This document shows positions 1-64,000 of a DNA stretch of 64,000 nucleotides, in pieces (the stretch's first letter is position 1; every line of letters starts with the position of its first letter). The DNA lies in NCBI RefSeq assembly GCF_000218895.1, contig NC_015703.1:5097001-5161000 (forward strand), given 5' to 3'. The notes beneath the pieces were generated by a model. That model saw nothing but the letters and a program-made list of their open reading frames with translations, was not told the origin of the DNA and did no database searches. This DNA comes from Runella slithyformis DSM 19594. Lineage in GTDB: Bacteria; Bacteroidota; Bacteroidia; Cytophagales; Spirosomataceae. A program made the position numbers and the translations under genes.

Positions 1-549
1 TACCGTCGCGGGTATCGTCAGGTGTTATCAGGACTTAAATCAGAAGACGAAATCATGGGGAGCAGTGTTTTTCAATCGCTTATTATTCAGGCGCTTGTCT
101 TTTATTTAAAAACTATTTTACCTAAAAAACTGTATTGGGTCCCCACTAACGAAGCAGGGCTTCATCTCAATCACCGGCAAAACCTGGCAAATGATATTGT
201 TATTGTAGAGAAAAGTACGCTGAAAGACCCATTTTCCGATAAATACAGTGATGTGCCGCCAAAATTTATCGTAGAAGTAGACATAAAAATTGACCCCAAA
301 GAGTACGCTGAAGAGGCGGCTACCGGTACCGAAATGGACTATATCTTAGAAAAATCAGGGCAGTTGTTGGATTTTGGCGTTGAAGGCATTGTTTGGATTT
401 TGACCAAAGGGCGTCGCATCATCCTGATTAAATCTCACCGTATTGTGGAGGTGTACCAGTGGCACGAAACGGTGCCTCTTTTTGATGACTATTCTTTTTG
501 TCTGCAACAAATTTTGGAAGACGAAGATATTTTGCCGACTACGACGTAA
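1..549 (+). CDS. Uma2-family putative endonuclease, 5' end outside window
   Basis: The reading frame is open to the first base of the window, so the gene starts upstream; a GTG at 22 is only an internal candidate. The visible ~182 residues look like the Uma2 (DUF820) family, a PD-(D/E)XK-type fold found in many copies in Bacteroidota and cyanobacteria. Visible family signs are the N-terminal EIMGSS stretch, the central KFIVEVDIK strand and the later strands around GIVWILTKGRRIILI. Nuclease activity is inferred from the fold family and has rarely been shown; the biological role is unknown. It ends just before a hairpin shared with the convergent rpe gene. Confidence 0.7.
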   Translation, partial: YRRGYRQVLSGLKSEDEIMGSSVFQSLIIQALVFYLKTILPKKLYWVPTNEAGLHLNHRQNLANDIVIVEKSTLKDPFSDKYSDVPPKFIVEVDIKIDPKEYAEEAATGTEMDYILEKSGQLLDFGVEGIVWILTKGRRIILIKSHRIVEVYQWHETVPLFDDYSFCLQQILEDEDILPTTT

Positions 550-550
550 C

Positions 551-585
551 CAAAAGCGCAAATGATGTTTCACATTCGCGCTTTT
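551..585. terminator. Bidirectional terminator hairpin
   Basis: Arms 552-564 and 573-585 pair over 13 bases with one mismatch around an 8-base loop. The stem starts with AAAA and ends with TTTT, so it can work on both strands. It lies between the convergent Uma2-like gene and rpe. Confidence 0.7.
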
Positions 586-590
586 ATTGT

Positions 591-1247
591 TCACCAAACC
601 TTCTTTAACTCCGCAATCGTCTGAACAGGATCGGCGGCGGTAAAGACAAAATTTCCTGCTACTAACGCGCGCGCGCCGGCGTGGTAGAGGAGGGCCGCGT
701 TGGACTGATTGACGCCTCCGTCGATCTCAATGATAGCGTTGCTGCCTGCTTCGGCAATCATGGCGGCCGTTTGACGCACGCGTTCGTACGTGCGCTCAAT
801 GAATTTTTGCCCGCCAAAGCCCGGGTTGACCGACATGATCAATACCAAGTCCAAATCCGCAATCACATCCTGCAACAACTGTACGGGCGTGTGCGGATTG
901 AGTGCTACGCCTGCCTTTGCGCCCAGCGATTTGATTTGCTGAATGGTCCGGTGCAGGTGCGGGCAGGCTTCATAGTGTACGGTGAGAATATCGGCTCCCG
1001 CGTCGCGGAAAGCTTCGAGGTAGCGCTCGGGCTGAACGATCATCAAATGAACGTCGAGCGGTTTTTGCGCGTGTTTTTTGATGGCCGCCGTTACAGGCAG
1101 ACCAAACGAAATATTGGGAACAAATACCCCGTCCATGATGTCTACATGAATCCAGTCGGCGGCGCTGCGGTTGAGCATTTCTACGTCGCGTTGGAGATTG
1201 GCAAAATCGGCGGCTAAAACGGAAGGGGCAATCAAAGGTGCATTCAT
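591..1247 (-). CDS. rpe: Ribulose-phosphate 3-epimerase
   Basis: Interconverts D-ribulose 5-phosphate and D-xylulose 5-phosphate in the pentose phosphate pathway, in the cytoplasm. The 218-residue length is usual for Rpe. The TIM-barrel signatures are all visible: APSVLAADFANL at the N-terminus, HVDIMDGVFVPN (metal His and Asp), DVHLMI, the VNPGFGGQKF phosphate-binding loop, and IEIDGGVN near the C-terminus. It is a monocistronic-looking minus-strand gene with a shared terminator at its 3' end. Confidence 0.95.
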   Translation of the reverse strand: MNAPLIAPSVLAADFANLQRDVEMLNRSAADWIHVDIMDGVFVPNISFGLPVTAAIKKHAQKPLDVHLMIVQPERYLEAFRDAGADILTVHYEACPHLHRTIQQIKSLGAKAGVALNPHTPVQLLQDVIADLDLVLIMSVNPGFGGQKFIERTYERVRQTAAMIAEAGSNAIIEIDGGVNQSNAALLYHAGARALVAGNFVFTAADPVQTIAELKKVW

Positions 1248-1310
1248 GAACTAAATTATCCGGCTAAAAAGTATACGTACTGAGAGAATCGCCGGCAAAG
1301 TTCGTCTTTT

Positions 1311-2162
1311 TTATGAACTCCGGCTCATTTCCCAGCCTAAAATCGCTTTTTTACGCGTAATTCCCCAGCGGTAGCCACCGATGCCTCCCACTTTTTGCAG
1401 TACGCGGTGGCAGGGAATCAAGAATCCGATCCGATTGCTGCCAATGGCCGTTCCCACCGCCCGACTCGCCTTGGGCTGCCCGATGTGCTGCGCTATTACA
1501 TCGTAACTGACCAACTGCCCAAACGGAATCCTCAACAGGGCTTCCCACACTTTGATCTGGAAATTGGTGCCCCGCAAAAGCATCGTTAAGGGAACGTCGC
1601 GGGAAGTGGTTTGGTAAAAAATTTGGTCAATGTACACCTGCGTAATCAACTCATTTTGAATCCATTCGGCATTGCTCCAGTCCCGACGTACTTCTTCAGT
1701 AACGGCATCGGCGGTATCTTCGCTCAAAAACCGCAGATCGGTGATTCCCCGGGGAGTAACGGCAATCAGGCAAGCCCCGAAGGGTGTTTCATGAATACCG
1801 AATTGGATGGTGAGGCCCGCCCCTTTGGACTTATATTCGGCGGGGGTCATGGCTTCGTAGGCCACAAACAGATCGTGCAGTCGGCTCGTGCTTGAAAGCC
1901 CCGTTTCAAAAGTGGCGTGGAGCAGGTTGTCGGATTTGGAAAGGCATTCTTTGGCAAATTCCTTGGTCAAAAAACGCATAAAACGCTGCGGGCTCGTGCC
2001 GGCCCAGCGGCTGAAAAGGCGGTTGAAATGAAATTCCGACAGCGCCACGTGGTTGGCGATCTCGCTGACTTTGGGTTGTTGTCTGAAATTTTGTTCGATG
2101 AACCGGATCGCTTTTTCGATGCGCTGATAGTCAAGTACCTGTTGTTCGTTGATTGTCTCCAT
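1311..2162 (-). CDS. AraC-type regulator fused to O6-methylguanine-DNA methyltransferase
   Basis: About 283 residues from the ATG at 2162; an in-frame ATG 30 codons upstream is possible, but the METINEQ start fits the family better. The N-terminal ~100 residues form an AraC HTH domain (VALSEFHFNRLFSRWAGTSPQRFM). The C-terminal half is an Ogt/Ada methyltransferase with the active-site PCHRVL motif and the following GGIGGYRWG. The cysteine accepts an alkyl group from O6-alkylguanine. The Ada N-terminal zinc/methyl-phosphotriester domain is missing, so this is an Ada-like two-domain form. Its regulatory targets are unknown; repair of alkylated DNA is a confident family inference. Confidence 0.9.
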   Translation of the reverse strand: METINEQQVLDYQRIEKAIRFIEQNFRQQPKVSEIANHVALSEFHFNRLFSRWAGTSPQRFMRFLTKEFAKECLSKSDNLLHATFETGLSSTSRLHDLFVAYEAMTPAEYKSKGAGLTIQFGIHETPFGACLIAVTPRGITDLRFLSEDTADAVTEEVRRDWSNAEWIQNELITQVYIDQIFYQTTSRDVPLTMLLRGTNFQIKVWEALLRIPFGQLVSYDVIAQHIGQPKASRAVGTAIGSNRIGFLIPCHRVLQKVGGIGGYRWGITRKKAILGWEMSRSS

Positions 2163-2248
2163 GTTTTTACATTTTACGTCAACAAAGGTACTTGACCTGC
2201 ATGGCTCCTTCAATCTGATTCTTGCGGAATAATGGAAAAACCACACAA

Positions 2249-2653
2249 TCATTGATTTCTGATTCCCGAAGCGTTTTTCAGTTCGTAGCGGATGAACGGT
2301 GCCGAGGTATCAGCGAGGAAATGGTCCGTTCCCATTAAGGTGGGTCGTTGAATCATGGGCGGACGTTTGTAATTGGCATTGTTGTTTCCGGAACGGGTAG
2401 ATTTTACCACAAACGTGATTCCCCCGACCTTCTTTTTCGCTACTTGAATCTGTTTCTGTTCTTTATACGAAAGGTGAGGTGAAAAAATAAACGGCTCGAC
2501 CCGCGCGACGGAGAGGGTGAGTTTTTCCGTTTTGGGGAGTGGTTTTGCGTAATTATTTCGGTTTTCTTTTACCGGCTGAGCGTACAATGGCGCAGAAAGC
2601 AGCAACAATGCCACGGCCCATCCGCCCGGGCGAAAGGAGACAATGTAATTCAT
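2249..2653 (-). CDS. Hypothetical secreted protein
   Basis: A 134-residue protein with a clear signal peptide (hydrophobic run AVALLLLSAPLYA then QPV). The mature part is basic, with KKK clusters and no motif I recognise. It lies directly upstream of the AraC/Ogt gene on the same strand, with its stop about 87 bases before that gene's preferred start, so co-transcription is possible. No function can be assigned. Confidence 0.6.
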   Translation of the reverse strand: MNYIVSFRPGGWAVALLLLSAPLYAQPVKENRNNYAKPLPKTEKLTLSVARVEPFIFSPHLSYKEQKQIQVAKKKVGGITFVVKSTRSGNNNANYKRPPMIQRPTLMGTDHFLADTSAPFIRYELKNASGIRNQ

Positions 2654-2718
2654 GATGTTTTTTATCGATTAATGGAATACAGGTACTAAAGTAAAAAAAC
2701 TAAGTAAATCTAACTAAT

Positions 2719-3273
2719 TTAACGGTCCAAAAAATTGGGCCGGGACATTTTTTGGACCATCCGCAGAATAGAATTACTGTTATTGTATTGCTCAACGTCG
2801 GAAAGTGGCACCCATACCAGTTCCTTTGATTCACTGTTAATACTAAGCGGTTGTTGGCTGTCGGCCCGAAATAAAAAGCGTATGTCATAATGATAATGCG
2901 CCGCTTCTTTGGCGTTGGCGGGAATCAGATGGACATCAACATCAAAAATAGTTTTAGCCAGGCAATGGACGGTTTTCAGTCCTGTTTCTTCCAGCGCTTC
3001 TTTCAACGCCACGTGTAAAACATCAGAATCTCCGTCGGCATGACCTCCGGGCTGAAACCATTTGTCCAGTTTGCGGTGATGCATCAACAGCACCGATGTT
3101 TGGGATTCGTCTACGATCCATGCCGATCCGGTCACGTGGCCGATGGTCAGCCACCGTTCAAAACAGTCAGGGTTTTCTTCCACAAATCGGATCGTATCCT
3201 GCCACATGGCATGTTCTTCCGGGTCAAAAGGAGTGTGTTGACGGAGCAGTGTTAAGAGTGAATCTCGTTTCAT
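2719..3273 (-). CDS. Nudix hydrolase
   Basis: A 184-residue Nudix-fold protein. Nudix enzymes hydrolyse nucleoside diphosphates linked to another group, using metal bound by the Nudix helix. The helix is visible (GHADGDSD...KEALEETGL) but departs from the GX5EX7REUXEEXGU consensus: the first Glu position is Ser and the Arg is Lys. The metal-binding EE pair and the closing TGL are kept. The upstream strands WFQPGGHAD and SAWIVDES fit the fold. The substrate is not predictable. The gene stands alone on the minus strand. Confidence 0.85.
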   Translation of the reverse strand: MKRDSLLTLLRQHTPFDPEEHAMWQDTIRFVEENPDCFERWLTIGHVTGSAWIVDESQTSVLLMHHRKLDKWFQPGGHADGDSDVLHVALKEALEETGLKTVHCLAKTIFDVDVHLIPANAKEAAHYHYDIRFLFRADSQQPLSINSESKELVWVPLSDVEQYNNSNSILRMVQKMSRPNFLDR

Positions 3274-3338
3274 ATATGTTGTTTAGTGAATGAATCTCAA
3301 TAACAGATAGAGTTTAAGGAGTATTGGATTTTTTATCT

Positions 3339-3346
3339 ATCTTCGC
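3339..3346 (+). promoter_or_regulatory. Candidate -7 promoter box (TATCTTCG)
   Basis: Matches the Bacteroidota TAnnTTTG consensus with one mismatch, 41 bases upstream of the DUF2911 start. No clear -33 TTTG partner was identified. Confidence 0.4.
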
Positions 3347-3387
3347 GCTTCAAAATTGACCAATACCAAACAAAACTGCTAAAAATC

Positions 3388-4266
3388 ATGATGAAATCAT
3401 TCACGCTGACAGCCCTATTTTTTGTAAGCGTAGGTGCGTTTGCCCAAATTCGTACCCCACAGCCCAGCTCAGCGGCTACCGTAATGCAAACCGTAGGAGT
3501 CACTGACATTACCGTAAAATACTCACGTCCAAGCATGAGAGGGCGCGAAATCTTCGGTAAATTGATTCCTTACGGTCAATTCTGGCGTACGGGAGCCAAC
3601 CAGGCCACCGCTATTGAATTTTCGACGGATATTATGTTGGAAGGCCAAAAGGTCCCTGCCGGAAAGTACTTTTTGTACAGCATTCCCAATGCCGACGCCT
3701 GGACGGTCATCATCAATAAATCAGCCGCTACCGCTCCCGAGCAGTACAAACAGGCCGATGATGTAGTACGTGTGAGTGTAAAGCCCACCCAAGCGCCCGT
3801 TACGGAATCATTCATGATCGGTTTTTCCGACATCACCGATTCGACCGCTACGCTGGATTTGATGTGGGCCAACGTAAAGGTAAGCCCTAAACTGAGCGTA
3901 CCCACTACGGCTATCGTAGAGAGTGCCATTGACAAAGCAGCGGAAGCAAGTGCCAATAACATGAATGCCGGCGCAACCTATTTATTGACCAAAGGAACCA
4001 ATATGCCCAAAGCACTTTCGATGATCAATCAGGCAGTGGCGTACAAAGAGACGTTCCGTAACGTATGGACCAAAGCCCAGATATTAGCCAAAATGGGAAA
4101 TTTTGCCGAAGCGGCACCATTGGCTAAGAAAGCCCTTGACTTGGGGCAATCAAGCAATGATTCGTCGTTTGCTTTCTTTAAAGATGCCATCGAAAAAGGG
4201 GCCGCCGAGTATGTTTCAAAGGTACCGGTACCCGAAGCGTTGAAGTCGATTAAGAAGAAAAAGTAA
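3388..4266 (+). CDS. Secreted DUF2911 protein with TPR-like tail
   Basis: A 292-residue exported protein with an N-terminal signal peptide (MMKSFTLTALFFVSVGAFAQ). Residues ~25-165 match the DUF2911 family, recognisable from the SRPSMRGREIFGKLIPYGQ...WRTGANQAT block and the VPAGKYFLYSIP strand. The C-terminal ~110 residues look like paired TPR helices (KALSMINQAVAYKETFRNVWTKAQILAKMGNFAEAAPLAKKAL, discussed by motif only). DUF2911 proteins are abundant in Bacteroidota and have no proven role; a periplasmic or surface location is inferred. A -7 box and a strong 3' terminator flank it. Confidence 0.8.
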   Translation: MMKSFTLTALFFVSVGAFAQIRTPQPSSAATVMQTVGVTDITVKYSRPSMRGREIFGKLIPYGQFWRTGANQATAIEFSTDIMLEGQKVPAGKYFLYSIPNADAWTVIINKSAATAPEQYKQADDVVRVSVKPTQAPVTESFMIGFSDITDSTATLDLMWANVKVSPKLSVPTTAIVESAIDKAAEASANNMNAGATYLLTKGTNMPKALSMINQAVAYKETFRNVWTKAQILAKMGNFAEAAPLAKKALDLGQSSNDSSFAFFKDAIEKGAAEYVSKVPVPEALKSIKKKK

Positions 4267-4278
4267 AGTCATTGGATG

Positions 4279-4326
4279 TATACAGAAAACGCCCCGAGGA
4301 TGCATCCTCGGGGCGTTTTCTGTATA
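4279..4326. terminator. Perfect 48-base palindromic bidirectional terminator
   Basis: Every base from 4279 to 4326 pairs symmetrically around 4302/4303, with a GC-rich core (GCCCCGAGGA...) flanked by AAAA and TTTT. It sits between the convergent DUF2911 and BFN genes and can terminate both. Confidence 0.9.
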
Positions 4327-4344
4327 GCCTTAGGGAGTGAAGCG

Positions 4345-4941
4345 CTAGTTTCTGCGGGCGATCTCATCCCGAATCTTAGCCGCTTTTTCGTATTCTTCAT
4401 TGCTGAGTGATTCGTCCAAAATACGGTGCAGTTCGTCAAGGCTCATGTTTTTGATTTGCTCACTCAGTGAGCGCGGTTTTGACTGTTGCACGATTTCTTC
4501 AATAGCGTCGTCCGGTTCTGATTGCGAACCGGACACAATTCCCGCTTCCGATAAAATGGTTTCGTAGGTATAAATGGGTACACTGAATCGTAAGGCGATG
4601 GCGATGGCGTCGGAAGGGCGGGCATCCACGACCGTTTCCCGCAGTCCGTCTGCGCCGGAGCAATGAACCCGGGCAAAAAAGATACCTTCGCGCAGATCAG
4701 AAATGATGATTTCGTTAACGGTATAATTGAAGGCCTTGGCAAATGACTTGAACAGGTCATGGGTCATAGGGCGATTGGGCTGAATTTTCTCAATCTCGAT
4801 CGCAATGGCCTGAGCTTCAAACATTCCTATAATAATGGGCAAACGCCGGTTGCCGTACTCTTCTCCAAGCACCAAAGCGAATGAACCTGCCTGCGACTGA
4901 CTCGGTGAGAGCCCCAAAATTTCCAATTTAATTTTTTCCAC
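4345..4941 (-). CDS. Bifunctional nuclease (BFN/DUF151) with UVR motif
   Basis: A 198-residue protein. Residues 1-135 carry the BFN (DUF151) domain: LGEEYGNRRLPIIIG and the VVDARPSDAIAIALR signature are visible. Residues ~160-198 form a UVR-like helical hairpin (SLDELHRILDESLSNEEYEKAAKIRDEI, seen as a pattern) of the type used by UvrB/UvrC for protein contacts. BFN proteins in plants have DNase and RNase activity; in Bacteroidota the BFN-UVR arrangement is common and its role is unknown. It is transcribed alone and ends at the shared terminator. Confidence 0.85.
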   Translation of the reverse strand: MEKIKLEILGLSPSQSQAGSFALVLGEEYGNRRLPIIIGMFEAQAIAIEIEKIQPNRPMTHDLFKSFAKAFNYTVNEIIISDLREGIFFARVHCSGADGLRETVVDARPSDAIAIALRFSVPIYTYETILSEAGIVSGSQSEPDDAIEEIVQQSKPRSLSEQIKNMSLDELHRILDESLSNEEYEKAAKIRDEIARRN

Positions 4942-4966
4942 TCGTTAGTTATGTTATCTTTTATCA

Positions 4967-4999
4967 GTTATCCGGTTACTGAAACAGGTAACGGATAAC
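4967..4999. repeat. Imperfect hairpin in 5' leader of the BFN gene
   Basis: The arms GTTATCCGGTTAC and GTAACGGATAAC pair with one unpaired base. It resembles low-complexity intergenic spacer repeats of the phylum rather than a recognised operator. Confidence 0.4.
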
Positions 5000-5028
5000 A
5001 ACTATTCTTTCAAAAAGCATGCAAAAAT

Positions 5029-5080
5029 AATAAACCTGCGGGGAAAATGGAAAGTTTTTCCATTCTCCGCAGGTTTATTA
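5029..5080 (-). terminator. Terminator of the etfBA unit
   Basis: A long inverted repeat (TAATAAACCTGCGG... / ...CCGCAGGTTTATTA, one bulge) followed on the minus strand by a T-rich run. It lies 66 bases downstream of the etfA stop. Confidence 0.7.
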
Positions 5081-5145
5081 ACGTCAGGAAGTACTTCAGG
5101 TGTTCCCGTAGGGAAAAGTTTATGAAAATTTATCCGGTGAATCCC

Positions 5146-6108
5146 TTATTTACCGTCTTTTACCGCCTTGGTCAATCGGGGTAAAATGTCAAAAACATCC
5201 CCCACGATGCCGTAATCAGCGGCTTTGAAGAACGGTGCTTCGGGGTCTTTGTTGATGGCTACGATCACTTTGGAAGAGTTGACCCCGGCCAAGTGCTGGA
5301 TAGCGCCCGAAATACCGCAGGCGATGTAGAGATTGGGCGCTACTTTGATGCCCGTTTGTCCGATGTGCTCGTGGTGAGGACGCCAGTCAAGGTCAGATAC
5401 CGGTTTGGAACAGCCCGTAGCCGCTCCCAAAGCACCCGCCAGATCTAACAAAGGCTGCCAATTGTCCGGCCCTTTCATGCCGCGCCCGCCCGACACGATG
5501 ATGTCGGCTTCGGTCAGGGACAATTCTCCGCTTGCTTTTTCTTCACCGGTAACCTTGGCAACAAAGTCGCCCTCGCTCAGGGCAGGGGTGAAGGCTTCGA
5601 CCGGGGCGCTTCCCGTACCTTCGGTGGCTTCCAGAGCATTTTTTTTGATGCCCAAAATTTTAACGGCACCTTTGACGTCTACCGTAGCAAAGGCTTTACC
5701 CGTATAAATACTGCGGGTAACTTTGAATCCGTTGGACAGGTCGGGTAATTCCGTCACGCCCGACACAATGCCTGCTCCCAACTTGGCGGCGGCGCGGGCC
5801 CCCATAGCGTCGCAAAGGCCTGATTTAGGCAGAATCACTACCTGTGCGTTTTCCTGTTTGACGGCAGCGGCCAACACCGAAGCATAAGCCATGGCGTTTT
5901 CATTGGTCAGTTCGCCGGCCGTGGCGTGCAGCACTTTGGCGGCTCCGTATGCACCGGCTTTGGCCAATTCCGCTTCGTCGGCAGTACCGATGGCCAGGGC
6001 GGTGGCAGAAGTTCCGGTTGCTTTGGCCACTTCCGCTCCGTAGGCTACGGCTTCCAACGACGTTTTTTTGATGCTTCCGTTATCTAATTCTACAAATATT
6101 AAGACCAT
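5146..6108 (-). CDS. etfA: Electron transfer flavoprotein subunit alpha
   Basis: A 320-residue alpha subunit of the soluble ETF dimer, which carries electrons from acyl-CoA and other dehydrogenases to ETF:quinone oxidoreductase. The C-terminal FAD-binding domain is well conserved: SGGRGMKG, CSKPVSDLDWRPHHEHIGQTG (read as motif pieces), YIACGISGAIQHLAG and VAINKDPEAPFFKAADYGIVGD. The N-terminal half has the nucleotide-fold strands. It follows etfB on the same strand after 123 bases. Family assignment is firm. Confidence 0.97.
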   Translation of the reverse strand: MVLIFVELDNGSIKKTSLEAVAYGAEVAKATGTSATALAIGTADEAELAKAGAYGAAKVLHATAGELTNENAMAYASVLAAAVKQENAQVVILPKSGLCDAMGARAAAKLGAGIVSGVTELPDLSNGFKVTRSIYTGKAFATVDVKGAVKILGIKKNALEATEGTGSAPVEAFTPALSEGDFVAKVTGEEKASGELSLTEADIIVSGGRGMKGPDNWQPLLDLAGALGAATGCSKPVSDLDWRPHHEHIGQTGIKVAPNLYIACGISGAIQHLAGVNSSKVIVAINKDPEAPFFKAADYGIVGDVFDILPRLTKAVKDGK

Positions 6109-6152
6109 TTCATTTTACATTTAGCAGTGAAGATTTTACATTTAACAGTAAT

Positions 6153-6223
6153 CATTTAACAATGAACATTGGGTTTAAAGCGGTTTTCAATTTCCTGCTT
6201 TTCTCAATGTTAATTGTTGAATG
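6153..6223. repeat. Imperfect inverted repeat between etfB and etfA
   Basis: Arms 6153-6171 and 6205-6223 match in 17 of 19 positions as reverse complements. The surrounding 6112-6175 stretch is a degenerate TTTACATTTA-type spacer. It lies inside a probable operon, so it may shape mRNA processing or merely be a repeat insertion. Confidence 0.5.
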
Positions 6224-6231
6224 TTCAATGA

Positions 6232-6969
6232 TTACAGTACTTTCGCTTCTGTTTTCAAAAGTGAAATAAGGGTTTCGGCTTGGTCTGCCGGAATCATTTT
6301 GCAGGCACCTTTGGGGGCCGGTAAGGTATATTGGTCGAGCGTGGCTAAGTCGTCCACGGCCACGGGGTCCACTACTTTGAGGGGCTTGGTACGGGCAGTC
6401 ATGATTCCGCGCATGTTGGGGATTTTCCATTCAGCAATGGGCTCTTGACATCCTAAAACCAACGGTAGGGGAGCTTCCAGAAATTCCTTACCGCCTTCGA
6501 TCTCCCGCGCAAACTTGGCGGTAGTGCCTTCGATGTCCAGCTTCATAACGGGCGAAAATGACGGGATTCCCAGCATCTCACCGACCAGTCCGTGCACCAC
6601 ACCGCTGTTGAAATCGATGGATTCGCGGCCCATCAGGATCAAGTCATAGCCGCCTTCTTTGGCAACGGCCGCGATCTGCACCGCCGTAAAATACGAATCG
6701 ATCGGATCGGCATTGACCCGGACGGCATCATCGGCTCCGATGGCTAAGGCTTTGCGGATCTGAGGGTCGCTTTCGGCTTCGCCTACGTTCAATACGGTGA
6801 TGCTGCCTCCAAGTTTTTCTTTTAATTCAACGGCCCGCGCCAAGGCGTAATCATCATAAGGCCCAATGATGTACTGAACTCCGGCTTTGTTAAGTTTGGT
6901 GTTGTTGTCCGTAAAACTGATTTTGGCCGTGGTGTCAGGTACATTTGTTATACAAACTAAAATTTTCAT
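6232..6969 (-). CDS. etfB: Electron transfer flavoprotein subunit beta
   Basis: A 245-residue beta subunit, the partner of the EtfA encoded next. It starts MKILVCITNVPDTTAKI, typical of EtfB, with the AMP-binding-type features GPYDDYALARAVELKEK, the DLILMGRESIDFNSGVV region and the domain II linker LVLGCQEPIAEWKIPNMRGIM (seen as motif pieces). It is the first gene of the two-gene unit, with a candidate promoter about 55-60 bases upstream. Confidence 0.97.
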   Translation of the reverse strand: MKILVCITNVPDTTAKISFTDNNTKLNKAGVQYIIGPYDDYALARAVELKEKLGGSITVLNVGEAESDPQIRKALAIGADDAVRVNADPIDSYFTAVQIAAVAKEGGYDLILMGRESIDFNSGVVHGLVGEMLGIPSFSPVMKLDIEGTTAKFAREIEGGKEFLEAPLPLVLGCQEPIAEWKIPNMRGIMTARTKPLKVVDPVAVDDLATLDQYTLPAPKGACKMIPADQAETLISLLKTEAKVL

Positions 6970-7023
6970 GTGCTTAACTTAATGGTTTGAAATATAACTT
7001 TTGGGAGATTTATTTTGTTGGTG

Positions 7024-7031
7024 CGAATATA
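7024..7031 (-). promoter_or_regulatory. Candidate -7 box for etfBA (TATATTCG on minus strand)
   Basis: One mismatch to TAnnTTTG. It lies in the divergent interval between etfB and the small TPR gene. Confidence 0.4.
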
Positions 7032-7052
7032 AAGCAAGGTTTTTAAAAATAG

Positions 7053-7060
7053 TATGCTTG
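7053..7060 (+). promoter_or_regulatory. Candidate -7 box for the small TPR gene (TATGCTTG)
   Basis: One mismatch to TAnnTTTG, 15 bases before the ATG at 7075, giving a very short leader. Confidence 0.35.
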
Positions 7061-7074
7061 CATAATAATTTTTT

Positions 7075-7401
7075 ATGAATAACGATCGTCTCGCCTTTTT
7101 ATGTCAATTCTTTGAGGAAGATCCCAACGATCCCTTCAATGCCTATGCACTTGCCATGGAATATCAACAAAGTGATGTGACCAAAGCGGCGCATTATTTT
7201 CAATTATTGCTCGAAAAACATCCCGATTATTTGCCCACGTACTACCACGCGGCGGCGCTGTTTGCGGAGTTAGAACAACTTAAGCAGGCTGAACAGGTAT
7301 ACCAAAAAGGAATGCAATTGGCTTTGAGTCAGCAAAATACCAAAACCTACCAAGAACTCCAGCGCGCGTACCGCGGTTTTCAGGACGAATACCTGTCCTG
7401 A
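7075..7401 (+). CDS. Small tetratricopeptide repeat protein
   Basis: A 108-residue all-helical protein with no signal peptide. About two and a half TPR units are visible: NDPFNAYALAMEYQQ, KAAHYFQLLLEKHPDYLPTYYHAAALFAELEQ (consensus W/L-G-Y-A-F-A-P spacing) and KQAEQVYQKGMQLALSQ. It is probably a cytoplasmic protein-contact module; the partner is unknown. It is divergent from etfB and ends before a repeat hairpin and a T-tailed hairpin. Confidence 0.8.
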   Translation: MNNDRLAFLCQFFEEDPNDPFNAYALAMEYQQSDVTKAAHYFQLLLEKHPDYLPTYYHAAALFAELEQLKQAEQVYQKGMQLALSQQNTKTYQELQRAYRGFQDEYLS

Positions 7402-7407
7402 ACAACG

Positions 7408-7468
7408 TTGGCGAGGTTTGGAACCCACAATGGAATTGCTCGCCAACGTTAGACTCGCCGACGTTATA
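7408..7468. repeat. Palindromic intergenic repeat (GTTGGCGAG...CTCGCCAAC)
   Basis: A 9-base outer stem encloses a GGTTTGGAACC inner pairing, and a third partial copy (CTCGCCGACGTT) follows. The GGCGAGGTTT core also occurs in the hairpin at 20332-20385. Confidence 0.5.
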
Positions 7469-7485
7469 CTAAAATATGTTAAACC

Positions 7486-7506
7486 CTGACACTTTGTCAG
7501 TTTTTT
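7486..7506 (+). terminator. Short hairpin CTGACA-CTT-TGTCAG plus T6
   Basis: A 6-bp stem with a 3-base loop followed directly by six T. It reads as a terminator for the TPR gene, but it also lies just upstream of the miaB -7 box and could be part of that promoter region. Confidence 0.5.
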
Positions 7507-7520
7507 CGCGGAATCTTTCG

Positions 7521-7528
7521 TAACTTTG
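7521..7528 (+). promoter_or_regulatory. -7 promoter box of miaB (TAACTTTG)
   Basis: A perfect match to TAnnTTTG, 65-72 bases upstream of the miaB ATG. It probably drives the whole miaB to lptE block. Confidence 0.6.
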
Positions 7529-7592
7529 CCCCAATTCACGGGGGAAGGGTATTTCCTGAATCCTTATGAACTAACGACCATTGACTGATAAA

Positions 7593-9050
7593 ATGATTAC
7601 TTCAACATTAAAAATACTTTCGGAAGCCGACAAAGAGGCGTGTGAACTGGTCAAAGTAAGCGAGGAGGAGTTGACCGTTGATAAAAAAAGGCTGTTCATC
7701 GAAAGCTACGGCTGTCAGATGAATTTTTCGGACAGCGAAATCGTGGCGGCCGTGATGCGAAATGCTGATTTTGCCACTACTTCTTCGGAAGATAGCGCCG
7801 ATGTTATTTTTCTGAATACCTGCGCCATCCGCGACAACGCCGAGCAAAAAGTGCGTAATCGTCTCCAATACCTCAATAATTTAAAGAAAAAGCGGCCCGG
7901 GCTGATCATCGGAGTATTGGGATGTATGGCAGAGCGTTTGAAAACCAAGTTGTTGGATGAAGAAAAAATGGTGGACATCGTGGCCGGACCTGATTCCTAC
8001 CGCGATTTGCCGCGTTTGGTGGAAGAAGCCGAAACGGGTCAAAAAGCCGTCAACGTATTTCTTTCCCGGGAGGAAACTTACGCCGATATTTCGCCGATTC
8101 GGTTGAATTCCAACGGAATCACGGCTTATATCAGCATCATGCGCGGGTGTGATAACATGTGCAGTTTTTGTGTGGTTCCGTATACCCGGGGCCGCGAGCG
8201 AAGCCGCGATCCGTTCAGTATTGTGGAAGAGGCGCGTTTGCTTTTTGCCGATGGATACAAAGAGGTGACACTCCTTGGACAGAATGTGGACAGCTATAAG
8301 TGGAAGAAGGAAACAGCCAAAGACGGAGAATCTACAGCCAATGCCCTTCCGGTCAGCTTTGCACAGCTGCTGGAAATGGTCGCGCTGATTCACCCCGACC
8401 TGCGCGTCCGATTCAGTACTTCGCATCCCAAAGATATCACGGATGATGTACTTTGGACCATGAAAAAGTACGAGAACATCTGCAAATACATTCATTTTCC
8501 CGCCCAAAGCGGCAACAGTCGCGTATTGAAGGTCATGAATCGTACCTACGACCGTGAGTGGTACATTCAAAAAATTGACCGCATCCGGGAGGTATTGGGG
8601 GAAGATTGCGGCATTTCAACCGACATGATCACGGGATTCTGCACCGAAACCGAAGAGGAGCACCAAGATACGCTTTCGTTGATGGAGTACGTAAAGTATG
8701 ACTATGCATACATGTTTGCGTATTCGGAGCGGCCCGGTACGCCGGCGGCAAAAAAGCTAAAGGATGATGTTCCGGAAGAGGTGAAAAAACGCCGTTTGCA
8801 GGAAGTGATCGCCGTTCAGCTGAAACATTCGAGTGAGCGCAATAAACTGGCGTTGGGAAAAGTCCATAAAGTATTGGTGGAAGGCCCATCCAAACGTTCT
8901 GAGGCCGATCTGTGCGGACGCAATGACCAAAATAAAGTGGTAATCTTCCCGCGTGAACATTATAAAAAAGGTGATTATGTTTATGTATTGGTAACTGACT
9001 GCTCTTCGGCGACCCTGCTTGGAAAAGCGGTGGAAGAAGTAACTGCCTGA
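7593..9050 (+). CDS. miaB: tRNA-2-methylthio-N6-dimethylallyladenosine synthase
   Basis: A 485-residue radical-SAM methylthiotransferase that converts i6A37 to ms2i6A37 in tRNAs. The ATG at 7593 is preferred over a TTG four codons upstream. The N-terminal UPF0004 domain has its three Fe-S cysteines ([25 protein letters not shown]). The radical-SAM CxxxCxxC motif is in [18 protein letters not shown]. The C-terminal TRAM domain spans the last ~65 residues. It is the first gene of a block that continues with a sigma-54 activator, lptE, a TPR gene and secG. Confidence 0.96.
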
Positions 9051-9189
9051 CCCCAGTTGAGACAGAATACCCCATTTCGATGAATAACGGATTGGGTACT
9101 AAATAATTCATAACGTACTGCTGCTGCCTTGGTTGTTTATTCACACTGATAAACCGATCACAGGCCACTGTACTTCGCAAATGCCCTAA

Positions 9190-10527
9190 ATGATTGCAAA
9201 TCCGGAAATACAATCCATCAAAAATCGCTTTGGAATAATCGGGAATGCTCCGGCGCTCAACTATGCCCTCAACATAGCTTTGCAGGTAGCCGCCACCGAT
9301 TTGACTGTGCTCATTACGGGCGAAAGCGGCAGCGGTAAGGAATCGTTCTCGAAAATTATCCATAACCTGAGTTCACGCAAACACGGTCCTTTTATTGCCA
9401 TCAACTGCGGAGCTATTCCCGAAGGAACCATTGATTCCGAGTTGTTTGGGCACGTAAAAGGCTCTTTTACGGGAGCCATTGACGACCGAAAAGGCTATTT
9501 TGAAATCACTAACGGCGGAACCATCTTTTTGGATGAGATCGCCGAAATGCCCATCGGTACACAGGCTCGTCTGTTAAGGGTACTTGAAAATAAGGAATTT
9601 ATTCGTGTGGGCTCTTCCAAGGTCCAGAAAACGGATGTGCGTGTGGTAGCGGCCACCAACGTAAACCTCATCGAAGCCGTACAACGGGGAAAATTCAGAG
9701 AAGACCTCTACTATCGTCTGAATACCGTACCCATTGCGGTGCCGCCGTTACGGGAAAGAGGAAGTGATATTGATATGCTTTTTCGGAAATTTACGACCGA
9801 TTTTGCCGAGCGCTACCGCATCACCCCCGTTACGCTGACGCCTGAAGCGCGTGATATGCTTATCAGTTACAATTTTCCGGGAAACATCCGTCAGTTGAAA
9901 AATATTGCCGAGCAGATACAAATACTGGAAGCCGAGCATAAAATTCCGATCGCTCCGTCGATCTTGGTAAAATACCTGCCCAATTATGCTTCCTCCACGC
10001 GTTCAATGACGCTTTTGGGTGGCCCTGCCGGCGGTGCAAACGGAGCGGATTCATTCAATGAGCGGGAATTGCTTTATAAGATTCTGTTTGACATGCGTCG
10101 GGATGTGAATGACCTGAAGAAATTGGTCTTGAAGGTCCTGAACAACGAAGCCTACGGAAGCGATATCCTGCGCGAGCATGATGGTCTTTTCAGCAGCATA
10201 GAAGCGGAAAACGGTTTTACGAAACCCCATTCCGATACGAAACTTTTGCCCGGTCCCGCTCAACACCAACCGGGCGCAAACAACGGTCAGGCATTGCCCA
10301 ATTCTTCCCCGGGTATTATTCAGATTTCTCCTTACGATGATGTGGAGGACATTGCCCACGAAACTGCCGAGGATGAGTCGCTGTCGTTGGAACAAAAAGA
10401 AAAAGAAATGATCATCAAAGCCTTACAGCGAAGTAACGGCAAACGAAAATATGCCGCACAGGCACTCGGGATTTCAGAAAGAACCCTGTATCGAAAAATC
10501 AAACAATATGATATTGAAGAAGAATAG
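9190..10527 (+). CDS. Sigma-54 interaction domain activator without receiver domain
   Basis: A 445-residue AAA+ enhancer-binding protein. The protein begins almost directly with the ATPase: Walker A GESGSGKESFSK (~49-60), the sigma-54 contact loop as GSFTGA, Walker B GTIFLDEIAEMP, and the arginine-finger region VVAATN...REDLYYRLN. A long poorly conserved linker rich in P, N and acidic residues follows, then a Fis-type HTH at the C-terminus (YAAQALGISERTLYRKIKQY). No receiver or GAF domain is present, so control may be by level or by a partner. The lptE start overlaps its 3' end by 20 bases, which suggests coupled translation. Confidence 0.92.
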   Translation: MIANPEIQSIKNRFGIIGNAPALNYALNIALQVAATDLTVLITGESGSGKESFSKIIHNLSSRKHGPFIAINCGAIPEGTIDSELFGHVKGSFTGAIDDRKGYFEITNGGTIFLDEIAEMPIGTQARLLRVLENKEFIRVGSSKVQKTDVRVVAATNVNLIEAVQRGKFREDLYYRLNTVPIAVPPLRERGSDIDMLFRKFTTDFAERYRITPVTLTPEARDMLISYNFPGNIRQLKNIAEQIQILEAEHKIPIAPSILVKYLPNYASSTRSMTLLGGPAGGANGADSFNERELLYKILFDMRRDVNDLKKLVLKVLNNEAYGSDILREHDGLFSSIEAENGFTKPHSDTKLLPGPAQHQPGANNGQALPNSSPGIIQISPYDDVEDIAHETAEDESLSLEQKEKEMIIKALQRSNGKRKYAAQALGISERTLYRKIKQYDIEEE

Positions 10528-11056
10528 TTTTAAGGGGAAAAGGGAAAGGTGGAAAGCAGGATTCATTCTTTTTCTTTTTACTTTACAGACCGCACTTTAC
10601 ACTTCCTGCGGGATTTACTCGTTCAGCGGTACGTCGTTGTCGCCCGATATCAAGAGCGTAACGGTGGTCAACTTTACGATGGCTACCGCGGGCGGGCCTT
10701 CCAATATGGCGTTGCAGTTCAACGAAAAAATGAAAGAGTATTACCAACGTAATACGAGCCTGGCGCTGTTGCCTTCCAACGGAGATCTGCAGTTGGAGGG
10801 CAATATCTCCGGCTATGAAGTGATTCCGGCCGCGCCTACCGCCAACGACCAGGCCGCGCTGAACCGTTTGACCATTACCATACAGGTGAAGTTTACCAAT
10901 AATAAAGACGAAGAAAAAAACTTCGACCAAAGCTTTTCGTTTTTTAAAGATTTTCCCCAAAATCAGACACTTAGCCAAGTGGAAAGCCGCCTTATTCCCC
11001 AAATATTGGACCAGCTTGTGCAGGATATCTTCAACAAGACCGCAGGCGACTGGTAA
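10508..11056 (+). CDS. lptE: LPS-assembly lipoprotein LptE
   Basis: About 182 residues from the ATG at 10508, overlapping the upstream activator gene; an upstream in-frame ATG at 10451 would read out of the HTH region and is unlikely. A membrane anchor is followed by a lipobox-like YTSCGIYSFSG. The rest fits the Bacteroidota LptE group: VVNFTMATAGGPSNMALQFNEKMKEYY and the strand LEGNISGYEV. LptE plugs the LptD barrel in the outer membrane and helps LPS insertion. Its place between a sigma-54 activator and secG is a recurring order in the phylum. Confidence 0.85.
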   Translation: MILKKNSFKGKRERWKAGFILFLFTLQTALYTSCGIYSFSGTSLSPDIKSVTVVNFTMATAGGPSNMALQFNEKMKEYYQRNTSLALLPSNGDLQLEGNISGYEVIPAAPTANDQAALNRLTITIQVKFTNNKDEEKNFDQSFSFFKDFPQNQTLSQVESRLIPQILDQLVQDIFNKTAGDW

Positions 11057-11170
11057 GTTTTTGTAGAGATTGTCTGTGAATCGTAGTATCTTCGCTTACT
11101 TAATAGTTTATAAGTCCGTGTCCTCTCTATCGGGAAGGGACACGTTACATTGCATTACTGACCCCATTTT

Positions 11171-11989
11171 ATGAATAATCGTTACGTAAAAGAATCGTTC
11201 TCATACTGGACGGCTCACCCCGACGACACTTCTGAAGGCGATATATCGCAATTGGAAGAAGCTGTCCAATCGTATCCTTACTGCCAATCGCTGCATATTC
11301 TCATCGCCAAAGCCATGGCTGTTCATCATCCTGAACAGGCCGAACGGAGTATTCAAAAAGCGGCGGCGTATTCCCTGAGCCGTAATACGTTGCGGAAATT
11401 AATTCAGAATGAATTTGAATGGTCGCCCAATTTGAGGAGCCGCCAATTTGAGAACGTTCTAATCTGGCCCGGCGACTACCAAAAGCCGGCCGCGACCTCG
11501 TATTCCAAGCCGGACTGGAAACTTCCCGAATTGCCGAAAATCTCCTTGTTTGACCAGCCTGAAACTCTGCAGCCGAAACCGACATTGCCCGAATTGCCAC
11601 CCATTGACGATACTACCATACGCGAAAACGCACTACAAACCGAATTGGAACAGATTGAAAGTTCAGTGATGGAGGAAATCCAAACGGACCAACGTGAGCT
11701 GGAACGCCAACGTCAGATTCAGATTATTGACAGTTTTATTGAGAACGAAGCCCGTATGGGGCCCATCCGTGCCAACTTCATTGATTTGGCCAATCAGGAA
11801 CAGGAAGACCTGGCCAAAAAACGGAATATGAATTTTGCCGGTAATGCCATCAGTGAAGGAATGGCCAAAATAATGGCGCGTCAGGGTAAAATTGAACGGG
11901 CTATTGAAATCTACGAGCAATTAATGTTGAAAAAACCGGAAAAAAAAGCGTACTTTGCCGAAAAAATTAAGGATTTAACCACTGAGTAG
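11171..11989 (+). CDS. Cytoplasmic TPR-containing protein, function unknown
   Basis: A 272-residue protein without signal peptide. The N-terminal ~90 residues are helical and TPR-like (LEEAVQSYPYCQSLHILIAKAM, by pattern). A proline- and acid-rich middle follows (PELPKISLFDQPE, PTLPELPP), then a charged helix, and a C-terminal TPR hairpin (ISEGMAKIMARQGKIERAIEIYEQL). It sits between lptE and secG, as in related genomes. A -7-like TATCTTCG lies at 11087-11094. A role linked to envelope export is a guess from position only. Confidence 0.75.
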   Translation: MNNRYVKESFSYWTAHPDDTSEGDISQLEEAVQSYPYCQSLHILIAKAMAVHHPEQAERSIQKAAAYSLSRNTLRKLIQNEFEWSPNLRSRQFENVLIWPGDYQKPAATSYSKPDWKLPELPKISLFDQPETLQPKPTLPELPPIDDTTIRENALQTELEQIESSVMEEIQTDQRELERQRQIQIIDSFIENEARMGPIRANFIDLANQEQEDLAKKRNMNFAGNAISEGMAKIMARQGKIERAIEIYEQLMLKKPEKKAYFAEKIKDLTTE

Positions 11990-12146
11990 AAAGTGGAAAG
12001 TTGAATGTGTAAAGTGTAAAGAGAATATGAGTAGTGCAAAGTGAAAGAGCATTTGTGCAGACAAAAGCCCTAACATTAAACGAAAACATTTTCCTGAATG
12101 CTGAAAACCGGTAACTGAAGCTGCGAACTCAAAACTGTAAACTACA

Positions 12147-12515
12147 ATGTTCACCGTATTTATTGTAATCATTGCCATTATCGCGGTATTATTGATTTTG
12201 ATCGTATTGGTACAAAACTCAAAAGGCGGCGGTTTGACGGGCGAATTGGGCGGAATGGGCGCTACGCAAATGTTTGGCGTAAAGCGTACCACCGACCTGT
12301 TGGAACAAATCACCTGGGGATTGGTGGGTGCAATGGCTATCCTTTGCCTGGTGTCTAATCTGTTCATCGGAACTCCACAGGCCAATGCCGGTATCAACAG
12401 CGTCAACGTAGAAAAAGCCAATCAGCGCTCGGTACCTGCCGTGCCTGCTGCACCGGCTCCTTCTACTACTCCTGCGCCTGCTCAGCAGCAACCTGCTGCT
12501 CCTGCCCAGAAGTAA
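12147..12515 (+). CDS. secG: Preprotein translocase subunit SecG
   Basis: A 122-residue inner-membrane protein, the small accessory subunit of SecYEG that helps SecA-driven export. Two membrane helices are visible (FTVFIVIIAIIAVLLILIVLV; the second around GLVGAMAILCLVSNLFIG), with the conserved cytoplasmic QNSKGGGLTGELGG loop between them. The C-terminus carries a Pro/Ala tail (VPAAPAPSTTPAPA), longer than in E. coli but common in this phylum. A strong terminator follows, closing the block. Confidence 0.95.
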   Translation: MFTVFIVIIAIIAVLLILIVLVQNSKGGGLTGELGGMGATQMFGVKRTTDLLEQITWGLVGAMAILCLVSNLFIGTPQANAGINSVNVEKANQRSVPAVPAAPAPSTTPAPAQQQPAAPAQK

Positions 12516-12529
12516 GCAAAACATTTATC

Positions 12530-12570
12530 AGCACAAAAGCCCCGGAATTTTCGGGGCTTTTGCTGTTTTA
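12530..12570 (+). terminator. Rho-independent terminator after secG
   Basis: A stem of AAAAGCCCCG with CGGGGCTTTT around a short AT loop, followed by TGTTTTA. Confidence 0.85.
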
Positions 12571-13200
12571 GGGGATACTAAATATGAGATCAGGGACTTT
12601 CTCCGGCCTCGTCTCTAAAATACATTATGCTTCGGTCTTGGTAATCTTCTTTCAACAGGGTCGAAACAACTGAAACAACGGCAGCGTGGTGAAATACCGA
12701 ATAGACTTTGTGGGTCATGCGGAGATTGAACGTGACCGAACCGGTGCCTGTGTAATAACTCGGAGCGCGGTTGTTTTTGCCATCGGGTTGTTTTTAGTTC
12801 TTCTTATCACGCAGGGTTGCAGGGAGCAGAGGTTTTTATTATACGTTTTTTTGTAGTGTTTGTTCCTTAACAACTCTGCACAGCCTGTTTTCTATTCTGC
12901 CTTCGCCTTTCAGGCCATTTTTACCATACATCTTATCGCATTGTTGCTCAGGTACTATTCGATTCAAAAACCTTTGGAGTCGATGCGCAGGTCCGTGATA
13001 TGTGGTTGGAACAGCCGGTGTATGCTTCCGAAAGCTGTGGACGTATAGGTACAGGTATTTAAAAGTAAGAATGTTAAAAGTAGAGCTGATTTATAGTAGA
13101 GAAAAGTTGTTTTCTTAAGATATTGGTTTTCAATACTTTTAATTGTTTTGTTTGTAAATATCTGAAAATGATCATGTTATAATTTGTAAATTAAGAAATT
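12571..13200. other. Gene-poor stretch with two weak coding remnants
   Basis: No intact gene is seen. On the minus strand 12793 to 12590 is open for about 67 codons with coding-like codon use but no start (it begins right after a TAA; it includes NRAPSYYTGTGSVTF and ends in RDEAGESP). On the plus strand, up to about 13061, a start-less frame reads FGVDAQVRDMWLEQPVYASE. Both look like tails of decayed genes, family not recognised. A cgcagggttgcagggagcag spacer lies near 12810. Confidence in the coding nature is low. Confidence 0.3.
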
Positions 13201-13207
13201 GATCTAA

Positions 13208-13221
13208 TATTTGCGCAAATA
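13208..13221. promoter_or_regulatory. Perfect 14-base palindrome before the Dam-like gene
   Basis: TATTTGCGCAAATA, 9 bases before the ATG at 13230, overlapping a plausible -7 region; a GATC lies at 13201-13204. It is a candidate operator for the methyltransferase gene. Function is inferred from position and symmetry only. Confidence 0.45.
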
Positions 13222-13229
13222 AATGTCAT

Positions 13230-13712
13230 ATGGATGCATCTTTTGAGCGCAGTGAAAACACAAAGGTAGAATGGCTTACTCCTCCTGAATTGGTTAAAAA
13301 ATTAGGGAATTTTGATTTGGACCCCTGTAGTCCCGTCAATGCTCCTTTCCTGCATGCCCGAACAAATTTCACCATTGAAGACAATGGTTTAACGAAAGAC
13401 TGGTTTGGGCGGGTTTACTTAAATCCACCTTATGGAAAAGGCATGGAATTGTGGTTGGAAAAGCTAAAAAGGCATGGTAACGGTATTTCACTGATTTTTG
13501 CCCGTACAGAAACTAAATGTTTCTTTGATCATATCTGGAATGACGCTGATGCGGTATTGTTTGTCAAGGGAAGAATCCGGTTTTACCATGTTTCAGGAAT
13601 ACAGGGAGGAACTCCGGGAGCGCCGAGTGTTTTTATTGCCTATGGAAAAGAAAATGCGTTGGCCCTTCAAAATGCCGATATTGAGGGGCGGTTTTTATTA
13701 CTGAAATCATAG
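13230..13712 (+). CDS. Phage-type Dam-like DNA N6-adenine methyltransferase
   Basis: A 160-residue protein of the phage N6-adenine methyltransferase group (PF05869 type). Visible signs: the N-terminal EWLTPPELVKKLGNFDLDPCS block (motif pieces), the catalytic VYLNPPYG in the DPPY/NPPY position, and C-terminal GTPGAPSVFIAYG. The family transfers methyl from SAM to adenine N6; several phage members modify GATC, but the specificity here cannot be read. Length is normal for the family. It converges on, and overlaps by 6 bases, a small gene that follows a DpnI-like endonuclease gene on the other strand. Confidence 0.85.
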   Translation: MDASFERSENTKVEWLTPPELVKKLGNFDLDPCSPVNAPFLHARTNFTIEDNGLTKDWFGRVYLNPPYGKGMELWLEKLKRHGNGISLIFARTETKCFFDHIWNDADAVLFVKGRIRFYHVSGIQGGTPGAPSVFIAYGKENALALQNADIEGRFLLLKS

Positions 13713-13910
13713 AATTTGATAGACGATAAATTCCGCAACATTAAATTCGGCATCGATAATCGAGTCATTTTCTATCAGGAGTTTTTTAATGGCTTCCTCC
13801 TCATTTTGTACATTTTCAACAATGCCTACGACCTGTAGGTTATTAATTTCATAGCGGGCATTGGGTGCTTGGGTTTTGCCTTCGGGGGTGATAATGATGA
13901 ATCGTTTCAT
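13707..13910 (-). CDS. Small protein downstream of the DpnI-like gene
   Basis: A 67-residue protein with predicted beta strands (MKRFIIITPEG, NNLQVVGIVENV) and an acidic helix (NEEEAIKKLLIENDS). It starts 28 bases after the DpnI-like stop on the same strand, so the two are probably co-transcribed. In Streptococcus pneumoniae the dpnC gene is likewise followed by a small gene, dpnD, of unknown role. The position is similar; sequence kinship to DpnD cannot be claimed from inspection. No function assigned. Confidence 0.6.
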   Translation of the reverse strand: MKRFIIITPEGKTQAPNARYEINNLQVVGIVENVQNEEEAIKKLLIENDSIIDAEFNVAEFIVYQIL

Positions 13911-13938
13911 GTTTGTAACTTTTTATATTGACCGTTTT

Positions 13939-14718
13939 CTAATGGTTTCCGTAACCCACTTTCTTGTATTTACCTCTGCCAATAAATTCAATAAACCCTC
14001 TGTCACGTAATACCTGAAGTTGCTGCCTTATTTTATCTTTGATAAAATTATTGTCTGGATGTTTCAATCGGAGCTGATCTTCAAATCGGTAAATATCTCC
14101 CAACGTAAAGGTCTCCTTTTTCAGTAAGTCAATACATAACAATAAATCCAACAGCCAACCTTTTATTTCGGACTTTTCCCTGCGTAGAAATAATGTTTTT
14201 TTGTAGGAGTCCTCGACAATTTTTTTGTCTACAGGAATTGAATCTTTTACTAAAAAAACTTTCCCTGCTTCTGCAATCGCTGAAATATCAATAAAGCACC
14301 CTACCCAGCCGGCTCTGCGGGCTGTTTCTGAAAGAGGGTTTCTTTTTATTATTTTCTCTGTAGTAAAAAAATGCTTGGGAATCACTAAAAAGTTTTCGAC
14401 CGACCATTTTTTTGAATAGGTTAAAAAGAAAAAATTAGGGTTTTGTTCGGAATTAATTCTCCCTATCATAGTAGAGTAGGCGCCATCATTTATGGTTGTC
14501 GGAAATTTTCCGTTTTTACTTTTCAGTTCATATTCTTCCAGACAGACTTGACAATAAAAATCGGCAACTGGCCTGTTATTTTCAAATTCATGCAAATGTA
14601 CTTCGCCGCAACAGGGGCAATAGGAGTTTTCCAACACCCAATTTTCGGTTAGAATCCTCGCTATTTGGGAGTTGCTCGAATAACCTTCTGCTAATTTTGT
14701 GTTCAGATGTAGGTTCAT
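13939..14718 (-). CDS. dpnC: DpnI-like methyl-directed restriction endonuclease
   Basis: A 259-residue protein closely resembling pneumococcal DpnI over its whole length. Shared blocks include NSQ.ARILTE.WV, FENNRPVADFYC, ELKSK.G, STINDGAY, NPNFFFLTY, ARRAGW.GC.IDIS and the end IRQQLQ.LRD.G.IEF.GRGKY. Catalytic residues fall at the same numbers: D53, E64 and K66. The zinc cysteines are C34, C37, C56 and C59. The C-terminal winged helix contacts methylated DNA in DpnI. By homology it cuts GATC only when adenine is methylated. A Dam-like methyltransferase gene lies head-on 227 bases away, which is paradoxical unless the two recognise different sites or are never active together. Confidence 0.95.
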   Translation of the reverse strand: MNLHLNTKLAEGYSSNSQIARILTENWVLENSYCPCCGEVHLHEFENNRPVADFYCQVCLEEYELKSKNGKFPTTINDGAYSTMIGRINSEQNPNFFFLTYSKKWSVENFLVIPKHFFTTEKIIKRNPLSETARRAGWVGCFIDISAIAEAGKVFLVKDSIPVDKKIVEDSYKKTLFLRREKSEIKGWLLDLLLCIDLLKKETFTLGDIYRFEDQLRLKHPDNNFIKDKIRQQLQVLRDRGFIEFIGRGKYKKVGYGNH

Positions 14719-14833
14719 TCTGTGAGGCTATTCAGGTCATTTGGGGTTGACAATGAGGTTTTTAGAAATGTTTAACGAAAAGATTTAAAACGGCAAATTA
14801 AAACTTTACATAGGTCAAGCCCTATTTCTTCCC

Positions 14834-15208
14834 CTATTTCAACTTCGCTTTTTCCAGATTCTCCCCGACTCTGAACCTAACAATTTGGGTGATAAGATCA
14901 AAGGGGAGGGGTTGATCGATCGGAAATTTGACGGTGCCTTTGGCCGTTTCAAAGCCCGAGAGTTGTTCTTTAAAAGCCTTAATGCCGGAAGGAGACGGAT
15001 AGAATCCGAAATGGGTTTTATAAGCTGCAAAATGCACCAAATTGCCGTGCAGGGTAAAGGTCGGGATGCCGTAGTTGATTTTCTCCGCTGCCTCCGGGGC
15101 CGCCTCCCGAATGGTCTGCCGCAGGTGCTCTAAAGTTTCCTGTACGTGGGCGGGAAAGGTGGAGATGTACGTATCAATGTCGCTGATTTTAAGGTCGTTC
15201 GTTATCAT
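14834..15208 (-). CDS. DUF1801 (YdhG-like) protein
   Basis: A 124-residue cytoplasmic protein of the DUF1801 fold. Recognisable features: DIDTYISTFPAHVQETLEHLRQTI (helical start), EKINYGIPTFTLHGNLVHFAAYKTHFGFYP (the conserved core; read as pieces) and GTVKFPIDQPLPFDLI. Related proteins include frataxin-like iron chaperone Fra/YdhG of Bacillus; other members have no known role. It stands downstream of the histidine kinase on the same strand but 96 bases away. Confidence 0.8.
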   Translation of the reverse strand: MITNDLKISDIDTYISTFPAHVQETLEHLRQTIREAAPEAAEKINYGIPTFTLHGNLVHFAAYKTHFGFYPSPSGIKAFKEQLSGFETAKGTVKFPIDQPLPFDLITQIVRFRVGENLEKAKLK

Positions 15209-15304
15209 ACGAATTGTATTTGTCGGTTGGTAAAAGGTTCATCGGAAAGGGTCAACGAAGGGTGTCGATGGTAATCTATCGTCAATTCATTAAATAAATG
15301 CGGC

Positions 15305-16414
15305 TCAGGCTTTGGGCAGTTCAACGATAAAAGTGGTTCCCTCGCCGGGGATACTTTCTACGCTGATACGTCCCCGGTGCAATTCTACAATTCGCTTGCA
15401 GATGGCCAGCCCAATGCCGGAGCCTTCGTATTCTGTGCGGGAATGCAGCCGTTGAAATGCAAAAAATATCTTATCCATGTGCTCTTCACTCATGCCGATG
15501 CCATTGTCACGGACATAAATGAGTACTTTGTTGGCGTTGACCAACCCCGTGATGGTGATAAGAGGCGTATTTTTGGAGAATTTGACGGAATTACCGATGA
15601 GATTCATAAACAATTGCGCCAGGTACTCCCGGTTGCCGATGACGTGCGGCAGGTCTGCCACGCGGACGACCGCCTTTTTTTCGAGTATCTTTACTTCGAG
15701 ATCTTCCAGGGCAATGCCGATGGCATCTTTTAGATTTACGGTTTCGAACTCGTCGTTGACGCGAATCGTCGAAAGGGTGAGCACATCCTGAATCATGGTC
15801 TGCATTCGCGTAGAAGAGGCTATGATCTTATCCGCCAATACTTTGTTTTTTTCATCAAAGCTATCGGCATTATTACGGAACAGCATTGAGGTAAACGTTC
15901 TGATCTTGCGCAGAGGTTCCTGCAAATCGTGGGAAGCTACGTAGGCAAAGGCTTCGAGATTGGCATTAGCATCGGCCAGTTTTCGTTCGGCTTCTATCCG
16001 CCGGGCTATTTCAAGTTCCAGTTCGAGATTGGTTCTTTGTTGAAAAACCTGCGGAAGAATCCGGAACAGGTGGTACACGGTAAACAGGCTGACGATTCCC
16101 GTTGCCAATCGAACCAGCGCGTTGAGGTGGTACATGGGTACCCAAAACATCATGGCATCGATGAAGTGCGTACTGCCGCAGAGGAGGATAAAAGTGGCAA
16201 ACAACAGGTAGATCCGCGTAAATTTGATGACGTTTTTTTTGCCGGCAAAATACTGCAGAATAATGATGGGAATCAGAAAATAGGCCAACCATATCATCAG
16301 ATCGCTGGAGATATAGAGCCACCCGTGAAAATCAGACCACTCGCCGCAATACCATCTCGGGGGCCATTTGTCGGTAGAAAACAGTCCTTCAAAAAACTCA
16401 ATTACATCATTCAT
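15305..16414 (-). CDS. Histidine kinase with ethylene-receptor-like membrane domain
   Basis: A 369-residue membrane sensor kinase. Residues ~32-125 form three membrane helices resembling the ethylene-binding domain of plant ETR1: D38 in ISSD, Y45, IP at 48-49, and C79...H83 in LLCGSTHFID match the ETR1 positions Asp25, Tyr32, Ile35-Pro36, Cys65 and His69, the last two being copper ligands there. A coiled linker leads to the HisKA domain with H162 (VASHDLQEPLRK) and an HATPase with N, G1 and G2 boxes (NLIGNSVKFS, DNGIGM, GSGIGLAI). No GAF or receiver domain is present. Ethylene or copper sensing is an inference from residue conservation. The GH32-like gene lies just upstream on the same strand. 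Confidence 0.9.
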   Translation of the reverse strand: MNDVIEFFEGLFSTDKWPPRWYCGEWSDFHGWLYISSDLMIWLAYFLIPIIILQYFAGKKNVIKFTRIYLLFATFILLCGSTHFIDAMMFWVPMYHLNALVRLATGIVSLFTVYHLFRILPQVFQQRTNLELELEIARRIEAERKLADANANLEAFAYVASHDLQEPLRKIRTFTSMLFRNNADSFDEKNKVLADKIIASSTRMQTMIQDVLTLSTIRVNDEFETVNLKDAIGIALEDLEVKILEKKAVVRVADLPHVIGNREYLAQLFMNLIGNSVKFSKNTPLITITGLVNANKVLIYVRDNGIGMSEEHMDKIFFAFQRLHSRTEYEGSGIGLAICKRIVELHRGRISVESIPGEGTTFIVELPKA

Positions 16415-16486
16415 ATAGGTACAGAGGAGTCACACGCGGTTGGGTGCATAAAGGTACTGTTTTCCTTTGGCCGTTTTTGTGAGGGG

Positions 16487-17962
16487 CTACTCAATTTTTT
16501 GTGCTTCTTCCTGACCCGCATATTCTTCTTCCGGGTCGGGCAGCGCTTTGACCACTGATTGTTGTAATGAGATAACCGACGACGCCGAATACAGGCCGAA
16601 GCCATTGCCTGAATAGGTATAATCCATCAAGGTCAGCTTGACGATGTCGTCAATGGACAGCTCGATGTAGTGGCCATAGCGGATAAGCCGAAAATGAATG
16701 GTATTACGCTCGTTGGGCTCAAAAAAGCCTGATTGTATGTCGTTAAAAATGAAATTTTGGCGGGTATTTAAGGGGTTGAAGCCCCAGGCCCTTATTTTTA
16801 CTTCTCCGCCGGTGGCATTGAAGGAGATAAAATAACCGTTTCCATCCATGTCTATATCGCTGACCAAGCCCAGTTTTCCCATTCCTTCTACGGTCAGCAC
16901 GCCTTCCCATATAAAACTTGATGACGGTTTTTGAAAGCAGAACAACTCATAGCCGTTGCGGGCTCCGCAGGTAATTTTGTCGGGCTCGGTGACGGAAGAG
17001 GCCGTAGGATTGGAGAAAAGATGCGTTGGTTTCCCAAACTCTTTTTGGGTAAACGTTTGGCGTACCATGGTTTCCCAGCGGTAAAAACTTTTGAGTACCA
17101 GTCGCCCGTCGGGGTCAGTATCCAATTGTTTCGGTGGTGGCAATACCCGCAGGGAGTCGATTTTTCCGTAAGTAAAGAAAAAATTATAGACCAGTATGTG
17201 AGGCCCGTCCTGCACGATACGGGCGGCATAATTGCCCTGCGGTAAGATCACATCGTTATGAAAAGAATGGTATTCGCCCAAAAAGTCAGGAGCAAACCAG
17301 TACCGTACCTTGATGTCTTCGCGGATGGAGCCGAGCAGATAAAAGCGACCGTGGAGTTCAAACACGCAGGGGCATTCAATGTCGTCGTAAACGAGTGGAT
17401 AAAGCAGGGGGGGCAGGAGTTCTACCATGTCGTGGGTGATTTTTATGAGTCCCACGCATCCCCGGCGCGATACGGGGCCGTTGATAGTGCGGGCATCCAG
17501 CAAGAGATATACTTCTCCCCGGTGCTCAAATCGAAACGGGTCACGAAAACTCAGCCATGTGCGCGGGTTGGCGGTGGCAGTTTCGTAAAAAATACCTTTG
17601 GGTTCTATTGGAAAGATATTTTTTTGATTTTTCGTCCATTTGATCAGATCTTCGGATTCGGCCAAGCCGATTCTTGAAATCACCCCCCGGTCTTTTCGTT
17701 GCAAACCCGTGTAGTACATTTCAAATTTATTGCCCACTTCACACACGTGCATGGTCCAGAGCATATCATCGTCCCATTCGCCCGGATGGCCCACAAACAA
17801 CGCATTGTTGACCCTTTTCCACGAGAGGCCATCGGCCGAAACGGCATGAGCGATATAGTCGTGGTTGGGGATGATCAGGTGAAATAAATGATACACTCCC
17901 TGGTGAATAATGACGGTAATGTCGCCGATTTCCCAATCACTGAAACCTGAGCCTGAGTACAT
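16487..17962 (-). CDS. GH32-like glycoside hydrolase (sucrose/fructan type), cytoplasmic
   Basis: A 491-residue protein with a five-bladed propeller followed by a C-terminal beta-sandwich, the GH32 layout. Motifs: FSDWEIGDIT at the very N-terminus in the nucleophile region (D9 or D14 candidates), SFRDPF (RDP motif) and DDIECPCVF (EC motif with the acid/base Glu). The sandwich domain covers roughly residues 320-470. No signal peptide is seen, so it should act inside the cell. It is divergent from the sucrose-phosphate synthase gene (119-base gap), which fits cleavage of sucrose or a sucrosyl compound. The exact substrate is uncertain. Confidence 0.75.
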   Translation of the reverse strand: MYSGSGFSDWEIGDITVIIHQGVYHLFHLIIPNHDYIAHAVSADGLSWKRVNNALFVGHPGEWDDDMLWTMHVCEVGNKFEMYYTGLQRKDRGVISRIGLAESEDLIKWTKNQKNIFPIEPKGIFYETATANPRTWLSFRDPFRFEHRGEVYLLLDARTINGPVSRRGCVGLIKITHDMVELLPPLLYPLVYDDIECPCVFELHGRFYLLGSIREDIKVRYWFAPDFLGEYHSFHNDVILPQGNYAARIVQDGPHILVYNFFFTYGKIDSLRVLPPPKQLDTDPDGRLVLKSFYRWETMVRQTFTQKEFGKPTHLFSNPTASSVTEPDKITCGARNGYELFCFQKPSSSFIWEGVLTVEGMGKLGLVSDIDMDGNGYFISFNATGGEVKIRAWGFNPLNTRQNFIFNDIQSGFFEPNERNTIHFRLIRYGHYIELSIDDIVKLTLMDYTYSGNGFGLYSASSVISLQQSVVKALPDPEEEYAGQEEAQKIE

Positions 17963-18081
17963 ATTGATGTGTTTTTTTGGTATATTAAAATTTATTAAAC
18001 GGGATGTAAAATTTAAAAAAAGTAATTGTAATTATTTAGATTTGGCTATTTTTACGTATATCCACCCAACTATATACTGAA

Positions 18082-20253
18082 ATGAACAACGGTTATTATA
18101 TTCAATTATTCAGTCCGCACGGACTTATTCGTTACCAAAACCCCGAAGTCGGTCGCGATAAAGACACCGGCGGGCAGGTAAAATACGTACTGGAATTTTT
18201 GGAAAATCTTTCACAGCACCCACAGGTACGGAAGGTAGATCTCTTTACCCGGCGCATCATAGACAAGCGCGTTTCGTCGTCGTACGAGAAAGAAATTGAG
18301 ACGGTAAACGAAAAAGCGCGCATCATTCGGATGACCTGCGGCGGCAATGCCTACCGTCCGAAAGAATCTCTATGGGATCATCTGGATGAGTTTGTAGACA
18401 AGACGATACGTTTCATTGAAAAGCAGGATGATTTTCCCAACGCAGTACACGGACATTATGCCGACGGCAACTACCTGGCGGGTCAAATCAGCGAAGTATT
18501 CGGGATTCCTTTCATCGCCACGGGGCATTCGTTGGGTCGAAATAAGCAGCAGATTTTATGGAAAGAAGGTATGTCGGTCGATAAGATCAATGAAAAATTT
18601 AACATGCAGCGGCGCATTGAGACCGAAGAAAGCCTGTTGAAAGAAGCCGATGTGATTATTGTAAGTACTCAACATGAGATAGATACACAGTACGGATTAT
18701 ATCAAAACCACAAAGCGGGGCATTTTGAAATGATACCGCCGGGAGTGAATACGGAACTGTTTTTTCCTTTTTACCGCTATGATATGCCTTCGTACAAAAT
18801 GGGGCTCGAACAGGAGCAGGCATTGTATCGGGTAAACTCAGACATCGAACGTTTTTTATTCAACCCTGCCAAGCCCCTTATTCTTTCCATTGGTCGGGCC
18901 GATAAGCGCAAAAACTTTGAAGCCATAATTCAGGCCTACGGACAGGACAAAGAATTACAGGCCATGGCCAATCTGGCCATTTTTGCGGGGGTTCGTAAAG
19001 ACATTGCGCAGATGCCCGCCGACGAGCAGGATATTCTGACTAATCTTTTACTGCTGCTTGATAAGTATGACCTGTATGGTAAAATGGCTATTCCCAAGAA
19101 AAATGACCCTACGCTGGAAGTGCCTGAAATATACCGCTTGGCCGCCCGAAAAAAAGGAGTGTTTGTCAATGCAACCCCGGGAGAGAATTTTGGCCTGACC
19201 ATCGTGGAGGCGGCGGCCTGCGGCTTGCCCGTGGTAGCTTCACCTACCGGCGGCCCGAAAGAGATCCTTGAACAGTGCGAAAACGGGTTGTTGGTTGACG
19301 TTGAAAATCCCGTTGCGATTGCCGATGCCCTCAAAAAAATCATTGCCGACGGGGCGCTGTGGGAGAGTTATTCGGGCAACGGCATTCGGGCCACCAATCA
19401 GCTTTATTCGTGGCAGGCGCATTGTACTAAGTATATGGAAATCATTGAGAACCTTTTCAAACGAAAAGATAAGGAGGGGCTTAAATTTGCCAACCGGACG
19501 GCTTTCGGCAAGAAACTGGCCAAAGCTCAACAGTTCATCATTTCCGATTTGGATGGCACCCTGATAGAAGGCACCAACGTAGAGGGCTTAAAAGAGCTGA
19601 AGCAGTGGATTGTGGAACACAAAGAGGAAGTGGTGTTTGGCGTAGCCAGCGGAAGAAACCGCGAAATCACCGAGCAGGCCTTTGCGCGCTATGATCTTCC
19701 TACTCCCGATGTGTTGATCTGTTCGGCCGGCTCAGAGATTTACTATACTGAAAAGTTTATTCCCGACAACGGCTGGGAAAGCCACATCGACTACCAGTGG
19801 AAGCGTAAGGAGTTGGAAAAAGAACTGAAAAAGTTTCCCGGCATACGCCTGCAGGAACCGGCGGCTCAGTGGCCTTTTAAGTTGAGTTATTACGTGCATA
19901 AAAACTTCAGCGAAGATGACATAGCCAATCTTTACAAGTTTTTGGACGACCGCAAACTCCGGGCTAAATTGCTGCTGACCGATAATAAGTATCTGGACCT
20001 ACTTCCCTTTCGGGCAAGCAAGGGAAATGCGGTAAGGTACCTGAGTTATAAATGGAAAGTCCCTTTGGAGCATTTTATCACGGCCGGCAACAGCGGCAAC
20101 GATAAAGATATGCTGATCGGCAAAACCAAAGGCATCGTGGTGGCTAATTACAGCCCCGAACTGGAAGAATTGAGAGACAATAAATTTATCTATTTCACCC
20201 AACAGCCCCTTTCAAAGGGGGTCTTGGAAGGAATTCGCTTTTACCTTTCCTAA
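18082..20253 (+). CDS. Sucrose-phosphate synthase fused to HAD sucrose-phosphatase-like domain
   Basis: A 723-residue two-domain protein. Residues 1-~460 are a GT4 glycosyltransferase of the sucrose synthase/SPS group: HGLIRYQNPEVGRDKDTGGQ, AVHGHYADG, ATGHSLGRNK, SIGRADKRKN and the ENFGLTIVEAAACGLPVVAS donor-site motif (pieces). Residues ~480-723 are an HAD-IIB phosphatase with FIISDLDGTL, VASGR and AGNSGNDKDML. Together they would make sucrose 6-phosphate from UDP-glucose and fructose 6-phosphate and then remove the phosphate. A sucrose product fits the divergent GH32-like neighbour; catalysis by the phosphatase half is inferred from intact HAD motifs. Confidence 0.9.
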   Translation: MNNGYYIQLFSPHGLIRYQNPEVGRDKDTGGQVKYVLEFLENLSQHPQVRKVDLFTRRIIDKRVSSSYEKEIETVNEKARIIRMTCGGNAYRPKESLWDHLDEFVDKTIRFIEKQDDFPNAVHGHYADGNYLAGQISEVFGIPFIATGHSLGRNKQQILWKEGMSVDKINEKFNMQRRIETEESLLKEADVIIVSTQHEIDTQYGLYQNHKAGHFEMIPPGVNTELFFPFYRYDMPSYKMGLEQEQALYRVNSDIERFLFNPAKPLILSIGRADKRKNFEAIIQAYGQDKELQAMANLAIFAGVRKDIAQMPADEQDILTNLLLLLDKYDLYGKMAIPKKNDPTLEVPEIYRLAARKKGVFVNATPGENFGLTIVEAAACGLPVVASPTGGPKEILEQCENGLLVDVENPVAIADALKKIIADGALWESYSGNGIRATNQLYSWQAHCTKYMEIIENLFKRKDKEGLKFANRTAFGKKLAKAQQFIISDLDGTLIEGTNVEGLKELKQWIVEHKEEVVFGVASGRNREITEQAFARYDLPTPDVLICSAGSEIYYTEKFIPDNGWESHIDYQWKRKELEKELKKFPGIRLQEPAAQWPFKLSYYVHKNFSEDDIANLYKFLDDRKLRAKLLLTDNKYLDLLPFRASKGNAVRYLSYKWKVPLEHFITAGNSGNDKDMLIGKTKGIVVANYSPELEELRDNKFIYFTQQPLSKGVLEGIRFYLS

Positions 20254-20320
20254 GACCCGGGCAAGGGTTGTCTTACGAGGAGTCATCTCTCAAAAACCAG
20301 AAAATTGCCTTGTTGTTCAG

Positions 20321-20602
20321 TTACTTATAATCCGGGCGAGGTTTCTCAAAACCTTGCATCGTTAGGTTTTGAGAAACCTCGCCCGGCAGATTTGAGAATC
20401 TGCCGACACTCAAGATTTTGCTAATTTTTACGAATGGCCCGCAGGCGTCATCCGGAATGTACTTACCCTTCACTTCAGGCATCATCGAGAGGGTATTGGG
20501 CCGTTCATAATAAGCGTTGTGGGGTTTGTGGTCAATGAGTTCATTGTACCGGTCCCAAGGTTTCGCAGGCGAGGATGATCTTGTCGCGGTTCTTACGATT
20601 GA
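20321..20602 (-). pseudogene. Start-less coding remnant, family not recognised
   Basis: On the minus strand a frame from about 20600 to the TAA at 20321 reads coding-like sequence (for example WDRYNELIDHKPHNAYYERP and MMPEVKGKYIPDDACGPFVKI) with no plausible start. Its last third is made by the hairpin repeat at 20332-20404. It is probably the tail of a deleted gene; nothing else is seen in this interval. Confidence 0.35.
20332..20404. repeat. Double hairpin repeat
   Basis: The first stem is 22 bp and perfect (20332-20353 with 20364-20385; core GGTTTTGAGAAACC on the right arm). A second small stem GGCAGATT-TGAG-AATCTGCC follows. The same GGTTTTGAGAAACC core recurs at 44119-44132, so this is a genome repeat that may also terminate transcription of the sucrose-phosphate synthase gene. 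Confidence 0.65.
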
Positions 20603-21748
20603 TCAAAGGGTTGGCTGTGTTTTTAAGGTCAGTTTTAAACTCAAAAAGCCAATAAGCCCGGCGGCTAAAGAAGTCAGCAGGAGCACAAACTTAACGTTGT
20701 TAATAATAATGGGGTCGTCGAATGCCAGCAAGGTGATGAAGATAGACATGGTAAAGCCAATACCCGCCAGAAATCCGGTTCCGATGACCATTGACCAATT
20801 CAAATCATTGGGAAGGGCGCAAAATTTGGCCTTTACGCCCAGAAATGTCAACCCGAAAATACCCAACGGTTTGCCGACGATCAAACCGAGTGCAATCCCG
20901 TAGCTGTAATTTTGGGTGAGAGACTGCGTCATTTCGGCGCTGAGCACAATGGCGGTATTGGCTAAGGCAAACAAAGGCAAAATGACAAATGCGACCGGCT
21001 TGTGTAAAAAGTGTTGCAGAACATAAGAGGTTGATTTTTCGTCGCCGTTGCCGAAGGGAACGGCAAAGGCCAGTAAAACGCCGGTAATTGTAGCATGTAC
21101 GCCCGATTGCAGCATAAAGTACCACATGACAGCCCCGCCAATCACATACGGAATAAGGTTTCGGACTTTCAGGCGGTTAAAAATCAGGAGTAAGGCAAAA
21201 ATCCCGAGTGCGATAAATAGGTTTGTCCAAAGCAGGGTTTTGGTATAAAAGATTGCGATAATCATGATAGCCCCCAGGTCGTCAATGACGGCCAAGGCGG
21301 TCAGGAATATTTTTAGAGAGGTCGGGACTTTGTTGCCCAGCAATGACAAAATCCCGAGCGCAAAAGCAATGTCGGTCGCCATCGGAATGCCTGCTCCGGA
21401 TTGGGTATCTGTACCGGCGTTGAAGAGCAGATACAGTCCTGCGGGCAAAAAAATGCCGCCCAAAGCGCCTATCATGGGCAATAGGGCATCTTTAATGTTT
21501 GAAAGTTCACCTTGGTAAATTTCCCTTTCCAATTCCAGTCCGATCAGCAAAAAGAAAATCGTCATCAGCCCATCATTGATCCAATGCTCTAAGGTAAGAC
21601 CGGCCATCTTTGTGTACCACAACTCATGGTAGCTGCCGCTCAGGGCCGAATTTGCCACTGTCAATGAGAGGAGCGTGCAGGCAATCAGTACCAGCCCTCC
21701 TGCTTTTTCACTGTCAAAAAACTCTTTGAATAGGGTAGTTATTTTCAT
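20603..21748 (-). CDS. nhaA: Na+/H+ antiporter NhaA
   Basis: A 381-residue inner-membrane antiporter that exchanges internal Na+ for external protons. About eleven hydrophobic segments are visible. NhaA signatures: HWINDGLMTIFFLLIGLELEREI (pieces), GAGIPMATDIAFALGILSLLG, and the transport-site Asp pair in ALAVIDDLGAI. The length is normal. It is monocistronic. The 222-base interval upstream (21749-21970) holds no gene and no motif I can call. Confidence 0.95.
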   Translation of the reverse strand: MKITTLFKEFFDSEKAGGLVLIACTLLSLTVANSALSGSYHELWYTKMAGLTLEHWINDGLMTIFFLLIGLELEREIYQGELSNIKDALLPMIGALGGIFLPAGLYLLFNAGTDTQSGAGIPMATDIAFALGILSLLGNKVPTSLKIFLTALAVIDDLGAIMIIAIFYTKTLLWTNLFIALGIFALLLIFNRLKVRNLIPYVIGGAVMWYFMLQSGVHATITGVLLAFAVPFGNGDEKSTSYVLQHFLHKPVAFVILPLFALANTAIVLSAEMTQSLTQNYSYGIALGLIVGKPLGIFGLTFLGVKAKFCALPNDLNWSMVIGTGFLAGIGFTMSIFITLLAFDDPIIINNVKFVLLLTSLAAGLIGFLSLKLTLKTQPTL

Positions 21749-21970
21749 ATCGTTAATTGGATAAGTGAGAAGGTGTAGGGAGACAACATAAAAAAACGGG
21801 CCAAAAATTCCCTGAAACAGAGAGAAAGGACGAAGTGATCTCTTTGTTCACCCGTTGTAAATTGTAAATAAAGTTATGCGATTGGGGGTCCGAGCAACGA
21901 TTTTCGTGTATCAACGGGATTGAAAGTTACTTGCCTGTTTATTAATAAAGAGATACCAAGGGTTACACAT

Positions 21971-22684
21971 TTAATCTACTGCTAAACCGTGGAGGTCTTT
22001 GTTCTTTAAAAATACCACCCCAACAGCAATCAGCCAGATCAGCCAAAGGGTACTTCCTAAAAAGCCTGACAAATCCCAAAAGGGAAGCCCGGGCATAACC
22101 GTAGCCAGTAATTCGGCCTGTGCCAAAAAGTAGATCAATGAGCTGCCGTATCCCAGCCAAGACACCCACGCGGCAAACTGTCCGGTTTGGGTCAGTGAAA
22201 AAGAAATCATGACCGTCCAGGCGATGGTAAACAGTTGACCTATGTGCTCGCCTAAGAGTACGCCGCCAAACTGATGAATGGTTTTGAATGCTACTTCGGC
22301 CGCTGCTTTGGTGGCATTATCGGGCGCGTGGACAAAGAGGTCGCTCAGCAGGGGCACCACGAACGTCCACCGCAGCAGTCCAATCATCTGAACAATCAGC
22401 CCAATGACCCCGACATTCGCAGCGATACGGGCTAGGGGACTGCGGTGTTCTAACCTTTGGCCGAGGAGAATATAGGCAGGTAACAGGGGAATGCCCGCAA
22501 TGGCAAAGGCAAACCACGTCCAAATCAAGGGACTGCCTCCTTTGTGAAACTTTGTCAGTATAGCAGCCGTATCTTGTCGTAAAATATCCGGGTAGTCAAA
22601 AATGATCGTCAGGATCGTGTAAGGAATAAAGACTGCGATGGCTCCGGCCACCAACAAGCCCCCAATGGTTTTGTAGGTGTTCAT
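21971..22684 (-). CDS. DUF4386 membrane protein
   Basis: A 237-residue protein with six or more predicted membrane helices (GGLLVAGAIAVFIPYTILTII, IWTWFAFAIAGIPLLPAYILLG and others, shown in part). The PLARIAANVGVIGLIVQMIGLLRW region and the C-terminal WLIWLIAVGVVFL are typical of DUF4386, a family of unknown role. It starts 8 bases after the stop of the upstream secreted-protein gene, so it is probably the last gene of the GNAT-Crp-secreted protein unit. Confidence 0.8.
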   Translation of the reverse strand: MNTYKTIGGLLVAGAIAVFIPYTILTIIFDYPDILRQDTAAILTKFHKGGSPLIWTWFAFAIAGIPLLPAYILLGQRLEHRSPLARIAANVGVIGLIVQMIGLLRWTFVVPLLSDLFVHAPDNATKAAAEVAFKTIHQFGGVLLGEHIGQLFTIAWTVMISFSLTQTGQFAAWVSWLGYGSSLIYFLAQAELLATVMPGLPFWDLSGFLGSTLWLIWLIAVGVVFLKNKDLHGLAVD

Positions 22685-22692
22685 GGCAGAGA

Positions 22693-23175
22693 TTATTTAA
22701 CGAAAAAAGAATAACTGATGCCGGGAGTTGGGTTGATTTTAAGATCATGGCCTTTGGCCGCTAAGGCAATGCCCCCAATGCGCAGGTTGAGGCCTTTCCA
22801 AACCATCCAACGGAAGCCGGCTTCCAGGCCGAGGGCGTTTTCGTTTTTGTAGTCGAGATTGATGCCGCGCAGATAAGAGGCACCGGCGAAAAAGGAAGAA
22901 GGGTTTTCTTTTTTGCCAACGGGCAAAAACCACGCGGTAACGCCCGCCTTCAGAAATTTAGTGGTGATTCCTGCTTCAAAAGCCGTGATGTAATACCCTG
23001 CATGAAACGAAAGGTGCCGGCGACGGTATTCCACGCCGATGGAAGGATTGCGAAATCCGTTGATACTGAATTCATTGTTGGAAAAATGCCTTTGGGAGAA
23101 AGCCCCGATAGTTACGGATACCGTTATAAACAATACGGTCACGAAGCGTAAGAGAAGGTGTTGTAGCTGTTGCAT
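22693..23175 (-). CDS. Hypothetical exported beta-rich protein
   Basis: About 160 residues from the ATG at 23175; an upstream in-frame start (23238) would place a charged tail before the signal peptide and is less likely. It has a signal peptide ending near IGAFSQ. The mature part has alternating short strands with aromatic ends (RRRHLSFHAGYYITAFEAGI, SYLRGINLDY, GFRWMVWKGLNLRIGG) and ends SYSFFVK, suggesting a small outer-membrane beta-barrel. No family is recognised. Confidence 0.6.
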   Translation of the reverse strand: MQQLQHLLLRFVTVLFITVSVTIGAFSQRHFSNNEFSINGFRNPSIGVEYRRRHLSFHAGYYITAFEAGITTKFLKAGVTAWFLPVGKKENPSSFFAGASYLRGINLDYKNENALGLEAGFRWMVWKGLNLRIGGIALAAKGHDLKINPTPGISYSFFVK

Positions 23176-23254
23176 TGTGTCTTTTGTTTTAGATGACAAT
23201 GCAAAGGTCCGTCGCGAAAAACGGTTTTTACCGGACAAATGTCCAAAAACGAAA

Positions 23255-23818
23255 TCAGCGGATACTGTTGCGAATCCGACTGAGGTGGCGCGGGGTGACG
23301 CCCAGCATGGAGGCCAGGTACTGTAACGGAATGTGCTGTAACAGATGCGGCTCTTCTTTCAACATTTTTTCATAGCGTTGTTCGCCCGTCAGTACGATCA
23401 GGTCATGGCGGGTGGCATCAATGCCGCAAAGGGATTTTTCGAGCAGGTCGATATAAAATTCTTTGAATTTCGGGATGTCGTTGACGAGCTGTTTGAGGCT
23501 GGCTCGATTGATAACATAAATGCGCCCGTCGGTCAGCGCCCGGATATTTTCCTGAGATGGGGTTTGGCTGATAAAGCTTTTGAGCGAAGCCAAAAAGGTA
23601 TTTTCAATGGATACGTAGGTAGTGCGCTCTTCGCCATCCATCAACACATAGTACTGAAATATCCCGCTTTCTACCAGTCCAATGTATTGGCTGACTTTGC
23701 CTTCTTCCACCACTAGCTCATTTTTTCGGAAGGCTTGGAGCCGAAACGCCTTCACAATGTCCGTCAATGCCTCGCCGTCAAAGCCGATGCGTGCAAAATA
23801 ATGGGTCAGTTTTTCCAT
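23255..23818 (-). CDS. Crp/Fnr-family transcriptional regulator
   Basis: A 187-residue regulator. Residues ~15-115 form a cyclic-nucleotide-type beta-roll (KNELVVEEGKVSQYIGLVESG); the C-terminal HTH is short and ends PLQYLASMLGVTPRHLSRIR, as in many Bacteroidota Crp paralogues. The Arg/Ser pair that binds cAMP in E. coli CRP is not evident, so the ligand is unknown. It lies 8 bases after the GNAT gene on the same strand. Confidence 0.88.
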   Translation of the reverse strand: MEKLTHYFARIGFDGEALTDIVKAFRLQAFRKNELVVEEGKVSQYIGLVESGIFQYYVLMDGEERTTYVSIENTFLASLKSFISQTPSQENIRALTDGRIYVINRASLKQLVNDIPKFKEFYIDLLEKSLCGIDATRHDLIVLTGEQRYEKMLKEEPHLLQHIPLQYLASMLGVTPRHLSRIRNSIR

Positions 23819-23826
23819 GAAGAGAT

Positions 23827-24513
23827 TTATTTTTTAAGTGAGTCATTCCTGGTTTGTCCAATGGCCTCCTGAAGCGAAACCCCTTCGAGCGGCCAAGCCA
23901 TGAGTATGCTGCAATGGCCGGCGGTGGGGTCTTCCAGGTAATTAAAGATGGGCTGAATCCATTGAAAGCCCGCCCGGCGCTGCGGCGTAACGGTGGGGTC
24001 GGTCAGTTCATTATTTTTCAGTTTTTCGCAGTATTCTTCGATTGAGTAGCGGTCTTTGTAGCGCTCGTAGCCAATCGTCATGCCCACCAGCACCTGCCCC
24101 TTCATACCCAGCGAGGCGACCAATTGCTGTTGTGCATTGTACAGTTCTGTCGACAGTTTCAGGCCTCGGTAGGCGGGCAGAATCCCGATGTCAAGTTGGT
24201 AGAGCCACTCACCGTCGTGCGTATGGGTGTTTGTGATCCACAGATGGTCAGTGATTTCCATAAATGTATGGTCTAATGCCGGAAACGGAACACGTAGGGT
24301 GCTTGAAGAGGCAATGACGCGGTCATGGTCGGTGATGACGAGTTGCCCTTCGGGAAAAACCCGGAGGTGGTTGGCAAAATGCTCTTTGGTGAGGCGTTCG
24401 TGGGCGGCCAGCGTAGGAAAACAAATGCGTTGCACTTCTTCCATTTGGTCGGCATCGGCCGGGGTGGCCGTTCGGAGAATAAATCTTCCGTCATTCAGCT
24501 TTTTATGTATCAT
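23827..24513 (-). CDS. GNAT-family N-acetyltransferase
   Basis: A 228-residue GNAT-fold protein with the N-terminal strand FILRTATPADADQMEEVQ and the acetyl-CoA loop region LDIGILPAYRGLKLSTELYN (A motif with RGLKLS). It probably acetylates a small molecule or protein amine; the substrate is unknown. It appears to be the first gene of a unit with the Crp-type regulator. Confidence 0.8.
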   Translation of the reverse strand: MIHKKLNDGRFILRTATPADADQMEEVQRICFPTLAAHERLTKEHFANHLRVFPEGQLVITDHDRVIASSSTLRVPFPALDHTFMEITDHLWITNTHTHDGEWLYQLDIGILPAYRGLKLSTELYNAQQQLVASLGMKGQVLVGMTIGYERYKDRYSIEEYCEKLKNNELTDPTVTPQRRAGFQWIQPIFNYLEDPTAGHCSILMAWPLEGVSLQEAIGQTRNDSLKK

Positions 24514-24565
24514 TCCGGTTGGAGGGATTGGCAGGAGTTGTAAAAGTAAAAAACAACGGGCAAAC

Positions 24566-24603
24566 GGCCATCAACCCCTACGATTCTCGGGGTATAAATG
24601 GCC
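24566..24603 (-). terminator. Possible hairpin terminator after the SCO1 gene
   Basis: Nested stems GGCCAT/ATGGCC and ACCCC/GGGGT. There is no clear T run on the minus side, so termination is uncertain. Confidence 0.4.
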
Positions 24604-24637
24604 AACGGACAAATTTTTAAACGCCGAGGTCAATTCT

Positions 24638-25282
24638 TTATTCGGCTTTCAGGGTTTTTATGTCTTCGATCAGTTGCTGCATTTCCAGAGATAGGGTGCC
24701 GTTATAAACTCCTCTGATTCGTTTGGTTTTGTCCACCAAAATAAAATGTTCGGTATGCAGAAACTCACTGCTGTCTTTACTGAATCCGATGTCTTCTTCG
24801 GCAAAATACGATTGTCGGGCCAAGGCATAAATGGTTGATCGGTTGCCCGTTAAGAAGTGCCAGTGAGGGTTCCGAATGTTATTTTTGACTTTGAAGGCCG
24901 TTAATACCGAAGGGGTGTCGATCCAAGGAGTGACGGAATAGGATAAAAATGCCACGCTCCCGTCATTTTTCAGGCTGTCACTCACAAGTTTCATGTTTTT
25001 GGTCATGACCGGGCAGATGCTTATGCAGGACGTAAAAATGAAATTGGCTACGTGAATTTTTCCTTCGATGGTTGCTTGAGAAATGAGGGCGCTATCCTGA
25101 TTTATAAAAGAGAAATCACGGATGGTATGCGGAATTTTTTCTTTTACTTCCGCTTCGTTTTGTATAAAAACGGGCGTAAAATCCGGTGCATTATAATAAG
25201 GCAACGCCATCGTATCGGAGGCTTTTTCAGAACAATTGATTATGAACCAACTACTTAACAATAAAAACGCTGTCCGAAACAT
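24638..25282 (-). CDS. SCO1/SenC-family lipoprotein
   Basis: About 214 residues from the ATG at 25282 (earlier in-frame ATGs at 25312 and 25357 exist). A lipoprotein signal is seen (FLLLSSWFIINCSEK). The thioredoxin-like copper site is present: FTSCISICPVM (CxxxC) and the distal His in HTEHFILVD. SCO proteins carry copper or act as thiol-redox factors for cytochrome oxidase. Its start overlaps the 3' end of the YwqK-like gene by 32 bases, so it is translationally tied to the YHYH-YwqK unit. Confidence 0.85.
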   Translation of the reverse strand: MFRTAFLLLSSWFIINCSEKASDTMALPYYNAPDFTPVFIQNEAEVKEKIPHTIRDFSFINQDSALISQATIEGKIHVANFIFTSCISICPVMTKNMKLVSDSLKNDGSVAFLSYSVTPWIDTPSVLTAFKVKNNIRNPHWHFLTGNRSTIYALARQSYFAEEDIGFSKDSSEFLHTEHFILVDKTKRIRGVYNGTLSLEMQQLIEDIKTLKAE

Positions 25283-25820
25283 TTTTGCAATTTTTGGTGC
25301 CCAATAATCCATATCTTTTTCCTTTAATGATGACATAATTGGCTCTGATCTTACCATTACTGTACCACATCTTTTGGGGGCCTTCTTCCTGTCCGTTTAC
25401 GTAATTGGCCAGGTGAAATAAGCGGCTGTCGACGCTCCATTCCTTTAATTCGCCTTCGCAGGCGTCATTTTTTGCGGTAAACTCAAACCGTTTATTGCCA
25501 TTCTCCCAATAGGCCACCTGTCGACCGTTTTTTTTGCCATCAACATACCAACGTTCTTCTTTTAATTGTTTGTCGGGATACCATTTTTTACATACGCCAC
25601 TCAGCAATCCATTCAGAAAGCCTTCGGTGGAAAGGGTATCTTGGGTGGGCGATAGCTCCAGCAAAAAACCGCTGTATTTTTGGTCACCCAGAAAAACAAC
25701 GTCATTTTTAACCGAAATACCTGCTGCGGATTTCAGCCGATACATATTCGGAATAGATTCTTTTGGCCTGTTGCACGAACAAACCAAAAGAACCAAAAGC
25801 GATAGGGAAATGAACCTCAT
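25251..25820 (-). CDS. MORN/YwqK-like lipoprotein
   Basis: A 189-residue lipoprotein (LLVLLVCSCNRPK lipobox). The body is made of YwqK/MORN-type strands with the W/Y-x-NG-x(2) pattern: EGFLNGLLSGVCKKWYPD, DGKKNGRQVAYWENGNKRFEF, VNGQEEGPQKMWYSNGKIRANY (pieces). Family members are sometimes called antitoxins, but here the lipoprotein signal indicates an envelope role. It sits between the YHYH gene (abutting) and the SCO1 gene (overlapping). Confidence 0.8.
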   Translation of the reverse strand: MRFISLSLLVLLVCSCNRPKESIPNMYRLKSAAGISVKNDVVFLGDQKYSGFLLELSPTQDTLSTEGFLNGLLSGVCKKWYPDKQLKEERWYVDGKKNGRQVAYWENGNKRFEFTAKNDACEGELKEWSVDSRLFHLANYVNGQEEGPQKMWYSNGKIRANYVIIKGKRYGLLGTKNCKNVSDSVFIVK

Positions 25821-26579
25821 TTATTGAGAGATGGTGCCCGGAGTACCATAAAATCCGTTTCCGTTGAGGTACGGGGCTTCGGGCGTAAAATGATAATGGT
25901 AGATACCCTTGGGATAATCCACCGTGGCGTGGGTATGGCCATGATAGGCATCCAACATGCTGTTGGTAACCACCGTACCGTTTTCTTCCTGCGGGCCGTA
26001 GACCGGAAATCCGTCCAACAAAAAGCCCATCAGCCCTGATTTGGTCGATTTGACGGTGGTTAAGTACAGGGGTTCAACGTGATAATGATAAATACCCGAA
26101 TTTTGCGGATGTCCGTAATACTTGTCAAAACTCACAATCTCTCCTGCCAATGCCTGATTGTTGGGGCCGGCATATTGGTTAAAAAGGGCTATGCCGTTTA
26201 AGGCAATTCCGATGGGTCCCAAAGGGGTAGCGGCATGGGTTGCGGCTACGGTAGGATTAACGGGTATTTTGATTGTCGCCGAGATTTCCGAAATCGTGTT
26301 CGGGTTTTTGGAAAAATTCACTCCGCCAAACGTAGTGCCGCTGTAAGCTTCGTACAGGGCATTGCCGGCTGCGTAATAAGGACTTTTATGGTCAGGCAGA
26401 TTTTTGGTTTTAAGGGTGATGTACGTCCCGTCGTTGGTGATGCTTGTGGCTCCGTAGATCTTTTTGTACACGGCCGGTACTTCGGTAGAAACGGGGATTG
26501 TCATGTCTTCTTCACTGCTTTTACAGGCAAACAGTGCCATTGTAATGCCCATGCTTACGACGATTTTACTGATTTTCAT
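25821..26579 (-). CDS. YHYH-domain lipoprotein
   Basis: A 252-residue exported protein with lipobox-type FACKSS at ~18-23. The YHYH domain covers most of the protein; repeated histidine motifs HYHV and IYHYHF, plus YHGHTHATVDYPKGIYHYH (pieces), suggest metal binding, copper being a fair guess given the SCO1 partner. GLMGFLLDGFPVYGP is the family core. It is the first gene of a tight three-gene unit (YHYH, YwqK-like, SCO1), whose stops and starts touch or overlap. Confidence 0.85.
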   Translation of the reverse strand: MKISKIVVSMGITMALFACKSSEEDMTIPVSTEVPAVYKKIYGATSITNDGTYITLKTKNLPDHKSPYYAAGNALYEAYSGTTFGGVNFSKNPNTISEISATIKIPVNPTVAATHAATPLGPIGIALNGIALFNQYAGPNNQALAGEIVSFDKYYGHPQNSGIYHYHVEPLYLTTVKSTKSGLMGFLLDGFPVYGPQEENGTVVTNSMLDAYHGHTHATVDYPKGIYHYHFTPEAPYLNGNGFYGTPGTISQ

Positions 26580-26843
26580 TGTTGCGTTCTTTAGTTGTTT
26601 TAAAAATAGGTAGCGGTCAATAAAATCAGCTACTGTTTTCTTAGACGCTGCTTTGCCGGATTTCCGGCGGCTAACCGGTTAAAATTTTTCGGAATTATAT
26701 AATTCTTTCAGATTGTAGTGAAAAGGCAGCGCTTTGGTGGTCGGGTTGGGAGCAACCCTCCACACAATGAAGGGGCCGGACCAAATCTTTGAGTAGTGAA
26801 AAGGAAGGATTACGTTCGTAAGGGTTGGCCTTTGAAGGCCCAA
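26580..26843. other. Intergenic stretch with small hairpins
   Basis: It contains GCCGG-ATTT-CCGGC near 26655, the palindrome GAATTATATAATTC near 26695, GGGTTG-GGAG-CAACCC near 26745 and TTGGCCTT-TGA-AGGCCCAA at 26824-26842, the last just after the DoxX stop. AGTGAAAAGG occurs twice. No gene is seen. Confidence 0.4.
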
Positions 26844-27212
26844 TCAGGCGATTCCCGCCTTTTTGTGCCACAGGTAATGCGACAGGAATAAAAAGCCGAT
26901 GGGCAGCAGCATAAAGGTCATTTGTATCTGTAAGCCTTCTTTGGCAATGATGGAATAGGCAGCACCGATCAGATCAAAAAACAGCCCGGCGTAGGCCCAT
27001 TCTTTTAGGCGGTCGAGATTGGGAATCAAAATGGCCATGGCACCCAATGTCTTGGCAACGCCCAAAAAAGGGATAATGTACTTCGGATAGCCCAATCCGG
27101 TCAGCATCGAAACGGCTTCCGGTACCATGATAATGTCAGGAATGGCTGAAAACAGCATAAAAGCCGCAAATAGCCCCGTGATCACCCAATAGACAATGGT
27201 TGTTTTTTTCAT
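26844..27212 (-). CDS. DoxX-family membrane protein
   Basis: A 122-residue protein with four membrane helices and the DoxX-like features VYWVITGLFAAFMLFSAIPD, GLGYPKYIIPFLGVAKTLGAMAIL (pieces) and a late AHKAG-like tail (LWHKKAGIA). DoxX relatives are linked to quinone or redox functions in some species; no role is proven here. It lies 48 bases downstream of the AHSA1 gene on the same strand, probably co-transcribed. Confidence 0.85.
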   Translation of the reverse strand: MKKTTIVYWVITGLFAAFMLFSAIPDIIMVPEAVSMLTGLGYPKYIIPFLGVAKTLGAMAILIPNLDRLKEWAYAGLFFDLIGAAYSIIAKEGLQIQMTFMLLPIGFLFLSHYLWHKKAGIA

Positions 27213-27260
27213 GTGTAAAGAAGGATTTTGAGGGGAGACCCGGAAGAGCCTCCCCGTAAA

Positions 27261-27764
27261 TTATGATTTTTGAGCGGCTAAAATGTCATCAAGGCCTTCC
27301 ATGGCCATAGACAATCCTTCTTTAAAACCCATTTGAATGGTGGCTTCGAGTTGGGTCAAATCACCGTAGGTAATGTGAATCGTCACTAATGTTTGATCGC
27401 CGTTGTCTTCAAACCGGTTTTCCCATTCTGATTGCGGCAGCTCCGGATTGATGTTGCCTTCGGCATCTGAAAAACCATCTAATCCGGTAAAGCTCTCTTT
27501 TGGTTGAATGGCTTTGTAAGTGGCCATTCCCCAATGCTCTTCACCTTCCGGCCCAACCATTGCATACAGCCAGTGGCCGCCTGCTCTGAAATCCATGGTT
27601 TTGGTGCGGGCTTTCCAGGGCTTGGGTGCCCACCATTGGTCAAGGATCTCGCTTTTGGTGAAGGCGTCCCACACCAACGGCAGTTCGGCGGCAAAGGCTC
27701 TTGTTACCGTGATGGAGTTCGTCGATTTGTCTACGGCAAAATCCATTAATAAGGCTTTTTTCAT
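27261..27764 (-). CDS. SRPBCC/AHSA1-like protein
   Basis: A 167-residue START-like protein. Recognisable: VTRAFAAELPLVWDAFTKSE, DQWWAPKPWKARTKTMDFR, GGHWLYAMVGPEGEEHWG (pieces) and the C-terminal GFKEGLSMAMEGLDDIL. The fold binds hydrophobic ligands; the physiological ligand is unknown. Such genes commonly follow an ArsR-type regulator with overlapping or very close ends; here an arsR remnant ends 5 bases upstream. Confidence 0.85.
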   Translation of the reverse strand: MKKALLMDFAVDKSTNSITVTRAFAAELPLVWDAFTKSEILDQWWAPKPWKARTKTMDFRAGGHWLYAMVGPEGEEHWGMATYKAIQPKESFTGLDGFSDAEGNINPELPQSEWENRFEDNGDQTLVTIHITYGDLTQLEATIQMGFKEGLSMAMEGLDDILAAQKS

Positions 27765-27768
27765 GGTT

Positions 27769-27912
27769 TTACTTGTTTTGAATGGTTAATAATACGTCAT
27801 CAACTTGGTTAAAACGGCCTTCCCAAAGCGCTCGGAACTTTTCCGACCATTGGTCTGTCTCCTTCATTTTCTTAGGACTAAAGTGGCAGTACATCGCTCT
27901 TTCTGATTGTTT
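27769..27912 (-). pseudogene. ArsR-family regulator remnant (C-terminal third only)
   Basis: On the minus strand a frame of about 47 residues (…RAMYCHFSPKKMKETDQW… and ending FNQVDDVLLTIQNK) matches the C-terminus of ArsR regulators that partner AHSA1 genes. The HTH is absent: upstream codons run without a start into the promoter region at 27945-27997. The only ATG (27894) would give 41 residues. The stop sits 5 bases before the AHSA1 ATG, as in intact pairs. An internal deletion of roughly 60-70 codons is inferred. Confidence 0.75.
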
Positions 27913-27944
27913 TGGGTGGATGATTTTACTTTGGGTTGTTTGTT

Positions 27945-27997
27945 GTGCAATTATTCGGTTGCAAATATAAGTGCAATCATTCGGTTGCGCAAATAAT
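27945..27997 (-). promoter_or_regulatory. Promoter with duplicated ArsR-type operator
   Basis: Two tandem ~26-base copies of GTGCAAT(T/C)ATTCGGTTGC. The junction holds, on the minus strand, a perfect -7 box TATATTTG (27962-27969). Each copy has GCAA...TTGC dyad symmetry. This fits an autoregulated ArsR promoter whose regulator gene has since lost its HTH. Confidence 0.6.
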
Positions 27998-28025
27998 TTA
28001 TCAGTTAGTTTGATTAAAATAAATT

Positions 28026-28409
28026 TCAGCCTTGGTGAGGGCTTCCCAAAACCATTAGCCCGACATTTGGGACGGCATCTTTCAGATTCAATAAGTCGGT
28101 CATTAGCTGCTGCTTAGAGTCAGGCTGCTGAATGAAGGCATTGTTAGGCGCGCCTTCCATTTGTTCATCCGGAAAGCCATTCACCAAAAATAGGACTTTG
28201 GCCGCAGGGGAGGCTTCTTCAAAACGGTGTTCTTCCGTTGAGGCGGCAATTGTTGCCTGTTCCAGATAAAAATAGGTGTCTTCAATGAGGTGACGGTACA
28301 ACTGCCCGAGTGACCAAGCCGTGGGGGAGGGTTTGGTACATTGCTGCTCGAAAGTGTAGTTTTCGAGTTCTTTTCTCCACTGAATGATGGTGCCGTTCAA
28401 TGCTTCCAT
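28026..28409 (-). CDS. DinB-like protein, C-terminally short
   Basis: A 127-residue protein with a DinB-type four-helix start: WRKELENYTFEQQCTKPSPTAWSLGQLYRHLIEDTYFYLEQ (pieces; first His in LYRHL) and FPDEQMEGAPNNAFIQQP. DinB relatives of this kind are usually ~165 residues and end with a helix holding HFRHH; here the protein stops at GLMVLGSPHQG, before that region. Loss of the distal metal ligands is inferred. It lies directly upstream of the damaged arsR promoter region. Confidence 0.6.
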   Translation of the reverse strand: MEALNGTIIQWRKELENYTFEQQCTKPSPTAWSLGQLYRHLIEDTYFYLEQATIAASTEEHRFEEASPAAKVLFLVNGFPDEQMEGAPNNAFIQQPDSKQQLMTDLLNLKDAVPNVGLMVLGSPHQG

Positions 28410-28426
28410 GGCTTTTTCTAACGTCG

Positions 28427-28786
28427 TTATGCAGATAGTTTTTCAATGGCTTCGGCTTTTGACGCCACAAAATGAATGTGGCCCGTTCGATTGCTTTCCA
28501 CCATAAAATCCCGAATGCTTTTGCCGGAGTACGTACTGAAATCGCCGATGATGGCTAAACGTAACCGAAAGTTGGAAAATTTTTGCAGAATCTCACCCGC
28601 CATTCCGGTGGTGAGGTCAAAGAATGCCGGCGTGATGTTTTTTTCGTAAACCAATAGGTTGTCTACTCCCTGATAATAGACCGTTCCGGCCAGATCCGTG
28701 CCGTCTTCAATGGTCGCAATGACAATCCCTTCGGCAAGGATTTCGGCGATTTGAAGGTCGTTGAATGAGTGTATTTTAATTTCCAT
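28427..28786 (-). CDS. DUF4180 protein
   Basis: A 119-residue small cytoplasmic protein. Typical DUF4180 features: the ILAEGIVIATIEDGTDLAGTVYYQG region (pieces), KNITPAFFDLTTGMAGEILQKFSNF and LAIIGDFSTYSGKSIRDF. The fold is STAS-like; role unknown. It is followed 17 bases later by the DinB-like gene and preceded by a broken doxX. A second, degenerate copy of its 3' end lies at 29355-29447. Confidence 0.85.
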   Translation of the reverse strand: MEIKIHSFNDLQIAEILAEGIVIATIEDGTDLAGTVYYQGVDNLLVYEKNITPAFFDLTTGMAGEILQKFSNFRLRLAIIGDFSTYSGKSIRDFMVESNRTGHIHFVASKAEAIEKLSA

Positions 28787-28792
28787 GGTAAA

Positions 28793-29166
28793 TCATTTTT
28801 TACGCAGGCCGTTGAAAAACGCAAGGGTGAGCAGGACGACAATCAACAGAAAATGAAACTCAACGCCGTTGCGACCACCGCCCACCACAAACCAACCTTC
28901 TTTGAAGTGAATCAAAACAATGCCCATCACCAGGATAAAGATAGTCACCATTGCCGCCCATTTGACGTATTTTTCAAAAAGGAGACAAAATGAGATAATT
29001 TGATGGCCCACGCAAGCGGCACGCCCACCGGCGCAAACCCGATTCGGTTGAGGTAGAGGTTGCCAAAGTCATTGACACCGTTGGTGAACATTCCCGGAAT
29101 GCTGTGCATGACCAAGATAATGGCGACCGACAACCGTAGCAGAAAGGTATTGTTGAAGGGATTCAT
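28793..29166 (-). pseudogene. DoxX-family gene broken by a frame-changing deletion
   Basis: Two frames together make one DoxX-like protein: the first (from 29166) runs to VPLAWAIKLSH, the second (ending 28793) resumes at CLLFEKYVKWAAMVTIFILVMG and includes FKEGWFVVGGGRNGVEF. The frame changes near 28990, where family members have about five more residues between LSH and CLL. A ~14-base deletion explains both the missing residues and the shift. An assembly error is less likely because residues are missing. Confidence 0.75.
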
Positions 29167-29354
29167 GGGCTGAAAAGGGTTTTGGAATGGACGGGTAATT
29201 TAGTAAAAAGTCAGCAGCGTTTCGGTTGATTTTTATGGATTGGGTATCACCGCTTTCAGTGTCTCCTAGGCTTCAAAGAACCTCAAAGCGGTGGTGCATT
29301 TTTGTGGACAAAAAATGAAGTGGAGTCACCGGCCAAGGTGGAGGTGTTTTTGGG

Positions 29355-29447
29355 TTATTGACCTTTGGTAACTTTTTCAATGGCTTATGCTTTTGACGCT
29401 GTAAAAAGAAGACATGTTCTTTCGAATACTATTTTTCGCATTTGATA
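29355..29447 (-). pseudogene. DUF4180 paralogue remnant, right end cut by the IS5 element
   Basis: On the minus strand the frame reads VFERTCLLFTASKA-stop-AIEKVTKGQ, paralleling VESNRTGHIHFVASKAEAIEKLSA of the intact DUF4180 gene. The DNA GCGTCAAAAGC..AAGCCATTGAAAAA is shared. Similarity seems to resume beyond the IS at about 30587-30625 (TTTCAGTACC versus TTTCAGTACG). So the IS landed inside an already degenerate gene. Confidence 0.6.
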
Positions 29448-30586
29448 GGCTTTGTTGCATAGTTATGTTGGCAACCGTTTGACTGTCTTAGGCATACCCA
29501 ATCTGGTGAATCGGTTTAAGCAAGTGGCTTTGATTTGGGCTTCGGTCTGTTGATTAGTTACCAATCGAGCCGACAACCGTTCACCGAAAATCATCTTCCA
29601 ACGAAACATAGCCGTCTCGGCTTTGCTCCGGCGATGGTAGCCAATTTGCTGTTTCCATGCTGCTATACCCACCAAACGAATCTGACGAACGGCCTCATTA
29701 CGAGGGTGTATTAAATCATTTCCGTTTTCACTGGTCCAGATGACTGCGTTGGATCGGGGCGGTATCACAGGCTGAATCCAGTGCTTTTCTAACTCGTCAA
29801 AAACTTTGACTTGGTCATAAGCTCCATCTGCACTTAGTTTAGCGATAGGCCATTCAATATCAGCCAGTAAGGGCTTAATCATCTCAGCATCACTGATGGA
29901 ATGAGTTGTCAACTCAACAGCGTGGATGGTATTAGTAGCTTCATCGGCTACTAAATGCAGTTTACGCCAGGTACGCCGTTGATCAGCTCCATGCTTGCGT
30001 ACCTTCCACTCACCCTCGCCATAGACTTTTAATCCCATGAATCGGTTTGACTTGGTTATCAGTAGGTTTTTGAGGGGTATGGAAGGCCTGTAGGTGAGCC
30101 TGTCGCCTACAAAGCTGACTGTAGCTGGGTACTTGAATGTCAATCTTCATAATCGCTAATAAACTCTGAATCAACCCTTGTGTTTGTCGAAAGGCCAGCC
30201 GGAAGGCCGCTTTAAGAGCCAAGGCTGCTTGGATACATTGATCTGAATAGCGCAATAGCCCGCCGCGAGTACGAGGTCCTTGATAGTACCATTGAGTCAA
30301 CGTCTTTTCATTCAGCCAAAGGGTGACAAAGCCTCTGTTAATCAATGCCTTATTATATTCAGGCCAGTTGGTTAACCGGTATTTTTCTTTGGGGATTGGT
30401 GGATTTCTTTGTGCCTTGGGCGGTAAATTTTCGGCTTGGGTAAAAAGTGTATTTTTGGCATAGCACCGGATTAGCCCTGACAGTCCGGTCAGGTGGCAAT
30501 TTTGTTGGTTTGGCAATCACAAAGTTCGCCATTCCGGTGCTTTTTCATACTAATGATTTATCTTTCAGCATCTATGCAACAAAGCC
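29448..30586 (-). mobile_element. IS5-family insertion sequence, defective
   Basis: Perfect 15-base terminal inverted repeats GGCTTTGTTGCATAG (29448-29462) and its reverse complement (30572-30586). CATTTGA occurs on both sides (29439-29445, 30587-30593), two bases away from the left repeat, and may be the target duplication. The element carries one transposase gene, broken in the middle. Confidence 0.85.
29463..30516 (-). pseudogene. IS5-family transposase with central deletion and frameshift
   Basis: The N-terminal part (from 30516) has YRLTNWPEYNKALINRG, YYQGPRTRGG and the DNA-binding helices; it runs out of frame after HTPQKPTDNQVKPIH. The C-terminal frame starts at GLKVYGEGEWKVRKHG and keeps LSADGAYD (second Asp) and the Y-2-R-3-E-6-K signature YHRRSKAETAMFRWK. 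Relatives read a DST motif, holding the first catalytic Asp, right between these parts. It is missing, so about 17 bases are deleted and the enzyme cannot be active. Confidence 0.85.
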
Positions 30587-30593
30587 CATTTGA

Positions 30594-31007
30594 ACTACAT
30601 TTACGGGTACTGAAAAACAGTAAAGTGCATATTCCAAGAAAAATAGATGAACTATAGCATGATTAAAAATCAGGAAAAGTGAAAGCGTTTGATGCTTGGA
30701 GTAATGGGTGGAAATATCTTATAGCATAACAACGTGGTTAAACACACGCACACCTTTTTTGTGAATGCGGTGTGTGAATGCTCTTGTTTTTACGATTGCG
30801 TTTTTGATATGTTGACTTGGTTGGGTCGTCAGAGAGGGCTTTTTATCTTGAGTACGCAGTGTTCAAAAGAACACTACGCACAACTTTGGGAGTTTGTAAC
30901 ACGGTAAGTTCCAACCGGCTTCTTTTTATTCGTTCGATAAAGCGAACGCAGACTCCTTCAGAGTGACAAAAAATAAGAGCATGCTTCTACCCGTTGATTT
31001 GTTCAAT
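30594..31007. other. Intergenic stretch without intact genes
   Basis: Beyond the DUF4180-like trace at the left edge I see only small hairpins (AGTGTTC-AAAA-GAACACT near 30860; CGTTCG...CGAACG near 30935) and AT-rich filler. No RNA gene is recognised. Confidence 0.4.
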
Positions 31008-31037
31008 AAAAAAAGCCCTCGTTTTCACGAAGGCTTT
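31008..31037 (-). terminator. Terminator of carB
   Basis: On the minus strand AAAGCCTTCG and CGAGGGCTTT pair, followed by a T7 tract. A second hairpin, GCTTGTCA-GCA-TGACAAGC (31043-31061), sits between it and the carB stop. Confidence 0.8.
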
Positions 31038-31063
31038 CAGAGGCTTGTCAGCATGACAAGCGG

Positions 31064-33892
31064 TTAGCGGCTCAAATACATGTTGCGCTCGCCGTATATT
31101 TTTTGGAAGAATTCGTCTTCGAGGCTATCAATAAAGTAGATGCCTTCGCCGGTGGACTTCATTTCGGGGCCTAATGCTTTATTCACGTTCGGGAATTTGT
31201 TGAACGAGAACACCGGAATCTTAATAGCCCAGCCTTTCTTCACAGGTTTGAAGTCAATGTCTTTCACTTTCTTGTCGCCGAGCATGAATTTCGTGGCGTA
31301 GTTGACGTAGGGTTCCTGGTAGGCTTTGCAGATAAACGGCACCGTGCGGGATGCGCGCGGGTTGGCTTCGATCACGTACACTACGCCGTCTTTTACCGCA
31401 AACTGCATATTGATCAGGCCTTTCACTTTCATCGCCTTGGCCACTTTGAGCGTAATTTCTTCAATTTGGCGAATTTCGTCGGGAGACAAGTCAAACGGCG
31501 GCAAGGTTGCGTGTGAGTCGCCCGAGTGGATACCGGCAGGCTCAATGTGCTCCATTACGCCGATGATGTAGGCATCTTCACCGTCGCAGATCGCGTCGGA
31601 TTCGGCTTCGATGGCGTTTTCGAGGTAGTGGTCGAGGAGAATGTTGTTGTCCGGAATGTCGTTCAGGATCTTCACCACGTGTTGTTCCAATTCCTGCTCG
31701 TTGATGACGATCTTCATGCTCTGACCGCCCAGTACGTAGCTCGGACGAACCAGCAGCGGGAAGCCCAGTTTTTTGCCGATCTCGGCGGCGGCGTCGGCCG
31801 TGCGTACGGTGTCAAACTGCGGGTACGGAATGTCCAGGTCGCGCAACAGCGCTGAAAAACGACCCCGGTCTTCGGCCAGGTCGAGCGTATCAAAGCTGCT
31901 GCCGATGATCTTGATGCCGTACTGATGGAGTTTTTCGGCAATTTTCAGGGCCGTTTGTCCACCCAACTGCACGATCACCCCTTCGGGTTTTTCATGCTGT
32001 ACGATGGCGTGAACATGCTCCCAGAAAACGGGCTCAAAGTAAAGTTTATCCGAAATATCAGGGTCGGTGGATACCGTTTCGGGGTTACAGTTGATCATGA
32101 TGGTCTCGTATCCGGCCTCTTTGGCAGCCAATACGCCGTGAACGCACGAGTAGTCAAACTCAATGCCCTGCCCGATGCGGTTAGGTCCGGAACCCAGCAC
32201 GACCACTTTTTTGCGGTTGGAGGGAATGGATTCGTTGTCGGGGTTATCGGCTGAGATACAGAACGTTGAATAGTAATAAGGCGTTTTGGCCTCAAACTCA
32301 GCGGCGCAGGTGTCCACGCATTTGTACACGCGCTTGATGTTGAGTTCCTGACGGCGCTTATAGACCTTGCTTTCCTTCACGCCCAGCAGGTGCGCGATCT
32401 GACGGTCGGCGTAGCCTTTCTGCTTGGCAATCAGCAGAAGATTGGCGGGCAGGTCTTCAAGGTCATATTTTTGAATTTCTTTTTCCAACTCCACCAATTC
32501 TTCGATCTGGTGCAGGAACCACGCGTCGATCTTGGTGAGGTTTTGAATGGTTTTGAACGACAAACCGATCTTGAATGCATCGTAGATATGAAACATACGG
32601 TTCCAGCTCGGATGCGCCAGGCTGTGCTTAATGGCGGCGACGTCGGTCAGTTCTTTGCCGTCGGCACCGAGTCCGTTGCGGCGTATTTCGAGCGACTGAC
32701 AGGCTTTCTGCAAGGCTTCCTGGAAGTTGCGCCCGATACCCATCGCTTCACCTACGGATTTCATTTGGAGGCCCAACGAACGGTCAGCACCCGGAAATTT
32801 ATCAAAATTCCAGCGCGGTACTTTTACGATGACGTAGTCGATGGTCGGCTCAAAGAAGGCGGAGGTGCTGCCGGTGATGGGGTTGATGAGTTCGTCCAGG
32901 TTATACCCGATCGCCATTTTGGCGGAGATTTTCGCAATAGGATAACCCGTAGCTTTGGAGGCCAGCGCCGAAGAGCGCGACACGCGCGGGTTGATCTCAA
33001 TGACGATGATATCGTCGGTTTCGGGATTGACGGAAAACTGAATGTTACAGCCGCCCGCAAATTTACCGATGCCGTTCATGGTCAAAATGGCGAGGTCGCG
33101 CATTTTTTGGTAGAGCGTATCGGGCAGCGTCATGGCCGGGGCCACGGTGATGCTGTCGCCGGTGTGGATTCCCATCGGGTCAAAGTTCTCAATGGAACAA
33201 ACGATGATGAGGTTTCCGTTGCCGTCGCGGAGCAATTCCAGCTCGTATTCTTTCCAGCCCATCACGCTTTGTTCCACCAACACCTCGTGGACCGGCGAGG
33301 CGATGAGGCCGTGCTGAAGGGCTTTGTCAAACTCTTCGGCCGAATTGACAAAGCCGCCGCCCGTTCCGCCCAATGTATACGACGGGCGAATGACGAGTGG
33401 GAAGCCGATCTCCTGGGCAATTTCTTTCCCTTCCAAAAATGATTTAGCCGTGCGACCTTTGCACACGCCCGCGCCCAATTCCAGCATTTTGAGGCGGAAT
33501 TTTTCGCGGTCTTCGGTGGTTTCGATGGCTTTGATGTCCACCCCGATGATCTGTACGCCGTATTTTTTCCAAATACCGGCTTTGTCGCAGTCGATGGCTA
33601 AATTTAACGCCGTCTGACCACCCATGGTTGGCAAAACGGCGTCGACTTTATGTTTTTCTAAAATTTCAACAATGTACTTTTTTTCCAGCGGTTTGAGGTA
33701 AACATGATCGGCGTTGATGGGGTCAGTCATGATGGTCGCCGGATTGGAATTTATCAGAATGACCTCAATTCCTTCTTCTCTCAGTGATCGGGCGGCTTGG
33801 GAGCCGGAGTAATCAAATTCACATGCTTGACCGATGATGATGGGACCGGAACCAATAATGAGGACAGAGTTGATGTTTGGATTTTTTGGCAT
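31064..33892 (-). CDS. carB: Carbamoyl-phosphate synthase large subunit, short form
   Basis: A 942-residue subunit that makes carbamoyl phosphate from ammonia, bicarbonate and two ATP for pyrimidine and arginine synthesis. Two ATP-grasp halves are seen: VLIIGSGPIIIGQACEFDYSG at the start of the first and VVLGSGPNRIGQGIEFDYSC at the start of the second (~residue 570). The protein ends LEDEFFQKIYGERNMYLSR, so the ~130-residue C-terminal allosteric (MGS-like) domain of the E. coli enzyme is absent. The short form is usual in Bacteroidota as far as I know and implies no UMP/ornithine control through that domain. carA is not in the window. Confidence 0.95.
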   Translation of the reverse strand: MPKNPNINSVLIIGSGPIIIGQACEFDYSGSQAARSLREEGIEVILINSNPATIMTDPINADHVYLKPLEKKYIVEILEKHKVDAVLPTMGGQTALNLAIDCDKAGIWKKYGVQIIGVDIKAIETTEDREKFRLKMLELGAGVCKGRTAKSFLEGKEIAQEIGFPLVIRPSYTLGGTGGGFVNSAEEFDKALQHGLIASPVHEVLVEQSVMGWKEYELELLRDGNGNLIIVCSIENFDPMGIHTGDSITVAPAMTLPDTLYQKMRDLAILTMNGIGKFAGGCNIQFSVNPETDDIIVIEINPRVSRSSALASKATGYPIAKISAKMAIGYNLDELINPITGSTSAFFEPTIDYVIVKVPRWNFDKFPGADRSLGLQMKSVGEAMGIGRNFQEALQKACQSLEIRRNGLGADGKELTDVAAIKHSLAHPSWNRMFHIYDAFKIGLSFKTIQNLTKIDAWFLHQIEELVELEKEIQKYDLEDLPANLLLIAKQKGYADRQIAHLLGVKESKVYKRRQELNIKRVYKCVDTCAAEFEAKTPYYYSTFCISADNPDNESIPSNRKKVVVLGSGPNRIGQGIEFDYSCVHGVLAAKEAGYETIMINCNPETVSTDPDISDKLYFEPVFWEHVHAIVQHEKPEGVIVQLGGQTALKIAEKLHQYGIKIIGSSFDTLDLAEDRGRFSALLRDLDIPYPQFDTVRTADAAAEIGKKLGFPLLVRPSYVLGGQSMKIVINEQELEQHVVKILNDIPDNNILLDHYLENAIEAESDAICDGEDAYIIGVMEHIEPAGIHSGDSHATLPPFDLSPDEIRQIEEITLKVAKAMKVKGLINMQFAVKDGVVYVIEANPRASRTVPFICKAYQEPYVNYATKFMLGDKKVKDIDFKPVKKGWAIKIPVFSFNKFPNVNKALGPEMKSTGEGIYFIDSLEDEFFQKIYGERNMYLSR

Positions 33893-34206
33893 TTTTTTGA
33901 GGAAAAGTTATCAATTATCTGTTATCCGCCGTTCGTTGTGCTTTTTGGTAATGGCTACAATGGCTAACTTAACCAAATGAAGAGCGTCTGACTTTTAACT
34001 TCTGCAGCAGGGTAGCTGCAAAAATTGCACAAAATTAGGGGATGAAATGTTTTTTAAGCATTAAAATGCGAAAATAAATCAATCAGGAAAGTGTAAAATA
34101 TGAAATATCTCTGATTAGTAGGTAGTTGTATATTTAATGATGTTGAAAAACCTGTGCTGAATAGGTGCATTTTTTGATGTCAAACTAAATTATCACCTTT
34201 GTTTCC
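33893..34206. other. Divergent intergenic region carB / DUF2157-like gene
   Basis: Besides the candidate carB promoter box at 34030-34037 it is AT-rich with a GCAGC...GCTGC hairpin near 34015. No gene or RNA element is recognised. Confidence 0.4.
34030..34037 (-). promoter_or_regulatory. Candidate -7 box of carB (TAATTTTG on minus strand)
   Basis: A perfect match to TAnnTTTG, about 138 bases upstream of the carB start. The long leader leaves room for post-initiation control. Confidence 0.5.
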
Positions 34207-35217
34207 ATGAACCCTTTATCATTTCTTTTGGGCGAGTGGCAACACCGCCGCCTCCTCTCCGACGGGCAGCGCAGTGCTCTGGAGACCCATGAACGTACCC
34301 GTCCCGTTTCGGTCTATCTCCTGCTGAGGAGTTTGCTCTATGCCGGCGTTTTGCTGTTTACGTCCGGGGTAGGGATGCTCATTTACAAAAATATCGACAC
34401 CATCGGCCACACCGTGCTGATCGGGCTTCTGGCGGTACTGACGTTGGGAGGTTTCTTTTACGTCATCCGAACCGGTGGGTCGTTTTCGCGGGGAATCGTT
34501 GAAAACGAATCCAAGTTCGGTGACTTTGCCCTGCTCATTGCCTGTACGCTGTTTTTGATCCTGGAAGGCTACGTGCAGTGGCGCTATAACGTGTTTGGTA
34601 CACGCTACGGTTTGGCGACCGTTTTACCCGCCGTGCTTTTCCTCTTTTGTGCCTATCGCTTTGACCATCGGGGCGTTCTTTCCATGGGTCTGACGGCCCT
34701 GGCGTCGTGGGTGGGAATCACCGTGGCACCGTTGGATGTGCTGAGCAGCAATGATTTTAACAATATGCAACTCATCGTGACGGGCGTGCTGTTGGGGGCT
34801 TTTTACATCGGTGTGGGGTTGACCTCAGAAAGAATCAATTTCAAAAAACACTTTGCGTTCACGTATTTATCCCTCGGAGGAAATGTCTTTTTCATCGCCT
34901 CGTCGGCGGGATTATTCCGCTCCGAAAGTGGGTCGCTCGGCTTTGTTCTGCCTATTGCGGCGGGATGTTGGCTGTTTATCAATCATGCCCGGCGCACGCA
35001 ATCCTTTTTATTTTTGCTGATGGCCGTCGTGTATGGCTACATCGGGTTTACATATGTGCTGTTTCAGGTCATGAACGAGGAGTTATGGGCCTTTTTCGGC
35101 CTGATGTACGTGGTCGCAAGTACGGGAGGCGTGATCTGGTTTTTTCTGAATTATAAGAAGATATTGAGAGGGAGGAGCGAAGACGGGGCCGCCCCTGCGG
35201 CGAGGAGTCAGGAGTGA
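34207..35217 (+). CDS. DUF2157-like multi-spanning membrane protein
   Basis: A 336-residue protein. A short soluble N-terminus (LLSDGQRSALETHERTR, as in DUF2157) is followed by about ten membrane helices. No catalytic motif is visible. The last residues (GRSEDGAAPAARSQE) are encoded by GC-rich repeat-like DNA similar to the intergenic repeats at 48.6 and 49.9 kb, so the tail may be a repeat insertion. It forms a pair with the next gene (69-base gap with an ATCCCGAA/TTCGGGAT hairpin). Confidence 0.7.
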   Translation: MNPLSFLLGEWQHRRLLSDGQRSALETHERTRPVSVYLLLRSLLYAGVLLFTSGVGMLIYKNIDTIGHTVLIGLLAVLTLGGFFYVIRTGGSFSRGIVENESKFGDFALLIACTLFLILEGYVQWRYNVFGTRYGLATVLPAVLFLFCAYRFDHRGVLSMGLTALASWVGITVAPLDVLSSNDFNNMQLIVTGVLLGAFYIGVGLTSERINFKKHFAFTYLSLGGNVFFIASSAGLFRSESGSLGFVLPIAAGCWLFINHARRTQSFLFLLMAVVYGYIGFTYVLFQVMNEELWAFFGLMYVVASTGGVIWFFLNYKKILRGRSEDGAAPAARSQE

Positions 35218-35286
35218 ATCATAAGATAACGGTTTATCATAAAAATCATCCCGAAGGCTTTCGGGATCAGTGTTCAATAGAGAGAT

Positions 35287-36447
35287 ATGAAAGCTTATAA
35301 CGAAACGCTTGTGCGTAACCGATACGCTCAAAAAATGGCTGAAAAATGGCATTCGGAAGGAATGCTGACCGACGGGCAGCTGGCAGAAGCTCAATTGATC
35401 CACGCGGCCGTGCCTTATGATCCAAACCTGTTTATCAAGATCGGTCTGTTTGTGTTTGCACTGGCCTGTTTCTTTTTTGGCGGGTCTTTTGTCATTTTGC
35501 TGGTGGGCGAAGGCAACGGGCTTTCCATCTCCATTACCTCTTTTTTGTACGCCATTGGAGTTGCTTTTTTGTTGGTGCACATTATCCAAACAAAACAACT
35601 GCATTTTTCGGGTATCGACAATGCCCTCATTTACGGGGTTATCGGGGCAACGATGCCGCTTATTTTTCAGCTTTATGAATCCCTCAACATCAGTGAGCTG
35701 TGGATAGGGGTGGCGTTGTGTCTGCCCGTATTGGTTCTGGTGGTGTACAGTTTCGGCGAGCCGTTGGTGGCGTTGGGAACGTTTCTGTGCATTTTGTTTA
35801 TTGTGGCTTCCGTTCTGATGAAAAACCCCATCGGCAAAGCCCTGCTGCCCTTTGCGCTGATGGCTGTCGCGGCGGTCTTTTTTATGATTACCCGGAAATT
35901 GGGCCAAAAACAAACGGCCTTTTATTGGAAAGAAGCGATAGCGTGGGTCAATACGGCGGCGTTGGCGGTGTTTTATGCGACGGGCAATTATTTTGTGGTT
36001 CGTGAAGTGAATGCCGAACTGAACAAGCTTAGGGCACCCTCGCCCGAAATCGCGTTTGCGGGTCTGTTTTGGGGCTTTACGTTTCTGATTCCTGTTCTGT
36101 ATTTGTACGGAGGCTTTCGTTGGCGCAATCGGACATTGCTGTTGTTGGGGCTATTAGGACTTGTGGCTTCGGTGCTGACCTATCGTCAATACCACGCAGT
36201 ACTGCCCTTAGAGTGGGGCCTGTTGTTGGGCGGGGCTTTGGTGACGGTTTGCGCGTTTGTATTAATTCGCGGGCTCAAAACCCCGAAATACGGCTTTAGC
36301 TACGCTCCCGAGCCGGACGGTGACGAGCGCAGGGCGCTTGAAATGGCAGTGGTGTCGCAAATGACGAAAAATATGCATTCCACCGATAACGGGGTGGAAT
36401 TCGGCGGCGGTGATTTCGCCGGCGGGGGCGCGGGGGAGAAGTATTGA
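35287..36447 (+). CDS. Multi-spanning membrane protein with glycine-rich tail
   Basis: A 386-residue protein, structurally similar to its upstream neighbour: soluble N-terminus with EGMLTDGQLAEAQL, then ten or so hydrophobic helices, then a cytoplasmic tail MTKNMHSTDNGVEFGGGDFAGG ending AGEKY. Gly-rich FGGGxFxGGGA tails also occur in TPM-domain membrane proteins. Resembles DUF2157/DUF4401-type proteins. Role unknown; the pair probably works together. Confidence 0.65.
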   Translation: MKAYNETLVRNRYAQKMAEKWHSEGMLTDGQLAEAQLIHAAVPYDPNLFIKIGLFVFALACFFFGGSFVILLVGEGNGLSISITSFLYAIGVAFLLVHIIQTKQLHFSGIDNALIYGVIGATMPLIFQLYESLNISELWIGVALCLPVLVLVVYSFGEPLVALGTFLCILFIVASVLMKNPIGKALLPFALMAVAAVFFMITRKLGQKQTAFYWKEAIAWVNTAALAVFYATGNYFVVREVNAELNKLRAPSPEIAFAGLFWGFTFLIPVLYLYGGFRWRNRTLLLLGLLGLVASVLTYRQYHAVLPLEWGLLLGGALVTVCAFVLIRGLKTPKYGFSYAPEPDGDERRALEMAVVSQMTKNMHSTDNGVEFGGGDFAGGGAGEKY

Positions 36448-36450
36448 GTT

Positions 36451-36720
36451 CAGTCGTCGCTCGCGGGACGCGAGCGACTGCACGTATTACTTATGCCGTG
36501 ATATTGACCCAAAAGATACTTCTTTTGCCCTTACCATTGAATTGAACGCCGTCTTTTGGACGCGGGATGAGGTGCTGAGGCGTGGTTTGACTGCAAAAGG
36601 TTTTCAGCGTTTTTTTGAGGAAAAAGAGTTAGTATAGCTTCTTCCACTACGGGGCGCTCCGGCCTTTTTTATCAGGCCGGAGGCCTCTTAATAGTCATCA
36701 CTCGCGGGACGCGAGCGATT
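36451..36720. repeat. Cluster of palindromic repeats
   Basis: Two copies of a CGCTCGCG-GGA-CGCGAGCG type hairpin (36451-36480 and 36693-36720) flank a gene remnant, and a third hairpin CTCCGGCC...GGCCGGAG with a T6 loop (36657-36682) lies between. The same-family look of the two outer copies suggests genome-wide short palindromic repeats. Confidence 0.65.
36485..36637 (+). pseudogene. PIN-domain protein remnant (C-terminal end)
   Basis: A frame without its own start reads LCRDIDPKDTSFALTIELN then AVFWTRDEVLRRGLTAKGF and QRFFEEKELV, then stop. The DIDPKDT...ELN...LWTRD...GLxAKGF pattern is the C-terminal half of PIN-domain (VapC-like) ribonucleases. The 5' half is missing and replaced by the repeat hairpin at 36451-36480. 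Confidence 0.6.
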
Positions 36721-36800
36721 GCTTAAACCTTTTTTCTTTTGGGTATTTTTAATGCCGGGAGTACTTATTACTCCAACGTATTTTCCCTCGTAATTCATTC

Positions 36801-38933
36801 ATGAAAAAGACGTTCTGCCTGAGCCTGTTGTGTTTTTTTGCAATCTTATCGGCTGCTTTTGCCCAAAAAAAATCCCCCTCCGATGCACAGTGGCCGGCCG
36901 AGATGCCGTGGTGGAAGAAAAATAACCTGCGGGTCATCCAAACCAATCTGCCCGCCTACGAAGCCGCAACGCTCCACCCCGATTCGCTGCTGAAAGACCT
37001 GGAGGCCTGCTCGGCCAATACGCTCCTCATCAATGCGGGCGGTATCATGGCCTTTTATCCGACTAAACTGGATTTTCAGTATACCAATCCCTACATGAAG
37101 GGAAATATGCTGGGCGACGTCATTCAGCGGTGTCATCAAAAAGGCATTAAGGTCATGGTACGGTTTGATTTCAGTCGGGTGCAGGAGCAGATATTCAAGG
37201 CACATCCCGACTGGTGCTATATCTCGCCTAAGGGTGAGCGCATCATCAATACCGACATGTACGTGGTGTCTATCAACGCGCCGTATGTACAGGAACGTGC
37301 ATTTAAGATCATTGAGGAAGTGATTGATAATTATGCCATTGACGGAATTTTTCTCAACATGCCGGGCTATCAGGTCAATAACCCCTACGAAGGAAAATAC
37401 CACGGCATTGACCAAAATGAGTACGACAAAAAGCGCTTTGCCGAATACAGTAACGGCCTATCCCTGCCCACGGAAGAGAACAAAGCCGACCCCATTTTTC
37501 AGAAGTATTTGGCCTTTAAAAAGTTTACGGTAGAAGATTGGTCACGGCGCCTGCATGAGTTGGTCAAATCGAAAAGCAGTCAGATCGCCATTTGTACCTA
37601 CATGGACAAATACGTGGACATCATCCGTCACGAATCCCAAACCAACAGCCTGCCGTATTGGCCCTATTCGGCCTCCGACAACGTGGGCAATGCCGCCAAT
37701 TCCTTTCCCGACCACATTATCAGCAACAGCAGTATTCAGCAGATCTCGTTTCAGTCGCGCTACAATGCCGTGGAGCCGGAAGAGGTGTCCATTCGGTTGT
37801 ACGAAAACATCGCCAACGGCTCGGGATTGGACATCAGCATGATGGGCGATATGCGCGGCTATGAAGACGAGCGCAATTATGATGTCATCCAAAAGATTTA
37901 CGCGCATCATAAAAAGTACGAGCCTTATTTCGGAAGATATACGTCGGTGGCCAACATTGCGGTGGTGGCTCCGGGCGAGTGGCCGAGCGGTGCCCCCATG
38001 CAGGAGTATCGCGGCATTCAGCTGATGCTAAAAGAAGCCCACATCCCCTTTGATATTGTGGAAGACGCGCAAATTGAACATTTGGCCGAGAAGCTGAAGA
38101 ACTACCGCCTCGTGATCCTGCCCGATATCACCTATTTGAGCCCTGCTTCGGTGCAGGTATTGAAGGAAGCTTCAGCGCAGGGTGTGCATTTGATTGCGAC
38201 CAATCAGACGATGTTTGACAATCCGGATGCCCTTTACCAACTGTTTGGTGCCAAGATCATCAACAAAGACCACGAAGGCAGCGGCTTTTATTTGACACCC
38301 GACAAAAATGCCGTTTTTAAGCGGTTTGCAAAGCAAAAGATGCTTTTCTGGAAGTTTAACCTGGGCCTGTACGACCTATCCGGAACGGACAAACAATGGC
38401 TGCCGATATTGAGTAAAGGCCGTCCCGGGCCGCCCGAGATCATCGGCGGACACGAACCCACGGGCTATTTTGCGATGGGCCTGAAGCAGCATCCGCGCAG
38501 CAAAGCGGTGATCTTGCCCGTCAATTTGGGACGGTTGTATTATCTGCACGGCTACGAAGAGCACAAGAATATTCTGCTGGATGTCATTGACGCCGTCTAT
38601 CCCGAGGCAACCCAGCTCCTTCAAACCAATGCTCACGAGCGGGTGGAGGTGATTTTGAAGGAATACGTTAAAAATATTCCCGAAAATATCGGCAGAAAAA
38701 CCACCGATGGCCTGATGCTGCACCTGGTCAATATCACGGGTTTCAGCGGCAATACGTATTTTGCACCGCTGCCGTTGTCCGGGCTTTCCTTTAAAATTCA
38801 AACCCCTTTTAAGCCTTCCAAGGTATTTTCAATGGTCAATAAACAGCCGATTTTGTATGCTTGGAAAAACGGGTATCTGGAGTTTAAGGTAGATAAATTG
38901 ATTGATTTTGAGGGTGTTGTAATAGATAAATAA
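36801..38933 (+). CDS. Secreted GHL6-like glycoside hydrolase
   Basis: A 710-residue exported protein (signal peptide ending SAAFAQKK). Residues ~40-370 form a TIM-barrel of the hypothetical glycosyl hydrolase 6 type: WKKNNLRVIQTNLPAYEA, GIKVMVRFDFSR, DGIFLNMPGYQV and GSGLDISMMGDMRGYED (pieces). Residues ~400-600 resemble the beta-galactosidase trimerisation/GATase-like domain (RLVILPDITYLSPASVQVLKE). A beta domain ends the protein. It likely acts on a plant or algal polysaccharide; substrate and catalytic residues are unclear. It stands alone with repeats on both sides. Confidence 0.75.
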   Translation: MKKTFCLSLLCFFAILSAAFAQKKSPSDAQWPAEMPWWKKNNLRVIQTNLPAYEAATLHPDSLLKDLEACSANTLLINAGGIMAFYPTKLDFQYTNPYMKGNMLGDVIQRCHQKGIKVMVRFDFSRVQEQIFKAHPDWCYISPKGERIINTDMYVVSINAPYVQERAFKIIEEVIDNYAIDGIFLNMPGYQVNNPYEGKYHGIDQNEYDKKRFAEYSNGLSLPTEENKADPIFQKYLAFKKFTVEDWSRRLHELVKSKSSQIAICTYMDKYVDIIRHESQTNSLPYWPYSASDNVGNAANSFPDHIISNSSIQQISFQSRYNAVEPEEVSIRLYENIANGSGLDISMMGDMRGYEDERNYDVIQKIYAHHKKYEPYFGRYTSVANIAVVAPGEWPSGAPMQEYRGIQLMLKEAHIPFDIVEDAQIEHLAEKLKNYRLVILPDITYLSPASVQVLKEASAQGVHLIATNQTMFDNPDALYQLFGAKIINKDHEGSGFYLTPDKNAVFKRFAKQKMLFWKFNLGLYDLSGTDKQWLPILSKGRPGPPEIIGGHEPTGYFAMGLKQHPRSKAVILPVNLGRLYYLHGYEEHKNILLDVIDAVYPEATQLLQTNAHERVEVILKEYVKNIPENIGRKTTDGLMLHLVNITGFSGNTYFAPLPLSGLSFKIQTPFKPSKVFSMVNKQPILYAWKNGYLEFKVDKLIDFEGVVIDK

Positions 38934-38938
38934 AATGT

Positions 38939-39249
38939 TTTACACAGAGTTTCGCAGAGTTGGGCACAGAGTTTCACAGAGTGCGCTATTCTCTAAGTCA
39001 ATTCATTTCAAAAAATAAACGAAATTTGGTTTGAAACGGAATCTCCTGAAACTCCGGCCTTTAGGCCGGGGCAATACGAATGACTTAGTTTTCATGGCTT
39101 TAGCCTTGACATTTCCGCATCAAGGCATCAAAAAGTAAGGGCTAAGGCGGGCACGGATGCCGATTTTGAAAAAATGTCCCAGTGGGTTTAAAGCAACATA
39201 GTTTACTGTTTTTGCCTTTTTTGCCGTTGGCTGTGGAGACACAGCCAAC
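38939..39249. repeat. Intergenic repeat cluster of three types
   Basis: A spacer with CACAGAGTTTC(G/A)CAGAGT twice (38942-38982), a CCGGCCT-TT-AGGCCGG hairpin (39054-39069), a GGCTTTAGCC-type stretch near 39100, and a 10-bp stem GTTGGCTGTG-GAGA-CACAGCCAAC (39226-39249) that ends 26 bases before the nitrilase start. It fills most of this interval; no gene is seen. Confidence 0.6.
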
Positions 39250-39275
39250 ATTCTTCAAATCTTAACTAAATAACG

Positions 39276-40226
39276 ATGAATCACCTGAAAATAGCCACGG
39301 CTCAATTTGAAAATAAGAGCGGCGACAAAGCCTATAACCTCTCGGTCATCGAAGACCTGACCCAAAAAGCAGCGCAATCAGGCGCGAAAGCGGTGGTCTT
39401 TCATGAATGTTCCATCACGGGCTATACGTTCGCCAGGCTTCTTTCCAAAGCGCAGATGCTGGACGTGGCAGAGGTGATTCCGGACGGGCCGAGTATCCAA
39501 AAACTCAGAGAGATTGCCGAAAAATACGATGTGGCGATCCTTGCCGGATTGTTTGAAAAAGATGCTGATGAGCACCTGTACAAAGCCTACGTTTGCGTGG
39601 ACAAAAACGGCTTGGTGGCAAAGTACCGCAAGCTGCACCCGTTCATCAATCCCCATCTGACGCCGGGCGATCGGTATTGCGTTTTTGAGCTGTACGGCTG
39701 GAAATGCGGGATATTGATCTGCTACGACAACAATGTCATCGAAAACGTACGTGCCACGGCTTTGCTGGGCGCTCAGATCATCTTCATGCCGCACGTGACC
39801 ATGTGTACGCCTTCCACGCGACCGGGAGCGGGTTTTGTGGATGCCAAATTATGGGAAAACCGTGAGGCAGACCCGACCTCGCTGCGTTTGGAATTTGACG
39901 GTATGAAGGGCCGCGATTGGCTCATGAAATGGCTGCCCGCCCGGGCGTACGACAACGCCGTGTACGCCGTTTTTGCCAATCCCATCGGCATGGACGATGA
40001 CCAATTGAAAAATGGGTGCTCCATGATTCTGGACCCGTTTGGCGATGTTATTGCCGAGTGCCGCACGTTGGGCGATGATTTCGTAACGGCGACGTTAACC
40101 CCTGAGAAACTGACGCAGGCCGGTGGGTATCGCTACCTTAAAGCCCGCCGCCCGGACCTCTACCGCGACATCATCGGGCAGGACCACCAACCCGAGCAAA
40201 AAGTAGTGTGGCTGAAGGAGAAGTAA
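39276..40226 (+). CDS. Nitrilase-superfamily carbon-nitrogen hydrolase
   Basis: A 316-residue cytoplasmic amidohydrolase. The catalytic triad is visible: Glu in VVFHECSITGY, Lys in KYRKLHPFINPH, and Cys in GILICYDNNVIENVR. It cleaves a C-N bond in an amide or carbamoyl compound; substrate not predictable. Possible later motif WLPARAYDNAVYAVFAN fits the superfamily. Transcribed alone; 40227-40437 downstream is gene-free. Confidence 0.88.
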   Translation: MNHLKIATAQFENKSGDKAYNLSVIEDLTQKAAQSGAKAVVFHECSITGYTFARLLSKAQMLDVAEVIPDGPSIQKLREIAEKYDVAILAGLFEKDADEHLYKAYVCVDKNGLVAKYRKLHPFINPHLTPGDRYCVFELYGWKCGILICYDNNVIENVRATALLGAQIIFMPHVTMCTPSTRPGAGFVDAKLWENREADPTSLRLEFDGMKGRDWLMKWLPARAYDNAVYAVFANPIGMDDDQLKNGCSMILDPFGDVIAECRTLGDDFVTATLTPEKLTQAGGYRYLKARRPDLYRDIIGQDHQPEQKVVWLKEK

Positions 40227-40471
40227 TAGGTGTGTTATTGATTTCCTATTTTAAAAGATCACCAAATTCAATAGAGGAGTCGTGACTGACAACGGTTAAA
40301 TGACAGGATAAGTATTGGGTATTATTTGCCGGAGTAGTTAGGTTTTGTGTAATTTGCTGTTTATCAATAATATAAAGGGGCTAAATACTTCATGCTAATT
40401 GCCGCACAATCGGTTTCGTCGATACTCCCTCTGAAATTTACCCTTTTACATTTACCGATTTCCGTTGGCGA

Positions 40472-40888
40472 CTACGGATGTGCCGCAACCCACACTTCGC
40501 CGTCTTCAAAAAACTCCTTTTTCCAGATGGGAACGGTTTCTTTGAGTGTGTCGATGGCAAACTGACAGGCTTCAAACGCGGTGTTTCGGTGGGCACAGGC
40601 CACGGCAATGATGACGGGAATCTCCCCAATGTCCAACACGCCCACGCGGTGATGAATGGATATCTTCAAAACGGGCCAACGACGCATGGCTTCTTCGGCA
40701 ATCTTCTGCATTTCCCGGATGGCCATCGGTGCGTAGGCTTCAAACTCCAACCGTAAAACGCGTTTACCTTTGGTCTGATGGCGCACCGTTCCTACAAAGG
40801 TGACGATGCCGCCGGCTTCGTCAGAGAGTACATAGTCAAAACACGTTTGGGTAGATAAAGTTGTCTCTAACAGCTGAATGTCGATCAT
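40472..40888 (-). CDS. moaE: Molybdopterin synthase catalytic subunit
   Basis: About 138 residues from the ATG at 40888 (MIDIQLLE), preferred over a start 15 codons upstream. MoaE inserts sulfur carried on MoaD into precursor Z to form molybdopterin. The family blocks are present: GGIVTFVGTVRHQTKGKRV, LEFEAYAPMA, ISIHHRVGVLDIGE, VACAHRNTAFEACQ and PIWKKEFFEDG with the catalytic Lys. No other molybdenum cofactor gene is in the window, so the gene is isolated from its pathway. It is divergent from the metallophosphoesterase gene. Confidence 0.93.
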   Translation of the reverse strand: MIDIQLLETTLSTQTCFDYVLSDEAGGIVTFVGTVRHQTKGKRVLRLEFEAYAPMAIREMQKIAEEAMRRWPVLKISIHHRVGVLDIGEIPVIIAVACAHRNTAFEACQFAIDTLKETVPIWKKEFFEDGEVWVAAHP

Positions 40889-41027
40889 GGGGACGTATGA
40901 AAAAAAAATGAAGCTCAAAAATAGTGAGTTCATCCTAAAAAATGGCCGTTTCCCACAAATCTACTTCCTCCGTACACTTTTTTACGCAGTCCTTTGTTAC
41001 ATACTGAAACTCATTCTACCGCTCATT

Positions 41028-42296
41028 ATGAATCGTCTGCCGGCCATCCTTATTACCATTGGCATTTTCTTTTTGTTGGATTTCTACGTTTTCCAAGCCG
41101 TACGAACCCTTACCCGCGACAGCTCCTCTGATACGCGTCGTCTTATCCACGGGATTTATTGGGCCATTCCGGCCGTCAGCCTGGTGGTGTGGATCGTTAC
41201 CCAATTTCTGATACCCCCAGATTCCCTCAGTCGCATGACGCGCCAATTTATCTGGACGGGCCTGTTGATTCCTTATTTCGCTAAGTTTTTTGCGCTGTTG
41301 ATTCTTTTGCTCGACGATGTGATCCGCTTTGGAAAATGGGTGACAGGCTTCTTTACCGAGAAGTCTTCTACGGCTGTATCGCCCGCGGCCGTTCCGCAGG
41401 CTGACGCCATTCCTCGCTCGGAATTTTTGATGAAATCGGCCCTGGCCGTGGCCGGCACCACGGTGGCCGGATTCACGTACGGCATCATTTCCGGGGCGCA
41501 CGATTACCGCATTCGTCGGGTACGCATTCCCGTCAAAAACCTGCCGAAGGCGTTTGAAGGGGTCCGAATCGGGCAACTTTCCGACATCCACTCGGGGAGT
41601 TTCTTTAACAAAACGGCCGTCAAAGGCGGCGTAGAAATGCTGATGGCCGAAAAACCCGACCTGTTTTTCTTCACTGGCGATCTGGTCAACAATACTGCCG
41701 ATGAGGTAAAGGACTACATTGACATTTTTAAAAAGATTAAGGCACCGCTGGGTACTTTTTCGGTCTTGGGAAATCATGATTACGGCGATTACTACCAATG
41801 GCCGAGCATCGAAGCCAAACGCCGAAATTTGCAGGATCTGAAAGAAGCTCATCGTCTGTTGGGGTGGGACTTGCTGTTGGATGAACACCGCGCCATCAAA
41901 GTCGGCAACGAGAAAATCGGCCTGTTGGGCATTCAGAACTGGGGAATGGGCGGGTTTGCCAAATACGGGCGCCTCGAAAATGCGTACAGCAAAACCGATG
42001 ATTTTCCCGTAAAATTGTTACTTTCACATGACCCAAGCCACTGGAATGCGCAGGTGACCTCCTCTTACCAAGACATTGATGTAGCCTTTGCCGGACACAC
42101 CCACGGCATGCAGTTTGGGGTAGAGATCGGCGGGTTTCAATGGAGCCCCGTGCAGTATCGGTACAAACAGTGGGGCGGGCTTTATACCGAAGGAAGCCAG
42201 CATTTGTACGTAAACCGTGGATTTGGCTACATCGGGTATCCCGGCCGCGTGGGAATCTTACCCGAAATCACCCTTGTGGAATTAGTGAAAGCATAA
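41028..42296 (+). CDS. Membrane-anchored metallophosphoesterase
   Basis: About 422 residues from the ATG at 41028; the open frame extends upstream over the moaE start, but that start would overlap the divergent gene. Three or four hydrophobic helices in the first ~130 residues anchor a calcineurin-like phosphoesterase domain (~170-422). Its metal-binding blocks are clear: IGQLSDIHSG, FFTGDLVNN, VLGNHDYGDYY, LLLSHDP and FAGHTHG. Related YkuE-type enzymes act on membrane lipids or nucleotides; substrate unknown. Confidence 0.85.
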   Translation: MNRLPAILITIGIFFLLDFYVFQAVRTLTRDSSSDTRRLIHGIYWAIPAVSLVVWIVTQFLIPPDSLSRMTRQFIWTGLLIPYFAKFFALLILLLDDVIRFGKWVTGFFTEKSSTAVSPAAVPQADAIPRSEFLMKSALAVAGTTVAGFTYGIISGAHDYRIRRVRIPVKNLPKAFEGVRIGQLSDIHSGSFFNKTAVKGGVEMLMAEKPDLFFFTGDLVNNTADEVKDYIDIFKKIKAPLGTFSVLGNHDYGDYYQWPSIEAKRRNLQDLKEAHRLLGWDLLLDEHRAIKVGNEKIGLLGIQNWGMGGFAKYGRLENAYSKTDDFPVKLLLSHDPSHWNAQVTSSYQDIDVAFAGHTHGMQFGVEIGGFQWSPVQYRYKQWGGLYTEGSQHLYVNRGFGYIGYPGRVGILPEITLVELVKA

Positions 42297-42322
42297 TAAT
42301 CAACGCAGGAATTGGAATAGCT

Positions 42323-42595
42323 ATGAACATTATCAATAACGTTGACCTTCACCGTTTTGAAGCAGAAGTGGACGGGGAAACGGCCTTTGTGGAATATCAA
42401 TGGAAGAATGAAACGATTTATATTCTTCATACTTTCGTTCCTCATGCATTGCGCGGACGGGGATTAGCCGGTCAACTGGCCGAATTTGTCCTGACAAGGA
42501 TTCGTGAGGAGCAGTGGCCCGTAAAGATATATTGCCCTTTTTTTGCCAAATACATTGAGGAGCATCCTGAATACCGGGATTTAATTCATGCTTAA
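42323..42595 (+). CDS. Small GNAT protein (YjdJ/NATD1-type)
   Basis: A 90-residue minimal acetyltransferase from the ATG at 42323. The family layout is complete: RFEAEVDGETAFVEYQW strands, ILHTFVPHALRGRGLAGQLAEFVL (acetyl-CoA loop RGRGLAG) and the end IYCPFFAKYIEEHPEYRDLI. It starts 26 bases after the phosphoesterase stop, so the two may be co-transcribed. Substrate unknown. Confidence 0.88.
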   Translation: MNIINNVDLHRFEAEVDGETAFVEYQWKNETIYILHTFVPHALRGRGLAGQLAEFVLTRIREEQWPVKIYCPFFAKYIEEHPEYRDLIHA

Positions 42596-42705
42596 GGTCC
42601 GGAAATGCGGGCCTCAAGCACCCTTTTCCAAACCATGGGGGATTTGCGCCAAGAAGGCTATAAGGATGACAGTTGTTTGTTCAGTATCATTATTCTTTTT
42701 CTTTT

Positions 42706-44079
42706 GTGATTACCTCTTCTTTTTACCAAGAGCTTCAGGCGTTTCTGGATGAACGCATCAGCGTCAGTATGGACGTACGCCATGCCCATGGCGAGGGTTT
42801 CAGCTACCATGAAAATACCCCGCCGGATGTGGTAGTCTTTCCCAACACCACCGAAGAGGTCTCCGCAATTGTGGTCATTTGTGCCAAGTATGGGATTCCC
42901 ATTGTCCCCTTTGGGGCAGGTACTTCCATTGAAGGGCACGTTTTGGCCCTGAAGGGTGGTGTTTGCATCGACCTTCGAAATATGAACCAAGTGCCCGAAA
43001 TCAATCGGGAGGATATGTACGTAACAGTGCAGGCGGGCGTAACGCGCAATCAGCTGGACGAGCTGCTCGAAGGAACCGGCTTTTTCTTTCCCATCGGTCC
43101 GGGCGTTAATGCTACCTTGGGCGGCATGGCAAGTACCCGGGCGTCGGGCACGAATGCCGTGCGGTACGGGACCATGAAAGACAATGTATTGGCCCTAACG
43201 GCCGTCATGCCCGACGGTAAGATCATCAAAACGGGCAGTAAAGCCAAAAAATCCTCGGCGGGCTACGACCTCACGCGCCTGCTGGTGGGGGCCGAAGGTA
43301 CGTTGGGTATCATTACCGAACTTACGCTTAAACTTCACAGCGAGCCCGAAACCGTCTATGCGGCCATTTGTGCCTTTCCTTCGGTAGAAGCTGCCGTGGC
43401 AACGGCCATCAAAACCATTCAAAAAGGCGTGCCGATTGCCAAAATCGAGTTGTTGGACGATGCCATGATGCGGGCCATCAACCGCTATTCGGCGCTCAGT
43501 TACCCCGAAGTTCCTACGTTGTTTTTGGAGTTTCAGGGAACGGTCGCGGAAGTGGAAGGGCAGATCGCCAAGGTAGAAGAATACGCCCGCTTTTATGGCG
43601 CTTCCGATTTTTTGTGGGAAAAAGACGCCGCCAATCGAAAACGCCTGTGGCGCGCCCGTACGGATGCCGCTCCGGCCGCGATGGCGTTGCGCCCCGGGGC
43701 GCAGTTGATGTCGACCGACGTGTGCGTGCCTATCTCGCGGTTGGCAAAGTGCATTGTCGATACGCAGCGTGATATTGAAGAAACGGGCATTATCGCGCCT
43801 ATTCTGGGACACGTCGGAGACGGCAATTTTCACCTTACCATCCTCATTGACTCAGAAGATAAAGAGGAATTTAACCGCGCCAAAGCCCTGAATGAACGAC
43901 TGGTACGACGGGCCTTGGCCATGGGCGGGACCTGTACGGGAGAGCACGGCATCGGAGTGGGAAAATTACCCTATATGGCCTTAGAGCACGGCGACTCGCT
44001 GGAGGTCATGCGGGCCATCAAGCTCGCCATTGACCCTCAAAATCTGATGAACCCCGGGAAGCTGCTGCCGGAGCGGTGA
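42706..44079 (+). CDS. FAD-linked oxidase (glycolate/D-lactate dehydrogenase type)
   Basis: About 457 residues from a GTG at 42706 (VITSSFYQELQAFL); a TTG at 42673 is in frame further up. The FAD_binding_4 domain (VPFGAGTSIEGHVLALKGG, GVNATLGGMASTRASGTNAVRYG, LLVGAEGTLGIITE; pieces) is followed by the FAD-oxidase_C domain with GHVGDGNFH and CTGEHGIGVGKL. It oxidises a 2-hydroxy acid, D-lactate or glycolate being the usual substrates; these cannot be told apart here. No Fe-S subunit gene is adjacent. Confidence 0.9.
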   Translation: MITSSFYQELQAFLDERISVSMDVRHAHGEGFSYHENTPPDVVVFPNTTEEVSAIVVICAKYGIPIVPFGAGTSIEGHVLALKGGVCIDLRNMNQVPEINREDMYVTVQAGVTRNQLDELLEGTGFFFPIGPGVNATLGGMASTRASGTNAVRYGTMKDNVLALTAVMPDGKIIKTGSKAKKSSAGYDLTRLLVGAEGTLGIITELTLKLHSEPETVYAAICAFPSVEAAVATAIKTIQKGVPIAKIELLDDAMMRAINRYSALSYPEVPTLFLEFQGTVAEVEGQIAKVEEYARFYGASDFLWEKDAANRKRLWRARTDAAPAAMALRPGAQLMSTDVCVPISRLAKCIVDTQRDIEETGIIAPILGHVGDGNFHLTILIDSEDKEEFNRAKALNERLVRRALAMGGTCTGEHGIGVGKLPYMALEHGDSLEVMRAIKLAIDPQNLMNPGKLLPER

Positions 44080-44110
44080 GTAGCAAAAAGTACGCGCAGT
44101 TGTGAGCAAC

Positions 44111-44148
44111 CCGGCCGGGGTTTTGAGAAACCGCCGGCACGAATCCGG
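44111..44148. repeat. Hairpin repeat sharing GGTTTTGAGAAACC
   Basis: CCGGCCGG followed by GGTTTTGAGAAACC (44119-44132) and GCCGGC. The 14-base core is identical to part of the repeat at 20332-20385. Confidence 0.5.
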
Positions 44149-44231
44149 AACTGTTTTTGTTTGCAACATACTATTCCATTACCAATTGACACAAAAAACA
44201 TGAGTCATCCCGAAGTTTAGGGTAAAAAAGA

Positions 44232-44279
44232 ACCTCCTTGTAATTTTGAGAGTCACTACAAACTCAAAAACAGGGAGGT
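44232..44279 (+). promoter_or_regulatory. RBS-sequestering hairpin in the IS4 leader
   Basis: Outer stem ACCTCC (44232-44237) with GGAGGT (44274-44279) and inner stem TTTTGAG (44244-44250) with CTCAAAA (44263-44269). The GGAGG lies 7 bases before the transposase ATG. A transcript entering from outside would bury the ribosome site, which would limit transposition after read-through. Confidence 0.6.
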
Positions 44280-44285
44280 CTTTTT

Positions 44286-45632
44286 ATGTTCAGAACAATA
44301 CTGCAAAACAAGGATAAAAACGCTTCAAAGTCAAGAGCTTCAGACTTCATTTTAGAACGGGGGCATCGGTATCTTCACCCACTTCAACTTCGCTTAGATG
44401 CCCTGATTGATACTCGTTTGGTGAGTACATTCTATGACTTATTTATGGCGATATTGGTGTTTCGTCACAACAGGATGGGGCTGTTATTGAGCGAGTTAGG
44501 CGGGTATATTTGTGGATTATCGCACGCCCCGGCGGGTACGAAGCGTATCAGCAATTTACTTCGATGTAAAAAATGGTCTTCCACATTGATTGATGACTTT
44601 TTCTTTGAACGTAGCCGTGAGCGAATTAAGTCCTTACAATCCAATGGTCAACGTCCTTTACTGCTGTGGGATGAGAGTAAGATTGAAAAGAGTGAATCAT
44701 GGTTTTTGGAAGGCTTATGCAGTGTGGAAAGCAGTAAAGGCAAAAGATTGACCAAAATAAGAAAAGGCTTTTATAAGCCACCTACTCAACGCATTTGTGT
44801 GCCCGGCTTTCATTGGACAGCTACCCTTTTGTCAGCTTTGGGACAAACTCCAAGTGTATGTCAGATGAGTTGGTGGACATCAAGGGGTAAATATCAGGAA
44901 GTAGGGACCAACATTATCTTTCGGATGCTCAAAAAGCTCCATAAAACCATTGGAAGCAGCGTTCTGCATGTGTTAGACCGAGGTTATGCCAATGCCTGGA
45001 CGATTGAATGGATGAATGAGTTTAAACAGGACTTTTTAGTTCGTTGGAAGAAAACACATCTATTATGCCATTCTGAAAAAGGAACCAAACAGACTCATTT
45101 ATTAGCTCGCTCTTTCAAAGCAGTGGGGCGTAAAATGCTTCGTGATAACCAACGCAAAATCAGTAAGTATGTCACGATCGCTTACACACAGGTCACTCAC
45201 GCTGATTTCAAAGATAAATCCCTATGGCTCATTATCGTACGTGACAAAAAAAGTTTACAGCCCCCTATGTATCTGCTAACCTCCATTGCCATTACCAATA
45301 CTCGATTGGCTTGGGAGATGTGTCATTCTTATATGCATCGCTGGAATATAGAGCAAACCTTTAGATGTAGTAAAGCCGAATTGGGTATGGAGTCACCCAG
45401 GCTTTGGTTCTGGGAAAATAGACTCAAATTACTTGCTATTGTAGCATTAGTCTATGATTTTCTGCTGATGTTATTGAGAAATTGGAGCCATTGGATTCCG
45501 CTTTTTCTCAGACATTGGTGCCATAGAACAGGAAATCGGTACCGAAACGCTTCGATACCGATTTACAGATTAAGACTCGCCATCTCCCACGTGCTTTACA
45601 CTGCTTGTTGCGCTTGCCAAACTTCGGGATGA
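44286..45632 (+). CDS. IS4-family transposase
   Basis: A 448-residue DDE transposase. The three acidic residues are plausible: LLLWDESKIEKSE, VLHVLDRGYANAWT and the Y-2-R-3-E-6-K signature YMHRWNIEQTFRCSK. The gene has a strong Shine-Dalgarno GGAGG at 44274-44278, unusual for chromosomal genes here, and its TGA lies in the right terminal repeat. No frameshift or stop is seen, so the element may be active. Confidence 0.9.
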   Translation: MFRTILQNKDKNASKSRASDFILERGHRYLHPLQLRLDALIDTRLVSTFYDLFMAILVFRHNRMGLLLSELGGYICGLSHAPAGTKRISNLLRCKKWSSTLIDDFFFERSRERIKSLQSNGQRPLLLWDESKIEKSESWFLEGLCSVESSKGKRLTKIRKGFYKPPTQRICVPGFHWTATLLSALGQTPSVCQMSWWTSRGKYQEVGTNIIFRMLKKLHKTIGSSVLHVLDRGYANAWTIEWMNEFKQDFLVRWKKTHLLCHSEKGTKQTHLLARSFKAVGRKMLRDNQRKISKYVTIAYTQVTHADFKDKSLWLIIVRDKKSLQPPMYLLTSIAITNTRLAWEMCHSYMHRWNIEQTFRCSKAELGMESPRLWFWENRLKLLAIVALVYDFLLMLLRNWSHWIPLFLRHWCHRTGNRYRNASIPIYRLRLAISHVLYTACCACQTSG

Positions 45633-45663
45633 CTCATGTTTTTATAGATAGAGTACTTTGAAA

Positions 45664-46107
45664 TCAGACCAATTTTGCCTCTAAGCTGATGGGCACGGCC
45701 GACAATGCCTGTGAAATGGGGCAATTGGCTTTGGCAACGCCTGCTAATTCAAGAAATTTTTCTTCGGAAATAGAAGGTACTGTGCCCTCTACCGACAGTT
45801 TGATGCCGGATACTTTAAAACCGGCATCGCCTTTTTCCATTTCAACGGTGGCTTTGGTGGCCAATTGGGTAGGAGGGAAGCCCGCACCCGTCAATTGAAA
45901 ACTGAGGGCCATTGAAAAGCAACCCGCATGGGCGGCGGCGATGAGTTCTTCAGGGTTGGTGCCTGCTTTGCCGTCTTCGCTTTGAAAACGGGCCGCGAAT
46001 GAATACGGAGTATCTTTCAACACCCCGCTGGTAGTGCTGAGGGTACCGCTGCCTTCTAAGCCGGTACCGTTCCAAACGGCATTGGAAATTCTTTTGATTG
46101 CTGCCAT
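45664..46107 (-). CDS. osmC: OsmC-family peroxiredoxin
   Basis: A 147-residue thiol peroxidase for organic hydroperoxides. The two catalytic cysteines are in AAHAGCFSMALS and AKANCPISQALS, spaced as in OsmC; FAARFQSEDGKAGTNPEEL is the family N-terminal block. The gene ends 20 bases from the IS4 right end; the insertion did not enter the coding region. Confidence 0.92.
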   Translation of the reverse strand: MAAIKRISNAVWNGTGLEGSGTLSTTSGVLKDTPYSFAARFQSEDGKAGTNPEELIAAAHAGCFSMALSFQLTGAGFPPTQLATKATVEMEKGDAGFKVSGIKLSVEGTVPSISEEKFLELAGVAKANCPISQALSAVPISLEAKLV

Positions 46108-46249
46108 GGTTTGAATGAGAAAGGAGAATGATGATTAAACGGTCGACCACTCATTGGTCAATCCAATGGGTAACAGCAATTCTGCAAAAATATTTCCCAT
46201 CGGTCACCAAAAATAATCCATACATTCCCCAAATGCCTAACGGACATCG

Positions 46250-47500
46250 CTAAACTTTCTCGTTTTGAGGAAATGGAATCGGGGTTTTTATCGTCAGTTG
46301 GCTCACCCGGTACACCATGTAAATGCAGAGTATTGATATGCCGGACGCCACTAACCCAAGGGTATTGTAATGTTCCAGGGGGCCCGAGTTGTTTTTTTGA
46401 ACAACGATCATTCCGGCCACAAAAGAGGCGATTCCCCCCGCGATCTGTTGCAGGGAAGAGTTGATACTCATAAATGCTCCACGGTCCTGCATGACGGGTA
46501 TGGCTGTGGTAAGGGTAGTGGCCGGAATCATCCGACTCATGATGCCCATCATCATCAAAACGTTAAAAAGGATGATCATCCATAAGGGAACAGCGGGAAG
46601 GTTGGTATAAATGAGGATCATGATGACCATCCAAATCGACGCACCGGAAAAAAGTTTGAATTTATCAACTTTGTCGCTTAAGCGCCCGATCAATGGCATA
46701 ATGATCAGGGAGCCAACGCCCGAAACCATAAAAATGAAGGGAAGTTGCGCCGGGGTAACGTGGAGGTTATTAATGGCAAAAACGCTCCCGAAAGGCATCA
46801 TCATAAAGCCGCCGATGGAAAGTAAAGCGGTGGCCAGAAAACCGATACGGTAATTTCGCTTGGCAACGGTATGCCATAAATGCGAAAAAGCGTTGCGGTC
46901 ATTTTGCAGCTCAAGGTGCTTGGTAACGGGCTTCATGGCCTGCATTATGACCAATGCAAGAAGCGTACTCAGGCCAACGATCATCATAAAAGGCGATTTC
47001 CAGCCCCATATATTGGCTAAATACAAACTGATCGGAATGCCCAACACCTGACTGGCGCCGAATCCCATCTGGACGATTCCCATGACGCGACCGCGTTGTT
47101 GAAGTGTAAACAGATCAGTAATGATGGCCATGCTGATGGAGCCGATGACCCCGCCAAATAATCCCGTCAGGATACGTGCGGCAATGATGGCTTCGTAGGA
47201 ATTGGCTAAACCGCAAAATAAGGTACCCACGATAAAGCCTATGTAGAAAAACAGCAGCAGTTTTTTGCGGTCGAACCGGTCAGCGAAGCCGGCGGTCAGC
47301 AGTCCGGAAACCCCGGCGCTAAAGGCATAACTGGAGACGACCCACCCGAACTGAACCGGGGTGATTTTAAGGGATTTAATCAGCGAATCACCCAACGGCG
47401 ACATGACCATAAAATCCAATACTACGGTAAATTGGGTGAGGGCCAACAAGCCAACTGCCAATTTCTGATACCCTGATAATGATGTTGTTGATTGTTCCAT
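46250..47500 (-). CDS. MFS exporter
   Basis: About 416 residues from the ATG at 47500. Twelve membrane helices; the motif-A-like loop is present as AGFADRFDRKKLLL. The first helix reads LALTQFTVVLDFMVMSPLGDSL, typical of DHA1-type drug exporters. It is the third gene after a TetR regulator and a small HMA-like protein on the same strand, which supports inducible efflux. Substrate unknown. Confidence 0.88.
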   Translation of the reverse strand: MEQSTTSLSGYQKLAVGLLALTQFTVVLDFMVMSPLGDSLIKSLKITPVQFGWVVSSYAFSAGVSGLLTAGFADRFDRKKLLLFFYIGFIVGTLFCGLANSYEAIIAARILTGLFGGVIGSISMAIITDLFTLQQRGRVMGIVQMGFGASQVLGIPISLYLANIWGWKSPFMMIVGLSTLLALVIMQAMKPVTKHLELQNDRNAFSHLWHTVAKRNYRIGFLATALLSIGGFMMMPFGSVFAINNLHVTPAQLPFIFMVSGVGSLIIMPLIGRLSDKVDKFKLFSGASIWMVIMILIYTNLPAVPLWMIILFNVLMMMGIMSRMIPATTLTTAIPVMQDRGAFMSINSSLQQIAGGIASFVAGMIVVQKNNSGPLEHYNTLGLVASGISILCIYMVYRVSQLTIKTPIPFPQNEKV

Positions 47501-47706
47501 GGGTTGTTTTTGTAAGATGATTTTGGCGTTGGGGGGGGCGTTGTCGTTAAAGTCTCTTTTCTGAAAATTGAGCGTATCCTTCAGGGTATGTACCATCATA
47601 CTTGCCCCTTTACCACCGCGATGGGTTTAAAAATACCGTTCCTGAAAATGCCGGTTGTATGATGGGTCGCAGAAGGGTAATGTTTTGGTTGTAAGAAGCG
47701 GAAAGT

Positions 47707-47922
47707 TTAATCGCTTAATTCATGACATTCAAAACCTGCCCGTCGGACCATTTCCATGATTTCATTTTTGGAAATACTCGCTGCTTCTACGCGAAGCACA
47801 CAATCACAGTCCTCACAATCGACCGTCCAGCGTTTTATTGCCGGCAGCGGAGCGAGTCTTTCTTTCTCCTGCGGGGTTTTGATTGTGGCTTTAAACACTA
47901 AAATTTGAAGAAGGTTTTCCAT
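47707..47922 (-). CDS. Small HMA-like fold protein
   Basis: A 71-residue protein with a beta-alpha-beta-beta-alpha-beta-like pattern: LLQILVFKATIKTPQEKERL, RWTVDCEDCDCVLRVEA and EIMEMVRRAGFECHEL. It resembles heavy-metal-associated domains but lacks the CxxC metal loop at the usual place; the cysteines sit in CEDCDC. Related small proteins occur widely in Bacteroidota. It lies between tetR and the MFS gene. Confidence 0.65.
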   Translation of the reverse strand: MENLLQILVFKATIKTPQEKERLAPLPAIKRWTVDCEDCDCVLRVEAASISKNEIMEMVRRAGFECHELSD

Positions 47923-47992
47923 GAATTAACTTTATGCTGTTGTAGGTTCATGTCCAATTTTATACTGTCAATGGATACTGCATTTTGGTATG

Positions 47993-48583
47993 TTAAGGTT
48001 TCAGGGCCTTAAGTACCAATGCAAGGGTTTGATACATAAGTTCTTCCGAAAATACAAACGGTTTGCCTCCCATACTGCGACCTTCGTGATGAAACCGTAT
48101 CAAATTATACAGCGGTGCATACGCCACCGACCAAAATACTTCAAGCGGCATAGGGTTTAGCTCTTTATGGGCAATCGCATTGTGTACAAATTTTCCCATG
48201 GATGACTTGAAATCCTCTACAAAGCTGTCCATTACTTTTTCCCGAAAGGAAGAGCTGCGGATTTGTTCAAAAAATTCGGTTTCCAAACGATGTTCAATGG
48301 CATACCTTGCCCGGTTTCGCCATTGAATACGCATCCCTTCGGCAAAAGGTAAGTTGGAGTCAAAATCCCGCAACACATTTTCACTGAATTTTTTACCAAT
48401 TTCAATGCCGATCCCTGTGATCAGGTCTTCTTTGTCTTTGTAGTAGATATACAACGTGGCAGGCGATACCTCCGCCGCTTTGGCCAACTTCTGCATACTG
48501 AATCCTTCAAAGCCCTGATGGACAATCAACTCCAGCGCCTTTTGGCGAACCAGCTGTTCTTTATGTTCGTCACGCGTTCTCAT
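47993..48583 (-). CDS. TetR/AcrR-family regulator
   Basis: A 196-residue repressor. The N-terminal HTH is clear: RQKALELIVHQGFEGFSMQKLAKAAEVSPATLYIYYKDKEDL (pieces). The ligand domain is all-helical. A palindrome overlapping its own -7 box just upstream of the start suggests autorepression. It probably controls the two genes that follow, including the MFS exporter. Confidence 0.9.
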   Translation of the reverse strand: MRTRDEHKEQLVRQKALELIVHQGFEGFSMQKLAKAAEVSPATLYIYYKDKEDLITGIGIEIGKKFSENVLRDFDSNLPFAEGMRIQWRNRARYAIEHRLETEFFEQIRSSSFREKVMDSFVEDFKSSMGKFVHNAIAHKELNPMPLEVFWSVAYAPLYNLIRFHHEGRSMGGKPFVFSEELMYQTLALVLKALKP

Positions 48584-48591
48584 AATAAGTA

Positions 48592-48618
48592 CAAATATAA
48601 ATGAACGTTTGTTTATTT
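48592..48618 (-). promoter_or_regulatory. tetR promoter with overlapping palindromic operator
   Basis: On the minus strand the -7 box TATATTTG (48592-48599) lies 9 bases before the ATG at 48583. The palindrome AAATGAAC-GTTT-GTTTATTT (one mismatched pair) at 48599-48618 is a likely TetR-type operator. Confidence 0.6.
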
Positions 48619-48643
48619 ATGAATTTTGCAGGTAACTTTTTTT

Positions 48644-48740
48644 AATGACGAATGGATGCGAAGGACGAGTTACGAATGAGCGAGCGAACCGCCGCTGCGG
48701 TGCCGAATGGGTACGAATTACGAAAAATGGCGGGGCTGCC
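48644..48740. repeat. Degenerate GAATGACGA-type spacer repeat
   Basis: Contains ATGACGAATGGATGCG, ACGAGTTACGAATGAGCGAG and a CCGCCGCTGCGGTG hairpin. The same vocabulary recurs at 49903-50000. Confidence 0.5.
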
Positions 48741-48814
48741 CAAGCAGGAACTGAAAACGAATAATTGATACGACGTATATTCTAACGCTGTTAATTGACA
48801 TACATTTGGCAGAT

Positions 48815-49414
48815 TCAGTAAAGAGTACGTTTCCAATACACCATTTTTTTGGTGGTGGAGTGGGTTTGTCCAATATCAGGCCATTCAAAATGGGTTAGCA
48901 GCGAAGGCTCTTTTCTATAGCCTCTTTTGGTCCAGAAGGCGTCATTGGGCCGGTAGTCCTGCGGCTTTTCGGGGTGATTTTCTTCCCGTTCCACCGCACA
49001 GAAACAGGTGACGGTATAGGTGTTGAAACTGCGGGCGTGGGCTTCGCGTTCGTCAAAAAAACGATGCCCCAATCCCAGGCCTCGGTAAGCGGGCAACAGG
49101 ATACTTTCGCCGAAATAAAAAATCGTGTTGAGGTCAAAACCTGCTTCCTCAAAGGGCTGTCGGACGTCGGCGGTTTCGTCCGACAACGGGATGCCCGTCG
49201 TGGCGCCCACCATTTCGTGGCCGTCGTACACGGCAAAAAGAAAGGAGCGGGGCGCTTTGACGTAGGTTTGCAGATAGTCTTTTTCGTAGTCGAGCGTTCC
49301 TTCGTAGAGGTACGGATACGCATGAAAAACGGCGATGCGCAGCTTCCCTAACGCCTCCACTACGGAGGCGATCTCGGCACCGCGCTTGGCCGTGAACGTA
49401 AGGTTTGATGACAT
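48815..49414 (-). CDS. GNAT-family N-acetyltransferase
   Basis: A 199-residue GNAT-fold protein: LRIAVFHAYPYLYEGTLDYE, FLFAVYDGHEMVGATTGIPL and the acetyl-CoA loop ILLPAYRGLGLGHRFFDERE. Probably monocistronic. Substrate unknown. Confidence 0.82.
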   Translation of the reverse strand: MSSNLTFTAKRGAEIASVVEALGKLRIAVFHAYPYLYEGTLDYEKDYLQTYVKAPRSFLFAVYDGHEMVGATTGIPLSDETADVRQPFEEAGFDLNTIFYFGESILLPAYRGLGLGHRFFDEREAHARSFNTYTVTCFCAVEREENHPEKPQDYRPNDAFWTKRGYRKEPSLLTHFEWPDIGQTHSTTKKMVYWKRTLY

Positions 49415-49439
49415 AGTTGCTTGAAAGAAGTATAATACA

Positions 49440-49469
49440 ACTTTGCGCCTTAGCGCCTTTGCGTGAAAC
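49440..49469. repeat. TTTGCGCCTTAGCGCCTTTGCG spacer
   Basis: A low-complexity spacer (GCGCCTT twice, CTTTGCG twice) in the 5' region of the GNAT gene; similar in style to the CACAGAGTTTC spacer at 38942-38982. Confidence 0.4.
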
Positions 49470-49474
49470 CCTGC

Positions 49475-49876
49475 TTACGAAACCAGTTTTATCCAAAGCG
49501 TCAGATTATAGTAGGTCGTCACACGGGTGATCTTTCCATCCCTGATTTCCAAAAAGGCCGCTGCGGGCAGCACGTACGACTGACCGTGGGCCACGGGAAA
49601 TCCTTCGTCCCCTTTTTTGTAAATACCGTTCACGACAAATTCCACCGCTACACGGGTATCGTTGGAGGAGGTAAAGAAAACCATATCGGTCAATGTTTCT
49701 TCATAGGACTCATCCATGCTTTGCAGAAACTCCGTAAATTTCTCAATACCGATGCGCGGCTCATCGGCCTGATTGGGCTCGTGGCGTACGTTAGGGTCCA
49801 GCAGCGCCAGCATTCCCTGCCAATTTTTTTGATTGAAGCTGTCGTAATACTGTTTTGCAATGTCGAGTGAAGTCAT
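49475..49876 (-). CDS. SnoaL/NTF2-like protein
   Basis: A 133-residue cone-shaped alpha+beta fold protein: DIAKQYYDSFNQKNWQGMLALL at the start, a long helix PRIGIEKFTEFLQSMDESYEE, then strands DMVFFTSSNDTRVAVEFVVNG and DGKITRVTTYYN. NTF2-like proteins bind or isomerise small molecules; ligand unknown. Confidence 0.82.
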   Translation of the reverse strand: MTSLDIAKQYYDSFNQKNWQGMLALLDPNVRHEPNQADEPRIGIEKFTEFLQSMDESYEETLTDMVFFTSSNDTRVAVEFVVNGIYKKGDEGFPVAHGQSYVLPAAAFLEIRDGKITRVTTYYNLTLWIKLVS

Positions 49877-49902
49877 GGGAAATGTTTTCAGTTGAATAAA
49901 AA

Positions 49903-50000
49903 ATACGAATGACGAATTATTCGAATGACGAATGAGTGAATGACGAGTGACGAATCATGACCGGGCCGCCGCCGCGCGGGGACGCCCATGCGGGGGCGAA
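49903..50000. repeat. GAATGACGA tandem spacer with GC-rich hairpin
   Basis: Five or six degenerate (R)ATGACGA units (49906-49958) lead into CGGGCCGCCGCCGCGCGGGG and CGCCCATGCGGGGGCG. Related to 48644-48740 and, in its GC part, to the 3' end of the DUF2157-like gene. Confidence 0.5.
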
Positions 50001-50052
50001 TGTCGGCCTCTTGCTTCATATTTCCAAGTTCTTACCTCCGGTTTTGCGCCCC

Positions 50053-50949
50053 TTATTTTACAAAATAATCCCACGTCACCTTTGCGATGTCGGCGATGAT
50101 CTTCTCGTTGGTTTCGGCGTTTTCTTTGGAGTCGGTCACCAATACACTGATGAAAAAGGGCTTTCCGGTGGGGAGAAACACAATGCCGATATCGTTGACG
50201 GCAGCGGTTAGCCCTGCCTTATTGGTACCCGATGAGCCTGTTTTGTGCGCGACCACCGTTCCCTCGGGCAATTGACCTCTTAATCGTTTCGCCCCTGTTT
50301 TGGTTTCCCGCATCACCTTCCAAATAAAGGCGTGGCTTTTGGGGGACAACAGTGCCGGCTTGTTGTAATAAAAAGCAGACAGTACCTGATTGGCCGCTTT
50401 GGGGGTTGTCCAATTTTGAAACTGCCATTCCCAATTCCCCTGTTGCTGCTCTTCGTTGAATTTGATGGATAGGTCTTTCACGCCGGTTTGATGTAAATAC
50501 TTTTCTACGGCCTGCGCGCCGCCCAGGAGCCTCAGCAAGACCTCGCAGCCCACATTATCGCTTTCCGCTACCGTGTATTGCAGTATTTCAGCCAGAGGCA
50601 GCGCTCCTCCGTTGGGGTATTTGTCCCGGAGGGGGCTGTACAGATCGGGGAGCAGGTCTTTTTTATCAATGTTTATCTTTTGCGTCAGGGAAAATTTCCC
50701 TTTGTCCACTTGCGACAGCATGGCTACGCCGATATGAAATTTGAAAACGCTTTGCAGAGGGAAATGCCCGTCGCCGTGGAATGACAGCGTATCTTTCCCG
50801 TCGGGACCGACAATCGCAACGCCCACCGTTGCCTTTTTGGTCGATACGACTTGGTGGATCTTTTGCCGCAGTACGTCGGTCGATTGTGCTGCCGTACGCC
50901 CGATGATTACTGAAAAAAAGAATGCGGTGAGGTAAATGGATTTAGTCAT
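50053..50949 (-). CDS. Class A beta-lactamase
   Basis: A 298-residue periplasmic serine hydrolase with a signal peptide (…FFFSVIIGRTAAQ). Motifs: S67-V-F-K70 (the SxxK nucleophile pair), SDN at 130-132 and HKTGSSG near 237. The overall sequence looks like the A2 subclass typical of Bacteroidota (PER/CfxA-like: NWTTPKAANQVL, GQLPEGTVVAHKTG). It hydrolyses beta-lactams; the spectrum cannot be read. It appears chromosomal, with no mobile element next to it. Confidence 0.9.
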   Translation of the reverse strand: MTKSIYLTAFFFSVIIGRTAAQSTDVLRQKIHQVVSTKKATVGVAIVGPDGKDTLSFHGDGHFPLQSVFKFHIGVAMLSQVDKGKFSLTQKINIDKKDLLPDLYSPLRDKYPNGGALPLAEILQYTVAESDNVGCEVLLRLLGGAQAVEKYLHQTGVKDLSIKFNEEQQQGNWEWQFQNWTTPKAANQVLSAFYYNKPALLSPKSHAFIWKVMRETKTGAKRLRGQLPEGTVVAHKTGSSGTNKAGLTAAVNDIGIVFLPTGKPFFISVLVTDSKENAETNEKIIADIAKVTWDYFVK

Positions 50950-51031
50950 GTTTGGGTTGCGTTGATTTCAACAGATGATGATATACAATAGCGGTGAGTC
51001 CAAAATAACGTAGCCCTATACATGGCTTCTA

Positions 51032-52393
51032 TCACAAAGCTATAATTTTTTCGGCTTCTCTGAGGCCGCTTAGATAGGCACCGTGCGCCGTTGAAAAATA
51101 ATCGATATGCGTATGTTCTCCCGCAAAAAACACTTTGTTGTTTATGGATTCTGCCAGATCATTGAAATGACGCATTTCGGTTCCCACTGCGGTATAGGAG
51201 TACGCTCCAAAACTGTTTTCGTTGGTTTGCCATTGGGTCCGTACCATATTGACCGGAGTAGGGATGCCGGTTCCGTAAATATCTTTCAGGTGCGACATTA
51301 TTTCACCGATCACCTGTGCATCGGTCATGGTTTCCGTTTTCCTTGCATAATCGGCATACGCAAAGGTCATCAGTGCGTTTGCACTTGGGTTAAATGTATT
51401 GATATTTACAAAATAGTTGAATTTGTCTTTACTTTCGGGAGTATAACAAATGTAATGGGTATTGCCCCAAAAGGCGGTATTCCAGGTAAGCAGAAATTTA
51501 TTCACGCAGTTCATTCCTACTTTTTGAATGGCCGTTTGTTTGGCAGAAGTCAAGGCAGGGGTAAACTGAATGGTATTTGCCTTAAGAACTCCTAACGGAA
51601 CCGTAACTACGATATAATCGGCTTCGCTTTCCCTTCCATTGTGGGTGACTTTTATGTTGGGGTTGGAATAATCTATTTTGGAGACCCGTTGGTTGAGTTG
51701 GATAGTGAGTCCTTTGGCCAGATAATTGGGAATGGTATCGTAGCCATTCGTGGCCATTTTTTCAACACCGCTAAATTCTTCTCCTTCGTTGTAAAGCGTA
51801 GAGGAGAGTTTGTTCAAATCCCCGGTGTCAAACGTCACATACGTGGAAAGCAGAAACCTCCAAAGTCGATCCTTGGTTTTTTCGGGATACAAAGAATTAA
51901 AAACCGTTTCAAAGCTTTGACCGGCGCTTCCGTGCTTCATCATCGTATCTAAAATGGTATAAAGCTCTTTTTCCGCTTTGTCGTATGCGGCGGCACTTCG
52001 TAACACCCCTCCGATATCGTAGCAGGAATCCGCCTGGTCATCGACAGTTTCATACGTATTCATACCCGCAGCCTGTGCCAACGTGGTGATGGGATTTCCA
52101 TTAATTCCGTGAATCCAACTTGCCCCTTCGTCAAAAGCAATGCCCAAACTTCTGTTTGTTCTCAGTCGACCGCCGACTTTATTCTGTGATTCCAGCACAA
52201 TTACGTTAAAACCTTTTTCTTTGAGTTTTTGGGCCGCGGCAAGCCCGGAAATCCCTGCCCCGATCACAATGACGGTTTTATCATTGGAATGAACAACCTC
52301 CTCTTTGTTACACGCACCGGTCAATAGGGAAGGGGCCAAGAGTAATGTGCGTACTTTTTTCAGCGTCTCATCAATAAATTTTCGTCGTTGCAT
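51032..52393 (-). CDS. Flavin-dependent amine oxidase, Tat/lipoprotein-type export
   Basis: A 453-residue flavoprotein. MQRRKFI followed by a hydrophobic run and TGACNK suggests a Tat-type lipoprotein signal. The FAD Rossmann motif is VIVIGAGISGLAAAQKL, then VVLESQNKVGGRLRTN (GGR motif), and the C-terminal FFAGEHTHIDYFSTAHGAYLSG block. It is similar to monoamine oxidase/polyamine oxidase-type enzymes; substrate unknown. It lies between the beta-lactamase and an NmrA-like gene on the same strand. Confidence 0.88.
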   Translation of the reverse strand: MQRRKFIDETLKKVRTLLLAPSLLTGACNKEEVVHSNDKTVIVIGAGISGLAAAQKLKEKGFNVIVLESQNKVGGRLRTNRSLGIAFDEGASWIHGINGNPITTLAQAAGMNTYETVDDQADSCYDIGGVLRSAAAYDKAEKELYTILDTMMKHGSAGQSFETVFNSLYPEKTKDRLWRFLLSTYVTFDTGDLNKLSSTLYNEGEEFSGVEKMATNGYDTIPNYLAKGLTIQLNQRVSKIDYSNPNIKVTHNGRESEADYIVVTVPLGVLKANTIQFTPALTSAKQTAIQKVGMNCVNKFLLTWNTAFWGNTHYICYTPESKDKFNYFVNINTFNPSANALMTFAYADYARKTETMTDAQVIGEIMSHLKDIYGTGIPTPVNMVRTQWQTNENSFGAYSYTAVGTEMRHFNDLAESINNKVFFAGEHTHIDYFSTAHGAYLSGLREAEKIIAL

Positions 52394-52455
52394 ACAGTCA
52401 AATCAGGGTTCAGGGGCGGCTTCCCGCAATGAAACGGTTTTCGGCTTGGGGCAGT

Positions 52456-53334
52456 TTAGGAAGTAGGCCGACCGTTACGCTCGTTGTATTTAAGTTTGAT
52501 ATACGCTTCAAAGGTCATTTGTCCCATGGGCGGAGCAATCGTATCTTCCTGAATGACCGCCGCGAAAAAGGCGAATTTATCGTACAGATTTTTATCAAAC
52601 AATTTCAGCATCGGCAACAACAAGGTGAAGAGCCACAGTGGGATCATTTTGGTGGTTTTGGCGGGACAGACTTCGCGTTGGATGATCTCGTTCAGCTGCC
52701 GTCTGGTATAAATGGTCTTACCCCCGATTTCTATCGTGACGTTGGTATCCTCTATGGAGCGGACACATTCATGGGCTACCTCCGCTTCGTATACGGGATT
52801 GGTTCGTTTGTCGCCTTTTCCAAGGGTAATAAGCTGTCCTTTTTTTGCCATGTCGATCATGTCCAAAAAGCCGGAAAACAGGGCAGGCGGTTTAATGATG
52901 GAATAGTTGATGCCCGATGTTTTCAGTCGTTCGGCCATTTCGTGGTGCACCCTGAAATAGTCTAAGTGCAGGTATTTCTCAGCATGAAACGCAGAAACAT
53001 AAACAAACTTTTTGACCCCGCTTTTTTGGGCTTCTTCCAAAATGACTGAATTTGCCCGGAGGTCAATGTCGTAAAAGGTCGGTTTGCCGGTATCGTTGGG
53101 GGAGACGCTTTTGCCCAAGGCCGCAATCACTGCATCAAACCCATTGCAAATGTCGACCAATGCGCCGGGATCTGTGACATCGGCCACAATGTATTGGCCG
53201 GTACTGTCGGCCAATGTCTCCGCTTTGCGTTTGTTTCTGACCACCACGGTTAAATCATAGCCTTGCCCGGCGGCGATTTTAACAATTTCTTTTCCTAAAT
53301 GACCGGTGGCACCGAATACCAAAAGTTTTGTCAT
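52456..53334 (-). CDS. NmrA-like atypical SDR protein
   Basis: A 292-residue Rossmann protein: LVFGATGHLGKEIVKIAAGQ (NAD(P) loop GATGHLG), VVVRNKRKAETL, and YVSAFHAEKYLHLDYFRVHHEMAERL. Atypical SDR with a Tyr-poor active site, so it may act as a redox-sensing or reductase-like protein. Its stop is about 62 bases before the amine oxidase start. Confidence 0.85.
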   Translation of the reverse strand: MTKLLVFGATGHLGKEIVKIAAGQGYDLTVVVRNKRKAETLADSTGQYIVADVTDPGALVDICNGFDAVIAALGKSVSPNDTGKPTFYDIDLRANSVILEEAQKSGVKKFVYVSAFHAEKYLHLDYFRVHHEMAERLKTSGINYSIIKPPALFSGFLDMIDMAKKGQLITLGKGDKRTNPVYEAEVAHECVRSIEDTNVTIEIGGKTIYTRRQLNEIIQREVCPAKTTKMIPLWLFTLLLPMLKLFDKNLYDKFAFFAAVIQEDTIAPPMGQMTFEAYIKLKYNERNGRPTS

Positions 53335-53380
53335 GGGTTGGTTGTCTTACGGGCTTTCTTTCAGAGGGAACCGCTCTTAT

Positions 53381-53830
53381 TCATTCATCATTCAGGGAGT
53401 TAATGCCCTGTTCTTTCAGTTTTTCCAGGGCGTCTTTCATGGCTTTTACCTGCTCGGCCGCGTGGCCTTTCCAAACCGTAACTTCTCCCACGACCCGAAA
53501 CGGTTGGGTGGAACGATACGATTTGGTGGGGTTGCCCGGAAATTTTTTGTCGGTCAAGTCCGGGTCGTCTTCTATATCCCCCGTTGGCTCCACCAAATAG
53601 ATCCTTTCCCTGCCTTCCCCAACCGCCAGTTCAGCGCCCCAAATGGCTGCATCTAAAGTTGCCGACAGGAAAATATATTTTGCATTTTTCCGCGGTCCGT
53701 AGTTGGAGTGAAAACCTGCGGTAAGGAGGTCACCCACCCGGAGGTCAGCTTTTGTGCCGTGAAAATAGGTTTGAGCGAAAGGCGTCGAACCCTGTCTGCC
53801 GGCTTGCCGATTGTTTTTGTTTTCTTCCAT
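53381..53830 (-). CDS. arr: NAD+-rifampin ADP-ribosyltransferase
   Basis: About 149 residues from the ATG at 53830 (an in-frame ATG lies 16 codons up). It inactivates rifamycins by ADP-ribosylation. The match to Arr is strong: YFHGTKADLRVGDLLTAGF, HSNYG...KYIFLSATLDAAIWGAELA and YLVEPTGDIEDDPDLTDKKFPGNPTKSYR (pieces). These include the His, Tyr and Asp positions used for NAD binding and catalysis. It starts 46 bases upstream of the NmrA-like gene, on the same strand, and may be co-transcribed with it. Confidence 0.93.
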   Translation of the reverse strand: MEENKNNRQAGRQGSTPFAQTYFHGTKADLRVGDLLTAGFHSNYGPRKNAKYIFLSATLDAAIWGAELAVGEGRERIYLVEPTGDIEDDPDLTDKKFPGNPTKSYRSTQPFRVVGEVTVWKGHAAEQVKAMKDALEKLKEQGINSLNDE

Positions 53831-54123
53831 TGTCAAAGGCGAATGTATTGTATAATGTGTAGATATTTCTTTTTTCAACGATAGTGTTCAGTCGTTTTTT
53901 AAAAATAACCTTCCGGGGGCGAGTAGGGTATCCGACCGGCAGAATGCCACTGTTACACAGCCGGACAATTTACCGCTTCATTCTTTTATCGGAGACTGAA
54001 AATTTAATAGGTACGGAAAATGGATGCTTGGCTGCCGTGTCTTCAATCCTTGTGATTCTTGCTTTAAGGTCTTTTACTCTTTCGGAAATCAAGGCGGAGA
54101 AGTTTATGTCTATGGCTTTTTGA

Positions 54124-57100
54124 TTAGGGGCGTATCATCCTTTTTAACGTATCCTGCATGGCAGTTTTGAAGGCATCGTCTTTGGAGATAAGCCGATACA
54201 GGTCGAGCTCGGATTTGCGTTGCTTGGCCATTACTTCGTCAAAAATTTTCCGGAACGCAATTTCTCGGTTTTGGGAGTCCTGATTCTCGGAATACTTGTT
54301 TTTGAAATCAGGGTGCGCCTGAATACTTTGCGCCAGGGTGACAAACTTTACCCGTTGTTCTTCGGGCGTTAAATCCCAACCCTGAAACCATCGTTCGTTA
54401 AAACTCCTGATGATTAGATCCAGCGGGTCTTCCTGAGTAGTGTCTCCGTGAACACCTCTCACGTTGGAGTTTTGCGGCTCCAATTCTGTTTCTGAAGCAT
54501 CAAGACCAATGGCGGTATTGAGTTTTACCCGCTCCAATCCGTAGGTGGAAAGGTCAACGGAATTTAGCAATTCATCCAAGGCTTCCGAACCGGCATCAAC
54601 GATGATGAGTTTGGGAATGAGGAATTTCAAAAACCAAAACAGCTTTTCCCATTTGATGATTTCATACGGCAGAATGGAAGCCATTTGGGCGTAAATCTTC
54701 ACAAACTGCTTGGCCTTGATTTTATAATCCGCTTTTTGGGCATCTTCCAATTCCAGTTGTTGGTTAAAACGGTCGGCGGCGAGGTCAATGATGGGGCTTA
54801 GTTGCTCGGCGTTGACGCCTTTAAAATACTTGGCCACAAAATCTTCTACCTCTGCCCATTCATATACGCCAACATCGTCCAGATGGCCTTTTAAATCGTG
54901 CAATACGTTGACATCGGTGGCTTTGCTGAGCGTGGTGGCCGTGTAGAACGGGTCGAATGCGACCTTAATATCGTCGGTTGAATTGAAGAAATCCAGCACA
55001 AACAAATCTTCCGTTTTCTTACCCAATTTATCGGCCGAACGGTTTAAACGGGAAAGTGCCTGAACGGCTAAAACGTCCTGTAACTTCTTGTCCACGTACA
55101 TGGCGGTGAGTTTGGGTTGGTCAAAACCCGTCAGGTATTTGTTGGCTACCACCAACATCCGGTAGTCGTCTTGGTCAAATTTGTCACGGGTGTCTTTTTC
55201 GGCAAAACCATTGATGCTTTCTTCGGTGTATTCGATGCCGTCCACGGTTTTCTTGCCCGAAAATGCAATAACAATGTTGAAGGGGTTGCCTTTCTCGTTG
55301 AGCAATTGCCGTAACGCAAAGAAATACCGAATAGCCGATTCGATGCTCTGCGTGACCACCATTGCCTTGGCTTTGCCCTTCAGCTTTTTGGGGTTGACCA
55401 CTTTGGTAATGAAGTGATCGAGTAGGATGTCGGCTTTGGTAGCAATGGTCCGGGCGTCCCGCTCTACGTAAGCTTTCAGTTTCTTTTGGGCTTTGGCCGT
55501 ATCAAAGAGCGGATTGTCTTCAATGGATTTTTCAATTTCGTAATAGCTTTTGTAGGTGGTGTAGTTGGCCAACACGTCCAGAATAAAGCCCTCTTCAATG
55601 GCCTGCTTCATGGTGTATTCGTGAAAAGGCTTAAACTTCCCGTCTTCCTGCCTGATGCCGAATTTCTCCAGTGTGGCATTCTTGGGCGTGGCCGTAAAGG
55701 CTAAATACGACGCATTGCCGCGCATTTTGCGGGTTTTCATCGCTTTCAAAATAATATCTTCCGGGTCTTCTTCTTCCTCCTCTTCAGCTTTCTTGCCCAT
55801 GACACGGTTCATGTTGTCGGCGGTGGAGCCGCTTTGGCTGCTGTGGGCTTCGTCGATGATGACCGCAAAGCGTTTGTGGCTCATGTCGGCAATGCCGTCC
55901 ACAATAAACGGGAACTTCTGAATGGTGGTAATGATGATGCGCTTACCGCTTTCCAAACTCTCTTTGAGCTCTTTGGACGAATGGGCGGGGGCTACTATAT
56001 TTTTTACTTCCGAAAAATCGCTGATGTTCTCGCGCAACTGCTTGTCGAGCAGTCGGCGGTCGGTGACGACGATGACGGAATCAAAGAGCGGGTGGGTGAT
56101 TCCCCGACTGCCGGGAACGGTGTCGTTTTCGGGGTAAGTTTCGATGAGCTGATACGCCGCCCACGTGATGGAGTTGGATTTGCCCGAACCGGCCGAATGC
56201 TGAATCAAATAGGTTTGGCCGACGCCTTTTTTGCTCGCATCCTGAATGAGCTTGCGCACCACGTCGAGTTGATGATAACGCGGAAAAAACAGGTTTCTCT
56301 TGGCCAACGTATCGGTGTCTTTGCCGTCAAAACGGACAAAATGCTGAATGATATTGGTTAAGCTTTGGCGCGTGAAGACCTCCCACAGATAGGCGGTTTT
56401 GTGACCAAAAGGATTGGGCGGGTTGCCTTTGCCGTAGTTGTGGCCCAAGTTGAAGGGTAAAAAGAACGTGTCTTTGCCATTGAGTTTGGTGGTCATGTAG
56501 GCTTCGTCGGGGTCAACGGCGAAATGGACAATGCAGCGTCCGAAATGCAACAGCGGTTGGGTGGTGTCGCGGTCGTTTCGGTATTGGTTTTGGCCGTGTA
56601 CTTTGGCATTTTGGCCCGTCCATTGGTTTTTGAGCTCCATCGTGACGAGCGGTAACCCATTCACAAACAGCACCATGTCGATCTCTTCGCGGGGATTGGT
56701 GAGCGAATACCGTATTTGGCGCGTGACGCTGAACTCATTGCTTTCAAAATTATCTTTGACGGCTTGACTGCTGGAAGCCAACGGCAGCGAATAGAGCATG
56801 GTAAAATGCGCATCTTCCACTTCCAGCCCTTTACGTAGAAGGCGCAAAATGCCGTATTTCTTCACCATGCGGTCAATGCGCTCCAGTATCTTGAGTTTCC
56901 AGTCGGCGTTTTTTTGGAGTTTGGCGAGTTCTTCTTTTTGGGTGGTTTCCAGAAAATGCCACAGCCGACGCTCATCCACGGCGTATTGGGCGTTGAAGTC
57001 CTGCGGGGTACCAAGATAGTACCCGTTGCCGGCACGATACAGCTCGGCCCGCTCGGCTACGTTGCCAACTGCACCGTTGGTATTGAGGTCTTCCAGACAG

Positions 57101-57162
57101 GTGCCCGTGAGGCGTTTTTCAATGGCCGATTCTAAGGCTTGTTCGTTGGTTTGGCTGGGCAT
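54124..57162 (-). CDS. hsdR: Type I restriction endonuclease subunit R
   Basis: A 1012-residue DNA translocase/nuclease. The N-terminal nuclease region includes NPREEIDMVLFVNGLPLVTMELKNQ (D…ExK core; pieces). The helicase motor follows with HSAGSGKSNSI (Walker A) and IIDEAHSSQSG (DEAH box), then AFTATP and the later DQDDYRMLVVANKYLTGFDQP. It needs the HsdM/HsdS complex to recognise DNA. It is separated from hsdS by an inverted DUF4143 ATPase gene and repeats and must have its own promoter; a 41-base palindrome lies 58 bases upstream of its start. Confidence 0.95.
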   Translation of the reverse strand: MPSQTNEQALESAIEKRLTGTCLEDLNTNGAVGNVAERAELYRAGNGYYLGTPQDFNAQYAVDERRLWHFLETTQKEELAKLQKNADWKLKILERIDRMVKKYGILRLLRKGLEVEDAHFTMLYSLPLASSSQAVKDNFESNEFSVTRQIRYSLTNPREEIDMVLFVNGLPLVTMELKNQWTGQNAKVHGQNQYRNDRDTTQPLLHFGRCIVHFAVDPDEAYMTTKLNGKDTFFLPFNLGHNYGKGNPPNPFGHKTAYLWEVFTRQSLTNIIQHFVRFDGKDTDTLAKRNLFFPRYHQLDVVRKLIQDASKKGVGQTYLIQHSAGSGKSNSITWAAYQLIETYPENDTVPGSRGITHPLFDSVIVVTDRRLLDKQLRENISDFSEVKNIVAPAHSSKELKESLESGKRIIITTIQKFPFIVDGIADMSHKRFAVIIDEAHSSQSGSTADNMNRVMGKKAEEEEEEDPEDIILKAMKTRKMRGNASYLAFTATPKNATLEKFGIRQEDGKFKPFHEYTMKQAIEEGFILDVLANYTTYKSYYEIEKSIEDNPLFDTAKAQKKLKAYVERDARTIATKADILLDHFITKVVNPKKLKGKAKAMVVTQSIESAIRYFFALRQLLNEKGNPFNIVIAFSGKKTVDGIEYTEESINGFAEKDTRDKFDQDDYRMLVVANKYLTGFDQPKLTAMYVDKKLQDVLAVQALSRLNRSADKLGKKTEDLFVLDFFNSTDDIKVAFDPFYTATTLSKATDVNVLHDLKGHLDDVGVYEWAEVEDFVAKYFKGVNAEQLSPIIDLAADRFNQQLELEDAQKADYKIKAKQFVKIYAQMASILPYEIIKWEKLFWFLKFLIPKLIIVDAGSEALDELLNSVDLSTYGLERVKLNTAIGLDASETELEPQNSNVRGVHGDTTQEDPLDLIIRSFNERWFQGWDLTPEEQRVKFVTLAQSIQAHPDFKNKYSENQDSQNREIAFRKIFDEVMAKQRKSELDLYRLISKDDAFKTAMQDTLKRMIRP

Positions 57163-57219
57163 GAATCTAAAATCTTTTACACCTCGTTGAGGTTTTCAAG
57201 GGTTTATTTTATTTTGGTT

Positions 57220-57260
57220 ATTCCTGCAATTTTGCAATTAAATTGCAAAATTGCAGGAAT
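57220..57260. promoter_or_regulatory. 41-base perfect palindrome between hsdR and DUF4143 ATPase gene
   Basis: Arms 57220-57238 and 57242-57260 are exact reverse complements around a TAA loop; each arm holds CTGCAATTTTGCAAT. It lies between two divergent genes and is a candidate operator or transposition scar. No T run follows, so termination is unlikely. Confidence 0.6.
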
Positions 57261-57313
57261 AATTTTGTTTCGTGCTTTTTAAATACCACCTTTACAAGGT
57301 TTAAATTCATCGT

Positions 57314-58489
57314 ATGGCATTAGAAAGGCTTGTTTTTCCAACGTTGCTCCGTTACGTCGGAGCTTTCCCTTGTGTTGCTCTTTTAGGCCCTCGGCAAGTG
57401 GGCAAAACTACTTTGGCAAAAATATTGCAAACGAAAATTGCGAAGGAATCCATTTATCTCGATTTGGAATCGGACGAAGACCTGGAAAAACTCACCAATG
57501 CAGAGCAATACTTTAACCAACGCGCAGACAAATTACTAATTATTGACGAAATTCAGCGTAATCCTGCGTTGTTTCGGGTACTTAGGTCGGTCATTGACCG
57601 AAACCGTGAAAATGGCCGTTTTGTGATTTTAGGTTCGGCGGCTCCTGAACTGCTCGCCCAAAGTGCCGAAACATTGGCGGGAAGAATTGCATATCTTGAA
57701 TTGCACCCGCTGGTATTTCAGGAAATTACGCCCACCTACCCGTTTGATGATTTGTGGCTCAAGGGAGGATTTCCCACCGGTTTTCTGCAAACTGACAGCG
57801 AGCTGAGTTTTGAAATCCGGGTCCAATTTATCCAAACTTACCTCGAACGTGAACTGCCGATTTTGGGATTGTCGGTATCGCCGGTGGTTTTGAAAAATCT
57901 GATCAGAATGGTAGCCCATAGCCAAGGGCAAATCGTCAGTTATACCGAGTTGTCTAATTCGATAGGAGTGGAAGTCAATACCATAAAACGCTATTTGGAT
58001 TATTTTGAAAACGCTTTCTTGATTCGTCGCTTGCCACCTTACTTTGCCAATTCCAAAAAAAGGCTCGTTAAATCTCCCAAAATTTTTATTCGAGATACCG
58101 GTATTCTCCATACGCTGTTTAATCTCGAAACGCAGGAAGATTTGGAAGGCTTTAATGGAAAAGGCAACTCTTGGGAAAGTTTTGTTATACAGCAGGTTAT
58201 GGCTCAACTGCGACCCAATGTTTCGTCTTATTTTTACCGAACGCAGGATGGATCCGAACTCGATTTGGTGCTGGTGCGCGGGGTAGAACCCGTATTGGGA
58301 CTGGAAATTAAGTATTCCAATGCACCCAAAATCAGTAAAGGGACAACCATTGCCTCACAGGACTTGGGCAATCTTCCCATTTTAGTCGTAACCCATTCGG
58401 CCTCGGAAGATTATGACCATAACGCAACGGTAAAAATCACGAGTTTTGAACGCCTGTTTACGCACCTTACCGCTTATCGGCTCATATAA
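57314..58489 (+). CDS. ATPase with DUF4143 domain
   Basis: A 391-residue AAA-type ATPase: Walker A GPRQVGKTTLAK (~25-36), IDEIQRNPALF (Walker B region), and the C-terminal DUF4143 half with WESFVIQQV and YRTQDGSELDLVL (a PD-(D/E)XK-like fold in many members). Such proteins are very common in Bacteroidota and have no settled role; they are often found in defence or mobile regions. It sits inside the type I locus on the opposite strand, between hsdR and hsdS. Confidence 0.85.
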   Translation: MALERLVFPTLLRYVGAFPCVALLGPRQVGKTTLAKILQTKIAKESIYLDLESDEDLEKLTNAEQYFNQRADKLLIIDEIQRNPALFRVLRSVIDRNRENGRFVILGSAAPELLAQSAETLAGRIAYLELHPLVFQEITPTYPFDDLWLKGGFPTGFLQTDSELSFEIRVQFIQTYLERELPILGLSVSPVVLKNLIRMVAHSQGQIVSYTELSNSIGVEVNTIKRYLDYFENAFLIRRLPPYFANSKKRLVKSPKIFIRDTGILHTLFNLETQEDLEGFNGKGNSWESFVIQQVMAQLRPNVSSYFYRTQDGSELDLVLVRGVEPVLGLEIKYSNAPKISKGTTIASQDLGNLPILVVTHSASEDYDHNATVKITSFERLFTHLTAYRLI

Positions 58490-58496
58490 ATACAGA

Positions 58497-58682
58497 ATCA
58501 TTACACCCCTTCGGGGTTAGAATCGTTACACCCTTCGGGGTTTTTATTGGATGGTTGTGCTCAATGATAATGCTTTTTAAAAGCCCAAAGGGCTGATATG
58601 ATTATAGACGATGGATGAATCAATTGAAAATGCGAACCCCGACGGGGTGATATTTTCTATAATCATGCCACCCCTTTAGGGT
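58497..58682. repeat. Palindromic repeat cluster reaching into the hsdS 3' end
   Basis: Five small hairpins: ACCCC-TTC-GGGGT (58505-58517), CCCTTCGGGG (58531-58540), AGCCC-AAA-GGGCT (58582-58594), ACCCC-GAC-GGGGT (58636-58648) and a decayed ACCC-CTTTA-GGGT (58670-58682). An outer pair ATGATTATAGA/TCTATAATCAT (58598-58608, 58656-58666) encloses part of it. The last hairpin encodes the final residues ENPKGV of HsdS. Confidence 0.65.
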
Positions 58683-60024
58683 TTTCGATTACCTTTACCT
58701 TGCCCGTTACCACACTGTTGATCAAACTCGCCTTGTATTCTTTCAGCTTCTCTATCTCCTGCTCTTTGAGGCCAATGGCTTTGTCCATTTTTTGAGTGGC
58801 GGTTTCCAAATAATTATAAATTTCAATTTGTTCCTTGATTGGGGGAATTAAAATGGGCATTTTTCTTAGTAGTTCTTGGCTTAATGAGGCTCTGATAACC
58901 AAGTTCATTTCTTTTACAAAAAATGCTCTATGAGTTTTACTACTGAAATAATATTTAGAAAAGCCTTTGAACAAAGCACCCTGTTTTGGTCTGAACCTAA
59001 TGAGGAAACCCGCAAAAGTTGAATTTTCAATAGTACTTAAACAGGTTGATGCAAACCCTATTTCTTCGGCTGTTTCTGAAGTTCTTGTAAATAATACATC
59101 TCCTTCTTCAACAGAATAGTACTTCCTGTCTTCTATACTTGATTCAGCTAAACCATTTACTGTTTTAGGTAATTCAATATTTTTATAAACATCTCCATAA
59201 CTTATAAACGGATAACCTGAACCAAAATACTCTGCACCTTTACTTACTCCATTTTGGCATTGTCCGATATGTCTCAACCTCTTCACCTCCCAATGCTCCG
59301 GTATCTCCCCAATCCATTCAACGCCTGAATCTTTCATGGGTACATCGGGATTTAGGCCACGGGTAACAGCTTGGTGGATAAGGATTTGGCGGCGCTCTTT
59401 GAGGAGTTCTATCATGCGCTGCTTTTGGGTAATCGCCACCTCAATTTGCGCCGTTTTGCGGTCAAGAAATTGTGCAATGACGGTTTGTTCGGCAATCGAC
59501 CCATAAGTAACAGGTAGATTAGAAAGTATGCCCATCCCGATATTCTGCTGAGTTCCAAAACTCCAACTCAATTCAACACCCTTTCTGAAAGTATATGATT
59601 GTAAGAACAAATGAAGATACTCAGGGGTTATTTTTTTTGCCTCTGCTCTAAAAACTGCTAAAGGTGACCAAATACTGAAGTCATTATTGGTCTTAACCAT
59701 TGCTACATTCCCTGTCGTTGCCCCAGATTTGACCATATAAATATCACCTTTTCTGGGGCTGTATTTTTTAGAAAAGAGTAAGTGGTCTTTTAAAGAAATA
59801 AAACCGCGTTTTTTTTCAAAATCAATTTCTCCATTTTTTATAGCTTCTGCTGAAATAAAAGGAATGCCCTCGTCCAATAATTCAGGTGTTGTATGTGGGC
59901 CATCTGTTATCGGAATGCTAAGTAAATGTTTTACAAATGTCACCTCCCAATGTTCAGGAATATCACCGAGCCATTGGACGCCGGAGGGTTTGTAGTGGTT
60001 GTATTTGAGTAGGTTATTTTGCAT
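58663..60024 (-). CDS. hsdS: Type I restriction specificity subunit S
   Basis: A 453-residue specificity subunit with two target-recognition domains and two conserved helices. The domain starts are repeated: SGVQWLGDIPEHWEV (~14-28) and SGVEWIGEIPEHWEV (~222-236). The coiled-coil spacers are AQFLDRKTAQIEVAITQKQ and NYLETATQKMDKAIGLKEQE. It sets the DNA site for HsdM and HsdR. The last residues come from a palindromic repeat. Its ATG overlaps the end of a DUF1016 remnant (ATGCAAAATAA), so translational coupling to that gene once existed. Confidence 0.93.
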   Translation of the reverse strand: MQNNLLKYNHYKPSGVQWLGDIPEHWEVTFVKHLLSIPITDGPHTTPELLDEGIPFISAEAIKNGEIDFEKKRGFISLKDHLLFSKKYSPRKGDIYMVKSGATTGNVAMVKTNNDFSIWSPLAVFRAEAKKITPEYLHLFLQSYTFRKGVELSWSFGTQQNIGMGILSNLPVTYGSIAEQTVIAQFLDRKTAQIEVAITQKQRMIELLKERRQILIHQAVTRGLNPDVPMKDSGVEWIGEIPEHWEVKRLRHIGQCQNGVSKGAEYFGSGYPFISYGDVYKNIELPKTVNGLAESSIEDRKYYSVEEGDVLFTRTSETAEEIGFASTCLSTIENSTFAGFLIRFRPKQGALFKGFSKYYFSSKTHRAFFVKEMNLVIRASLSQELLRKMPILIPPIKEQIEIYNYLETATQKMDKAIGLKEQEIEKLKEYKASLINSVVTGKVKVIENPKGVA

Positions 60025-60328
60025 TAAGGTACGATTCTAATTTTTTAGTAATTTCTTCGGTTGCGGGCAGCAGGCCCTTATAGGCTTTCGGTTCGTGTAA
60101 AAAAGCCGCTGTTACGTGTCTTTGCATTTCTTTAAAATGACAATGTGTTTGCTCCAACTAATTTCTCGTACCAATGGTACGAGATTTGTATCTTGCTGAT
60201 ATTCAGTCCAGTTCCCAATAAAGGTTAATCAGCTGAACATTCACCGCTTTGAGGGCTTCATATTGAGCCTCACGCACTTTTTGCTTTATTTCAGCAATAA
60301 ATTCCGTTTGGGTTTTGTCTAAATTCAT
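60014..60328 (-). pseudogene. DUF1016 (YhcG-type) nuclease remnant between hsdM and hsdS
   Basis: Three pieces of one family in different frames: the N-terminus from the ATG at 60328 (MNLDKTQTEFIAEIKQKV…LINLYWELD, stop at 60203), a middle piece TNLVPLVREISWSKHIVILK, and a C-terminal piece YKGLLPATEEITKKLESYL ending at 60014. DUF1016 proteins have a PD-(D/E)XK nuclease-like domain and often lie in type I loci. Most of the ~340-residue gene is deleted. Confidence 0.7.
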
Positions 60329-60372
60329 AAGTAAATCAAAGAGGTTAATTAGGCAACACGTTGTTGCCCAAT

Positions 60373-62718
60373 TCAAAGTCCCAAAATCTCCCGAATCAGG
60401 CCGTCGCTTTCGGCGTCGAGTTGGAGGATGTCCGCGCCTACTTCTTCCAACGAGCGCAGGGGCTTGTGCCGATAAAAATACTTGTTGAAACTGATCTCGT
60501 AACCGATCTTGGTAGCGTCGAGGTTGAGCCAAGCTTCGGCCACGTGGGGTTTTACTTCGCGCAAAAAGTAAGCGTGGATATTTTCCTTCAGGGGTACGTT
60601 TTCGGTGTCGCGCAGGTCGCTTTCCGTTTCGTATTCCAGGTATTCACCTTTTTTGTCGGTGGCAAAATACCCGTAATCGGTCAATTGGGATTCGTCGCAG
60701 CCCAAATGCGCGAGGAGGGCGTCGAGCTTATCGCCCGTCAATTTGGTGATGCCCTTTACCACTTTTTCGGCGGTGGCGTCGTACCAGCTCACGGCGTTGA
60801 GGATGGCATTTTTCTCCGAGGCCGAAAGTTTGGATTTTGCGGCTTTCAGCTCGGCGTCTATTTCTTTTTTGAAAACATTAAAGTCGTTGTATTCGTCGGT
60901 GCCGATGGCCTGCATCAATTGGGCAGCGGCGGTGAGCAAATCCCGTTGCTTTTGCCACGCAGCGGGCGAGGTGAGGGTTTTGAGCTGCTTGGTATTGAGG
61001 TTCAACTCGTTTTTTTCGCACCAATCGGTCATGGCTTTTTCGTGTTGGGCGAGGTGGGTATATACTTCTTCGCCCCACTGCTCGTAAGCCCACTGCATGG
61101 GTTCACGCAGGGATTTATCAAAACGCAGTTCTTCAATGCGCTCGGTGCTGAACTGTGCTTTCAGGCGTTTGGGGCGCTCCACGGTCACTTTATAGTAGCC
61201 AAAATCGCGGTTATCAAATACCTGTGCCGCCAAGCCTTCGTCGCCCGGGCGTTCCACGGCCTGCATTTGGGTATAAACGTTCACGATCTCGCGGATGTGT
61301 TCGGGCGCAAACTCACAGTTTTTGTTGCCGAGGTTTTTGCGAAGTTTTCGGTAGAGTTGCCCGGCATCAATGAGCTGCACTTTGCCTTGGCGATGCGGGG
61401 CTTTTCGGTTGGAGAGCACCCAAATGTAGGTGGTGATGCCCGTGTTGTAAAACAGGTTGTTGGGCAACTGAATGATGGCTTCGAGCCAATCGTTTTCGAT
61501 GATGTAACGGCGGATGTTGCTTTCGCCGCCGCCGGCATCGCCCGTAAACAAACTTGACCCGTTGTGTACCGAGGCCACCCGGCTGCCGCGCGGGCTTTTG
61601 TCGAGCGGCTTCATTTTGTTGACCATTTCCATTAAAAACAACAATTGTCCGTCCGAGGAGCGCGGCGTAGCGTCGGCGGGTTCTTCGTTGCCCCAGTAGT
61701 CGCGGAGGGTAATTTGGAAACGCGGGTCAATGATGTCTTTGCCGTCTTTGATGTATTTCTGCTCACTCGCCCACGACTTGCCGTAGGGCGGATTGGAGAG
61801 CATAAAATCAAAGGTTTTTCCCGCAAATTCATCCGTCGAAAGCGTCGAGCCTACGCGAATGTTTTCGGGGTTGTTGCCCTTGATCATCATGTCCGACTTA
61901 CAAATGGCGTAGGTTTCGTCGTTGATTTCCTTGCCGAAAAGATATACATCACCCTTGGCGCGGATTTCGCCTTCTTCGTCTTTGATAAAATTCTGCGATT
62001 CGGTCAGCATCCCGCCCGAGCCGCAGGCCGGGTCGTAGATGGTCATGACCGGCGGCAGGTCGTCTTTGATGGGGTCAAAGATCACGTGCGTCATGAGGTC
62101 AATCACCTCACGGGGCGTAAAGTGTTCCCCGGCTTCTTCGTTGTTGTCTTCGTTGAACTTCCGAATCAATTCCTCAAACACGTAGCCCATGCCCAAGTTG
62201 CTTAGGGGTGGCAGTTTACGGCCTTCGGGGTCGAGTTTTTCAAAAGGGGTAAGATTGATGTACGAAGAGGTAAACTTCTCCAGCACATTGAGCAGCACGT
62301 CTTTGGCGGCCATGTGCCGCACCTGGCTTTTGAGCTTAAACTTGTCAATGATTTCCCTGACGTTGGGGCTGAAACCATTGAGGTATTCCTCAAAATTGGC
62401 TTGAAGAATCTGTTGGTTATTGGTGGCGGTATCGTGCAGTCGCTGCAATGTCCACGGACTGATGTTTTAAAACACATAACCCGACGCATCGCGCAGGCCG
62501 TTTTCATCCCATTCCGTAAAACCTGCCTCATCCCGCTGAAAGGCCAATTCTTCCATCACGGCCTCTTTGGTGGTTTCGAGGAGGGTATCCAATCGGCGGA
62601 GCACCACCATCGGTAAAATCACGTCGCGGTACTTTCCCCGCACATACACATCGCGCAAACAATCATCGGCAATGGACCAAATAAAAGACACTAATTTGTT
62701 GTGGACGGCTGTGTTCAT
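60373..62718 (-). pseudogene. hsdM: Type I DNA methyltransferase subunit M with in-frame stop
   Basis: The gene would encode about 780 residues. It starts at the ATG at 62718 (MNTAVHNKLVSFIWSIADDC…) and is complete except for a TAA at 62467-62469, where relatives have Tyr in ASGYVFYN. Reading continues in the same frame with NISPWTLQRLHDTATNNQQ. SAM motif I DPACGSGGM and catalytic NPPYGKS are intact in the downstream part. A TTG at 62448 could restart but would lose the first ~90 residues, part of the N-terminal domain that binds HsdS/HsdR. A single base change explains it; sequence error must be excluded. Confidence 0.85.
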
Positions 62719-62782
62719 CTACTGTTTTCCGATTTTAGAATAATAAAGAGCATTCAATTTGTAAAGTAATGAGGTCAATTCA

Positions 62783-62790
62783 CAAACATA
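62783..62790 (-). promoter_or_regulatory. -7 box of hsdM (TATGTTTG on minus strand)
   Basis: A perfect TAnnTTTG match, 65-72 bases upstream of the hsdM ATG. The promoter therefore looks intact although the gene is interrupted. Confidence 0.5.
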
Positions 62791-62861
62791 CTATTTTTTA
62801 AAATCAGAAGTAAAGAGAAGAAAGGGGAGGCGGGCGTTCACAGCAAAACATAAGCATAGCA

Positions 62862-64000
62862 TCACCGACCGCCCGTCACCTTTACCTCCCGGAACATATA
62901 CGTATTGTCGCTGAGCCTCAGCGGTTTTTGACTTGCGGTGGTGATGTTATGGAGAAAGACTTCTTTCGTGATCACATAAGGAAATTTTTCCCGGTAGGAG
63001 GCATCTGTCATTTGGGGATTGAAATTGGCGAAAATGGCCGGTCCTTGGTAGTTTTCGGGGTGCCCGGAGTCGTCGATGCGGAGGTTTTCGATGATGATTC
63101 GTTCGGGCATATAGCAGGTATAGCCAAAATCATGATCGCCCGCATAGAAGCCGCTGATCAGGGCGGCGCTGACGGGCTTACCGTTGGACGGCACGAAAAC
63201 ACAGTTGCGGATGATCAGCTCTCCCTGCCAGGTACTGCCGTAGTCGGGGCGCAGGTTGACAATGCTTCGGCCGCGAATGGTGCAATTCTCTACCAGCAAT
63301 CTGCCGCTGCCGATGGCATTGATGCCCATGTGGCCGAGGGTCGAGTGGCGAATGGTGGCATTGGCCACGCCCTGGTGGGCATCAAATCGGGAAAGGGTAC
63401 AATGATCATACAACAGATTTTTGCAGAAGTTAGAACCCAAAATGCCCCAGTAGGTATTGTCGTTGATGTCGTTGGTCTGGCGGCAATTGACAAAAGAAAC
63501 GTTCAGCGCCCGGTTGACGGAGAGGTCGTACGTGCCCATGGTCACGGGCTTGCCCGCCGCGCCGATGGTGCTGTAGGTCCGGTGACCGGTCAGGACGGTA
63601 TTTTTCACCGTTACGTAGGCGCATTCCCCGATATTGATAAAACCTCCATAGGGCGCTCCGTGGTCTTCTTCGCCCGTGATGCGGTGCTCAAGTCCTTCCA
63701 AAAGCACGTTGGAGCGGCGGATGGCAATGTTTCGGTTATAATAGGTGTATTTTGATTCGGCTTTATTGGCAACGGTCGTAAAACGCCCTCCCGTGATCTT
63801 CAGCGTTGTTTCGTCGATGGGCAGTGCGGTAATGTCCGTGATTTGGTCAAAATCCCAGATAATCGGGGCGTTCATGTCAACGTTGCCGTTTTTGTCAACG
63901 GCAAAGATATCGGTCTGCGGAGAGCCGTTGTTTTGGTTGAGCCCAAACCGGATGTACTGCTTTACGTGGGTATTCATAACCGTGATGAGGCAGGTGCCGG
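62862..64000 (-). CDS. Right-handed beta-helix (pectate-lyase-like) protein, 5' end outside window
   Basis: An ATG lies at 63977, but the frame stays open to the window edge, so the true start is probably beyond 64000. At least 371 residues. Repeating short strands and N/G-rich turns with asparagine-ladder-like VENCTIRG, LIIRNCVFV, VTVKNTVLT and HSTLGHMGINAIGSG mark a parallel beta-helix. Such folds bind or cut polysaccharides, and some are phage-type tail proteins. No catalytic set is assigned. Confidence 0.7.
   Translation of the reverse strand, partial: GTCLITVMNTHVKQYIRFGLNQNNGSPQTDIFAVDKNGNVDMNAPIIWDFDQITDITALPIDETTLKITGGRFTTVANKAESKYTYYNRNIAIRRSNVLLEGLEHRITGEEDHGAPYGGFINIGECAYVTVKNTVLTGHRTYSTIGAAGKPVTMGTYDLSVNRALNVSFVNCRQTNDINDNTYWGILGSNFCKNLLYDHCTLSRFDAHQGVANATIRHSTLGHMGINAIGSGRLLVENCTIRGRSIVNLRPDYGSTWQGELIIRNCVFVPSNGKPVSAALISGFYAGDHDFGYTCYMPERIIIENLRIDDSGHPENYQGPAIFANFNPQMTDASYREKFPYVITKEVFLHNITTASQKPLRLSDNTYMFREVKVTGGR

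Follow-up and report, generated by a model that had tools for sequence, protein, structure and literature searches.

A conserved convergent cassette in Bacteroidota joins a DpnI-like nuclease to a Dam-family methyltransferase and may serve as a methylation-triggered self-destruct unit

The closest described relatives of the nuclease treated here are DpnI of Streptococcus pneumoniae, which the accessible text of PMC12707154 describes as one of alternative GATC cassettes; Drg of Neisseria, which is reported to cleave GmeATC and whose gene is located at, or inside, the dam locus (available portions of PMC4269198); and FcyTI, which is 58.7% identical to DpnI and, by the text accessible to us, cleaves Gm6ATC (PMC11037411). 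On unmethylated oligoduplexes FcyTI is reported there to give zero product, and its expression plasmid, toxic in Dam+ cells, transformed them more than 1,000-fold less efficiently than Dam- cells. For DpnI itself, a second site in the substrate improves the action of the enzyme, as stated in the accessible part of PMC4117772. The same portion of the FcyTI report (Helbrecht et al. 2024; PMC11037411) surveys more than 1,000 winged-helix fusion nucleases, 87% of which have no methyltransferase within three genes: some 6mA/4mC methyltransferases do directly adjoin DpnI-type genes, those singled out being frameshifted, the genomic conflicts number fewer than 100, with tight expression control proposed, and possible self-restriction is raised for the PLD-wH gene Aba4572I, which lies beside a methyltransferase with the predicted site CGATCG. 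On the methyltransferase side, Phi93 DAM of a Lactococcus phage makes Gm6ATC, as established by SMRT sequencing and DpnI/DpnII digestion (PMC4190342, in its accessible text). Methylation as a trigger has a precedent in retrons, where phage GATC methylation sets off defence, the writer being phage-borne and the target being retron DNA (PMC12548924, accessible portions).

The window analysed here, a stretch of 64,000 nucleotides, lies on a 6,568,739-bp contig of Runella slithyformis DSM 19594 (Spirosomataceae; genome of 6.92 Mb in six contigs) and carries, at 13230-14718, a cassette of three genes flanked by chromosomal genes of ordinary appearance (Table 1). Re-checking the open frames bore out the coordinates and strands given in the first-pass annotation, along with its remark that the methyltransferase gene runs head-on into a small gene 3' of the nuclease gene, here called SM; the two ends in fact overlap. 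PADLOC enters both enzymes as separate orphan parts, without a joint system. In S. pneumoniae DpnI is one alternative among cassettes, and in Neisseria drg is found at or inside the dam locus; the window instead has a Dam-family gene adjacent to the nuclease gene. Unlike in the DpnI cassette, the gene 3' of the nuclease is SM and not DpnD; and, in contrast to retrons, writer and reader would both be encoded by the cassette.

Table 1. Features of the cassette and its control region (positions within the window; residue numbers refer to the nuclease).
Feature	Position	Strand	Basis
Candidate methyltransferase promoter block	13163-13214	+	TGAAAATGATCA, TTTG, TGATC abutting TAATATTTG
Upstream GATC of the pair (31-bp register)	13170-13173		
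TTTG, -33-like box	13183-13186	+	by eye
Downstream GATC of the pair, touching the -7-like box	13201-13204		
TAATATTTG, -7-like box	13205-13213	+	by eye; TGATC abuts
Dam-like N6-adenine methyltransferase, 160 aa	13230-13712	+	PF05869, NPPY
Methyltransferase/SM end overlap, 6 bp, tail to tail, no intergenic room	13707-13712		
SM, small gene 3' of the nuclease, 67 aa	13707-13910	-	open frame; no match to known families
DpnI-like nuclease, inferred to be Gm6ATC-dependent, 259 aa	13939-14718	-	PF06044 and PF17726
PD-(D/E)XK domain (~1-180) and winged helix (~185-253)	nuclease 13939-14718	-	Pfam

The nuclease is a whole-length homologue of DpnI. It scores 258 bits against Pfam DpnI (PF06044) and 115 bits against DpnI_C (PF17726), both above the curated cut-offs, matches the PADLOC profile "Type II methyl-directed restriction enzyme" at 373 bits, aligns to DpnI in the PDB (4esj) across residues 1-253 (E = 4e-95) and is identical to it at 143 of 253 positions (57%, full length). 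The alignment agrees with the first-pass annotation in placing D53, E64 and K66 (catalytic) and cysteines 34, 37, 56 and 59, presumably the zinc ligands of DpnI, at DpnI's own numbers. These belong to a set of 18 checked positions, completed by S17, Q18, N48, D78 and R126, by L129, R135, W138 and G140 of the methyl cleft and by K229 and R231 of the winged helix, and all 18 are identical to DpnI, so that the catalytic, cysteine, base-contact and methyl-reading residues are as in that enzyme; the same 18/18 is found in the nucleases of genomes G161, G044, G171, G629, G891 and G1107. The roles of the residues in DpnI, the zinc role of the cysteines excepted, follow the accessible text of Mierzejewska et al. 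2014 (PMC4117772). Because all 18 are kept, and with FcyTI as precedent, Gm6ATC-dependent cleavage by the window nuclease is very likely.

The methyltransferase is the sole PF05869 ("Dam") match in its own genome (44.2 bits, cut-off 28.1), has the NPPY motif, and also matches the phrog_111 DNA methyltransferase and the PADLOC "orphan methyltransferase" profiles. It misses the NCBIfam phage_N6A_met cut-off (31.7 against 97.05 bits), which Phi93 DAM, a tested GATC enzyme scoring 117 bits against PF05869, narrowly misses as well (95.3 bits). The two share 39% identity over 114 aa (E = 5e-20), and the window enzyme is, like Phi93 DAM and the phage PF05869 enzymes, small and single-domain, with NPPY as a common motif. 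This homology, together with the GATCs of the promoter (see below), makes GATC the most economical guess for its target and probably the right one. In a tree of 28 methyltransferase rows, in which T1 sits at the end of a long branch and support is weak at several of the deeper forks, nine members from triads (methyltransferase, SM and nuclease together; G171 left out owing to a stop) form one clade with support 100/98, and the Phi93, HP1 and T1 methyltransferases, the latter two of which we take to be GATC enzymes, all fall outside it. Between the window gene and that of G161, pN is 0.082, pS 0.647 and dN/dS 0.058; three further pairs give dN/dS of 0.10-0.17 and the other pairs printed show synonymous saturation, G171 being excluded here too because of its stop. 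The single clade and the low dN/dS indicate that the methyltransferase is under purifying selection, maintained in working order where the nuclease is retained too. Two other Dam-like genes of the same genome, with D12 matches of 65.6 and 23.7 bits (both above the Pfam cut-off of 22), lie below the NCBIfam dam cut-off; the only PDB match of the 65.6-bit protein at E ≤ 0.01 is 7m6b, a site-specific adenine methyltransferase.

Among 222 genomes of the family, DpnI was matched in 12 (11 above cut-off) and the window methyltransferase, used as a protein query, in 15; the family counts for the methyltransferase are taken from the latter search, since the PF05869 profile (11/222) missed the window's own and other triad genes, its counts thus being lower bounds. 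The two enzymes occur together in four of the 222 genomes, against 0.74 expected (P = 0.003), namely in the genome of the window (G000), G161, G044 and G171, and in all four their genes are at most about half a kilobase apart with SM in between. G172 is a fifth triad of the family, with methyltransferase, SM and a different nuclease. A class-wide search for DpnI (10/395 genomes matched) adds triads in G629, G891 and G661, and a phylum-wide search with SM (5/395) adds G1107 and G1221, for a total of ten triads in the Bacteroidota families f1, f41, f73 and f74, to all of which the convergent layout is common. The first-pass annotation had allowed that the pair might be conserved in no relative; the convergent layout is present in nine other genomes. 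Both enzymes are intact in six of the ten triads (window, G161, G044, G629, G891 and G1107) and one is broken in three, all draft assemblies: the G171 methyltransferase has an early stop, the G661 nuclease an in-frame stop, and the G1221 nuclease is split across two frames.

The triad is rare and patchy, the DpnI gene being present in 2 of the 36 genomes of G629's genus, both already known (G629 and G661). Within the family of the window it occupies three chromosomal sites, one common to the window genome and G161, another common to G171 and G172, and a separate one in G044, from which we infer that the cassette moves between genomes. An order-wide search for the methyltransferase matched 10 of 390 genomes, three of them the known triads G000, G161 and G172; at the other seven loci DpnI, SM and DpnD are absent within about 1.5 kb. 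Not counted as triads are G117 and G595 (weak DpnI fragments), G695 (fragmented), G1233 (SM without partners) and a second, weak match in G1221.

As to carriers, a phage origin of the whole cassette was considered and rejected, an SM relative being unconfirmed in IMG/VR, the 40 IMG/VR relatives of the methyltransferase being at best 42% identical, and the nuclease giving one short winged-helix match in 50,697 phage records; so was plasmid carriage, the nuclease matching just two of 72,556 records, both from Neisseria. The 6.6-kb "Bacteriophage sp." record MT837571.1, from human faeces, encodes at 6353-6559 a DpnI-type winged-helix domain that is 54% identical.

The nuclease is the part of the cassette that changes. 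In G172 its slot (L055 7141-7935) is taken by a predicted PLD domain, DrmC-like in PADLOC, fused to DpnI_C (51 and 84 bits), which is the architecture of the PLD-wH nucleases described in the accessible text of PMC11037411. The C-terminal tails of this protein and of the G171 DpnI are identical; nine genes flanking the G172 cassette have counterparts of 92-100% identity around that of G171, where one further flanking gene is unmatched, and between the two genomes SM is 91% identical and the methyltransferase 99% over the 88-aa piece compared. In a DpnI tree, the seven triad proteins, placed among ten from DpnD loci, do not form one clade, and the supported branches force at least four changes of partner type; G661, G1221, G695, G647, G117, G595, L024 and L025 were left out as broken, partial or weak, as were G172 (PLD) and G159 (354-aa frame). 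With the swap in G172, and with the methyltransferases in one clade but the triad DpnI proteins not, methyltransferase (writer) and SM are the constant part of the cassette and the nuclease (reader) the swapped part.

SM has a homologue in all ten triads and no match above cut-off in Pfam, PHROGs, NCBIfam or PADLOC. Its AlphaFold2 model (pLDDT 92.5) has strands at residues 2-14, 21-34 and 62-66 and helices at 37-47 and 49-53, and the model finds no fold in the PDB at E ≤ 0.001. An identity with DpnD/PcfM (PF14207) was rejected, as the Pfam match is absent and a profile comparison with DpnD rows is unsupportive; this comparison is by sequence, the DpnD model being poor (pLDDT 63). The small genes at four non-triad DpnI loci (G143, G165, G041 and G128) do match PF14207. 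Homologues of SM also turn up in other company. In L021 (813-2000), from a Treponemataceae MAG, a DpnI-like gene is followed by an SM homologue and then by a methyltransferase on the same strand, of a different type (DHPW, N6_N4_Mtase, extra N-terminal region). In G1233 (L095 756-1761), a distant SM homologue stands directly 3' of a 243-aa protein without a Pfam family, DpnI and a PF05869 methyltransferase being absent within 1.5 kb.

Upstream of the methyltransferase gene is a candidate promoter block, the boxes of which were assigned by eye against the Bacteroidota consensus, the -7-like box having a 3-base gap instead of a 2-base one. The block is common to the first five triads, composed of TGAAAATGATC, TTG or TTTG at the -33-like place and TGATC abutting TAATMTTTG, and the motif has one copy in the window's genome. 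Its two GATCs form a pair in a 31-bp register (GATC-N27-GATC), a spacing of about three helical turns. The pair is found at most 100 bp upstream in seven of the ten triads (window, G161, G044, G171, G172, G661 and G1107), where a locus-matched Markov simulation expects 0 to 0.0014 per 100 bp; G000 and G161 form one close pair and G171 and G172 another, so that the seven loci are not seven independent events. Of the other three, G891 has two GATCs at a spacing of 12 bp, G1221 a single GATC, and G629 none in the 120 bp upstream. The pair is absent upstream in all five prophage-type methyltransferase relatives, and this, with their separate clade, sets the triad methyltransferases apart from the phage PF05869 enzymes.

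At the other end of the gene, the overlap with SM is exactly 6 bp in seven of the ten triads, the others having gaps of 4, 4 and 13 bp, and a strict terminator scan of the ten triads in both directions found none. Because of the tail overlap and the empty strict scan, converging transcripts are likely at this junction, notwithstanding a looser scan of the window that totals four sites against 1.8 expected; two terminator-like sites (+) fall within SM, at 13824-13840 and 13855-13871, and one (-) within the methyltransferase gene, at 13388-13371. These sites weaken the case for antisense control, as the one at 13388-13371 would stop antisense reads short of the promoter. Over a 400-kb sample, GATC itself occurs 3.2 times per kb (observed/expected 0.84), a density at which full methylation would give about 21,000 chromosomal targets for the nuclease; as eighth lowest of 16 palindromes and 20th lowest of 256 tetramers in the same 400 kb, it gives no clear signal of avoidance.

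The first-pass annotation knew of no such pairing as described. That is too broad, for adjacent methyltransferase and DpnI-type genes appear in the accessible text of Helbrecht et al. 2024 (PMC11037411); what we did not meet in the literature searched, mostly open-access and some of it available in part, is a conserved cassette of convergent genes that includes SM and the GATC pair. The portions of that survey open to us, PLD-wH nucleases included, describe no conserved SM unit, PF05869 partner or promoter GATC pair. On present sequences, the triads go beyond it in their intact, selected and repeatedly linked methyltransferases and in their candidate control element. The literature search returned no methylome paper for Runella slithyformis.

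Bacteroidota also hold operons resembling DpnM-DpnI-DpnD-DpnA, in which a D12 methyltransferase of the Dam subfamily likewise lies directly beside a DpnI-like gene, an apparent second kind of GATC conflict. In L014 (5033-7800), L015 (367-3107) and L063 (G143, 4464-8892), D12 methyltransferase, DpnI-like nuclease, DpnD and a DpnA-like beta methyltransferase stand side by side, the frames being full-length in L014 and L015 and the last gene broken up in G143; the nearest PDB entry to the L014 D12 methyltransferase is 2dpm, the DpnII methyltransferase. They differ from the triad in having all genes on the same strand, DpnD instead of SM, and D12 and beta-class methyltransferases, and in that none of the four loci examined has a GATC within 150 bp upstream of its D12 gene. 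In a Muribaculaceae MAG (L022 6940-8055), DpnD is fused in frame to a DpnA-like methyltransferase.

The paradox seen by the first-pass annotation thus stands: the conserved pair sets a nuclease of the Gm6ATC type next to a methyltransferase from a family in which the tested member makes Gm6ATC. A working writer and reader of one site would be incompatible in a growing cell, so either the methyltransferase marks another site or it is mostly off. That it marks another site, so that an ordinary Gm6ATC-dependent nuclease and an m6A methyltransferase with a role of its own would lie together without conflict, we regard as somewhat unlikely, even if just one member of PF05869 was found to have a tested specificity (PMC4190342), the triad enzymes branch apart from the reference enzymes, and several winged-helix nucleases adjoin methyltransferases of other predicted specificities (accessible text of PMC11037411). 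The association is long-standing and specific, with SM and the methyltransferase staying joined while the nuclease changes; the paired GATCs in the methyltransferase promoter point to GATC; and the Phi93 relative makes Gm6ATC (PMC4190342, as above). A neutral, phage-derived methyltransferase, carried as a passenger beside a solitary type IV nuclease, would suit the abundance of its relatives in phages (456 of 50,697 phage records), their position amid small phage-like genes in the family genomes (by eye) and the stop in the G171 copy; a single clade over four families, the low dN/dS and a layout and promoter that recur across triads render this very improbable. Ordinary restriction-modification, in which the nuclease would cut unmethylated GATC and the methyltransferase protect the host, can claim the usual layout of such systems, a nuclease beside a methyltransferase, and is just as hard to credit: every checked methyl-reading residue is kept in the nuclease, the replacement nuclease of G172 retains the DpnI_C winged helix, and, in the reports as accessible, FcyTI is inactive on unmethylated oligoduplexes (PMC11037411) and Drg cuts GmeATC (PMC4269198).

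Three things favor a writer that is mostly off: the promoter GATCs, the behavior of writer and SM as a unit, and the retention of DpnI_C through the nuclease swap. On these grounds the methyltransferase is rather more probably silent than active in growing cells. A rival reading is an epigenetic toggle, with the nuclease on and the DNA unmethylated in one state, the methyltransferase on and the nuclease off in the other, and both states held by convergent transcription and methylation of the promoter GATCs; such a toggle would be the counterpart, within one genome, of the DpnI/DpnII alternatives of pneumococcus. The tail-to-tail overlap and the two GATCs bracketing the -33-like box do resemble methylation-sensitive switches, of which pap is an example. 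We nevertheless hold a toggle to be distinctly unlikely: both transitions would expose methylated DNA to residual nuclease, and a repeat scan of 12900-14900 found no clean pair of invertible repeats enclosing the promoter, its top candidate being 31 nt with 74% complementarity (13052-13082/13134-13164).

The best reading, which we put forward tentatively, is methylation-triggered self-destruction, with killing as the function. Of the three options in the first-pass annotation, silencing of the methyltransferase and self-destruct are strengthened by the GATCs of the promoter and by the overlapping stop codons, and different sites keep the share given above, the target being judged by homology. 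The cassette looks like a conserved, transferable writer-plus-reader unit, the writer of which would have to be tightly controlled. The writer would make Gm6ATC and the reader would cut it; in growing cells the methyltransferase would be kept off through its GATC-bearing promoter, to which antisense transcription from the convergent SM/nuclease operon might add. Should control fail, for example because a phage turns off transcription in the host or brings a Dam that methylates the promoter, the methyltransferase would be expressed and would mark the GATCs of the chromosome and of the phage DNA, and the nuclease, already present, would cut both, so that the cell would die before phage release. 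Disarmed forms on both sides (the methyltransferase in G171, the nuclease in G661 and G1221) count for self-destruct; against this, any pair in decay would be expected to lose one enzyme or the other, and the assemblies with the broken copies are drafts. Also against it, the methyltransferase is only distantly similar to the tested GATC enzyme (the 39% given above), and the reference enzymes lie outside the triad clade. The three promoters that lack the 31-bp pair, the close kinship among the loci that have it, and the rarity of the triad weigh in the same direction. The full picture of a self-contained Bacteroidota suicide cassette, in which a two-GATC promoter, perhaps with antisense help, silences the writer until infection and switching the writer on kills the cell, is more tentative still.

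In the usual logic, modification marks and protects self, and modification-dependent nucleases are expected in genomes without the mark. If the reading of self-destruction is true, a cassette that encodes both the mark and its destroyer would need unusual control, and could be a defence of new design.
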